Source: Burkholderiaceae bacterium
GTDB lineage: Bacteria > Pseudomonadota > Gammaproteobacteria > Burkholderiales > Burkholderiaceae_C
Assembly: GCA_013360485.1 (NCBI GenBank)
Contig: JABWBN010000013.1
Location: 1 to 37,930 of the forward strand
Reading direction: 5' to 3'
DNA: 37,930 nucleotides
The notes under the pieces are model-generated. The model worked only from the letters and a program-made list of their open reading frames with translations. It did no database searches and was not told the origin of the DNA. The position numbers were made by a program, and so were the translations under genes. Below are positions 1 to 37,930 of the stretch, in pieces; the stretch's first letter is position 1; every line of letters starts with the position of its first letter.

Positions 1-39
1 CGGCACCGGCCTCGGCAGCGTCGAACTGACGCGCTTGCA

Positions 40-65
40 CCGACCACCCGCAAACGGGTGGTCGG
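40..65. repeat. Perfect 11-bp inverted repeat, hairpin
   Basis: The arms at 40-50 and 55-65 are perfectly complementary around a CAAA loop. No T-run follows on either strand, so it may be a processing or Rho-associated stem rather than an intrinsic terminator. It lies just before a clearer terminator at 106-129 and probably belongs to the 3' end of a transcript entering from the left. Confidence 0.5.
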
Positions 66-105
66 CCTGCCAGTGGTGTCAGGTCACCCCTGATGAGTAG
101 GATGG

Positions 106-129
106 GCCACCCGAAGGGGTGGCTCTTTT
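106..129 (+). terminator. Rho-independent terminator of a gene left of the window
   Basis: A 7-bp GC-rich stem (106-112 with 117-123, GAAG loop) is followed by TCTTTT on the plus strand. It would terminate a plus-strand transcript entering from the left edge. The T-run is on the wrong side to serve the minus-strand flagellar gene at 196-501. Confidence 0.7.
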
Positions 130-195
130 CATTGGGCGGTGCCGCCGCGGATGGCGTGCCTCGAACTTGTGCCTGAGCAAGATGCCTTCGGTGGT

Positions 196-501
196 TCAGG
201 CGTTGAGGTCGAGCAACGTGCCCATCATCTCGAACCCGGTCTTCACCACCGCCAGGTTGGCACGGAAGTCGTACAGGGCCACGCGCTGCGCGACGAGGTC
301 TTCGGCGAGTTGCGCGCCTTCGTTCGGTGACGACGCCGCGCTCACCGTCACGCCACCGCCGACTTGCGTGCGGATCTCCGGCACGAGCCGGTGGAACCCC
401 GGCGTCGACGAGTTGGCGACGTTGTGAGCAGCCATGGCCAGGCGCGAGGTGGCTGCGCCCATGCCCGACAGCGCGACCGAGCTGATCGATTGCAGGTTCA
501 T
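196..501 (-). CDS. Flagellar basal-body rod-like protein (short FlgC/FlgG-like)
   Basis: This 101-aa protein has the ends of the flagellar rod/hook family. The N-terminus (residues about 8-36) carries the amphipathic helix and the ANSSTPGF segment, which corresponds to the N-[IV]-A-N-x-x-T-x-G-[FY] signature. The C-terminus (about 68-101, DLVAQRVALYDFRANLAVVK) matches the C-terminal rod helix. It lacks the central domain of FlgC (about 135 aa) or FlgG (about 260 aa), so it is a minimal rod-type protein. No other flagellar gene lies in the window, so it is an isolated copy, and whether it assembles into a flagellum is unknown. The ATG at 501 is the only reasonable start. Confidence 0.75.
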   Translation of the reverse strand: MNLQSISSVALSGMGAATSRLAMAAHNVANSSTPGFHRLVPEIRTQVGGGVTVSAASSPNEGAQLAEDLVAQRVALYDFRANLAVVKTGFEMMGTLLDLNA

Positions 502-761
502 CGTGGGGACTTCGGCACCGCGCCCGCACTCATGAGGGCCACTACCATCAGGCCGTGAAATACACCACGACCTCGCTGCACAGCGGCGTTTGGCTGGGCC
601 GTGTCGGCAAGGCGTGGCTTGTCATCGATGGGCGGTAGCATCCGTGCCCAGCCCACGGCTCCCGCAGCGCCGTGTCTCGGCAGGGGCAGGTCGTATGCAC
701 GGGCCGAACCGGTGCCCCCAAACCCACTGCGCGGCGACGCCAGCGCGCACGAGCGCCACTG

Positions 762-2009
762 ATGACCGAACAGACACGCCAGCGCGAAGACGAAGCCAAC
801 ACGGGTGCACCGATGCTGCCTCGCGCTGGCGCGGGCAGCGCCTGGGAAGTCTTCATCGCGTTCCTGCGCCTTGGGCTGACCTCGTTCGGTGGCCCTGTCG
901 CGCACCTGGGCTACTTCCGGGCCGAGTTCGTCGACCGCCGGAAGTGGACCGACGAGCGCAGTTATGCCGATCTGGTGGCGCTGTGCCAGTTCCTGCCCGG
1001 CCCCGCCAGCAGCCAGGTGGGCATGGCCCTGGGCATGCAACGCGCCGGCTGGCTGGGCGCGTTGTCGGCCTGGGCCGGGTTCACGCTGCCCTCTGCCCTG
1101 GCGCTGATCGCCTTCGCCTACGGCGTCGCGCTCGACAGCGCGCTCGCTTCCTCGGGCGCGGTGCGCGGCCTGAAGATCGTCGCCGTCGCCGTCGTCGCAC
1201 AGGCGGTATGGGGCATGGCCCGCACGCTGTGCCCGGACCGAACGCGTGCGGCACTGGCGATCGGGGCCTCGTTGCTGGTATTGGCGTTGCCCTCGGCGGT
1301 CGCTCAATTGGCCGTCATCGTGGCTTGCGGCCTTGCTGGTGCGGCTTGGGTGAAGCTGGTGCACGAGCCGGCCGTGACGCATGCCGGTTACGGCGTTTCC
1401 CGACGCGCCGCAACCGTCGCGTTGGTGGCCTTTGCGCTTCTGCTCGTTGGCCTGCCGGTTGCCCAGGCGGTCGCACCGGTGCAGTGGTTGGCCATGGTCG
1501 AGGGCTATTACCGAGCCGGCGCGCTGGTCTTCGGCGGCGGACATGTGGTGCTCCCCCTGCTTCAATCGACTGTGGTGACACCAGGCTGGGTCAGCGCGGA
1601 CGAGTTCCTTGCCGGATATGGCGCCGCCCAGGCTGTACCCGGGCCGCTGTTCACCTTTGCCGCTTACCTGGGCGCGGTAGCCCAAGGGCCCCTCACGGGC
1701 TGGATGGGTGGCCTGGCCATGCTGGTCGCCATCTTCGTGCCGGCGGCATTGCTGGTGCTGGGTGCCCTGCCATTCTGGGATGCGTGGCGCCAGCACGCCG
1801 GGGCACGTTCCACGATGGCTGGCATCAACTCCGGCGTGGTCGGCATCTTGCTTGCTGCGCTGTACGACCCGGTATGGACCAGCGCCATACACAACCGAAC
1901 CGACTTCGCCCTGGGCTTGGCCGCCTTCGGATTGCTCGTTGTCGGCCGTGTGTCACCGGTCTGCGTGGTGAGCATCGCGGCACTCGGAGGCTGGGCGCTG
2001 TACGGCTGA
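762..2009 (+). CDS. chrA: Chromate transporter, ChrA family (CHR)
   Basis: This 415-aa polytopic membrane protein has the two-domain (long-chain) CHR architecture. The first domain carries FGGPVAHLGYF at residues 42-52. The second carries the equivalent FGGGHVVLPLLQ in its N-terminal part. Family members export chromate driven by the proton motive force. The reading frame is open further upstream, but the preceding 30 codons are Arg-rich and unlike the family, so the ATG at 762 is preferred. No chrB regulator is adjacent. The gene converges on the Mrp operon. Family assignment is secure; chromate as the actual substrate is inferred. Confidence 0.9.
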   Translation: MTEQTRQREDEANTGAPMLPRAGAGSAWEVFIAFLRLGLTSFGGPVAHLGYFRAEFVDRRKWTDERSYADLVALCQFLPGPASSQVGMALGMQRAGWLGALSAWAGFTLPSALALIAFAYGVALDSALASSGAVRGLKIVAVAVVAQAVWGMARTLCPDRTRAALAIGASLLVLALPSAVAQLAVIVACGLAGAAWVKLVHEPAVTHAGYGVSRRAATVALVAFALLLVGLPVAQAVAPVQWLAMVEGYYRAGALVFGGGHVVLPLLQSTVVTPGWVSADEFLAGYGAAQAVPGPLFTFAAYLGAVAQGPLTGWMGGLAMLVAIFVPAALLVLGALPFWDAWRQHAGARSTMAGINSGVVGILLAALYDPVWTSAIHNRTDFALGLAAFGLLVVGRVSPVCVVSIAALGGWALYG

Positions 2010-2021
2010 CGCCAGCACCTC

Positions 2022-2040
2022 GCGGGCCGACGAAGCCCGC
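2022..2040. terminator. Small hairpin between convergent chrA and mrpG
   Basis: A 6-bp GC stem (2022-2027 with 2035-2040) sits in the 43-bp gap between the ends of two convergent genes. There is no clear T-run on either strand, so a bidirectional terminator role is only a suggestion from position. Confidence 0.3.
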
Positions 2041-2052
2041 ACAGAAACGTGG

Positions 2053-2400
2053 TCAGTCGGCATTGCCGTGCGACCGTTCCGTCGCCATCGTACCAACGGG
2101 CGCGGCACCGTCGACAGCCTCGTCCAAGCCAGCTTCGCGCACGGCCGCCCGGGCCAGCATGTGAGACGCAACGGGCAACGTGACCAGCACAAAGCCCAGG
2201 ATGAGCAGCAAGCGCCAGGTCCATTGCGGGTCACCCGCAGCCGCCATGGCACCCAAACACGTCAAGGCGAGCGCCAGGGTGCCCGCTTTCGTTGCGGCAT
2301 GCTGGCGCGCAAGCGCATCCGGCAAGACGATGACGCCCCACGCTGCGATGACGAGCACCAAGGCGCCCGAGGCCAGCAATACGGTGGCCAACGTGGTCAT
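2053..2400 (-). CDS. mrpG: Mrp Na+/H+ antiporter subunit G
   Basis: This 115-aa protein of three hydrophobic segments matches the MnhG/PhaG family: residues 1-28 form the first membrane span with the LPDALAR(Q)HAATKAGT-type segment after it, and two more spans follow to about residue 85. MrpG is a small structural subunit of the multisubunit cation/proton antiporter in the inner membrane. The start codon overlaps the mrpF stop as ATGA, showing translational coupling. It is the last gene of the operon. The C-terminal 25 residues are polar and variable. Confidence 0.93.
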   Translation of the reverse strand: MTTLATVLLASGALVLVIAAWGVIVLPDALARQHAATKAGTLALALTCLGAMAAAGDPQWTWRLLLILGFVLVTLPVASHMLARAAVREAGLDEAVDGAAPVGTMATERSHGNAD

Positions 2401-2696
2401 GCGCCGGGCCCCTGCGCAGGCGCCGACGCTGAACCCTCGATCAGCCGCGCCCAGCCGACCGTGCCGACGAAACCGACCAGCGCCAGCCCGACGGCCACGT
2501 CAAGAAAGACGGTACGGCCGGTGCTCAGCGACGCAGCCACACACAAGACCACGGCGGCCGCCAGGAAGATGTCGAGCGCCACGACGCGGTCGGCACGACT
2601 CGGCCCACGCACCATGCGCACCGTCGCCAGCAGCGTCGCCACGATCGCCAGCGCGACCAGCGCGGTCGCCAACGTACCTGCGATAACACTCGTCAT
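2397..2696 (-). CDS. mrpF: Mrp Na+/H+ antiporter subunit F
   Basis: This 99-aa protein has three membrane spans. The central segment GPSRADRVVALDIF (about residues 31-44) is the hallmark of MnhF/PhaF, with the Asp-Arg pair between spans 1 and 2. The ATG at 2696 overlaps the mrpE stop (ATGA); an in-frame extension upstream is a shadow of mrpE. The product is an inner-membrane subunit required for assembly of the Mrp complex. Confidence 0.93.
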   Translation of the reverse strand: MTSVIAGTLATALVALAIVATLLATVRMVRGPSRADRVVALDIFLAAAVVLCVAASLSTGRTVFLDVAVGLALVGFVGTVGWARLIEGSASAPAQGPGA

Positions 2697-3040
2697 GCTT
2701 CCACCCCGAACCAGGCACGCAAGGGTGGCTCGAACTCGCGCCGCATGGCATCGACTGCCGCGGTCGCATCCCGGGCATCCAGCATGTGCAACACCATTTG
2801 TCGCCGTGCCATGTCGATATCGATCACGGTCGTGCCCGGCGTCAACGAGATCATGCTGCCCAGCAGCGCAGCCCCCTGCGCAGTCATCGGCGCGAAGTCG
2901 ATGCGAACGAAGGAGGCCGGGGCCGGCGCGCCGATCGCCAGACCATGGCGAACGATGGCGCCGATCGTCTGCAGACCCGTCGCCAACATCGCCCGGCCGA
3001 ATCGAAGCGGCAAGACGACAGTGGCGGTGAGCTTGTTCAT
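2693..3040 (-). CDS. mrpE: Mrp Na+/H+ antiporter subunit E, N-terminally short
   Basis: This 115-aa protein matches the C-terminal two-thirds of MnhE/PhaE, including the conserved SLTPGTTVIDID segment (about residues 85-96). Characterised MrpE proteins are about 155-165 aa and begin with a pair of membrane helices that are absent here. The shortness is real: only 22 bases separate the mrpD stop from this ATG, and a good ribosome-binding site (GGGAGGG) lies in that gap. It overlaps mrpF by ATGA. Either the missing helices are dispensable in this lineage or another subunit supplies them. Confidence 0.88.
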   Translation of the reverse strand: MNKLTATVVLPLRFGRAMLATGLQTIGAIVRHGLAIGAPAPASFVRIDFAPMTAQGAALLGSMISLTPGTTVIDIDMARRQMVLHMLDARDATAAVDAMRREFEPPLRAWFGVEA

Positions 3041-3062
3041 GCTGTGCCCTCCCGTGATTCAC

Positions 3063-4526
3063 TCAACGCCGCCCCAGCGCAAGCGCCGCGTCCTGGGCAT
3101 AGGCCAGAAGCGGCTGCGGCGCCAGACCGATCGCCAGCGTGACGGCTGCCAGGACGACGGTGGAAACCCACGCCGTTGTCAGTGCCACACCCCGCGGATG
3201 CCAGGGCGCATCTGCAGTTGCCTGGGGGTGCGGTTTCCAGAACGCCTCCAACCAGATCTTCATCATCGAGTACAGCGTCAGCACGCTCACCAGCAGACCC
3301 ATCGAAGCCCAGGCGTAGCGCTGCTGCACGAATGCCTCCTGCAGCACCAGCAGCTTGGCCCAGAATCCAGACAGCGGCGGTATGCCCACCAGCGACAACG
3401 CCGGCACGGCGAACAGCAGCGCCAGTGCCGGCCGCGCCGCCGCCAAACCGCCCACGCGACGCAAGTCGTAACTGCCGGCCAAGCAAGCGGCCATGCCAGC
3501 GATCAGGAACAGGTTGGCCTTCACCACGATGTGGTGAACCGTGTAGAACAGAGCCGCGGCATGGCCTCCTACCCCACCCAGCGCGACCGCAAGCAGGATG
3601 TAGCCGATCTGGCTGATGATGTGGAACGCGAGGATGCGCCGCATGTCCCAGTGGTAGGCCGCACCCAGCACGCCAGCCACCATCGTGGCAACCGCCACCC
3701 AGCCCAGGCCCTCATACAGTGCCGACGCCGCCGGAGCAAACACGTCGCCCAGCGTGCGCATCACCGCGTAGACACCCACCTTGGTCAGAAGCCCTGCGAA
3801 TAGCGCCAGCACTGGTGCGGGCAGCGACGGGTATGAAGCCGGCAGCCACGCATACAGGGGAAATGCTGCCGACTTCAGCAGCAATGCCAACGACAGCGTC
3901 ACAAGCAGCACATTCAGCAGCGCGGGATCCACGCGCCACGCCGACGCGGCCAGCGCTGCATAGTTCAGATGGCCAGTGACTGCATACACCAGGCCCACTG
4001 CTGCCAGCAGCAGCAACGTGCCGAAGAGGTTCAGCCCGAGGTACTTGAACGCAGCGTCGAGTTGGTCGCGGCGCCCGCCCAGGGCAATGAGACCGAGCGC
4101 GCAGATCAGCATCACCTCGAACCAGACATAGAGGTTGAAGAGGTCGGCGGTGCTGAACGCACCTGCAACGCCGGCCAGGGTGCCATGCAGCAGCGGCAGC
4201 AACAACGGATGCCGCGGGCCAGGGTCGGCATCGCTGATGAGGAACAGCAGGCTGGACACACCCATCAGTGCCGTCACCAGCACCAGAACACCGGAAAGGC
4301 GGTCGAGCTCGAACTGGATGCCATAGGGCGGTTGCCAGCCGCCAAAAGACACGCTGGGCTGGCCCCCGGCCGCCAGTTGCCCCACCAGCACCAATGCCAC
4401 CGCCAGAAACACAAGAGCACCGGCCAGGCTGATGGCCTGTTGCAGGCGCGCCCGGCCGGCCACCATGGCCGTGAGCCCGGCCGTGACGAGCGGCACAAGA
4501 ACCGGTGCGGTGGCGAGAGCGGTCAC
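3063..4526 (-). CDS. mrpD: Mrp Na+/H+ antiporter subunit D
   Basis: This protein of about 487 aa is a NuoN/NuoM-like proton-conducting membrane subunit (proton antiporter M domain, about residues 110-400) with roughly 14 hydrophobic spans. Conserved charged positions are visible, including the WFEVMLICA segment with the membrane Glu and a Lys in LLKSAAFPLYAWLP. I chose GTG at 4526 because it overlaps the mrpC stop as GTGA and opens directly into the first membrane span; the longer frame adds an Arg-rich, non-family leader. With MrpA it forms the ion-translocating part of the complex. Confidence 0.92.
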   Translation of the reverse strand: MTALATAPVLVPLVTAGLTAMVAGRARLQQAISLAGALVFLAVALVLVGQLAAGGQPSVSFGGWQPPYGIQFELDRLSGVLVLVTALMGVSSLLFLISDADPGPRHPLLLPLLHGTLAGVAGAFSTADLFNLYVWFEVMLICALGLIALGGRRDQLDAAFKYLGLNLFGTLLLLAAVGLVYAVTGHLNYAALAASAWRVDPALLNVLLVTLSLALLLKSAAFPLYAWLPASYPSLPAPVLALFAGLLTKVGVYAVMRTLGDVFAPAASALYEGLGWVAVATMVAGVLGAAYHWDMRRILAFHIISQIGYILLAVALGGVGGHAAALFYTVHHIVVKANLFLIAGMAACLAGSYDLRRVGGLAAARPALALLFAVPALSLVGIPPLSGFWAKLLVLQEAFVQQRYAWASMGLLVSVLTLYSMMKIWLEAFWKPHPQATADAPWHPRGVALTTAWVSTVVLAAVTLAIGLAPQPLLAYAQDAALALGRR

Positions 4527-5008
4527 AGCCCGTCCCCGGTCGCGCTCGGCTGATCGCCCCGAGCGGTGCGCGTGCCGCCCTCGAGCCGGCCAGGCCGTGG
4601 CGTCCACTCGTCGCCATCGCCGGCATCGACGCTTTCCAGCGGCGGTTTGACCGGGTCAACCGGCTCGGGCTCCGCGAAGCGCAAAGCCAGCGCGTCATCG
4701 GTACCGGCCCGATCGACCAGCCGCATCACCAGGACCAGCGCGAAGCACATCAGCGCCAGGCCGATCACGATGGCCGTCAGAACCAGGGCCTGCGGCAGCG
4801 GATTGGCAGCGGGCCCCAGCGCCTGGGCACCGAGCTCGATGATCGCCGGCTGACCGGTACCAAGCCGCCCTGATGCCAGCAGCAACAGGTTGATGGCGCT
4901 GCCCAGCAGTGCCAGACCGACGACGCAGCGCAGCACATCCCGCGACAACGCAAGGTACAGCCCCGACGCAAGGGTGACCCACAGCGCCATGGCAACAGCC
5001 CAGATCAT
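4523..5008 (-). CDS. mrpC: Mrp Na+/H+ antiporter subunit C
   Basis: This 161-aa protein is a NuoK-like subunit with three membrane spans. The GLALLGSAINLLLLASGRLG segment and the following TAIVIGLALMCFALVLVMR span match MnhC/PhaC. The last 45 residues are a polar, Arg/Asp-rich tail longer than in most homologues (about 110-125 aa) and may be lineage-specific. Its ATG overlaps the mrpB stop (ATGA) and its stop overlaps the mrpD GTG start. Confidence 0.92.
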   Translation of the reverse strand: MIWAVAMALWVTLASGLYLALSRDVLRCVVGLALLGSAINLLLLASGRLGTGQPAIIELGAQALGPAANPLPQALVLTAIVIGLALMCFALVLVMRLVDRAGTDDALALRFAEPEPVDPVKPPLESVDAGDGDEWTPRPGRLEGGTRTARGDQPSATGDGL

Positions 5009-5466
5009 CGGCTGGCCTCGGCGTTGTCCGCAGCCGCGCCTTGGTGTTCAGGGTCGAGCAGCGCGATCGCGTAGCCGCCCAACGCACCCCACACGCACAG
5101 ATACACGCCGAGGTCGAAGACCAGCACGGTGGACACCGGCAGCGAGGCGACACCCAATGGCAGTACAGCCCACAGATGCGTGAGGAACGGCTTGGCCGCC
5201 AGCCAGGCCGGCACACCCGACGCCGCTGCAACCAGTACGCCCAGCGCAGCAAGCCGCACCGGCGAGCGCAAGGGCAGCCTGCGGATCGCCGCCGCTGAAC
5301 CATGCGCCACAGCCCACAACACGCTGGCCGTCACGGCCAAGAGCCCACCGATGAACCCGCCACCGGGCTCGTTGTGCCCCCTGTACAACACAACCAGGGA
5401 CACGGCCAGAATGACCATGTACAGAGGCCCCGCGACGACATCGAGTATCACGAGCCGCCGATTCAT
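5005..5466 (-). CDS. mrpB: Mrp Na+/H+ antiporter subunit B
   Basis: This 153-aa protein has four membrane spans. It carries the MnhB signature around residues 28-45 (YRGHNEPGGGFIGGL) and a C-terminal LGVYLCVWGALGGYA span. The ATG at 5466 overlaps the mrpA stop by ATGA. A much longer frame through this region is an artefact of mrpA coding read in another frame. It is an inner-membrane subunit of the Mrp complex. Confidence 0.93.
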   Translation of the reverse strand: MNRRLVILDVVAGPLYMVILAVSLVVLYRGHNEPGGGFIGGLLAVTASVLWAVAHGSAAAIRRLPLRSPVRLAALGVLVAAASGVPAWLAAKPFLTHLWAVLPLGVASLPVSTVLVFDLGVYLCVWGALGGYAIALLDPEHQGAAADNAEASR

Positions 5467-7769
5467 GGCCGAGTTCCGGATGCCGGTGTGCTTCGCGCAG
5501 GCGGCCGCGCACGCGCCATGCGCAGCATGGGTGCCGCCGCCAGCAGCGAAAGCATCACGACCGTGATTTCCCCCAGCGTGTCCAGAGCGCGAAAGTCGAC
5601 CAGGATCACGTTGACGACGTTGCGCCCCTGTGCCGCTGGAAGACTGGCCTGGCCGAACCAGCGCGAGAGCGAGTCGTCGAACGGCACGGCCACGGCCGCC
5701 AACATCAGCGCCGTCAACACGGTGGCAAAGCCCACGGCGATGATCGCGGCCCCTGTGCGCAGGGCAGGTTCGGCCACGCTCGTGGGGCGACCCCGCCTGT
5801 CCAGCGCGAGCAACACCGCCGCGATGATGATCACGAAGACCGTCTCGACGACGATCTGCGTAAAGGCCACATCGGGAGCACCTGCAAACACGAACAGCAC
5901 AGCGCTGCCATAGCCCACCAGCCCCGCACCCAGCAGCATCGCCAGCCGTTGCCGCAGCGCAGTGGCCGCCAGGGCGCCCAGGATGACCAGCGCCGCTGCG
6001 CCAGCCACCCCCAGCGACGGCGATTCCCATCGCGGCCAGGCCAGCGACGCACCGCTGAGCGCAAGCGGCAGCCCTATGGCGAGCGCGGCCACCGCACTGG
6101 CCACGGCCAGGTATGCCGGCGACCGTCCGTGCTGCAACCATCGGGTTGCCGTGGCTGCCAAGCGCGGTATCCAGCCCAGCAACCTCTCGTACTGGGCAGC
6201 CAGCCCGAAGCCTGCCAGCCGGCTCGCAAGCGCATCGATCCACCGGTGCAGGGCGTCCCAGAGCACGAACACCGTGGCCCCCACCGCGAACGTGACCGCA
6301 AAGGACGCCAACTCCGGCCCCATCACCAGATGCAGGGATGCCAGCACGGGCTGTGTTCCGGGTGTCATCGCCACGCCAGCGGACTCGACCAGCGGCTGCG
6401 CCCACACCGGAAATAGTCCAAGCACGATCCCGGCCGCAGCCAGCGCCAGTGGCGGCAACACCATCGCCGCCCCGCCCTCGTGCACGGCAGGCGTCTCGTT
6501 GGCACCGGGGTGGCGCCAGAACACCCGCACGGCGGCAACGCCGGCCACAGCCACTGCGATCGCCGAGAACACGGTATTGGCCAGCGGCGCGAATGCCAGC
6601 ACGTCCCCCGCCGCCTTGGCATCGCCGATCAGGCTCTTGACGACGAAACCAAACGACAGCGGGATGCCCGCCATTGACATGCCAGCCAGCGCGGCTGCTG
6701 CGGCCGTCCAGGGCATGGCCAGGCGCAGGTTGCCAAGTCGGTCGATGACCCGCGTGCCGGTGCCGTGATCGATGTTGCCGGCGACGAAGAACAGTGGCGC
6801 CTTGTACAGTGCATGGGCAAGCAGCAGCGAGCCCACCGCTACTGCGGCGTCTTCGCCCGGTATGCCGACCAGGGCAACCAACGTGCCCAGTGTCGCCACC
6901 GTGGACCACGCCAGGATGCGCTTGAGATCGCGCTCGCGCAGGGCCAACACCATTCCCCAAGCGGCGGTGATCGAACCGGCGGCCTGCAACAGCCACTGCC
7001 ACAGCGGCCAGGTGTCCAGGCCAGCGTCGAGCCGCGCCAGCAAGAACACGCCCAGCTTGACCATCGTGGCCGAGTGCAGATAGGCCGACACCGGGGTTGG
7101 CGCCGACATCGCGTTGGGCAGCCAGAAGTGGAACGGGAACTGAGCGCTCTTGGTGAACGCACCGACGAGCACCAGCAGCACCCCTGCGACCAGGGTCGGG
7201 GTCGGCAGTGTGGTCGGGAGCTGCTCGACCACGGTGCTGATCGTCGTCGTGCCCATGGCCTGTGCGATCAGGATCAGGCCGGCCAGCAGCGCCAGGCCTC
7301 CGGTACCGGTGACCAGCAGGGCCTGCTGCGCGGACTTGCGACTGGCGGGTCGATCGTGCTCGAAACCGACAAGCAGGAACGACAGCACGCTGGTCGCCTC
7401 CCAGAACAGGAACAGCGTGTAGAGGTCATCGGCGGTGACGCAGCCGATCATCGCCAGCATGAACAGGCTCAGCAAAACGTAGAGCCGGCGCTGTCCGGGG
7501 TGCCCAGCCAGGTAGCCGCCGGCATAGACGAAGACCGCAGCACCAACGCCCGTGATCATCAACAGCATCAACGCGGCCAGCCCGTCGATGCGCCAGGCCA
7601 GGCGTATGCCCAGCGCAGGAACCCACTCGATGGCGCCCGACAGCGGCAGCTTCAACTGCACCAGCGTGACGACGACGATGGCCAGCGCCGACAACGGCAG
7701 CGCGGTGAATGCGGCTCGCGTAACAAGCCCCATCGGCACGCCAGCCTGTAGCGAGCTCGCGCCGCCCAT
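5463..7769 (-). CDS. mrpA: Mrp Na+/H+ antiporter subunit A (NuoL-like)
   Basis: This protein of about 768 aa is the largest Mrp subunit. The N-terminal two-thirds is a NuoL/MrpA proton-conducting domain, with the TADDLYTLFLFWEATSVLSF and KSAQFPFHFWLPNAM segments carrying the membrane Glu and Lys. The C-terminal part holds the DUF4040/MnhB-like helices (GAPDVAFTQIVVETVFVII and the LVDFRALDTLGEI motif). ATG 7769 is preferred. A TTG six bases earlier would overlap the upstream antiporter stop as TTGA, and an ATG at 7733 is a third option. Length and motifs match functional MrpA. Confidence 0.93.
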   Translation of the reverse strand: MGGASSLQAGVPMGLVTRAAFTALPLSALAIVVVTLVQLKLPLSGAIEWVPALGIRLAWRIDGLAALMLLMITGVGAAVFVYAGGYLAGHPGQRRLYVLLSLFMLAMIGCVTADDLYTLFLFWEATSVLSFLLVGFEHDRPASRKSAQQALLVTGTGGLALLAGLILIAQAMGTTTISTVVEQLPTTLPTPTLVAGVLLVLVGAFTKSAQFPFHFWLPNAMSAPTPVSAYLHSATMVKLGVFLLARLDAGLDTWPLWQWLLQAAGSITAAWGMVLALRERDLKRILAWSTVATLGTLVALVGIPGEDAAVAVGSLLLAHALYKAPLFFVAGNIDHGTGTRVIDRLGNLRLAMPWTAAAAALAGMSMAGIPLSFGFVVKSLIGDAKAAGDVLAFAPLANTVFSAIAVAVAGVAAVRVFWRHPGANETPAVHEGGAAMVLPPLALAAAGIVLGLFPVWAQPLVESAGVAMTPGTQPVLASLHLVMGPELASFAVTFAVGATVFVLWDALHRWIDALASRLAGFGLAAQYERLLGWIPRLAATATRWLQHGRSPAYLAVASAVAALAIGLPLALSGASLAWPRWESPSLGVAGAAALVILGALAATALRQRLAMLLGAGLVGYGSAVLFVFAGAPDVAFTQIVVETVFVIIIAAVLLALDRRGRPTSVAEPALRTGAAIIAVGFATVLTALMLAAVAVPFDDSLSRWFGQASLPAAQGRNVVNVILVDFRALDTLGEITVVMLSLLAAAPMLRMARARPPARSTPASGTRP

Positions 7770-7771
7770 GC

Positions 7772-8878
7772 TCAAGCCCCCCTTCGCCGCAGCATCGAAA
7801 CCGCCAGCGTGACGATGGTCAGGGGCACCACGAACCCCATCATGGCATCGGCAAATGCCCTGGCACCATCGTGACGCTGCGCCGCCATCACCAGGTAGAT
7901 CGTATATGCCACGTAGTACGCCAGGAACAGGCCCCCCTCCCAGCGGGCGATCTCACGCCCGGTCAGGAAGACCGGCAGACAGGCAAACGTCGCGGCCAGC
8001 ATGACCCAGATGTCGAAGCGCGCGACATCAGGGGGCATCGCCAAGACGCCGCCAGGGCCAAAAGGCACCACCACTGCAGCCAGCCCGACAACACCCAGGA
8101 TGTTGAACACGCCGCTTCCGATGACGTTGCCCACTGCGATGTCACGCTCGCCCTTGAGGCTTGCCATCACGGAGGCCGCCACCTCCGGCAGCGATGTCCC
8201 GGCTGCAACGATCGTCAGGCCTATGACCGTCTCGGACACACCCCAGGCGCGGGCAAACGATACGGCCGCGGTCACCAGGGCATCGGATCCGATCACGAGC
8301 AGCACCAGTCCGGCCGCGATCAGGCCGACCTGCGCCCCCAGCGATGAGTCCCATCCCCCTTGGGCAACAGGTTCCAACTCGGCGGCAAACTCGTCGCCCG
8401 CGCCGGCCCGTCCCTCCGAACGCGACTGCACGACCAGGAATGCCGTGTAGGCCACCAGCAGGCCCAGCAGCAGACTCCCATCGGCGGAGCTCAGGGCTCC
8501 ATCCAGTCCCATCACCACCAGCAATACGGCAGCCCCGATCATGACGGGCACTTCCTGCCGTATCACCTGGCGGTGGACGGCCAGCGGCGTGATGAGCGCG
8601 GCCAGCCCCAGGATGAACAGCACGTTGAAAATGTTGCTGCCCACCGCATTGCCGATGGCCATGGCACCCCGCCCCGACAGCACGGCGCCGGTAGACACCG
8701 CCATTTCCGGCGCGCTGGTTCCGAACGCCACCACCGTCAGGCCCACCACCAGCGGCGACAGCCCCAGGCGCAGGGCCAGTCGCGAGGCACCGCGCACCAG
8801 GATCGAAGCACCCCCGACAAGCGCCAGAATTCCGCCAGCAAAGACAAGCAGTGAGATGTGCAGTGCCATCGAATTCAT
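7772..8878 (-). CDS. Ca2+/Na+ antiporter, CaCA superfamily (YrbG-like)
   Basis: This 368-aa inner-membrane protein has two alpha-repeats in inverted arrangement. The first carries GTSAPE at residues 53-58 with AIGNAVGSNIFNV after it; the second carries GTSLPE at 227-232 with AVGNVIGSGVFNI. These are the ion-binding motifs of sodium/calcium exchangers. About ten membrane spans are visible, with a polar loop at about 150-180. It is the first gene of the mrp operon, ending within a few bases of mrpA, so Ca2+ extrusion and Na+/H+ exchange are probably co-expressed. An ATG three codons downstream is an alternative start. Confidence 0.9.
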   Translation of the reverse strand: MNSMALHISLLVFAGGILALVGGASILVRGASRLALRLGLSPLVVGLTVVAFGTSAPEMAVSTGAVLSGRGAMAIGNAVGSNIFNVLFILGLAALITPLAVHRQVIRQEVPVMIGAAVLLVVMGLDGALSSADGSLLLGLLVAYTAFLVVQSRSEGRAGAGDEFAAELEPVAQGGWDSSLGAQVGLIAAGLVLLVIGSDALVTAAVSFARAWGVSETVIGLTIVAAGTSLPEVAASVMASLKGERDIAVGNVIGSGVFNILGVVGLAAVVVPFGPGGVLAMPPDVARFDIWVMLAATFACLPVFLTGREIARWEGGLFLAYYVAYTIYLVMAAQRHDGARAFADAMMGFVVPLTIVTLAVSMLRRRGA

Positions 8879-9208
8879 ACGACAACCGGAGGCAACGGGA
8901 ATTGGACCGGCGCCGCGCTACCGGTACGGGAGTGGTCGTCACAGCCAGCTGACATCACCGGGACCGACACGGCGCCGCGCAGCGGGCTGTTGAGACGCTC
9001 CCACTCCACGGCACATCGCACCCGAACTATAGGCATTCGCGAATTCCCGATGCATTCGAATGTCTTGTCGGAACCCATCGGGTATTGCGATGGACCGCAC
9101 CCCTATCATGGCGCAGTTGCGACCCGTGCAGGCTTCACGCCCGACCCCGGCGACCGACGTCCAATCGATCAGTCGTCTTCGTGCCACCGAACAAGACAGA
9201 CGCCGACT
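8879..9208. promoter_or_regulatory. Divergent intergenic region between the mrp operon and nhaR
   Basis: These 330 bases must hold the promoters for both the minus-strand antiporter operon and plus-strand nhaR. Apart from the paired palindromes annotated separately I could not place confident -35/-10 hexamers. An open frame runs through it on the plus strand, but its codons do not look coding. Confidence 0.6.
9035..9062. promoter_or_regulatory. Paired palindromes, candidate NhaR operator
   Basis: Two 10-bp palindromes, ATTCGCGAAT (9035-9044) and CATTCGAATG (9053-9062), share the ATTCG half-site. Their centres are 18 bp apart, roughly two helical turns. They lie midway between the divergent antiporter operon and nhaR, where a LysR-type activator normally binds. 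The assignment to NhaR is inference from position. Confidence 0.45.
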
Positions 9209-10147
9209 GTGAACTACAAGCATCTCCACTACTTCCTGCAGGTGGCTCAGTTGGGTAGCGTCGCTGCGGCCAGCCGCCAGTTGCACCTGGCGCCCCAGAC
9301 CATCAGCGGGCAGATCCAGTTGCTGGCGGAGCGCCTGGGCGGGCCCCTGTTCAAGAAGTCGGGGCGTCGCCTGGTCTTGACCGAGACGGGGCAACTTGCG
9401 CTGGGCTACGCACGGGAAATCTTCGCGCTGGGCTTCGAGCTGGAGACCGCAGTGCGCGCCAGGACCCGCCAAGGGCGCCCCGTCGAGTTTCGCGTCGGCG
9501 TGGCGGACGCCGTACCCAAGTCGATTGCCTATCACCTGGTCGAACCGGCCCTGTCGATCGACGAGCCGGTGCGCCTCGTTTGCCGCGAGTGGCGCCTCGA
9601 CCGACTCCTGTCGGAACTGGCCATGCACAGACTCGACCTGGTGATCGCGGACGCACCCTTGCCCAGCACGCTGAGCGTGAAGGCCTTCAGCCATCGACTC
9701 GGCAGTTCTCGCGTCGGTGTCTTCGCGGCCCGGTCCCTGAAGCCACGCACGCGCAGCGCATTCCCACGCTGCCTGAACGGCGCGCCCCTGCTGATGCCGG
9801 GACCAGACTCCGCTGTCGGGCAACGGCTGCGCACGTGGTTCAGCTCGCAAGGGCTGCGCCCGCGCGTCATCGCGGAATTCGACGACAGCGCCCTGGCCCA
9901 GGAGTTCGGCCGCCGAGGGGTCGGCTACCTGCTCGCGCCGGAGGTACTGTCCGACGAGATCGAGACGCGGCTGCAGGTCAGCCACCTGGGCACGATCGAT
10001 AACGTGGAAGAACACTTCTTTGCCATCTCCGTCGAGCGTCGCATCACGCACCCCTGCGTATTGGCCATCGCCCATGCGGCTCGAAGCGACCTCTTCCAGC
10101 CTGTCGCGGGCCCTGATGCGCCCAAGACGGCAGCGCGCCACACCTGA
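9209..10147 (+). CDS. nhaR: LysR-type transcriptional activator NhaR
   Basis: This 312-aa regulator matches NhaR closely at the N-terminus. Residues 1-45 start NYKHLHYFLQVAQLGSV and continue through the winged-helix segment APQTISGQIQLLAERLGG; a LysR substrate-binding domain follows (about 90-295). In enterobacteria NhaR activates sodium/proton antiporter expression in response to Na+. I chose GTG 9209 because it starts exactly where NhaR homology begins. Here the divergent partner is an Mrp-type operon rather than nhaA, which suggests NhaR controls Mrp. The extra C-terminal 15 residues are unconserved. Confidence 0.88.
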   Translation: MNYKHLHYFLQVAQLGSVAAASRQLHLAPQTISGQIQLLAERLGGPLFKKSGRRLVLTETGQLALGYAREIFALGFELETAVRARTRQGRPVEFRVGVADAVPKSIAYHLVEPALSIDEPVRLVCREWRLDRLLSELAMHRLDLVIADAPLPSTLSVKAFSHRLGSSRVGVFAARSLKPRTRSAFPRCLNGAPLLMPGPDSAVGQRLRTWFSSQGLRPRVIAEFDDSALAQEFGRRGVGYLLAPEVLSDEIETRLQVSHLGTIDNVEEHFFAISVERRITHPCVLAIAHAARSDLFQPVAGPDAPKTAARHT

Positions 10148-10268
10148 GCATGATGCACCCGTTCGAAACATGCGCAGACTGGGATCCGAGGTCGCGCAGG
10201 GGTTTCCGCCCGCGTCAGCGCACCCCCGGCAACGGGTCGGATTCGAGACGGGATGTCCGGGCGCGCAC

Positions 10269-10802
10269 ATGAAGAAGTTGCGCGACTGGTTGCCGCCTGC
10301 CGAGACCATACGCACCAACCGCTGGCTACGCTGGCTCGGGCCTGCTCTGCACCACCCACGGCTGTGGCACGTGAGCCGTCGGGGAGTGGCACTGGGCATG
10401 GCACTGGGCATTTTCTTCGGCCTGCTGATACCGCTGGCCCAGATCCCTCTGAGCGCGGCTGCAGCTGTCGCGCTGCGCGCCAACGTCCCCGCTGCGGTGG
10501 CCAGCACGTTGGTGACCAATCCGCTGACGTTCGGTCCGATCTACTATGCAGCCTGGCGCCTAGGTAACGCCATCCTCGACGAACCGACGGAAGCACCCTT
10601 CACGCCAGCCGAGATCAACGCGGACGCGCCGGCCGACGAGAGCTGGTGGGAAACGGCCAGGCGCCGGCTCGCGGGCGTGGGCAAGCCGCTGCTGCTGGGT
10701 CTCGCAATCCTGTCCACTGCGGTGGGCATCGTCACCTACGTCGTGGTCTCGGCAGTCTGGGCGCTGGCCGTGATGTGGAGGCGACGTCGCCGGCGTCGCT
10801 GA
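10269..10802 (+). CDS. DUF2062 family membrane protein
   Basis: This 177-aa protein belongs to the DUF2062 family. The segment SRRGVALGMALGIFFGLLIPL (about residues 38-58), with the following membrane span and the NPLTFGPIYYAAWRLG motif (about 84-99), is characteristic. Two hydrophobic stretches precede a polar loop, and a C-terminal span (about 141-168) ends in a poly-Arg tail. Function is unknown for the family. The ATG at 10269 gives the standard family N-terminus (MKKLRDWLP); the longer frame upstream is non-homologous. It ends four bases from the convergent stress-protein gene. Confidence 0.8.
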   Translation: MKKLRDWLPPAETIRTNRWLRWLGPALHHPRLWHVSRRGVALGMALGIFFGLLIPLAQIPLSAAAAVALRANVPAAVASTLVTNPLTFGPIYYAAWRLGNAILDEPTEAPFTPAEINADAPADESWWETARRRLAGVGKPLLLGLAILSTAVGIVTYVVVSAVWALAVMWRRRRRRR

Positions 10803-10806
10803 CGCT

Positions 10807-11712
10807 TCAGTGCGACATCAACACGGGCACCGTCATCGACTCCAGCATCGTTCGTGTAACGCCGCCCAGCATCATCTCCCACAGGCGCGGGTGCCCGAAG
10901 GCGCCCATCACGAGCAGGTCGGCCCGAGTGTCGGCAGCGTGTGACTGCAAGGCCTCGGCGACGGCCACGTCGGGGACCCACCCGCGCCGCATGCGCTCGC
11001 CGATCGACGGCTCGGTCTGTGTCAACACCATCGGGTTGACCGGCACGCCGTGTCGTTCCAGGTAGTTCGCCACCTGCTGGAGCGACTCCTGCCGCAATGC
11101 TGCGTCGTCTCGGCCCGCAGCCGTGAAGCTGACCAACTCGACGTGCGACGCGCGCATCAACAATGGCAGGGCATCGCGAACGGCACGGGCGCTCTCGCGC
11201 GTGTCGGACCAAGCCACCAGGACACGCCTCAAGTAGGCGTCCGGTCCAGCCTGCGCGCGCGCGTCGCTCCAGCCGATGTAGGGAACTGTCAGCACCGGGC
11301 ACGCCGCCCCCACCAACAGTCGCGCACTCTGCCCGACCGACAAGCCGCCTTCGCCCTGCGGACCCCTTTGCGAGGTGATCAGCATGTCGGCCGTGCGGGC
11401 CCAAGCCTGAAGCGCCTCGACCGAGTCGCCATCGGTGAGCTGCAGATCGATGTCGATCGGAAGGCGCAACCGGATGTCCGTCACGAGCCGCTCACCCGTC
11501 GCGCGCAGAGCATCGCGCTGCGCCTGGGCGAGTTGCTGGGCCAGTGCCGCCGTTTCCGCGCTGAGCCCCACTCCGGCGTTCACAGGGGCGGCCACCAGGA
11601 GCGCCGTCAACCGAGCATCCCAATGCCGAGCGAGCAATGCCGCCAGTTCGATCGCCTGGCCCGACAAGGACTCGTCATTGACGTGAACGACCAGATTGCG
11701 CATGGATGTCAT
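10807..11712 (-). CDS. Tandem universal stress protein (UspA family)
   Basis: This 301-aa cytoplasmic protein has two Usp domains (about residues 4-145 and 163-301). The second half keeps an ATP-binding-like glycine motif (MGAFGHPRLWEMMLGGVTRTML); the first has a weaker version (TSQRGPQGEGGLSVGQSARLL). A strong AGGAGG ribosome-binding site lies seven bases before the ATG at 11712. It is divergent from the P-type ATPase gene. Such tandem proteins usually respond to stress or energy limitation; the exact role here is not deducible. Confidence 0.88.
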   Translation of the reverse strand: MTSMRNLVVHVNDESLSGQAIELAALLARHWDARLTALLVAAPVNAGVGLSAETAALAQQLAQAQRDALRATGERLVTDIRLRLPIDIDLQLTDGDSVEALQAWARTADMLITSQRGPQGEGGLSVGQSARLLVGAACPVLTVPYIGWSDARAQAGPDAYLRRVLVAWSDTRESARAVRDALPLLMRASHVELVSFTAAGRDDAALRQESLQQVANYLERHGVPVNPMVLTQTEPSIGERMRRGWVPDVAVAEALQSHAADTRADLLVMGAFGHPRLWEMMLGGVTRTMLESMTVPVLMSH

Positions 11713-12119
11713 CGTTCGCCTCCTTCAGTGTGATGTGCACGCACGATGGCCAAGACCGTCGTCGTGCCGGCTGCGCTGCGGTCGGCTGCGCTCATCGTCG
11801 AAGCGGTCCTCACCTTCTGCGTCTGCGCGGGTGGGTCTCGATCTACTTTACAGCTGCACTGATTGCAAAACCATCCGAATGTTCGAGTCCAACGAATCGA
11901 AAAAATCTGCTGTTTGCCTTCCCGCTGGGCGAGGCTTCCCCTGCTTCCGCAGCAGGTCAGGTGCCGATACGGAATCAGGGTTGACTCGCCTCAATGTCGC
12001 CGATGGAACCCGACCTTCAACCGATGGATCATCCAATGGCGCAGCGCGCACGAAGTGCCGCCGGCGACACTTCCATCGGTCGAGCGGCGGATCGCTTCAA
12101 GGGGCAGAGGCAGGCAACG
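11713..12119. other. Divergent intergenic region, usp / P-type ATPase
   Basis: This 407-base gap contains no convincing gene. The stretch at about 11840-11925 is clearly richer in A+T than its surroundings, as expected for divergent promoters. I looked for, and did not find, a clean FNR/ANR-type TTGAT-N4-ATCAA box. The ATPase frame is open through 11994-12119 but that segment does not resemble the protein family. Confidence 0.5.
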
Positions 12120-14819
12120 ATGAACCAGGGCACCGACGACACCACTTTGTGGCATGCACTGCCGGCAGATCAGGTTCTGCGCCGCTTCGCGCTCGACCCG
12201 CGGCGCGGCCTCGACGCCGATGCCGTGCGCGAAGGCACCGCGAAGCACGGCCCCAATGCGCTGCCTGAGCCACCGCCGCGGCCCGTCTGGCGCACCTTTG
12301 CGCGTCAGTTCAAGAGCCCGCTCATCACCATCTTGTTCGCAGCGGCAGTGCTGGCGGTTGCACTCGGCCACCACGGCGACGCCGGCGTGATCCTGGCTGT
12401 GGTTTTGGTGAACGCGCTGATCGGCAGCTTCCAGGAGGGCCGAGCAGAGCGCTCGATGGCAGCACTGCGGCGCCTGTCGTCCCTGCGGGTGCGTGTTCTG
12501 CGCGAGGGCTGCGAGCAGGTGGTCGAGGCCCGCGACCTGGTGCCGGGCGATCTGATGCTGCTGTCTGCCGGTGACGCTGTGGCTGCCGATGGGCGTCTGA
12601 TCGAAGAGGCCCAATTGCAGGTGGCCGAGGCGGCCCTCACGGGCGAGTCGGTGCCGGTGGCCAAGTCGGTGTCCCCCGTACCCGAGGCCACGGGCCTCGC
12701 CGACCGGCATGACATGGTGTATTGCGGCACTCACGTCACCGGCGGGCGGGCGCGCGCGGTGGTGGTGGCCATCGGCATGCACACCGAAGTCGGCCGCATC
12801 GCGGGTCTCACCGAACGCGCCGTCGAGCCGAAGACGCCATTGGAACTGCGCCTCGATCAGTTCGGTCGTGCGCTGGTGGCTGCGGCACTGGGCCTGTTCG
12901 TGCTGGTCGTCTTGCTGGGCCTGTGGCGGCAGTTGCCCCTGGCCGAGGTATTGATGGTGGCGATCAGCCAGATGGTCTCGATGGTGCCGGAGGGGTTGCC
13001 AGTGGCGATGACGATCGCACTGGCGGTTGGCATGCAGCGCATGGCCGAGCGCGGTGCGATCATCCGGCGCCTGTCGGCCGTGGAAACGCTCGGCTCCACC
13101 ACCGTCATCTGCAGCGACAAGACCGGCACGCTCACCCGCAACGAAATGACGGCCGTTGCTCTGTGGCTACCTGACGGCCGAACCATCGACGTCGACGGTA
13201 TTGGATATACCCCGCAGGGTGAACTGCTGGAAGCCATCGGGCCAGCCGACCTGGCCGAACCGGCGTTGCGCCAGCTCATCCACGCAGCGGCGCTGTGCAA
13301 CGATGCGGAGTTGGTTGCGCCCGAGAAGGAGCGCGGTGCCTGGTCGGTGTTGGGCGACCCGACCGAAGGCGCGCTGCTGGTGCTGGCCCGCAAGGCCGGC
13401 ATTGCGATCGACGCCCTGCGCCTCGATGCGCCGCGCGAGACCGAGTTGCCGTTCGACTCCGACACCAAGCTCATGGCGACGCGCCACCGCATGGTCGATG
13501 CGCCACATCGTGTGTGGATCAAGGGCGCGCCAGAGGCGGTGCTGCGACTGTGCCGCTCCGAAGACGCCAGCGTCCTGCACGACGCGCGCGCCGCTGCCGA
13601 GACCATGGCCACGCGGGCGCTGCGCGTGCTGGCACTTGCCACCGTGGACGACGACGACCTCGATCCGGCGGCCGGATTCGACGCGCTGGTCGGCCGCTCG
13701 CGACTGCTCGGCCTGGTCGGCCAGATCGACCCGCCACGAGAAGAGGTCAAGCTTTCGGTGACCGATTGCCGCACGGCAGGCATCCGCCCGATCATGGTCA
13801 CCGGCGATCACAAGCTCACCGGCCTGGCCATCGCACGGGAACTCGGCATCGCACGCGAGGGTGAACGGGCTGTCGACGGCCCCGAGCTCGAACGCATGGG
13901 CGAGGCTGAACTGCGAGACGAACTGCCCGGCATCGCGGTGTTTGCGCGCGTGCAGCCCGCGCAGAAGCTGCGCATCGTCCAGGCGCTGCAGTCGGGCGGC
14001 GAGGTCGTGGCCATGACCGGCGACGGGGTCAACGACGCCCCGGCGCTGGCGCGTGCCGACGTCGGCGTGGCGATGGGGATCACCGGGACCGAGGTGGCCA
14101 AGAGCGCCGCCAAGATCGTGGTCACCGACGACAACTTCTCGACCATCGTCGGGGCGGTGCAGCAAGGTCGCGTGGTCTACGCCAACCTGAAGAAGGTCAT
14201 CCTGTACCTTTTTGCCACCTCGATGGCTGAGGTGCTGGTGCTCTTGCTGGCGTTGATGGGTGGCTTCCCCTTGCCGCTGGCCGCCGTTCAGATCCTGTGG
14301 ATCAACATCGTCACCGAGGGTACCGTGACCGTGAACCTGGTGATGGACCCGCCCGATGGTGACGAGATGCGCCGCCGGCCGGTGCCGCGCGACGATCGCC
14401 TCCTCAGCAGCGAGATGCTCAGGCGAGTGGCGCTGATGACACCGATGATCGCCACGGTCACCTTCGGTTGGTTCGCATGGCGGCTGGCCGGGGGTGTACC
14501 GGAACCGCTGGTGCGCACCGAGACGTTCACCGTGCTGGCGATGTGCCAGTGGTTCAACGTGCTCAACTGTCAGTCGGCCACAGCCTCGGCGCTGGGACCG
14601 CGGCTGCTGCGCAACCGCTGGCTGGCCGGTGGTCTCGCCCTGAGCGTGGCGCTGCAGCTAGCGGTGCTGTACGTTCCAGCCATGAATGCGCTGTTCCATA
14701 CCGTGCCGTTGCCTGCGAGCTCGCTGCTGCCACTGCTCACACTGGCCAGTACAGTGCTATGGATGGAGGAACTGCGCAAGCTGGTGGTGCGCACGTCGCG
14801 GCGGCGGGCTGCACCGTGA
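12120..14819 (+). CDS. P2-type cation-transporting ATPase (Ca2+/Na+/K+ ATPase-like)
   Basis: This 899-aa P-type ATPase has the cation-transporter N-domain (about 10-75), TGES at 174-177 (actuator), PEGLP at 290-294 in M4, the phosphorylated Asp333 in SDKTGT, and the hinge GDGVND with Asp635. Membrane residues are partly SERCA-like: Glu704 in M5 (SMAEV) is present, but M6 reads INIVTEG (Glu733) where SERCA has N-x-x-x-D, so the transported ion is uncertain. The ATG at 12120 gives the family N-terminus. Its stop overlaps the next antiporter start (GTGA), indicating coupled expression. Role: ATP-driven export of a cation, with Ca2+ or Na+ most likely. Confidence 0.92.
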   Translation: MNQGTDDTTLWHALPADQVLRRFALDPRRGLDADAVREGTAKHGPNALPEPPPRPVWRTFARQFKSPLITILFAAAVLAVALGHHGDAGVILAVVLVNALIGSFQEGRAERSMAALRRLSSLRVRVLREGCEQVVEARDLVPGDLMLLSAGDAVAADGRLIEEAQLQVAEAALTGESVPVAKSVSPVPEATGLADRHDMVYCGTHVTGGRARAVVVAIGMHTEVGRIAGLTERAVEPKTPLELRLDQFGRALVAAALGLFVLVVLLGLWRQLPLAEVLMVAISQMVSMVPEGLPVAMTIALAVGMQRMAERGAIIRRLSAVETLGSTTVICSDKTGTLTRNEMTAVALWLPDGRTIDVDGIGYTPQGELLEAIGPADLAEPALRQLIHAAALCNDAELVAPEKERGAWSVLGDPTEGALLVLARKAGIAIDALRLDAPRETELPFDSDTKLMATRHRMVDAPHRVWIKGAPEAVLRLCRSEDASVLHDARAAAETMATRALRVLALATVDDDDLDPAAGFDALVGRSRLLGLVGQIDPPREEVKLSVTDCRTAGIRPIMVTGDHKLTGLAIARELGIAREGERAVDGPELERMGEAELRDELPGIAVFARVQPAQKLRIVQALQSGGEVVAMTGDGVNDAPALARADVGVAMGITGTEVAKSAAKIVVTDDNFSTIVGAVQQGRVVYANLKKVILYLFATSMAEVLVLLLALMGGFPLPLAAVQILWINIVTEGTVTVNLVMDPPDGDEMRRRPVPRDDRLLSSEMLRRVALMTPMIATVTFGWFAWRLAGGVPEPLVRTETFTVLAMCQWFNVLNCQSATASALGPRLLRNRWLAGGLALSVALQLAVLYVPAMNALFHTVPLPASSLLPLLTLASTVLWMEELRKLVVRTSRRRAAP

Positions 14820-15832
14820 GCACCGTCTGGCTCGCGCTGCAGTTTGTGCTGTGTGCGGCACTGATCGCGGTGGCCGGTTTCGTCCTCAGCCGCAGCGCCG
14901 ACGCGCTGGCAGAAGCCTATGGATGGGGACGGGGCTGGGTGGGACTGGCGCTGCTGGCTACCGTCACCTCACTGCCCGAACTGGCCTCAGGCATCAGTGC
15001 GGTGGCGCTGGTCAAGGCCCCTAACCTCGCGGTGGGCAATGCGCTGGGCGCCTGCGTCCTTAACCTGGGCTTCCTCGTCGTCGTCGACCTCCTTCAGCGT
15101 CACCAGCCGATCTACCGGCGGGCGAGCACGACACACCTGCTGTCGGCCGGCTTTGGCGTGGTGATGCTCGGGTTCGTCGCCATGAGCCTGGTCACCGGAC
15201 GCGGGGCACCGCAGTTCCTCGGTGTCGGCCTCTACAGCCCGGTGCTGCTGGGGCTGTACCTGCTCGCGCTGCGCAGTGTTTTCTCGCACGAGCAGTCAAG
15301 TCGCGAAGCCGTTTCGAACGACGAGGGCGCCGCATTGGAACGGCCTGCACCGGGTGCCGTGCGCCGGGAGTGGCACCGGTTCACGTCGGCAGCGCTGGTG
15401 GTGCTGGCAGCGGGCAGTTGGCTACCCGAGTCGGCCGATGGCCTGTCGCAGGCCCTGGGACTGTCTCGCAGCTTCGTCGGCACGGTGTTCATGGCGTTGG
15501 TGACCACGCTGCCCGAGATGGCCGTCACGGTCGCGGCGCTGCGCCTGGGCGCACTCGACATGGCCATCGGCAACCTGCTGGGCAGCAACCTGTTCAATGT
15601 GCTCATCCTGGCCGTGGACGACGTGGCCTACACCGGCGGGCCGCTGCTGGCCGAGGTGTCGCCTGCCCATGCCGGCACTGCTGCCACGGCGCTGGTGATG
15701 ACGGGACTGGTGATCGTCGGGCTGGTCATGCGCCCACAGGGCCGCGTGCTGCGCGTGGCCAGCTGGGTCAGCGTCGGACTGGTGGCTGCCTATGGCATCA
15801 ATGCGGCGCTGATCTACCTGGCTGGAGCGTGA
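14816..15832 (+). CDS. Divergent CaCA-family cation antiporter
   Basis: This 338-aa membrane protein has the two-repeat layout of sodium/calcium exchangers. The alpha-repeat motifs are altered: TVTSLPEL (residues 49-56) and LVTTLPEM (about 228-235) keep Thr/Ser-Leu-Pro-Glu but lack the usual Gly of G-[TS]-S-x-P-E. The companion motifs AVGNALGACVLN and AIGNLLGSNLFNV are present. A polar loop lies at about 157-190. The GTG start at 14816 overlaps the ATPase stop. It is shorter than the CaCA protein at 7772-8878 and from a different subfamily. Substrate is unknown. Confidence 0.82.
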   Translation: MSTVWLALQFVLCAALIAVAGFVLSRSADALAEAYGWGRGWVGLALLATVTSLPELASGISAVALVKAPNLAVGNALGACVLNLGFLVVVDLLQRHQPIYRRASTTHLLSAGFGVVMLGFVAMSLVTGRGAPQFLGVGLYSPVLLGLYLLALRSVFSHEQSSREAVSNDEGAALERPAPGAVRREWHRFTSAALVVLAAGSWLPESADGLSQALGLSRSFVGTVFMALVTTLPEMAVTVAALRLGALDMAIGNLLGSNLFNVLILAVDDVAYTGGPLLAEVSPAHAGTAATALVMTGLVIVGLVMRPQGRVLRVASWVSVGLVAAYGINAALIYLAGA

Positions 15833-15884
15833 CATGACATGCCGGCTTGCGACCCGGACACAGTGTTCGCGTGATTGATCGAAC

Positions 15885-17852
15885 ATGACCACGGCCTTCC
15901 TCCAAGTCCTGCTGATGCTCGGTTGTGCTGTCGCCGTCGTGCTGGTGTTCCAGCAACTGCGCGTTCCATCGAGCCTGGGCTACCTGCTGGTGGGCGTGCT
16001 ACTCGGTCCGCACACGGCCGGCCCGGTGGTCGACGCCGCGCCGGTGCGGGCGATTGCCGAGTTCGGCATCGTGTTCCTTCTCTTCACCATCGGTTTGAAC
16101 TTTTCGTTGCCGCAGATCCATGCGCTGCGCCACCTTGTACTCGGGTTGGGTACCGCGCAGGTGGTGCTCACGACCGCCGCGGTCAGCCTGATCGGCTGGA
16201 TGGCTGGTCTCGCCCCGGCAGCCGCGTTCGTCACGGGTGCAGTGTTCGCGCAGTCCTCGACCACACTCATCAGCAAGCAGTTGAGCGAGCAATCAGAGGA
16301 GCATGCCCGGCACGCGCGGCTGGGCTTGGGCATGTCGGTGTTCCAGGACGTCACCGCTGTGCCCTTTATCGTGGTGCTCCCGGTGCTTGGGGTGGCCAGC
16401 GCGGTGTCGCTGGGCACTGCGCTCGGTCTCGCCATGGCCAAGGCAACTTTGGCCTTCGCGCTGGTGTTCTTCATCGGGCGCCGCCTGCTGCGCCCGCTTC
16501 TGCACCGCGTCGCCTCGTTGCGCTCGGCAGAACTGTTCACATTGACGGTGCTGTTCGTGTCGCTGGCCGCCGCAGCGACGACGCAGTCGCTCGGTCTGTC
16601 GATGGCGTTCGGCGCCTTCCTCGCAGGCATGGTGCTGGGCGAGACCGAGTTCCGGCACCAGATCGAGACCACCATCCGGCCGTTTCGCGATGTGCTACTC
16701 GGCCTGTTTTTCGTCAGTGTTGGCACCCTTGTCGACCCGGCGGCCATGGTGCGCGTGGGGCATTGGGCGCTGCTCGGTGCAGCAGTGTTGATGGTCGTGA
16801 AGGGCGCGCTCGTGGCCGCAATCGTCCGCCGCGCGGGTATCGACATGGCCACCGCGTGGCGCACTGGCGCCCTGCTGGCCGTAGGTGGCGAGTTCGGCTT
16901 CGCACTCCTCGCCATCGGACTCGAAGCGCGGTTGCTTGAAGACGTTCTGGGCCAGATCGTGCTTGCGTCGGTGCTGCTGTCGATGTTCGCAGGGCCGCTT
17001 CTCATCCGTTACAACGGTGAAATTGCAGCCATCCTGACGCCTCGCAGCCAATTCCTGGCTGCCGACACCACAGCAGCCCTGCACATGCCGGCCTCGGACC
17101 CGATGCGAGACCATGTCCTGCTGGCCGGCTACGGACGCATCGGTCAAGGCCTGGGCCATGTACTCGAGGCCGAAGGTCTGGCCTTCGCGGCGCTCGACAC
17201 CGACGCTGCCCGCGTACGCGAGGCCCGCGCTGCGGGCGAACCCGTCCACTTCGGCGACAGCGCCCAGATCGAACTCCTCGAGGCGGTGGGCCTGTCGACG
17301 GCACGGCTGCTGGTGATCACACACGACGACACCTCCGCAGCAATGAAGACGCTGCAGCAAGTGCGCACGCGGCATCCAGACTTGCCGGTAATGGTGCGGA
17401 CACGCGACCCGAGCACGACCAACGAATTGCGCGTCGCCGGGGCTACCGAAGTCGTGCCCGAGACATTGGAGGCGGGCCTGATGATCGCGTCGCAGGTCAT
17501 GCTGCGTCTGGGGCTGCCGCTCGCCCGCGTGGTGCGCCGCGTGCGAGCCGAGCGCACGGGGCATTACAGGCACCTGCGCGAATTGTTCGCTGGCGATCCG
17601 CTGGAGGAGTCTTCGGTAGCCGAAGGCGCGGCCGACCGCCTTCACGCCGTGACGCTGCCGCAGGACTGCCGCCACGTCGGGCAACCGCTGTCCGCGCTGC
17701 CACTGGACGGCGTCGCCGTGGCCGCGCTCTTGCGCAACGGCCGGCGGCAACTGCAGCCCGATTCAGCCACACTCACCGAGGTCGGCGACGCCCTGGTTCT
17801 GCTGGGTCCGCCGGATGCGATCGCGCGGACCGAAGCCCGCCTGCTAGGCTGA
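15885..17852 (+). CDS. CPA2 cation/proton antiporter with RCK domains (KefB/KefC-like)
   Basis: This 655-aa protein has three parts. The N-terminal Na+/H+ exchanger domain (about 1-380) has about 12 spans, including FLLFTIGLNFS, SSTTLISKQLSE and a GMSVFQDVTAVPF segment with the conserved Asp. An RCK_N domain follows, with the dinucleotide-binding motif GYGRIGQG at 415-422. The C-terminal RCK_C domain covers about 570-655. It resembles KefB/KefC and ybaL-type exchangers that release K+ or Na+ in exchange for H+. No kefF/kefG ancillary gene is adjacent, so glutathione-adduct gating is not supported. It follows the CaCA gene by 52 bases. Confidence 0.88.
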   Translation: MTTAFLQVLLMLGCAVAVVLVFQQLRVPSSLGYLLVGVLLGPHTAGPVVDAAPVRAIAEFGIVFLLFTIGLNFSLPQIHALRHLVLGLGTAQVVLTTAAVSLIGWMAGLAPAAAFVTGAVFAQSSTTLISKQLSEQSEEHARHARLGLGMSVFQDVTAVPFIVVLPVLGVASAVSLGTALGLAMAKATLAFALVFFIGRRLLRPLLHRVASLRSAELFTLTVLFVSLAAAATTQSLGLSMAFGAFLAGMVLGETEFRHQIETTIRPFRDVLLGLFFVSVGTLVDPAAMVRVGHWALLGAAVLMVVKGALVAAIVRRAGIDMATAWRTGALLAVGGEFGFALLAIGLEARLLEDVLGQIVLASVLLSMFAGPLLIRYNGEIAAILTPRSQFLAADTTAALHMPASDPMRDHVLLAGYGRIGQGLGHVLEAEGLAFAALDTDAARVREARAAGEPVHFGDSAQIELLEAVGLSTARLLVITHDDTSAAMKTLQQVRTRHPDLPVMVRTRDPSTTNELRVAGATEVVPETLEAGLMIASQVMLRLGLPLARVVRRVRAERTGHYRHLRELFAGDPLEESSVAEGAADRLHAVTLPQDCRHVGQPLSALPLDGVAVAALLRNGRRQLQPDSATLTEVGDALVLLGPPDAIARTEARLLG

Positions 17853-17886
17853 GCCACACCCCCAACCCTCAATGCGAGGAACAGAA

Positions 17887-18780
17887 ATGAAGTCGTCCCG
17901 TCCCATCCTGGTGGCCACCGACTTTTCGCCCAGCGCCCGTCACGCGACCGACCGCGCTGCGCGCGTGGCCCACGAGAAGGGCGCGCCATTGGCTTTGCTT
18001 CATGTGATGCCTGGAGAGGCGCTGGCGAGCTTGCGCCAGTGGTTGGGCGCGTCCAATGCCCCAGAGGTACAGATCATGGCCTCGGCACGCGAGCAACTCG
18101 AACAACTGGCCACCGAGTTGCGTGCATCGCGAAATGTCGAGCCAACCCGCAACGTCACCGCAGGCCCGCCGGTAGACGAAGTCGTGCGGGAGGCCGAGCG
18201 CCTGGATGCGCGACTGATAGTCCTCGGCGCACGAGGCACCGGTTTTCTGCGCCGCCTGGTGCTGGGTACCACCGCCGAGCGTCTGCTGCGCCGTACCGTG
18301 CGGCCGCTTCTGGTGGTCCGGCAGACGCCTCACGAGCCCTACCGCCGGGTGCTGGTCGCGTTGGACTTCTCGGTGTGGTCGGCCCACTCCATCGCGCTGG
18401 CGCGTCGAGTGGCGCCGCGAGCACACCTGCTGCTGTTCAATGCGTATCAGGTGCCATTCGAAGATAAGCTGAAGTTCGCCGGAGTCGATGCCGCCACGAT
18501 CGATCAGTATCGGCGGCACGCACGCGCCGATGCCACGCAGCGCGTCCATGCCATGGCCGCCGCCAGTGGCCTGACGCCCAGCGACTGGGAGCCTTGCATC
18601 GTCGAAGGCGAGGCGTCCCTGCGCATCATCGAACACGAGCAGGAGAAGGACTGCGATCTGATCGTGCTCGGCAAGCATGGCCAGTCGGCAACCGAGGACC
18701 TGCTGCTGGGCAGCGTCACGAAACACGTTCTGGCTGAGGGCAGCACGGACGTCCTGGTGTCGACTGCGCGCGAGCCGTGA
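17887..18780 (+). CDS. Tandem universal stress protein (UspA family)
   Basis: This 297-aa protein has two Usp domains (about 4-145 and 155-295). Both halves carry the ATP-binding pattern G-x2-G-x8/9-G-[ST]: LGARGTGFLRRLVLGTTAER in the first and LGKHGQSATEDLLLGSVTKH in the second. An ATG five codons upstream is in frame, but the GCGAGGA ribosome-binding site lies inside that extension and serves the ATG at 17887. It sits between the CPA2 antiporter and the phosphate symporter, so it may sense energy or ion stress for this run of transporters. Confidence 0.9.
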   Translation: MKSSRPILVATDFSPSARHATDRAARVAHEKGAPLALLHVMPGEALASLRQWLGASNAPEVQIMASAREQLEQLATELRASRNVEPTRNVTAGPPVDEVVREAERLDARLIVLGARGTGFLRRLVLGTTAERLLRRTVRPLLVVRQTPHEPYRRVLVALDFSVWSAHSIALARRVAPRAHLLLFNAYQVPFEDKLKFAGVDAATIDQYRRHARADATQRVHAMAAASGLTPSDWEPCIVEGEASLRIIEHEQEKDCDLIVLGKHGQSATEDLLLGSVTKHVLAEGSTDVLVSTAREP

Positions 18781-18822
18781 CGCCATGACACGCAGACGGG
18801 CAGCGCAGGGCGGACGGTCTGC

Positions 18823-20415
18823 ATGATCGATCCGGGGCCCCTCGGCACCATGGCCGGCGGGCTGGGCTTGTTCCTGCTTGGCATGGGCCTCATGACCGAT
18901 GGGCTGAAGCTGGCCGCCGGCCCCGCCCTGCATCGCATCTTGACGCAAGCCACCCGGACGCGGACTCATGCGCTGGGCTCCGGACTGCTCGTTACAGCGC
19001 TGGTGCAGTCGTCGAGCGCGGTCACCGTGGCTGCGATCGGCTTCGTCAACGCGGGTCTGCTCGCACTTGGTCCGGCGCTGTGGGTCCTGTTCGGCGCCAA
19101 CGTCGGTACGACGATGACGGGCTGGATCGTGGCCATGGTGGGTCTGAAATTCAAGGTGGAGACGCTGGCGATGCCTTTGGCCGGCCTGGGTGCGCTGCTG
19201 CGGCTGACCGGCGAAGGCCGGCGCAGCGGTGCCATCGGCACGGCGATTGCTGGTTTCGGCCTGCTTTTCATCGGGATCGCCCTGCTGCAGCAGGCCTTTG
19301 CCGGGCTGGCCGGGCAGATCAGCCTGCCGCAGGGCGATGGCGCGTTGGCTGTGATGGCGCAACTGGGTATCGGCGCGCTGATGACCGTGCTGATGCAGTC
19401 ATCGAGCGCCGCCATGGCCATCACCCTGACAGCGGCGCAAGGCGGCCTGATCACCGCGCAAGGCGCCGCGGCGGTGGTCATCGGTGCCAACATCGGTACC
19501 ACGGTGACGGCGCTGCTGGCAGCCCTGGGGGCGACGCCGAACGCCCGCCGCGCAGCGATGGCGCATGTGGTGTTCAACCTGGTCACCGGTGCCGTCGCCC
19601 TCTTGTTGCTGCCCTGGCTCATCGGCGCACTGGCACTGGCCCGTGAGGCAGTTGGGCTACCCGCGGACCCAGCGGCCAAGCTGGCGCTCTTCCACACCAC
19701 CTTCAACCTGCTTGGCGTGCTGCTGATGTGGCCCCTCGCCGAGCGACTCACACTCTGGCTGCAGCAGCGCTTTCGCGCCCGTGAGGAAGACGAGGCCCAA
19801 CCGCGCTTCCTGGACGCAACCGTACTCGCCGTGCCCACGCTGGCGCTCGACGCCCTCGCGCGTGAAGTCGCCCGCACTGGCCAGGTGGCGCTGCGCATGG
19901 CTGGCGCGGCGCTCGCCGGCGCCGATGCGGCCTTGCTGAAGGCGGAGTACACAGTCCTCACCAGCCTCGATGCCGCCATCGAGCGCTTCGTCGAGCGTCT
20001 GCGCACCGCGTCGATGTCGCAGGTGGCGAGCGCCCGGCTGGCCCATCTGCTGCGGATCCAGCGTTACCAAGAGGAGGCGGCAGAACAGGCCGTGGCAGCC
20101 GCTGCACTGCTGCCGCTGGCGCGCGCAGATGAGCGCACGGATGCCGCTGCACTGGCGTTCGAATCGGCATCGCAAGCACTGCTGGCGCGCTGCGATCCGA
20201 CGGCACCTGCAATCCTGGCCGCGCTGGACGCTGATCTGCAGGCAATGGAGCGCTGCTACGAGGACTACAAGGCTGAATTGCTCTCAGCCGGTGCCGACGC
20301 CCGGCTGGCACTGACCGACATGGAACGTGCCCTGCGGCGCGGCAGCGCCCTGCGACGCGCGGCTCAGCAGCTATACAAGGCACGGCGACGTGTCGTCGAA
20401 GGCGAGGCTGCGTGA
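18823..20415 (+). CDS. Na+/phosphate symporter with PhoU-like C-terminus (NptA family)
   Basis: This 530-aa protein has two inverted Na+/Pi symporter repeats. Each contains the QSSSA motif (residues 62-66 and 192-196) followed by a GANVGTT or GANIGTT motif. A cytoplasmic helical PhoU-like region covers about 340-520. Family members move inorganic phosphate with Na+ across the inner membrane and in bacteria often act in phosphate efflux or homeostasis. It is last in the plus-strand transporter run, 42 bases after the stress protein. The start lacks a strong ribosome-binding site but gives the expected N-terminus. Confidence 0.9.
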   Translation: MIDPGPLGTMAGGLGLFLLGMGLMTDGLKLAAGPALHRILTQATRTRTHALGSGLLVTALVQSSSAVTVAAIGFVNAGLLALGPALWVLFGANVGTTMTGWIVAMVGLKFKVETLAMPLAGLGALLRLTGEGRRSGAIGTAIAGFGLLFIGIALLQQAFAGLAGQISLPQGDGALAVMAQLGIGALMTVLMQSSSAAMAITLTAAQGGLITAQGAAAVVIGANIGTTVTALLAALGATPNARRAAMAHVVFNLVTGAVALLLLPWLIGALALAREAVGLPADPAAKLALFHTTFNLLGVLLMWPLAERLTLWLQQRFRAREEDEAQPRFLDATVLAVPTLALDALAREVARTGQVALRMAGAALAGADAALLKAEYTVLTSLDAAIERFVERLRTASMSQVASARLAHLLRIQRYQEEAAEQAVAAAALLPLARADERTDAAALAFESASQALLARCDPTAPAILAALDADLQAMERCYEDYKAELLSAGADARLALTDMERALRRGSALRRAAQQLYKARRRVVEGEAA

Positions 20416-20433
20416 GAACAAGGACGCGGCCGC

Positions 20434-20479
20434 CATTGCGTCCATCGTGCTGACATTCACGCTCGTCATGGACGCAATG
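20434..20479. repeat. 12-bp inverted repeat downstream of the phosphate symporter
   Basis: CATTGCGTCCAT (20434-20445) is perfectly complementary to ATGGACGCAATG (20468-20479) across a 22-base loop. It lies 18 bases after the symporter stop codon and could be its transcript 3' stem. There is no T-run. Confidence 0.4.
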
Positions 20480-20544
20480 CCTTCGCGTCTGATGGCAGTT
20501 GCGTTTCGGTGCGCGGCCTGTGGGCCGTCGGTCGCAAATCGGTT

Positions 20545-20570
20545 TGAACCGAAAGGCTGGCCACCGCAAC
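20545..20570 (+). promoter_or_regulatory. Predicted ECF sigma promoter P1 (TGAACC-N14-CGCAAC)
   Basis: TGAACC at 20545-20550 and CGCAAC at 20565-20570 are separated by exactly 14 bases. The same two hexamers with identical spacing occur upstream of three other genes of this cluster, including the ECF sigma gene. The site is 75 bases before the ATG of the 70-aa secreted peptide. Assignment to this sigma factor is inference from position and recurrence. Confidence 0.75.
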
Positions 20571-20575
20571 ACATG

Positions 20576-20610
20576 TTCGAAGGTCGGGTGCAGTCGGCCC
20601 GACCTTCGAA
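20576..20610 (+). repeat. Perfect 13-bp hairpin at the predicted 5' end of the P1 transcript
   Basis: The arms 20576-20588 and 20598-20610 pair perfectly around a 9-base loop. The hairpin starts five bases after the CGCAAC element, where a transcript from P1 should begin. It could be a 5' stabilising stem for the small secreted-peptide mRNA. It has no T-run, though it could also be the end of the symporter transcript. Confidence 0.5.
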
Positions 20611-20645
20611 TCAGCGAACCGCACAACCCACCTCGGAGCACCATC

Positions 20646-20858
20646 ATGTCACTCTCCTTCCGCAAGACCACCTGCCTCATGATTTCCACGCTGCTGCTGG
20701 CCGTGGGCATGGCCGGCGCACATGCCGCCTACTCGCCCCGGGTTACCAAGGCCGACATCAAGGCGGGCGGGGGCACCTGCGCGGGCAACCTGTGCACGAT
20801 CAACGGGACGATGTGGAACTGCAGCGGGGGCGGCTACTGCACCCGCATTTCTTCCTGA
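20646..20858 (+). CDS. Small secreted four-cysteine protein of unknown function
   Basis: This 70-aa precursor has a clear signal peptide (residues 1-27, hydrophobic core LMISTLLLAVGMAG, cleavage after AHA). The mature part of about 43 aa is Gly-rich and holds four cysteines at 45, 50, 59 and 65, spaced for two disulfides. A GGAG ribosome-binding site precedes the ATG. I do not recognise the family. It is preceded by the predicted ECF promoter P1, so it is probably made together with the repeat protein and secretion lipoprotein further on. Codon use is like its neighbours. Confidence 0.75.
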   Translation: MSLSFRKTTCLMISTLLLAVGMAGAHAAYSPRVTKADIKAGGGTCAGNLCTINGTMWNCSGGGYCTRISS

Positions 20859-20890
20859 GCACGACGATCGATCGCGAGACGATGTGTCGT

Positions 20891-20943
20891 GGGTCCCGAC
20901 TCCGGGACCCGAGCAACGGGGGCCGTCAACCGGCCCCCGTTGC
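20891..20943 (+). terminator. Double hairpin, likely terminator of the small secreted gene
   Basis: Two inverted repeats follow each other: a 7-bp stem (20891-20897 with 20904-20910) and a perfect 13-bp stem (20913-20925 with 20931-20943, TCAAC loop). They begin 32 bases after the stop codon of the 70-aa protein. There is no T-run, as is frequent for GC-rich strong stems in this kind of genome. Confidence 0.55.
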
Positions 20944-21027
20944 CATTGCGCGCACGCGGCGCCCGTCCGCTCGTGCGCATCGCAATTGCCCGGGGAGCGG
21001 CTGCGGGACAACAGGTACCCCACGCGA

Positions 21028-21066
21028 GCGACAACGCCTCGAAGCCGAGCTTCGAGGCGTTGTCGC
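21028..21066 (-). terminator. Perfect 17-bp hairpin downstream of the ompA-like gene
   Basis: The arms 21028-21044 and 21050-21066 are perfectly complementary around CCGAG. The hairpin lies 69 bases beyond the ompA-like stop on the minus strand and faces the convergent small secreted gene. It probably ends the ompA-like transcript. No T-run follows. Confidence 0.55.
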
Positions 21067-21135
21067 GATCGAAATGCTTCCAGCAGCGCGTGGCCAGTCC
21101 GCCGCGCCGCTCTCGGTCGGGCCAACCAGCGCGGG

Positions 21136-21699
21136 CTACAGGCCGCGGAACTGCACCCGGCGGTTTTCGGCGGCAGTCGGATCGAGGCCGGCGATCATGC
21201 GGCTCTTGCCGAAGCCAGCCGTGAGCAGCCGGTCCGGATCGATGCCGTGTGCAGCGCTCAAGTAGCGCTTGACCGCCTCGGCACGCCGGTGAGAGAGCTC
21301 GCGGTTGTATGCATCGCTGCCGATGACGTCGGTGTGGCCTTCAACGAGCACGGCACGCTCGGCCGGCAGCATCCTGATGCCGGCCGCCAGTGCGTCGAGT
21401 TGAGGGCGTGCAACGTCGGCGATCTCGGCCGAGCCGAAGCCAAATCGCACCTGCAACGACAGGGCCTGTGCTGGCGCTGCCGTCGGGGCCACGGGCGCCG
21501 CCGACTCCGCCGGGGTGGCTTCGCCGAGCAGATGGATGGAGCGCGTCTTGACCCGTTGCGGCGCCTTGCCGCTGAGAATCGTCGCGACGTCGACCGGGTT
21601 CAGCTCCTGCCCCTCGCGGTAGTAGGCGACCTCGTCGGCCCACGCCGGGGCGGCCAGCAGGGCGGTTGCGAGGGTCAGGGCGGACAGCTTGCAAAACAT
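21136..21699 (-). CDS. OmpA-family peptidoglycan-binding protein
   Basis: This 187-aa exported protein has a signal peptide (1-21, cleavage at AWA-D), a linker rich in Ala/Pro, and a C-terminal OmpA-like domain (about 83-187). The domain holds the VEGHTDVIGSDAYNRELSHRRAEAVKRYL-type segment, including the Asp, and a late NRRVQF Arg that together bind diaminopimelate of peptidoglycan. There is no beta-barrel, so it is a periplasmic or lipid-free anchor protein. The ATG at 21699 has an AGGAG site; the longer frame crosses the promoter. It is preceded by predicted ECF promoter P2 and ends the minus-strand cluster. Confidence 0.85.
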   Translation of the reverse strand: MFCKLSALTLATALLAAPAWADEVAYYREGQELNPVDVATILSGKAPQRVKTRSIHLLGEATPAESAAPVAPTAAPAQALSLQVRFGFGSAEIADVARPQLDALAAGIRMLPAERAVLVEGHTDVIGSDAYNRELSHRRAEAVKRYLSAAHGIDPDRLLTAGFGKSRMIAGLDPTAAENRRVQFRGL

Positions 21700-21733
21700 G
21701 GGATTCTCCTGGTTGCGGGGAACTCGCTCATGG

Positions 21734-21759
21734 GTTGCGCCCAACGCCCAGAAGGTTCA
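21734..21759 (-). promoter_or_regulatory. Predicted ECF sigma promoter P2 (TGAACC-N14-CGCAAC)
   Basis: On the minus strand TGAACC (21759-21754) and CGCAAC (21739-21734) are spaced by 14 bases, as at the three other sites. It lies 34 bases before the ompA-like ATG. The bases after CGCAAC read CCATG, as at P3. Confidence 0.75.
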
Positions 21760-21792
21760 ATCTGCAAGCGCGGCCGCGCTGCCGCATGACGA

Positions 21793-22137
21793 TCAATGGC
21801 CGGGCTGGACCTCGGGACGGTGCGGCGGCGGCTCGCCGGCCGGGCGGATGAGGCAGGTGGCGCTGTCGGTCGCGGCAATGTAGATCGGCCTGCCGTCCCG
21901 TCCTGTGGCGCTGATCTTCACCGCCTGGCGTGCACCATCTGCGGGCAGCGTGACATGGTTCTCTTCGAACAGCAGCTGGCCATGCTGCCAGCAGCGGATC
22001 TGGTAACCACCCGCGGGCCTGGCGTCGATCGACCCATCGCGAGCCGGGCTTGCCGAAACGGTGGCCAACGTCAGGGCCGGGGCCAGGACCGCCACAATGG
22101 CGACCAGCCTCCGGGCGAAGTCACTGTGCTCGAACAT
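21793..22137 (-). CDS. Small exported two-cysteine protein, unknown function
   Basis: This 114-aa protein begins with a hydrophobic signal segment (residues 10-29, likely cleaved near VSAS). The mature part has two cysteines (49 and 95) around a beta-rich sequence (YQIRCWQHGQLLFEENHVTLP) and ends in a Pro-rich tail. Its start lies inside the end of the CsgG-like lipoprotein gene (17-base overlap), with a GGAG site, so the two are translationally coupled. I do not recognise the family. By position it may be an accessory or chaperone of the secretion lipoprotein, comparable in size to CsgC/CsgE, but no homology is claimed. Confidence 0.72.
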   Translation of the reverse strand: MFEHSDFARRLVAIVAVLAPALTLATVSASPARDGSIDARPAGGYQIRCWQHGQLLFEENHVTLPADGARQAVKISATGRDGRPIYIAATDSATCLIRPAGEPPPHRPEVQPGH

Positions 22138-23719
22138 GGAGGGTCTCCTGGGCCAGCTTGCCACGGCCGGCGGCGATGAAAGCCTCACGCACCTGCGGCA
22201 GCGTGGCCGCGGCGAGCGGCTCGAAATCGGTACCGACGACACTTGCGGGCAGATCAGCGAGCACGTCGCGCTCGGTGGCAAAGCAGGAAAAGGTTTCCTG
22301 CGCACCCGGCTTGGTCATCGCTAGCTGGAAGCGCATCGCGCCCGGCAAGGCCAGCACGCTCGACGCCGCAACGCGCGGGTCCTTGGCGTAGCGGTTGGGG
22401 AAGAAGCGGATGAGCCTGGCGTGTTCATCCAGCACGTAGCAATACACAAAAGCGTCGCGGCTGGTCTTCAACCGCAGCCCGATCGGCTCACCCAGCGCGA
22501 AGCTGGTGCGTGACGGGTTCGTCGTCAGCTCGAGCACCAGCGGGGCACTCGCCGCCGCAGGTGCTGCAGGGGCCGCAAGCGCAGCCAAAGGCGCCGCCGC
22601 GGCAGCAGGCGCTGCAGTCCACCGCGCTGGAGCCGCCGGGCGCGCAATCTTTCGGTGGTCAGCGCCGAGGTAAGCGATGAAGAAGGGTTCGTCCAGCACC
22701 GCCTCGCGGCTCAGCCCCAGCGCGAAGCGGTAACTGGCGATGGCTTCATCGATGGCGGGATTGAACGTGCCGTCAATCGGACCGTCGTAGTAGCCGCGGC
22801 GGCGCAGTTGGTTCTGGAAGTAGGCGATCAGCTCGACCCGGCTGGTGGCCATCGCGTAGTACCAGTCGGAGACCTCCAGCCTGACCTCCTCGTTGCGGCT
22901 CGCATCCGCCTCGAGGCACCGCCAGTACGGCGTCTTGGTCAGCTTGCCTGCCAGCTCGATGACCGCCAGCTCGATCAGGCCGCGCAGCGCCTGCGCTCGA
23001 CCCTCCGAGCGGCTCAGGTTCATGCTGTAGCTGATGCCGAACTTGTGATAAGCGGCGTCGCCATCGAGCCCCCTGCCCTGCTTGAGGATGACCACCGAGT
23101 TGCGCGATGTGACCCCGGGCATGACGGACATGTCCTGGGTTGTCAGCACGCTCAGGTCCAGGCCGAGAACCGTGGAGGCCGCGTCGCGCGACACCCCAAG
23201 GTTGAGCAAGGGCTGAAGGCCGATCCCCACGTCCTTCTGGTTGCGTATGAGATCTTCGTCGAGCTGGGAGATGGACCCCTTGATGTCGTACTGAGGGATC
23301 ACCGCGTAGGCGCCCTGGCGCTGCGCCGAGGCCAGGAAGCCGATCGCGTTGCTCGCGTCCTTGCCAAACGCCACGAGTCGGATCGCTCGGCTGCGCCGGG
23401 TCATGTCCGACACCGCCGATATCAGCATGTCGCGCGCGCCGGCATTGACCTTCTGCGTCTGGTCCGCCAGGTCCTCGACCAGCATCGACACGTCGCGCAC
23501 GCCATAGTCGGCGAGCAAGCCGTCCATGCACCGCAGCGCTGGCGCGAAACTGGTGATCGTGCGCCGCGGGGCCTGTTGGGGCCCCTGGCGAACGGCGTCG
23601 GTGTGCTCGACGGTGCGCCGCTCGACATCCACCGTCGAGCAGCCCCCGAGCATGGCGGTCGCGGCGACCAGGGTCGCCAGCCAGTGCTTCGGGCGGTCCA
23701 TGCGGCTGCAGAGTGACAT
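22121..23719 (-). CDS. CsgG-like outer-membrane lipoprotein with PG-binding and DUF4384-like domains
   Basis: This 532-aa lipoprotein has a lipobox ending at Cys27 (MLGGC). Residues about 50-270 follow the layout of CsgG, the curli secretion pore: the VSMLVEDLADQTQKVNAG segment, a helical RDMLISAVSDM stretch, YDIKGSISQLDED, a LDLSVLTTQDM strand pair and the final ALRGLIELAVIELAGKL helix. A peptidoglycan-binding module (297-340, QNQLRRRGYYDGPIDGTF) and an Ala/Pro linker (360-393) follow. A DUF4384-like domain (395-500) holds EPIGLRLKTSRDAFVYCYVL. E. coli CsgG is only 277 aa, so this is a fusion. ATG 23719 has a GGGAG site. Likely role: an outer-membrane export channel anchored to the cell wall. 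Domain calls are by eye. Confidence 0.8.
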   Translation of the reverse strand: MSLCSRMDRPKHWLATLVAATAMLGGCSTVDVERRTVEHTDAVRQGPQQAPRRTITSFAPALRCMDGLLADYGVRDVSMLVEDLADQTQKVNAGARDMLISAVSDMTRRSRAIRLVAFGKDASNAIGFLASAQRQGAYAVIPQYDIKGSISQLDEDLIRNQKDVGIGLQPLLNLGVSRDAASTVLGLDLSVLTTQDMSVMPGVTSRNSVVILKQGRGLDGDAAYHKFGISYSMNLSRSEGRAQALRGLIELAVIELAGKLTKTPYWRCLEADASRNEEVRLEVSDWYYAMATSRVELIAYFQNQLRRRGYYDGPIDGTFNPAIDEAIASYRFALGLSREAVLDEPFFIAYLGADHRKIARPAAPARWTAAPAAAAAPLAALAAPAAPAAASAPLVLELTTNPSRTSFALGEPIGLRLKTSRDAFVYCYVLDEHARLIRFFPNRYAKDPRVAASSVLALPGAMRFQLAMTKPGAQETFSCFATERDVLADLPASVVGTDFEPLAAATLPQVREAFIAAGRGKLAQETLHVRAQ

Positions 23720-23758
23720 GGCGGTGGTGCTCCCTCGTCGATGCTGTAGGCGGCTCGA

Positions 23759-23780
23759 CGTCGCCCGATGCCGGGCGACG
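23759..23780 (-). repeat. 9-bp intercistronic hairpin
   Basis: The stem 23759-23767 with 23772-23780 (ATGC loop) lies between the 105-aa gene and the CsgG-like gene. It could modulate mRNA stability within the operon. No T-run. Confidence 0.4.
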
Positions 23781-23787
23781 CTGGCCA

Positions 23788-24105
23788 TCACGGAACCCGG
23801 TGGCAACCTCGGCCGGACACGATGTTGATGGCGTTCGGCGCAAACACAAAGACCTCGCGCGGTGCGGCAGCGGCATTGCCGCCCGTGTCGACGTTGCCGA
23901 TGTTCTGGCTGCCGCAGCGGCCGCTGTCAAGCCCCTCGTCAGTCGAACCCTGAGCGCGCTCGAGTCCCGCCAGGCGAACCTTCGTCTTGATGAGCTTGGC
24001 CCGAAACCGGGCATCGACGGCGAACTCGTCCTCCGAGGCGTACACCGCGGGAGCGTGCAAGGCGGCCATGGCCAGGACGAGGCTGTGCAGAACGGTCCAT
24101 TTCAT
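23788..24105 (-). CDS. Small exported protein with Cys-flanked C-terminal motif
   Basis: This 105-aa precursor has a signal peptide (1-23, cleavage near VYA-S) and a charged middle. The C-terminal segment is bounded by Cys64 and Cys101; it reads CGSQNIGNVDTGG, then APREVFVFAPNAINIV before the second Cys. The composition suggests a compact disulfide-closed beta element. A strong AGGAG site precedes the ATG. It lies between the repeat-protein gene and the CsgG-like gene. In curli operons CsgE and CsgF (about 130 aa, exported) occupy this role next to csgG; that analogy is inference only, since I see no sequence match. Confidence 0.75.
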   Translation of the reverse strand: MKWTVLHSLVLAMAALHAPAVYASEDEFAVDARFRAKLIKTKVRLAGLERAQGSTDEGLDSGRCGSQNIGNVDTGGNAAAAPREVFVFAPNAINIVSGRGCHRVP

Positions 24106-24120
24106 CGCGAGACTCCTGAA

Positions 24121-24183
24121 CGTCGGCGGGGGCGCCGACGGTTTGTCCGGGCCCGCTGAGGCAGCAGCGCGGGCCCACCGGAC
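24121..24183 (-). repeat. Two hairpins between the repeat-protein gene and the next gene
   Basis: One stem is 24121-24128 with 24133-24140 (8 bp, GGGG loop). The other is 24149-24156 with 24169-24176 (8 bp), extended by 24145-24148 with 24180-24183 across a 3-base bulge. They fill the gap after the repeat-protein stop. Such stems could let the fibre-type gene be expressed above the downstream secretion genes, as partial terminators or 3' protection. Confidence 0.45.
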
Positions 24184-24192
24184 TCGGGGGCA

Positions 24193-24867
24193 TCAGTTCG
24201 CCACGCCGATGCGTTGCGTCGCATTCGCGCCATAGCCTTCGACCGCGTTGTAGGCGTTACTGGCCACGATGGCGGCCTTGACCAGGCGCCCCTGGCCGCT
24301 GGCAAAGCCGATCGTCTGCGACGCACGGGCGCCATCGCCATCGCTCACCGTGTTGGTCACGTTGTTGGCAATCACCGTGCTGGCAAGGACGCGGCCGTCG
24401 CCGGAAGCGCCGCCGATCGCCTGGCTCGCCGTCGAGTAGTCCCTGGCCGTGTTGCTCGCACCCTTGACCTGAATGCTCGAGCCGTCGATCTGCCCCCGGT
24501 CCGCTGCGAGACCGATCTGCTGGAGGGCATCGCTGTGGGACCCCAACGCGTTGTTGCGCAGATCCGAGGCGACGACCATGCTGTTCTGGATCTGCCCACT
24601 ACCAGTGGCAAGACCTACGTTCTGCGTCGCCTTTGCATAGCTGCCAGACGCGCTGTTGGTCGCGGAGACGACGCGAATCGTTGAGGCGAGTATGCGACCT
24701 TCGCTCTCGACAACGCCGAGTTGCTGCAGCGCACGCGAGCCCGTATGACGGGCGGTGCTGGTGACATCAGACACATCGACGGACGTGTCACGGATCTCGC
24801 CGGCGATTGCACCGGCGGCAACGATGCCGAGGGCCACGACGATGACGGTCTTGCGGAAGGCTTGCAT
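24193..24867 (-). CDS. Exported repeat protein, candidate fibre/amyloid subunit (curlin-like logic)
   Basis: This 224-aa precursor has a signal peptide (1-22, cleavage after AIA) and then six copies (the last partial) of a 33-35-residue repeat. Each repeat has Q-x-[ILV]-G, with the Gly at 51, 85, 119, 152, 187 and 221, then G-[RQ]-[IVL] six residues later and Asn near the end. It has no Cys, few aromatics, and many Ala, Ser, Gly, Asn and Gln. This suits stacked beta-arches or a beta-solenoid and recalls curlin repeats (Gln/Asn ladders), but at 34 rather than about 22 residues. AGGAG precedes the ATG at 24867. The predicted ECF promoter P3 lies upstream and a CsgG-like secretion gene downstream. 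Fibre formation is inference. Confidence 0.82.
   Translation of the reverse strand: MQAFRKTVIVVALGIVAAGAIAGEIRDTSVDVSDVTSTARHTGSRALQQLGVVESEGRILASTIRVVSATNSASGSYAKATQNVGLATGSGQIQNSMVVASDLRNNALGSHSDALQQIGLAADRGQIDGSSIQVKGASNTARDYSTASQAIGGASGDGRVLASTVIANNVTNTVSDGDGARASQTIGFASGQGRLVKAAIVASNAYNAVEGYGANATQRIGVAN
24196..24747 (-). repeat. In-frame tandem repeats of about 102 bp (34 codons)
   Basis: Residues 41-224 of the exported repeat protein are built of units of 34, 34, 33, 35 and 34 residues plus a partial sixth. The protein pattern is conserved but the DNA has diverged, so the array is old rather than a recent slippage product. Confidence 0.8.
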
Positions 24868-24945
24868 GATGGATCTCCTGGGAACTGGGGGGGTGAAGTT
24901 GCGGGACTGTTGGCATGGCCGGTTCGTCCGCCATCCGATGCATGG

Positions 24946-24971
24946 GTTGCGCCCCCGGCGCGAAGGGTTCA
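24946..24971 (-). promoter_or_regulatory. Predicted ECF sigma promoter P3 (TGAACC-N14-CGCAAC)
   Basis: On the minus strand TGAACC (24971-24966) and CGCAAC (24951-24946) are spaced by 14 bases. The site is 78 bases before the repeat-protein ATG. The flanks match P2 further (TTGAACC before, GGGCGCAACCCATG at the end). Confidence 0.78.
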
Positions 24972-25035
24972 AACAATCTTCGTCCCCGACCCCGGCGCCT
25001 TCAGGCGCCCTTGCGCCCGGGCGCCAGACCGTCGT

Positions 25036-25896
25036 TCAGCGGCAATCGCCCTGCGGCGAGGGCCTGAAGCAGAAGTCCGCCGTCAGGCTCGACGACTCCC
25101 AAGGCACCTGCACCCGTGCGGTGGCCTCGGCCACACCGACACGTACGCGCTTGAACAGTTGCTCGATCGGCAGCCCGGGGGTGTCCAGGTGCTCGAGCAA
25201 GTACTTGGTATAGACGCTGTGCGACCCTGCCGGGTTGTCGAGCGCCACGCCGTTGGGCGAAGTGGAGAACGCGATCATCGTCCCCATCGGCGCATCCAGC
25301 GCGGCCAGCCCGGGCGGCGTGGACCCGCGAAACTTGAGCCTGCGCCCGTCCGGCCCCACGATCACGCCACCGGCGAAGGGGTTGACGCGACAGGCGTCGA
25401 GCACCACCACGTTGATCCCGTGCGCAATCGCACCAAGCCGCTCGACGAAAGCGCCGACGTCCACGCCCTGGCGCGCGATGTCGTCCTCGGTCTGCGGATT
25501 GGCGTCCACAGGCAACAGGAAATTGCGCCCGCGCCACTGGACGCCATGACCTGCGTAAAAGACCAATCGGACCCGAGCCCGCGGCGCCCGCAGCGAAAAC
25601 TCGCGCAGGCCTTCGATCAACTCACGCAGCGACGTGTCCTCATGCAGACCAACGGCGTAGCCCATGGCGCGCAGTCGCGCGGCAACGGCCTTGGCATCGT
25701 TGATCGGATTCTTCAATGGCGCGGCCTTGTAGGCCGCATTTCCGATCACGAGCGCGATGCGCTCGGGATCTCGGGCCGCTGCGGCAAGCCGCGGCAGCGC
25801 GCCCGTGGCTGCCCCCGCAATCGTGGCGGCGATCGCGCCCAGAACGCTCCGGCGATCGACGCTCTCTTCCGACGAGACCATCCGCGACGCGTTCAT
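25036..25896 (-). CDS. Exported caspase-like protein (peptidase C14)
   Basis: This 286-aa protein has a caspase/metacaspase fold domain (about 45-270). The catalytic pair is visible as His117 in FYAGHG and Cys169 in LDACR. The N-terminus holds a twin-arginine-type signal (DRRSVLGAIAATIAGAATG, residues 14-32), so it is probably exported folded through Tat. It is 18 bases downstream of the anti-sigma gene and belongs to the sigma/anti-sigma operon. A role in proteolytic signalling, for example on the anti-sigma factor or on secreted subunits, is possible but not shown. Confidence 0.87.
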   Translation of the reverse strand: MNASRMVSSEESVDRRSVLGAIAATIAGAATGALPRLAAAARDPERIALVIGNAAYKAAPLKNPINDAKAVAARLRAMGYAVGLHEDTSLRELIEGLREFSLRAPRARVRLVFYAGHGVQWRGRNFLLPVDANPQTEDDIARQGVDVGAFVERLGAIAHGINVVVLDACRVNPFAGGVIVGPDGRRLKFRGSTPPGLAALDAPMGTMIAFSTSPNGVALDNPAGSHSVYTKYLLEHLDTPGLPIEQLFKRVRVGVAEATARVQVPWESSSLTADFCFRPSPQGDCR

Positions 25897-25914
25897 TGCA
25901 GTGCCCGCCGGTTC

Positions 25915-26529
25915 CTACTCGCGCGGGGGCAGGCCGGGCGCCAGTGATGCCGCCTGCAGGATCGGTCGACCACGCAGGCGCTCGAGTGCCTGCGCCTGCG
26001 TACCGGGCGCCACGCGAACGTAGTAGTCGCCCAGTTGCCCTGGGCCGCCGACGATCTGCCCGCCGATCTCGACGAGGAACATGCGGATGTCCACCTCCTT
26101 CGCATCAGGTGCGAAGTTGAGCTTGAGCAATGGTCCTTCGTCCGCCTGTACGGCTCGCAACGCGCGAAGCTCCTGCGCGTCGTCGCGCTCACCGAGCAGG
26201 CTGACGATGACACCGCCCTGCACTGCAACGACGGCAAAGGCCGCCAGTGCCGTGGCCGGGCGCATGCCCAGGCTGGCAACGAAGGAGCCGATGCGCTCGG
26301 ACCATGTCGGTCGGTCGCCCCGGATCCGCTTCATCGCCTTGTCCAGCCCGATCGTCGCGGGCACGCGCGGTGCACCCTCGAGCATGCGTTCGCGCAGCGA
26401 CTGCTGCCACTTCAGTTCGGCATCGGCCTGGGGATGCCGCGACAGGTAGTCCTCGACCCAGGCGCGATCGGCGTCGCTCAAGGTGCCGTTGACAAACCAC
26501 GGCAGCAGTTCGTCGAAGCGCTCGTTCAT
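25915..26529 (-). CDS. Membrane anti-sigma factor
   Basis: This 204-aa protein has a cytoplasmic N-terminal helical domain (1-75) starting NERFDELLPWFVNGTLSDAD, typical of anti-sigma domains. It lacks the His/Cys zinc ligands of ZAS proteins. One membrane span follows (about 90-113) and then a periplasmic domain of about 90 residues with IGGQIVGGPGQLGDYYVRV. Its ATG overlaps the sigma gene stop as ATGA, the standard arrangement of an ECF sigma factor and its inhibitor. The longer frame upstream is sigma-gene shadow. The periplasmic domain presumably senses the release signal. Confidence 0.87.
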   Translation of the reverse strand: MNERFDELLPWFVNGTLSDADRAWVEDYLSRHPQADAELKWQQSLRERMLEGAPRVPATIGLDKAMKRIRGDRPTWSERIGSFVASLGMRPATALAAFAVVAVQGGVIVSLLGERDDAQELRALRAVQADEGPLLKLNFAPDAKEVDIRMFLVEIGGQIVGGPGQLGDYYVRVAPGTQAQALERLRGRPILQAASLAPGLPPRE

Positions 26530-27110
26530 GCTGCCGCCCCGGCGGTGTCGCCTTCGCTGCCCAGCAACCGCTGCAGGCAGCCCTTGATCTTCTGCCGCGC
26601 GTGGAACAGGCGCGTCTTGACCGTCCCTTCGGGGCAGCGCTGGACCTGCGCTACCTCGGCGAGTGACAGGCCTTCGAAGAACACGAGGTGCATGCACTCG
26701 CGATGCTCCTCGGACAGGCGGCCCATGCAACGCTGGACGCCCTCGGAGCGCTGCTTGGACGCCAGCTGGGTGTAGCCGTCCGGCGTGTCGGCGGCGACCG
26801 TTTCCGCGATGTCATCGAGCTCGTCGTGGGCCTCGTCGGGTCGACGCGCCCGGTAGACCATCAGCGCCTTGTTGCGGGCAATCCCGATCAGCCAGGTGCT
26901 GAACTTCGAATCCCCGCGAAAGCGTGCGGGGTGCCGCCAGACTTCATACATCGCATCCACCACCACTTCCTCTGCGCGCGCGTGATCGTTCAGCATGTTC
27001 AGCACATAGGCGTAGACCTTGCGGCTGAATGCCGTGTACAGATCGCGAAACGCAGCCTGGTCTTCCTTGCCGATCCGTGCCAGAAGCTCCATGACCCGGG
27101 CGTTGTCCAT
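26526..27110 (-). CDS. ECF-type RNA polymerase sigma factor
   Basis: This protein of about 194 aa is a sigma-70 group IV factor. Region 2 (about 18-85) has FRDLYTAFSRKVYAYVLNML and the AEEVVVDAMYEVWRHPARF -10-binding segment. Region 4 (about 125-185) has LAEVAQVQRCPEGTVKTRLFHARQ as helix-turn-helix. There is no extra C-terminal domain. ATG 27110 is preferred, although no strong ribosome-binding site is seen; ATG 27092 is an alternative. Its own upstream region carries the predicted promoter P4, so it is probably autoregulated and controls the repeat-protein, ompA-like and small secreted genes. Confidence 0.9.
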   Translation of the reverse strand: MDNARVMELLARIGKEDQAAFRDLYTAFSRKVYAYVLNMLNDHARAEEVVVDAMYEVWRHPARFRGDSKFSTWLIGIARNKALMVYRARRPDEAHDELDDIAETVAADTPDGYTQLASKQRSEGVQRCMGRLSEEHRECMHLVFFEGLSLAEVAQVQRCPEGTVKTRLFHARQKIKGCLQRLLGSEGDTAGAAA

Positions 27111-27237
27111 GACGGCGGCGGTAGTGGCGTGGTTGTGAAGTATCGCGCGTCCACCTCTGCCGCCGTTACTGGGCAAGACCTGTATCGACGCACGGACACC
27201 ACGCCCTGCGCGTCGGCATCGGACATGTCGGAACTGA

Positions 27238-27263
27238 GTTGCGCCAAATCGCGCGCTGGTTCA
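27238..27263 (-). promoter_or_regulatory. Predicted ECF sigma promoter P4 (TGAACC-N14-CGCAAC), autoregulatory
   Basis: On the minus strand TGAACC (27263-27258) and CGCAAC (27243-27238) are spaced by 14 bases. It lies 127 bases before the sigma-factor ATG, so a long leader is predicted. The outer flanks differ from P1-P3, which supports the two hexamers as the core recognition elements. Confidence 0.72.
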
Positions 27264-27333
27264 CTCTTTTGCCACTGCGCGGCCGGCGCGCGGCGAGAGC
27301 GCCAGGCGCGCTTCGCGGCCCTGCTGCGCAGGT

Positions 27334-28689
27334 CTACTTGCGCCGCACGAACAGGAAGTCGCCGCCCTCGTGCCCGGCCATGCGGATGTCGGCGAACTGA
27401 GGCAGCTGCTCCGAGTTGAGTGCAACCGGCCGGCGCAGCTCCGCAAACAGCGAGGTCGCGTCGAGGACGCCGCGGTTCGACGCCAGCACGCGCAGCAGCG
27501 CGGCAGCAAACGGCGAGTGGCCACTGCCTCCGGAGTCGGCCACCGGTTCGAGGCCGCCCGAACTCAGCACCTGCCTGGACTTCAACCGGGCCATGCGCTC
27601 CAGGTGTTCCTGGCCGCGCCCGAGTTTGAGCTCCGCGCCCCGCGTCAGCGTGCCTGAGAAACAACTGTCGGCCACGACCAGAACATGCCTGGACTTGAGC
27701 GCACGCAACGTGTCGCGCACGGTGTCGTTGGAGACCCACTGGGTGCGCCGGTTCGGCTGGGCATCGATAGGCAGCCAGTAGCCCTTGTCGGCCTCGGTGT
27801 CCAGCGAGCCGTGCCCGGCGTAGTAGATCAGCAGGTTGTCGTTCGCGCGCAAGCGGTTGCGGTACTCATCGAGCACGTCGACGATCTGGTCCCGCGTGGC
27901 GTTGACCAGTGCGGTGACCTCAAACCCATACTGGGCAGCCAGCAGATCACCGACGGCCCGCGCGTCCTTCACGGCGGTGTCCAGCCGCTCGAGGTGCTTG
28001 TAGGCGTCGTTGCCGATCACCAGCGCGTGATAGCGCCCGAGTGATGCCACATCGACCGGCGCCAGCGCATCGCCCGGCGCGGCCGATGCGGACACGGCCG
28101 GTTTGCCCGCATTGGCGGCCAGTGCGATCTTCTTGTCCAGCGCAGGGCTCGGCTCACGTGCAGCCGCAAGCCGGTAAGAAGCCTCGGCCTCCGCAGTGCG
28201 CCCGAGGGTGAGCAACAAGTCGCCGCGCGCGACCAGCAGCCTGGGCTCCTGCGGCCGGGTCTTCAAGGCCTTGTCGCAGGCAGCCAAGGCGGCCTCGCCC
28301 GTCAGCCCCAGGCACCGCGTCTGCGCCAGCGCAAACTCGTCATCGGGCCTGGACGCCTGCGCCGCGCGACTGCGTGCAACCCAAGCCGCTTCGTCGGCCA
28401 GACCCTGCACCTCATGCTCGCGCAGTCGCAGCCGCGCATCCGATGGCTGATGCTGCCGTGCATCCTGCAGCACACGCAGCGCTGCGGCGTAGTGCCTCGA
28501 CGCAACCCAGGCATCGACCAACGCGATGACCTCGCCCGCATTCGCACCCGCGATCGCTTCTCGGCATGCCGGACTCAGCTGCTCATTGCCGTCTGCCTGG
28601 CACGCGCTGAGCCCGGCGCCATGCGCCGGCACCGCGCATGCCGCGACCACGAGCCAGGCCGAAACCAGGAATGACCGCCAATCGCTCAT
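27334..28689 (-). CDS. Exported TPR/caspase-like protein
   Basis: This 451-aa protein has a signal peptide (1-25), a helical TPR-like region (about 50-190, repeated A/L-rich helices such as EPRLLVARGDLLLTLGRTAE) and a C-terminal caspase domain (about 218-450). Catalytic residues are His293 in YYAGHG and Cys343 in DSCFSG. The domain ends with a GGDFLFVRRK strand. It is the second caspase-like gene within 3 kb. It is 24 bases downstream of a lipoprotein gene and directly upstream of the sigma promoter P4. It may be periplasmic or surface-associated. Substrates are unknown. Confidence 0.87.
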   Translation of the reverse strand: MSDWRSFLVSAWLVVAACAVPAHGAGLSACQADGNEQLSPACREAIAGANAGEVIALVDAWVASRHYAAALRVLQDARQHQPSDARLRLREHEVQGLADEAAWVARSRAAQASRPDDEFALAQTRCLGLTGEAALAACDKALKTRPQEPRLLVARGDLLLTLGRTAEAEASYRLAAAREPSPALDKKIALAANAGKPAVSASAAPGDALAPVDVASLGRYHALVIGNDAYKHLERLDTAVKDARAVGDLLAAQYGFEVTALVNATRDQIVDVLDEYRNRLRANDNLLIYYAGHGSLDTEADKGYWLPIDAQPNRRTQWVSNDTVRDTLRALKSRHVLVVADSCFSGTLTRGAELKLGRGQEHLERMARLKSRQVLSSGGLEPVADSGGSGHSPFAAALLRVLASNRGVLDATSLFAELRRPVALNSEQLPQFADIRMAGHEGGDFLFVRRK

Positions 28690-28713
28690 GTATCACGCAC
28701 CCCCGCCGTGTGG

Positions 28714-29514
28714 CTAGTAAGACCTGTGCGAGCCGGGCTGCTTCTTGTGCAGGTCGGGATCGAATGCCCAGTCGCCCGAGGGCAGGCGGATGACACCGAA
28801 CAGGTAGCGGCGTGCAATCGGCCGGTAGGGCGGCTGCTCAGCCGTCAGCAGGGCTTCGAGTCGACGCTGCGCCTGATCGATCCCCGCAACCACAAGGTTG
28901 CTGCGCCGAGCCAGGTCCTGCGCATAGGTCACCACATGCGTTTCGTCAGCCGACAGACGGGCATCGCGCGCCAGCACTGCCATCACCTGAGACTCGCGTC
29001 GCAGGGCATCGAGGTCGGCAATCACCGCCGGCAGACCGGCGCGCAGGTTGACGCTGGCATCCGGAACCTCGCGCGCATACCCGAGATGCTCCGCACTGCC
29101 CTGGAGGGCGCGAGTCAGCCCGTAGCCCGCACCCGGCCCATCGGGCAGCAACTTCGGATCGACCGCGTGCAGCACGTGGCCAGCATGCAGCTTGACACTG
29201 GCGATGTTGCGTGCGCCTTCGACGGCATAGGTGGCATGCTCCGCAGCGACTGTTGCCTCCATGCGCGCGACGTCGAGCAGCCCCTTCTGCCCTGGCGTAT
29301 CCGGCCAGGCTGTCAGCGCATGGCCAACGTGGGTGTGCGCCATCGTCGGCAGCTGGATGCTCACACATGCGGGCAAGATCAGCGCGCACGCCACCACGGC
29401 AGCGGTCAGGTGCCACGCCGCTGACCGGCGGATGCGGCGCGGCTGGCCATGTGCCCGAGCCGAAAGACTCGCATGAGCTGCCGACAATCCCCCGTGCCGC
29501 CGATTGCGAATCAA
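28714..29514 (-). CDS. Putative lipoprotein, His-containing, unknown function
   Basis: This protein of up to 266 aa has a long basic N-region and a hydrophobic segment ending in a lipobox-like LILPAC (Cys50). The mature part opens with MAHTHVGHALTAWPDTPGQ, which is rich in His and resembles a short conserved block in uncharacterised exported proteins. The rest is helical (Ala/Leu/Arg-rich). The open frame starts at TTG 29514 with no good ribosome-binding site, so the true start is uncertain. It is followed after 24 bases by the TPR/caspase gene, so the two are probably co-transcribed. No ECF promoter element is visible upstream. I do not recognise the family. Confidence 0.68.
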   Translation of the reverse strand: MIRNRRHGGLSAAHASLSARAHGQPRRIRRSAAWHLTAAVVACALILPACVSIQLPTMAHTHVGHALTAWPDTPGQKGLLDVARMEATVAAEHATYAVEGARNIASVKLHAGHVLHAVDPKLLPDGPGAGYGLTRALQGSAEHLGYAREVPDASVNLRAGLPAVIADLDALRRESQVMAVLARDARLSADETHVVTYAQDLARRSNLVVAGIDQAQRRLEALLTAEQPPYRPIARRYLFGVIRLPSGDWAFDPDLHKKQPGSHRSY

Positions 29515-29692
29515 GGTTTACCCCACCGCGCTGCCCAACATCCGTGCAAGCATAGGACTCACCAGCGGCCGGGCGCAACACCGCGCCCCCCCTGGGCTGG
29601 CCTGCTCGACGCTCATGGCTCCGGTTAGCTGCGCGTCGTTTGACCGGCGTCAATGAGTGCCGATTCGTGGCCGAGTCGAGTGCCCAAAACGG
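29515..29692. other. Intergenic region between the tRNA terminator and the lipoprotein gene
   Basis: I see no gene here. A plus-strand CGCAAC occurs near 29573, but it has no TGAACC 14 bases upstream and no gene in the right direction. The promoter of the minus-strand lipoprotein/caspase pair should lie here, but I cannot place it. Confidence 0.4.
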
Positions 29693-29727
29693 CAACGGGC
29701 TAGCCCCTTGTGGGAGCTAGCCCGTTG
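29693..29727 (-). terminator. Rho-independent terminator of tRNA-Pro
   Basis: A perfect 12-bp stem (29693-29704 with 29716-29727) lies just after the tRNA 3' end on the minus strand and is followed by CCGTTTT. Confidence 0.8.
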
Positions 29728-29734
29728 ATTTCTA

Positions 29735-29811
29735 TGGTCGGGGTGGCGGGATTCGAACTCGCGACCCCTTGCACCCCATGCAAGTGCGCTACCAGGCTGC
29801 GCTACACCCCG
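29735..29811 (-). tRNA. proL: tRNA-Pro (anticodon GGG)
   Basis: The 77-nt cloverleaf has acceptor arms CGGGGTG and CACCCCG, a D-loop GTAGCGCAGCCTGGTAGCGC, and the anticodon stem CTTGC/GCAAG enclosing ATGGGGT (anticodon GGG, codon CCC). The T-arm carries GTTCGAATC. The genomic strand encodes ACCA at the 3' end. It lies 33 bases beyond the MerR-like gene at the end of the translation cluster. No integrase or duplicated 3' end is nearby. Confidence 0.97.
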
Positions 29812-29823
29812 ACGAAGCTGCGC

Positions 29824-29829
29824 ATTATA
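29824..29829 (-). promoter_or_regulatory. -10 box TATAAT of tRNA-Pro
   Basis: On the minus strand a perfect TATAAT ends 12 bases before the mature tRNA 5' end. The -35 region is not consensus. A small hairpin (AGCCCG/CGGGCT) just upstream could end the MerR-like gene transcript. Confidence 0.65.
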
Positions 29830-29844
29830 GCCCGACTTCCCGGG

Positions 29845-30279
29845 CTATACCGGTTGCAGCAAGGTGCGGATCGACAAGAGCTCGGCGCGCAGTTGCGTCG
29901 GCGACAGTTCCAGAACCTCTGGCAGCGGGATCAGCGGGCTGGCGAGCTCGGGTGCCTGCGGCTCATCACCCACCGGGGCGTCGGCATCGATGAACTCGTT
30001 GTCGTCGGCCGGCGCGCGTGCCAACGGCTGCTCGACGAGCTTGTTGCGCGCACCGCTGATGGTGAAGCCCTGATCGTAGAGCAGCTCGCGGATGCGGCGG
30101 ATGAGCAGCACCTCGTGGTGCTGGTAGTAGCGGCGGTTGCCGCGCCGCTTCATGGGCTTGAGCTGGGTGAACTCCTGCTCCCAGTACCGCAGCACGTACG
30201 GCTTCACGCCGCACAGCTCGCTGACCTCACCGATGGTGAAGTAGCGCTTGGCGGGAATCGCGGGAAGCGGTTTCTCCAT
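29845..30279 (-). CDS. MerR-family transcriptional regulator
   Basis: This 144-aa protein has an N-terminal winged helix (residues about 14-80) with YFTIGEVSELCGVKPYVLRY and the RRGNRRYYQHHEVLLIRRI wing, both MerR signatures. An acidic, unconserved C-terminus of about 55 residues has no clear effector or metal-binding motif. This short MerR-type gene commonly follows ihfA in beta- and gammaproteobacteria. ATG 30279 is chosen over the TTG at 30288. Targets are unknown. Confidence 0.88.
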   Translation of the reverse strand: MEKPLPAIPAKRYFTIGEVSELCGVKPYVLRYWEQEFTQLKPMKRRGNRRYYQHHEVLLIRRIRELLYDQGFTISGARNKLVEQPLARAPADDNEFIDADAPVGDEPQAPELASPLIPLPEVLELSPTQLRAELLSIRTLLQPV

Positions 30280-30313
30280 TGAAATCAACGGCGTGCGCGG
30301 GCAAAGTTAGACT

Positions 30314-30676
30314 TTACTCGAACTCGCCGTCGAAGGGCGTGTCGCCCTGCACAATCGCTTTCAGCTTGTGACTTGCATGAAACGTCACCACGTTTCGTGC
30401 CTTGATCGGGATCGCCTCGCCCGTGCGCGGGTTGCGCCCGGGCCGTGGCGCCTTGCGCCGGATGTTGAAGTTGCCAAAACCCGACAACTTGACGTCGTCG
30501 CCCTGCACCAGGGTGCCGTGGATCAGCTCGAAGAAGGCTTCGACCATGTCCTTGGACTCGCGCTTGTTGAGCCCCAGGCGCTCGAACAGCAGCTCGGAGA
30601 GCTCGGCCTTGGTGAGCGTCGGCGTCTCCAGCGACGGCAGGATCACGCGGTCAACCTTGTTGTCATCCATGCTCAT
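30314..30676 (-). CDS. ihfA: Integration host factor subunit alpha
   Basis: This 120-aa HU/IHF-family DNA-bending protein has [21 protein letters not shown] at the N-terminus of the fold, [17 protein letters not shown] in the central sheet and the signature [14 protein letters not shown] with the Pro that intercalates into DNA. It lies 30 bases after pheT, its usual position in proteobacteria. The first 15-20 residues and the acidic tail extend beyond the E. coli protein (99 aa). ATG 30670 is an alternative start. Confidence 0.95.
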
Positions 30677-30706
30677 GTGTCCATCATCGCTGCATGAATG
30701 GGGCGA

Positions 30707-33130
30707 TCAACCCCTCAGACGCGCGCCCACGGCGCGGCCGGCACGGTTCACCGCGGCCTTGACCACATCGTCGATGCGCTCGTCGGTCCAGTTCGCCGCG
30801 GGGTCCAGCAGCTCCAGCCGCACGGCCATGCTGCGCTCGCCCGCCGCCATGTCGGTCACCGCGCCGCTTGGGCGAAACACGTCGAACAGCGTGGCCGAGC
30901 GCACCCAACCGCCCGGGTCGGCCCGCAGCGCCTGCACCAGCGCGTCGTGGGTGGCGGCCTCGGGCACCACCAGCGCCACGTCGCGCCAGGCACTCTGGTG
31001 CCGTGCAATCGGCTCGAAAGCGGGCACGTCACGGGCCAGCACGGCGTCGAGATCGACTTCGAACAGCACGGGCGCATGCGGCAGCTCGTAGGCCTGGCGC
31101 CACCGCGGGTGCAGTTCACCGATGACGCCGATCTCGCGCCCATCGCAGCGCACGCGTGCGCTGCGCCCAGGGTGCAGGGCCGGGTGCTGCGCAGGCTCGA
31201 AGGTCAGCGCGCGCGGCGCCAGCAGTGATTCCAGGTCACCCTTGAGATCGTAGAAGTCGACCGCGCGCTCGCGGCTGCCCCATTGCAGGGCATCCGCCGC
31301 GCCATAGGCCAGCGCTGCCAGCTTCATGGGTTGGTGGATGCCGGCCACGGTGGCATGCGTGTCGGTCACCTGCGCATCGCGCCGGGCGACACGCCCGAGC
31401 TCGAACACCCGCACACGGGTGGCCTTGCGCGCCAGGTTGTGCCGCAGCACCTGGATCAGGCTGCCGACCAGGCTCGAGCGCATCACCGCCAGGGGAGCGG
31501 CGATCGGGTTGAGCACCCGGATCGGATCGGAGTTGCCGGCCAGTTCGGTTTCCCAACGCTGCTCGACGAAGCTGAAGTTGATGGTTTCCTGATAGCCCAG
31601 TGCGGCCAGACTGCGCCGCACCGCGTGCGCGCTGCGACGTGCCTCGGGCAGCGCCTGTGCCGTCACGGCGGCCAGTGGCGGAGCGGGAGGCAGGCGGTCG
31701 TAGCCGATGACCCGGATCACTTCCTCGATGAGGTCTTCTTCGATGCGGATGTCGAAGCGCCAGCTCGGTGGTGTGACGATCAGCCTGCCTGGCTCTTCGC
31801 GCAATTCCAGCCCCAGCCGACGCAGCACGTCGGCGCACTGCGCCTGCGGCAACGGCATGCCGATCACCTTCGCGGCTCGATCGACACGCAAGGTCACCGG
31901 CTCGGGTTGCGGCATCGCCACCGGCTGGTCATCCATCGGGCCCGGCTCACCGCCGCAGATCTCGAGGATGAGGCGCGTGATGTGCTCGATGTGCTCCACA
32001 GTGCGCGCGGGATCGACACCACGCTCGAACCGGTGGCCGGCATCGGTGGCGAAGTTGTAGCGCCGCGAGCGGCCGGCGACCGCGTCAGGCCACCAGAAGG
32101 CCGCCTCGACGTAGACGTGGCGGGTGCCGTCGGATACCGCCGTGGCCTGGCCGCCCATGATGCCGGCCAGCGACTCCACGGCCTGCGCGTCGGCGATCAC
32201 GCCCACTTCCTCGTCGAGCTCGACGGTGTTGCCGTTGAGCAGCTCGAGCGTCTCGCCGCGGCGAGCCCAGCGCACTACGAGTTCGTCGTGGATCTTGTCC
32301 AGGTCGAAGATGTGGGTCGGACGGCCGTACTCGAACATCACATAGTTCGAGATGTCCACCAGCGCATTGACCGAGCGCTGCCCGCAGCGGGCCAGCCGCT
32401 CGACCATCCAGGCTGGCGTGCGGGCCTTGGGATCGATGTGGCGGATGATGCGACCGGAGAAACGCCCGCACAGGTCGCGCGCCTCGATGTGCACCGGCAG
32501 GCGCTGGTCATGCCGGGGCGGCACCGGTTCGATCAACGGGGCCACCAGGGGCGCACCGGTGAGCGCGGACACCTCCCGTGCAATGCCCTGGACCGACAGC
32601 GCATGCGCGAGATTGGGCGTGAGCTTGAGCGTGAAGACCGTGTCGTCCAGGCGCAGCAGATCGCGCACATCGGCGCCCGGTGTCGCGTCGGCGGTGAGTT
32701 CGAGCAAGCCGCTGTGGTCGTCCGCCAGGCCCAGTTCACGCGCCGAGCACAGCATGCCCTGGCTTTCGACGCCGCGCAGCTTGCCCAGCTTGATGTTCAG
32801 CGGCTGGCCATCGTCACCGGGCGGCAGTTGCGCGCCGACCACTGCCAAGGGCACCTTGATGCCGGCGCGCGCGTTCGGCGCGCCGCAGACGATCTGCAAC
32901 GGGCCATCCTTCGAGTGGGCGCCGGCATCCACACGGCACACCCGCAGGCGGTCTGCGTTGGGATGGGGCTCGGCCTCGACGATCTCGGCCACCACCACGC
33001 CGCTGAATGCCGGCGCAGCCGGTCGCAGCTCTTCGACCTCCATGCCGGACATGGTGAGCAGATCGGCCAGGGCCTGGGTGTCCAGCGGCGGGTTGCAGAA
33101 CTCGCGCAGCCAGGATTCGGGGAATTGCAT
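30707..33130 (-). CDS. pheT: Phenylalanyl-tRNA synthetase beta subunit
   Basis: This 807-aa protein starts MQFPESWLREFCNPPLDTQA at ATG 33130. It contains the EMAP-type tRNA-binding domain (about 40-155), the B3/B4 editing region, a B5 domain, the catalytic-like core and the C-terminal FDX-ACB anticodon-recognition domain ending at the stop. It pairs with PheS as an alpha2-beta2 enzyme that charges tRNA-Phe. A longer open frame into the spacer and pheS is not coding. The 77-base gap to pheS is repetitive in GTGCG-like units, and no strong ribosome-binding site is seen. Confidence 0.96.
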   Translation of the reverse strand: MQFPESWLREFCNPPLDTQALADLLTMSGMEVEELRPAAPAFSGVVVAEIVEAEPHPNADRLRVCRVDAGAHSKDGPLQIVCGAPNARAGIKVPLAVVGAQLPPGDDGQPLNIKLGKLRGVESQGMLCSARELGLADDHSGLLELTADATPGADVRDLLRLDDTVFTLKLTPNLAHALSVQGIAREVSALTGAPLVAPLIEPVPPRHDQRLPVHIEARDLCGRFSGRIIRHIDPKARTPAWMVERLARCGQRSVNALVDISNYVMFEYGRPTHIFDLDKIHDELVVRWARRGETLELLNGNTVELDEEVGVIADAQAVESLAGIMGGQATAVSDGTRHVYVEAAFWWPDAVAGRSRRYNFATDAGHRFERGVDPARTVEHIEHITRLILEICGGEPGPMDDQPVAMPQPEPVTLRVDRAAKVIGMPLPQAQCADVLRRLGLELREEPGRLIVTPPSWRFDIRIEEDLIEEVIRVIGYDRLPPAPPLAAVTAQALPEARRSAHAVRRSLAALGYQETINFSFVEQRWETELAGNSDPIRVLNPIAAPLAVMRSSLVGSLIQVLRHNLARKATRVRVFELGRVARRDAQVTDTHATVAGIHQPMKLAALAYGAADALQWGSRERAVDFYDLKGDLESLLAPRALTFEPAQHPALHPGRSARVRCDGREIGVIGELHPRWRQAYELPHAPVLFEVDLDAVLARDVPAFEPIARHQSAWRDVALVVPEAATHDALVQALRADPGGWVRSATLFDVFRPSGAVTDMAAGERSMAVRLELLDPAANWTDERIDDVVKAAVNRAGRAVGARLRG

Positions 33131-33207
33131 GATCGGTCGGTGTGCGGTGTGCGGGTCGACGGAGTCGAACGGGTGCGTGCGGATGCGTACAGATGCGACG
33201 CGTGCGG

Positions 33208-34251
33208 CTAGCGGAACTGCGACAGAAAGCGCAGATCGCCCTCGAAGAACAGGCGCAGGTCGCTCACACCATAGCGCAGCATGGTGAGGCGGTCGGGGCC
33301 CATGCCGAAGGCGAAGCCGATGTAGCGCTCGGGGTCGAGTCCGTAGTTGCGCACCACGTTCGGATGCACCTGGCCCGAACCGGCGACCTCCAGCCACTTG
33401 CCCTGCAGCGGCCCGCTGGAGAACGCGATGTCGATCTCGGCCGAGGGTTCGGTGAACGGGAAGAACGAGGGCCGGAAACGCAACTGCAGGTCGTCGCTCT
33501 CGAAGAAGCGGCGGCAGAAGTCGGTGAACACCGCCTTGAGGTCCTTGAAGCTGACGTTCTCGCCGATCCACAGGCCTTCGCACTGATGGAACATGGGCGA
33601 ATGGGTGGCATCGCTGTCCACCCGGTAGGTGCGGCCCGGGGCGATGACGCGGATCTCGGGCATGGTGGCGGCACCAGCGTGGCGCTCGGCGTGCGCGCGC
33701 GCGTAGCGCACCTGCATCGGGCTGGTGTGCGTGCGCAGGCAGTACCACATCCCGTCGGCGTCCTTCATGTCGACGTAGAAGGTGTCCTGCATCGAACGCG
33801 CCGGATGATTGGCCGGGTTGTTCAGCGCGGTGAAGTTCATCCAGTCGGTCTCGATTTCGGGGCCGTCGGCCACGTCGAAGCCCATGGACGCGAAGATGGA
33901 CTCGATGCGCTCGATGGTGCGCGACACCGGGTGCACGCTGCCCACGCCGCGCTGGCGGCCCGGCAGGGTGACATCGAGCGCCTCGGCGCGCAGCTGCGCC
34001 TGCAGTTCGGCGTCGGCCAGCGCCTGACGGCGCTGTTGCAGCGCGGCCTCGATCTGCTGCTTGGCCTCGTTGATGCGCGCACCGCGCAACTTCTTCTCGT
34101 CAGGGGGCAGCGACGCCAAGGCCTTGAGCAGCTCGGTAACTTGCCCGGACTTGCCCAGGTAACGGGCCTTGGCGTTTTCAAGCTCGGCCGGCGTGGGAGC
34201 CACAGCGAAGGCCGCGCACGCACCATCCACCAGTTGATCGAGTTCGTTCAT
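33208..34251 (-). CDS. pheS: Phenylalanyl-tRNA synthetase alpha subunit
   Basis: This 347-aa class II synthetase subunit has an N-terminal coiled coil (about 1-90). The catalytic core carries motif 2 ([12 protein letters not shown], then the [17 protein letters not shown] region) and motif 3 ([17 protein letters not shown]) near the C-terminus. The Ala of the PheA294-type substrate pocket lies in IGFAFGMG. It sits in the canonical thrS-infC-rpmI-rplT-pheS-pheT order. A terminator-like hairpin precedes it. Confidence 0.96.
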
Positions 34252-34267
34252 CGTCTATCGAACCAAT

Positions 34268-34296
34268 AAAAAAGGCCGCCCCGAGGTGACGGCCTT
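34268..34296 (-). terminator. Terminator/attenuator-like hairpin between rplT and pheS
   Basis: On the minus strand AAGGCCG (34296-34290) pairs with CGGCCTT (34278-34272), followed by T residues into 34268. It lies 17 bases before the pheS start. E. coli has the pheM leader peptide here; no Phe-rich short frame is visible in these 92 bases. Confidence 0.7.
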
Positions 34297-34343
34297 GAAT
34301 GCTCGACACCTGGGTGCGGCTGGACGCCGCCCCCAGGCCGGGA

Positions 34344-34700
34344 TCAAGCGAGCTGGGCCTTCACCTTCGCCACGATGCTGCCAAAGGCAGCAGGGTCGTT
34401 GACAGCCAGATCGGCCAGGACCTTGCGGTCGATGTCGATCGAGGCCTTCTTCAGGCCGGCCATGAACTTGCTGTAGGTGAGCCCCAGGCCCCGGGACGCC
34501 GCGTTGATACGGGCGATCCAGAGCTGGCGGAACACGCGCTTGCGGGTCCGGCGGTCACGGTAGGCGTACTGGCCCGCCTTCATCACCGCCTGCTTGGCGA
34601 CGCGGAAGACGTTCTTGCGACGACCTCGATAGCCCTTGGCCAGCGCGAGGATCTTCTTGTGACGAGCGCGTGCGGTGACACCACGTTTGACGCGAGGCAT
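34344..34700 (-). CDS. rplT: Ribosomal protein L20
   Basis: This 118-aa basic protein starts [18 protein letters not shown] and contains [20 protein letters not shown] and [10 protein letters not shown]-type segments of L20 at full length. L20 binds 23S rRNA early in assembly and in enterobacteria represses rpmI-rplT translation. AAGGAG precedes the ATG. It is 30 bases after rpmI. Confidence 0.97.
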
Positions 34701-34730
34701 GAGTAGCTCCTTCTATCCGTCGTCGGTTGA

Positions 34731-34934
34731 TCACAGACCCGCGAACGGCAGCATCTGCGCCATCCCGGCCATGTTGGTCTCGTGCACGTTCGTCGCGCCA
34801 CGCAGGTGGCGCTTGCGCGTGGTGGACTTCTTCGTGAGGATGTGGCGCTTGAACGCCTGACCGCGCTTGACGGTACCCCCCGGACGGACGCGGAACCGCT
34901 TGGCCGCGCTCTTCTTGGTCTTCATCTTGGGCAT
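34731..34934 (-). CDS. rpmI: Ribosomal protein L35
   Basis: This 67-aa protein starts [20 protein letters not shown] and matches L35 along its full length. An AAGGAG site lies before ATG 34934. The longer frame upstream is intergenic. It is part of the large ribosomal subunit. Confidence 0.97.
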
Positions 34935-35019
34935 GACTGCTCCTTCTAGGTTGCCACCTGCAGGCGGCCGGGGCATTGGCTCCGGCACTTGCATGGCCTG
35001 CAGCGGCTTGTCTTCCAAT

Positions 35020-35043
35020 CTGCGCGGTGACCAAACCGCGCAG
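35020..35043 (-). promoter_or_regulatory. Hairpin in the infC-rpmI leader
   Basis: A perfect 9-bp stem (35020-35028 with 35035-35043) lies in the 129-base gap between infC and rpmI. In E. coli this gap holds the L20 translational operator. The hairpin may be part of an equivalent control element; that is inference from position. Confidence 0.4.
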
Positions 35044-35063
35044 CGGAAATCGAACTTAGAACT

Positions 35064-35615
35064 TCACTGCTTCTTCTTCGGTGCCAGCACCATGATCATC
35101 TGGCGCCCCTCGAGTTTGGGCATGTGCTCCACGACCGCCACATCGGCCAGTTCATCGCGAATGCGCTCGAGCAGCCGCATGCCGATGTCCTGGTGGGTGA
35201 TCTCGCGGCCACGGAACCGCAGCGTCACCTTGCCCTTGTCGCCATCTTCGGCGATGAACCGCCGCAGGTTGCGCATCTTGACGTTGTAGTCGCCTTCGTC
35301 GGTACCCGGGCGGAACTTGACTTCCTTGACCTCGATGACCTTCTGCTTGGACTTGGCCTCGGACGCCTTCTTCTGCTCCTGGTACTTGAACTTGCCGTAG
35401 TCCATCAGTCGACACACCGGCGGATCGGCCGCGGCGGCGATCTCGACCAGATCGACGTCGGCTTCACCCGACAGGCGCAAGGCCTCTTGCAGACTGACGA
35501 TCCCCAAGGGCTCGTTGTTGACGCCGTTCAGGCGAACATTGGGCGCCAAGATCTCCCGGTTGAGTCGATGCTTGCGCTCGACGTTGGGCATCCGGCGATC
35601 GAGAAACGTAGCGAT
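35064..35615 (-). CDS. infC: Translation initiation factor IF-3, probable ATC start
   Basis: This 183-aa protein has the IF3 N-domain (about 14-80, with [15 protein letters not shown] and [15 protein letters not shown]) and C-domain (about 90-183, with [20 protein letters not shown] and [14 protein letters not shown]). No ATG or GTG fits the family N-terminus. ATC at 35613-35615 has an AAGGGG site eight bases upstream and begins [11 protein letters not shown]. Rare start codons (AUU in E. coli) let IF3 repress its own translation. An internal ATG at residue 9 would be too late for the family. It lies 75 bases after thrS. Confidence 0.88.
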
Positions 35616-35690
35616 GGTGCTGACCCCTTCGTGACCCCAAGGCAAGCAACGGGCCGGACAAAAAGCGAACGCGCGCGCCGGGAGGCCGCC

Positions 35691-37610
35691 TCAGACCTTG
35701 CGGGCGATGTCGTCGGCGAGCTTGCGTATGAAGTCGTCGAGGGGCATCACGCCGAGATCCTGGTTGCCTCGGGCGCGCACGGCAACGGCCCCGCTTGCCT
35801 TCTCCTTGTCGCCTGCGACGAGGATGTACGGGACCTTTTGCAACGAATGCTCGCGGATTTTATACGTGATCTTCTCGTTGCGCAAATCGCTCTCGGCTCT
35901 AACTCCTTGTTTTTGCAGCGTTTTCACTACTTGAGCGGCGTATTCGGCCTGACCGTCGGTGATACAGGCCACCACCACCTGGGTGGGCGCCAGCCACGCC
36001 GGCAGCGCCCCGGCATGCTGCTCGATCAGGATACCGATGAAGCGCTCGAGGCTGCCGACGATGGCGCGGTGCAGCATCACGGGGGTGCGGCGCTCCCCGG
36101 ATTCATCCACGTACTCGGCGCCCAGCCGCTCGGCCATGAAGAAGTCGACCTGCATGGTGCCGCACTGCCACTCGCGACCCAACGCGTCTTTGAGCGTGTA
36201 CTCGATCTTGGGGCCGTAGAAGGCGCCATCGCCCGGGGAGATGACGAACTCGCAGCCGGAGCGGCGCAGCGACTCCATCAGCGCGAACTCGGCCTTGTCC
36301 CAGCTCTCGTCCGACCCGATGCGTGCTTCGGGCCGGGTGGCCACCTTGTAGAGGATGTTCTGGAAGCCGAAGTCGGCATACACCTTCTGCAGCAGCGCGG
36401 TGTAGGCCACGCATTCGGCCAGGATCTGCTCCTCGGTGCAGAAGATGTGGCCGTCGTCCTGCGTGAAAGCGCGCACCCGCATGATGCCGTGCAGGCCGCC
36501 GGTGGGTTCGTTGCGGTGGCACTGCCCGAACTCGCCATAGCGCAGCGGCAGGTCTCGGTAGCTCTTGATGCCCTGCTTGAAGATCAGGATGTGGCCAGGG
36601 CAGTTCATCGGCTTGAGCGCGTAGTCGCGCTTTTCCGACTCGGTGGTGAACATGTTCTCCCGGTACTTCTGCCAGTGGCCGGTCTTCTCCCACAGACCCT
36701 TGTCGAGGATCTGCGGCCCCTTGACCTCCTGGTAGCCGTTGTCCCGGTACACCTGCCGCATGTACTGCTCGACCTGCTGCCACACCGTCCAGCCCTTGGG
36801 GTGCCAGAACACGGTGCCCGGAGAGTGCTCGTCGATGTGGAACAGGTCGAGCTCACGGCCGAGGCGACGATGGTCGCGCTTCTCGGCCTCCTCGAGCATG
36901 CGCAGGTAGTTCTGCAGGTCATCCTTGTTGGCCCAGGCCGTGCCATAGATGCGCTGCAGCATCTCGTTGCGATGATCGCCACGCCAGTAGGCGCCCGCCA
37001 CCTTCATCAGCTTGAAGTGCTTGAGCCGCCCGGTACTGGGCACGTGCGGGCCGCGGCACAGGTCCTCGAAACCGCCCTCGCGGTACAGCGAGACATCCTG
37101 CCCCTCGGGAATGCTGGCGATGATCTCGGCCTTGTAGTGCTCGCCCAGGCCCTTGAAGTAGGCCACGGCCTCGTCGCGCGGCAGCACACGCCTGACCACG
37201 GGCTCGTCCTTCTTCGCCAGTTCGGTCATGCGCGACTCGATGGCGGCCAGGTCCTCCGGCGTGAAGGGCCGCTTGTAGGAGAAGTCGTAGTAGAAGCCGT
37301 TGTCGATGACCGGGCCGATGGTGACTTGCGCCTCGGGGTACAGCTCCTTCACCGCGTAGGCCAGCAGGTGAGCCGTGGAATGTCGAATCAGCTCCAGCCC
37401 GTCGGCATCCTTGTCGGTGACGATGGCCAGCGACGCGTCGGCATCGATCAGGTGGCTGAGATCGACCAGGCGCGCCTGGCCAGGCCCGCCCACCCGCCCG
37501 GCCAGGGCCGCCTTGGCCAGGCCCGAACCGATGGAAGCGGCCACGGCACCGACCGTCAGTGGTTGCTCGTACTGGCGACGGGAGCCATCGGGTAACGTGA
37601 TCGTGATCAT
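35691..37610 (-). CDS. thrS: Threonyl-tRNA synthetase
   Basis: This 639-aa class II enzyme has a TGS domain (1-62, starting [10 protein letters not shown]) and an editing domain with [11 protein letters not shown] and a later HYKAE. The catalytic core holds MNCPGHI, with the zinc ligand Cys337. The C-terminal anticodon-binding domain covers about 540-635. It charges tRNA-Thr. ATG 37610 matches the family start but lacks a Shine-Dalgarno sequence. It is preceded by a Thr-rich leader peptide and a terminator, annotated separately. Confidence 0.96.
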
Positions 37611-37634
37611 GGTGTGAAATTCGATGGGCAACAA

Positions 37635-37661
37635 AAAAGCGCGGTGGGTGACCGCGCTTTT
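37635..37661 (-). terminator. Attenuator terminator upstream of thrS
   Basis: On the minus strand an 11-bp stem (37661-37651 with 37645-37635) is followed directly by a T-run (six T in total), 25 bases before the thrS start. Part of its 5' arm (37658-37652) is complementary to 37703-37697, so an antiterminator can form instead. Confidence 0.85.
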
Positions 37662-37694
37662 GGTGTTCGAGAGAAGTGCAGACGAACAGGCGTG

Positions 37695-37745
37695 ACAGCG
37701 CGGCCGGAATCAGGTACCGGTGGCGAACGGGGTAGTCCGCGGTGT
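37695..37745 (-). promoter_or_regulatory. Alternative pairing segments of the thrS attenuator
   Basis: On the minus strand ACACCGCGG (37745-37737, inside the leader-peptide codons) can pair with CCGCGCTGT (37703-37695) at 8 of 9 positions. The CCGCGCT part of the latter can instead pair with seven bases of the terminator 5' arm. This is the segment 1:2 versus 2:3 switch of a ribosome-mediated attenuator. Confidence 0.65.
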
Positions 37746-37748
37746 CAT
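37710..37748 (-). CDS. Threonine-rich leader peptide of thrS
   Basis: This 12-codon frame reads MTPRTTPFATGT: five Thr codons (ACA, ACT and three ACC) in 12. A GAAAGG site lies 11 bases before the ATG. The stop is 48 bases before the terminator stem. Stalling on Thr codons when charged tRNA-Thr is low would cover segment 1 and favour the antiterminator. The frame is far too short for recognition by homology; the call rests on composition and position. Confidence 0.75.
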   Translation of the reverse strand: MTPRTTPFATGT

Positions 37749-37794
37749 AACCGTATGTGCCTTTCTCGCTCTTGCCAGAGTGGAAGTGGGCTTG

Positions 37795-37800
37795 ATTGTA
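37795..37800 (-). promoter_or_regulatory. -10 box (TACAAT) of the thrS leader
   Basis: On the minus strand TACAAT lies about 46 bases before the leader-peptide ATG, a suitable distance for transcription start near 37788. The -35 region is GC-rich and not consensus. Confidence 0.5.
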
Positions 37801-37808
37801 GGCGAGCC

Positions 37809-37830
37809 GGCGCGCCTGCACCAGCGCGCC
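37809..37830. terminator. 7-bp hairpin after the upstream partial gene
   Basis: GGCGCGC (37809-37815) pairs with GCGCGCC (37824-37830). It lies between the end of a minus-strand frame leaving the window and the thrS promoter. It may end that upstream transcript; no T-run. Confidence 0.35.
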
Positions 37831-37845
37831 GATCGGGGGGGGCTG

Positions 37846-37930
37846 TCAACGCCTGGACTGCAAGCGAGCGAACGCTGCCGCCATCGCCCCCGTCGCGGCC
37901 GGCTCCGATGCGGCACGCACCATGGCGGCG
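37846..37930 (-). CDS. C-terminal fragment of a gene running off the right edge
   Basis: The last 28 codons on the minus strand read AAMVRAASEPAATG and end FARLQSRR before a TGA at 37848-37846. The composition looks coding (Ala/Arg-rich with a normal ending), but the piece is too short to identify. Confidence 0.4.
   Translation of the reverse strand, partial: AAMVRAASEPAATGAMAAAFARLQSRR

Follow-up and report, generated by a model that had tools for sequence, protein, structure and literature searches.

In a 37,930-nucleotide stretch of DNA from a Burkholderiaceae bacterium (the whole stretch is hereafter the window), a gene cluster probably specifies machinery that exports and assembles a surface fibre, with a pore from a third, divergent branch of the CsgG/HfaB pores. 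To our knowledge, CsgG-type pores are known from few systems, namely curli, HfaABD and perhaps MafA, and no paper recognised as describing the cluster was found in the literature searched, with subscription papers and preprints outside its scope. On balance, we lean slightly towards the broader reading that the cluster belongs to a third, undescribed fibre lineage of the Pseudomonadota. This lineage would have a fused pore/PG-binding/DUF4384 lipoprotein, in most members a linked two-cysteine factor unlike CsgF and HfaA, solenoid subunits with repeats of 34–35, 39 and 28–29 residues and, in the clade of the window, its own ECF promoter and exported caspases that may process the fibre. If true, such a lineage, with a partner and subunits of its own, would widen the known range of amyloid-like surface export and add to the CsgG-type pores, which are in use for nanopore sensing. 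The compact ECF regulon would be a handle for switching the system on.

Organization of the gene cluster

A repeat protein, a 105-aa protein, a lipoprotein, a 114-aa protein and an OmpA-domain protein are encoded in this order in one block on the minus strand (Table 1), exactly as a sequence-only reading of this DNA had described; proteins are called exported by our own hydrophobicity rule and reading by eye. The start of the 114-aa gene overlaps the 3' end of the lipoprotein gene. The upper limit of the block given in that reading, 24971, rests on a TTG start at 24972 and is corrected here: this TTG opens a promoter-like TTGAACC element, and the likely start of the repeat gene is the ATG at 24867 behind AGGAG. 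A caspase, an anti-sigma factor with one hydrophobic segment (by eye), an ECF sigma factor and a second caspase accompany the block both here and in the related locus L017, and L018 and other loci carry comparable kinds of genes in rearranged order. The functional unit is probably larger than the five-gene block and includes the caspases, the anti-sigma factor and the ECF sigma factor. The source bacterium is kin of Azohydromonas, and L018 is the locus of the laboratory strain Azohydromonas lata NBRC 102462.

Table 1 Features of the cluster, with positions in the window
Feature	Position	Strand	Basis or remark
Repeat protein, exported, predicted beta-solenoid fibre subunit	24867-24193	-	224 aa, six 34-residue repeats
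105-aa exported protein, predicted assembly partner	24105-23788	-	C-terminal two-cysteine module
CsgG/HfaB-like outer-membrane lipoprotein, predicted export pore	23719-22121	-	532 aa, lipobox LGGC at Cys27
CsgG/HfaB-like domain, residues 50-289	22853..23572	-	hhalign against HfaB and CsgG sets
PG_binding_1 domain, residues 299-339	22703..22825	-	Pfam E=5e-5, 23.8 bits, cut-off 23
DUF4384 domain, residues 407-484	22268..22501	-	Pfam E=1.6e-15
114-aa exported protein, two Cys after the signal	22137-21793	-	ORF
OmpA-domain exported protein, probable peptidoglycan anchor	21699-21136	-	Pfam OmpA E=2.2e-19
Caspase-like protease casp1, exported	25036-25896	-	Pfam Peptidase_C14 E=1.5e-34
Anti-sigma factor	25915-26529	-	NCBIfam antisigma E=9.4e-9, 35.6 bits, below cut-off 100
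ECF sigma factor	26526-27110	-	NCBIfam sigma70-ECF 95.5 bits, cut-off 42.9
TPR-caspase protein casp2, exported, probably linked	27334-28689	-	Pfam Peptidase_C14 E=2.3e-26
70-aa exported Cys-rich ORF, possible fourth regulon member	20646..20858	+	promoter-like element in front
Promoter-like element before repeat gene	24946..24971	-	79 bp upstream of ATG
Promoter-like element before ompA	21734..21759	-	35 bp upstream of ATG
Promoter-like element before ECF gene	27238..27263	-	128 bp upstream of called start
Promoter-like element before 70-aa ORF, short form only	20545-20570	+	TGAACC-N15-GCAAC

The lipoprotein forms a divergent branch of the CsgG/HfaB superfamily

Judged by sequence comparison, the resemblance of the lipoprotein to CsgG is real but remote, and its closest kin is HfaB rather than CsgG. 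A single-sequence search with the window lipoprotein gives no match to Pfam CsgG and a weak one to NCBIfam HfaB (E=0.0011, 18.2 bits against a cut-off of 300 bits). Among ten family members including the window, HfaB is found at E<=1 in nine (best 2.5e-6) and CsgG in two (best 0.041), PG_binding_1 and DUF4384 are each found in nine at the same threshold, and Cys27 of the lipobox is invariant in all ten. A profile of these ten members recovers HfaB proteins from a set of ORFs with E-values down to 3.6e-15. Profile–profile alignment of the first 290 residues by hhalign gives 2.5e-18 over 272 columns with HfaB and 8e-11 over 244 columns with CsgG. Because the default scoring can misfire on column-shuffled HfaB alignments, of which 1 of 20 and 1 of 60 reach scores under 1e-18 (an inspected case spans 45 columns at one end), such scores are never taken as sole evidence. 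With correlation scoring turned off, the pore domain still aligns with HfaB at 7e-12 and with CsgG at 9.8e-7, whereas no value below 0.4 arises in 60 column shuffles of either the HfaB or the CsgG set. The CsgG match expected from the sequence-only reading is thus absent from the Pfam search and present between profiles, and its parallel with curli is borne out for the superfamily of the pore but not for the closest relative.

In a tree of 88 rows, 65 family rows are split from 10 HfaB and 13 CsgG rows by a long, fully supported branch; the rooting serves for drawing only, the program warned of long branches, and L115, L117, L135, L021 and L022 are omitted. HfaB and CsgG rows interleave slightly (L038, L063, L064). 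By this sequence comparison, the lipoprotein family is a branch of its own within the superfamily. A search of PDB sequences with the pore profile gives no CsgG chain among 17 matches, nearly all of which fall on the PG-binding part.

The ECF and anti-sigma genes, together with the OmpA, caspase and PG-binding parts, would also suit an envelope-stress regulon, in which the lipoprotein is a poreless scaffold facing the periplasm, where the repeat protein has a structural role. A structure prediction of the pore made from three sequences only reached a pLDDT of 43 and was discarded, which leaves room for such an arrangement. However, the HfaB match extends over 272 columns, and the repeat partners in the clade L165–L174 are about 970–1220 aa long, which we judge unlikely for periplasmic proteins. 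We regard a stress regulon of this kind as very improbable.

The repeat protein is a predicted beta-solenoid

The repeat character of the 224-aa protein is beyond chance: its autocorrelation at period 34 gives z=10.2 against 60 shuffles, and its six units align in register. The AF2 model (pLDDT 87.8, pTM 0.86) contains strands only and predicts a beta-solenoid. The protein has no Pfam domain in a Pfam scan, and its profile has no match among PDB sequences. A fold search with the solenoid returns generic beta-helices only; FapC and CsgA are present but do not rank above unrelated rows.

The motif QxGxxN is given as the minimal curli motif in PMC3521004. Seven of 11 repeat proteins checked in the window clade contain 3–6 copies; of 2000 composition shuffles, 0 to 18 attain such counts. 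The motif is absent from the repeat proteins of the window, L017, L018 and L128. The repeat-unit profile of the window, L017 and L018 aligns in register with the QxGxxN repeats (E=0.0013, probability 18%), and none of 100 shuffles is as low (lowest 0.0074). Kinship of the window-type unit with the QxGxxN repeats is only suggestive. The curlin repeat PF07012 is found neither in the window nor in its own draft genome nor in the repeat proteins of 14 relatives; as a positive control, L065 is matched at 5.3e-7.

Linkage of repeat proteins to the pore gene

A co-directional repeat protein (z>=3) lies at most three genes upstream of the pore gene in 52 of 69 loci, which include close kin and hence are not independent. 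The same test is positive for 11 of 263 control genes and for 7 of 95 exported controls, the control genes being limited to 80–600 aa and the partner proteins having no size limit. The 69 loci are 60 regions, minus L116 and L118 (no called pore gene) and L115 (a duplicate of L018), plus the window, L017, L018 and L019–L027. L023 is counted among the 52 by the z rule, though it is read as non-repeat. L117 lies at a contig edge, and 16 loci have no repeat match; among these, L026, L131, L148 and L149 look repetitive by eye, and L143 and L135 look like gene-calling failures. Fifteen further regions fall outside this count; ten of them have a pore gene, most with a repeat protein nearby (by eye), and L220 and L221 have a pore gene without one. 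Repeat lengths cluster at 34–35, 39 and 28–29 residues across loci. In most of these loci the repeat protein co-occurs with homologues of the lipoprotein, as the sequence-only reading led one to expect.

Other loci differ in their partner, which weakens a fibre-only interpretation. L023, L120, L125, L129, L153 and L220 encode an exported protein of 205–273 aa, read as non-repeat, in or next to the substrate position; the paralogues L021 and L022 have no co-directional gene upstream; and Azospirillum ramasamyi has a DUF4399 pair. The pore family therefore seems to be reused for other substrates.

Such unrelated exported partners raise the question of a non-fibre role, in which the pore is a conduit for varied secreted proteins and the solenoid of the window is an effector or a shield. 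The model for this is MafA-MafB, where an outer-membrane lipoprotein exports a specific partner; the authors who describe MafA compare it to CsgG (PMC7738311). The presence of T6SS-like genes next to some relatives is also in keeping with it. However, the partner of MafA is a toxin, whereas that of the window is a repeat-only predicted solenoid without a Pfam domain, and seven relatives have 3–6 QxGxxN repeats. A conduit without a fibre is quite improbable.

A two-cysteine partner and the other small proteins

The 105-aa family ends in a module of the rough form C-x3/4-(I/V)G-...-V-x-(V/I)-x-x-G-(D/N)-(I/V)-(I/V)-N-...-C. All 24 aligned members have a Cys in the last five residues and another 27–39 residues earlier. 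A profile search finds at least 51 matches in 50 of 399 genomes of the GTDB family. All 51 matches listed are followed at 123–493 bp by a CsgG-like domain encoded on the same strand, and none of the matches listed comes from the 326 genomes without a detected CsgG-like domain. Hits in 18 of the 50 genomes arise by construction because these supplied the seed rows of the alignment; the other 32 supplied none. At most the best 11 candidates were scored per genome (7–11 in the pore-domain and 105-aa searches), so that weak matches elsewhere could be missed and absences are not absolute; with this proviso, 23 of the 73 genomes with a pore domain have no 105-aa match among the candidates scored. 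The clade L165–L174 has a different small protein instead. The family has two halves, one accompanying repeats of 34–35 residues and the other repeats of 39 residues, which are related to each other (E 0.0007–0.002 without correlation scoring, 1e-6 to 7e-6 with it).

Homology of this family to CsgF or HfaA was considered and rejected, as E-values without correlation scoring are 0.07 to 0.23 and only the N-terminal part is covered, as it is in the comparison with a five-row HfaA set (E=0.23). A FapC match of the 105-aa protein (E=0.12, residues 4–43) was dropped as a signal-peptide match. Models of CsgG, curlin, CsgE and CsgF have no match in the own draft genome (4.3 Mb), which is 84.7% complete, so that a csgE or csgF gene might lie in the missing part. 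The earlier statement that the helpers have no recognisable curli match agrees with these results.

These comparisons also bear on an HfaABD-like anchor, in which short surface proteins leave through the pore and, instead of forming free fibres, attach a polysaccharide such as a holdfast-like adhesin to the cell. HfaB is the closest known relative of the pore, the PG-binding domain and the OmpA protein fit an anchor, and HfaA is described as a CsgA-like, multimeric protein that HfaB directs to the outer membrane (PMC6707917). However, the 105-aa family has no detectable homology to the five-row HfaA set, and no polysaccharide family was found by Pfam among the ten cluster proteins scanned. An anchor is unlikely, and export of a fibre remains the preferred reading.

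Counting the window, 8 of 71 loci encode a homologue of the 114-aa protein immediately behind the pore gene, and an OmpA-domain protein is present in 17 of 71.

A probable ECF regulon with a shared promoter-like element

Comparison of upstream stretches of the window, L017 and L018 yields the element TGAACC-N15-GCAAC. In the window and L017 it stands in front of three genes, namely the repeat gene, ompA and the ECF gene; in L018 it stands in front of the repeat gene and ompA. Four matches occur in the window, where 0.02 are expected; the fourth, in front of the 70-aa Cys-rich ORF, played no part in pattern discovery, and L017 keeps a similar ORF with its element. The long form, ending in GCAACYC, occurs three times in the own 4.3-Mb genome, all in the cluster, against none for the reversed control. 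The short form occurs eight times, four of them in the cluster, against five for the control. In nine loci the element is found 63–84 bp ahead of the repeat gene; L116, L124, L128, L141, L155 and L219, six of the nine, were unused in discovery. It lies 30–50 bp before ompA in five loci, and in a sixth (L141) it lies 186 bp from a doubtful start.

This pattern across loci fits one autoregulated ECF regulon. The position of the element in front of the ECF gene itself suggests autoregulation, and the element would be recognized by this ECF sigma factor. The fibre-export system is probably under ECF control. The evidence favours what the sequence-only reading had envisaged, a distinct system in which export and fibre assembly depend on a CsgG-type pore and are controlled by an ECF sigma factor.

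Proposed mechanism and comparison with known systems

Computation supplies the gene order, the homology of the pore domain, the repeats, the predicted solenoid, the tight linkage of the 105-aa family and the shared element; from these results, we infer the following route. The repeat protein would first be exported to the periplasm and then pass, still unfolded, through a ring that several copies of the CsgG-like lipoprotein form in the outer membrane. Outside, each 34-residue repeat would fold into one coil of a beta-solenoid, and stacking would give the fibre. The 105-aa two-cysteine protein may nucleate, gate or cap at the pore, as CsgF or HfaA does in other systems. Two parts would fix the machine to peptidoglycan: the pore's own PG-binding domain and the OmpA protein, which is encoded separately. 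The anti-sigma factor would hold the ECF sigma factor, which, once free, would switch on its own operon, the repeat–pore operon, ompA and the small exported ORF via the shared promoter.

The exported caspase-like proteases may trim or remove subunits; they are the least understood part of the cluster. Read by eye, casp1 has the motifs YAGHG and DAC and also a twin-Arg stretch, with the NCBIfam TAT model below its cut-off, and casp2 has a counterpart at the equivalent place in L017. Caspases are present in 12 of 71 loci, many of the stretches being too short to judge. Orthocaspases cut after positively charged residues, according to PMC6426788, and Arg at some repeat junctions (GR-I, GR-V, GR-L) would suit such cutting.

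The cluster appears to work like curli or HfaABD, and its lipoprotein is a member of the CsgG/HfaB superfamily, yet by the defining sequence tests made it falls in neither family. With HfaABD it shares a CsgG-superfamily lipoprotein gene adjoining small exported proteins, and HfaB is the nearest pore by profile. In contrast to HfaABD, the window-type pore lies outside the HfaB and CsgG rows of the tree, scores 18.2 against 300 bits and is fused to PG-binding and DUF4384 domains, ECF genes adjoin, and no HfaA homology was found for the 105-aa family. With curli it shares a repeat subunit, small exported helpers, a CsgG-superfamily pore and, in seven of the 11 repeat proteins checked, QxGxxN repeats, whereas the 34-residue repeat unit, the two-cysteine partner and an ECF sigma factor instead of CsgD set it apart. 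The Fap system likewise has an exported repeat protein, FapC, but the repeat protein of the window has no FapC match. FapF, the export barrel of Fap, is of a different family.

Distribution of the pore domain

Within the GTDB family, the pore domain is found in at least 73 of 399 genomes, which represent 41 of 141 genera; beyond it, the domain is found in at least 14 of 300 genomes of the order and in at least 27 of 398 genomes of the phylum. Seven of the 27 phylum matches are weak (E 8e-11 to 4e-4) and all belong to one bacterial family; four of them (G079, G177, G205 and G349) are HfaB over its cut-off. Two Azospirillum plasmids carry the pore domain followed by an OmpA family gene, and the two annotated Azospirillum records seen name the pore 'DUF4384 domain-containing protein'. 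In A. ramasamyi, a sigma-70 family gene and a zf-HC2 gene precede the pore gene, and upstream of the pore gene of A. lipoferum lie, by eye, genes for a repeat protein of 97 aa and a two-cysteine protein of 126 aa.

Variation around the pore gene and accessory genes of the cluster

The pore gene, encoding the CsgG/HfaB-like lipoprotein, is retained in related loci of other genomes (L023, L120, L125, L129, L153 and L220), in which the substrate position upstream of it is occupied by an exported, Cys-containing protein of 205-273 aa without evident repeats. An ECF gene lies immediately 3' of the pore gene in L023, L125, L129 and L220. In A. ramasamyi (L205), two DUF4399 proteins occupy the substrate position. 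The pore-family paralogues of L021 and L022 lack a co-directional upstream partner; the promoter-like element is located immediately 5' of their start, and they adjoin a lytic transglycosylase-like gene and secretin-like genes, as judged by eye.

In a sister clade (L165-L174), a repeat protein of 970-1220 aa with periods of 28-29 or 35 is flanked on both sides by exported proteins of about 120 aa, and an OmpA protein is frequent. This repeat protein is possibly a giant surface fibre.

A separate copy of the promoter-like element precedes the small Cys-rich ORF of the window. By eye, both caspase-like proteases of the window cluster contain His/Cys motifs and one has a twin-arginine stretch. 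In relatives, type VI secretion genes and a caspase precede the cluster, and TagF-like genes are present at L115, L116, L124 and L155; these type VI labels (TssM-like, TagF-like) were assigned by eye or from a short motif.

Coordinates of accessory and variant features, each in its own locus
Locus	Position	Feature
Window	20646-20858	Cys-rich exported ORF, 70 aa
L017	11075-11284	Counterpart resembling the 70-aa ORF
Window	25036-25896	Caspase-like exported protease
Window	27334-28689	Caspase-like exported protease
L018	911-5037	Type VI secretion genes and caspase
L021	7395-8807	Pore-family paralogue
L022	7417-8847	Pore-family paralogue
L205	5724-6828	Two DUF4399 proteins ahead of the pore gene
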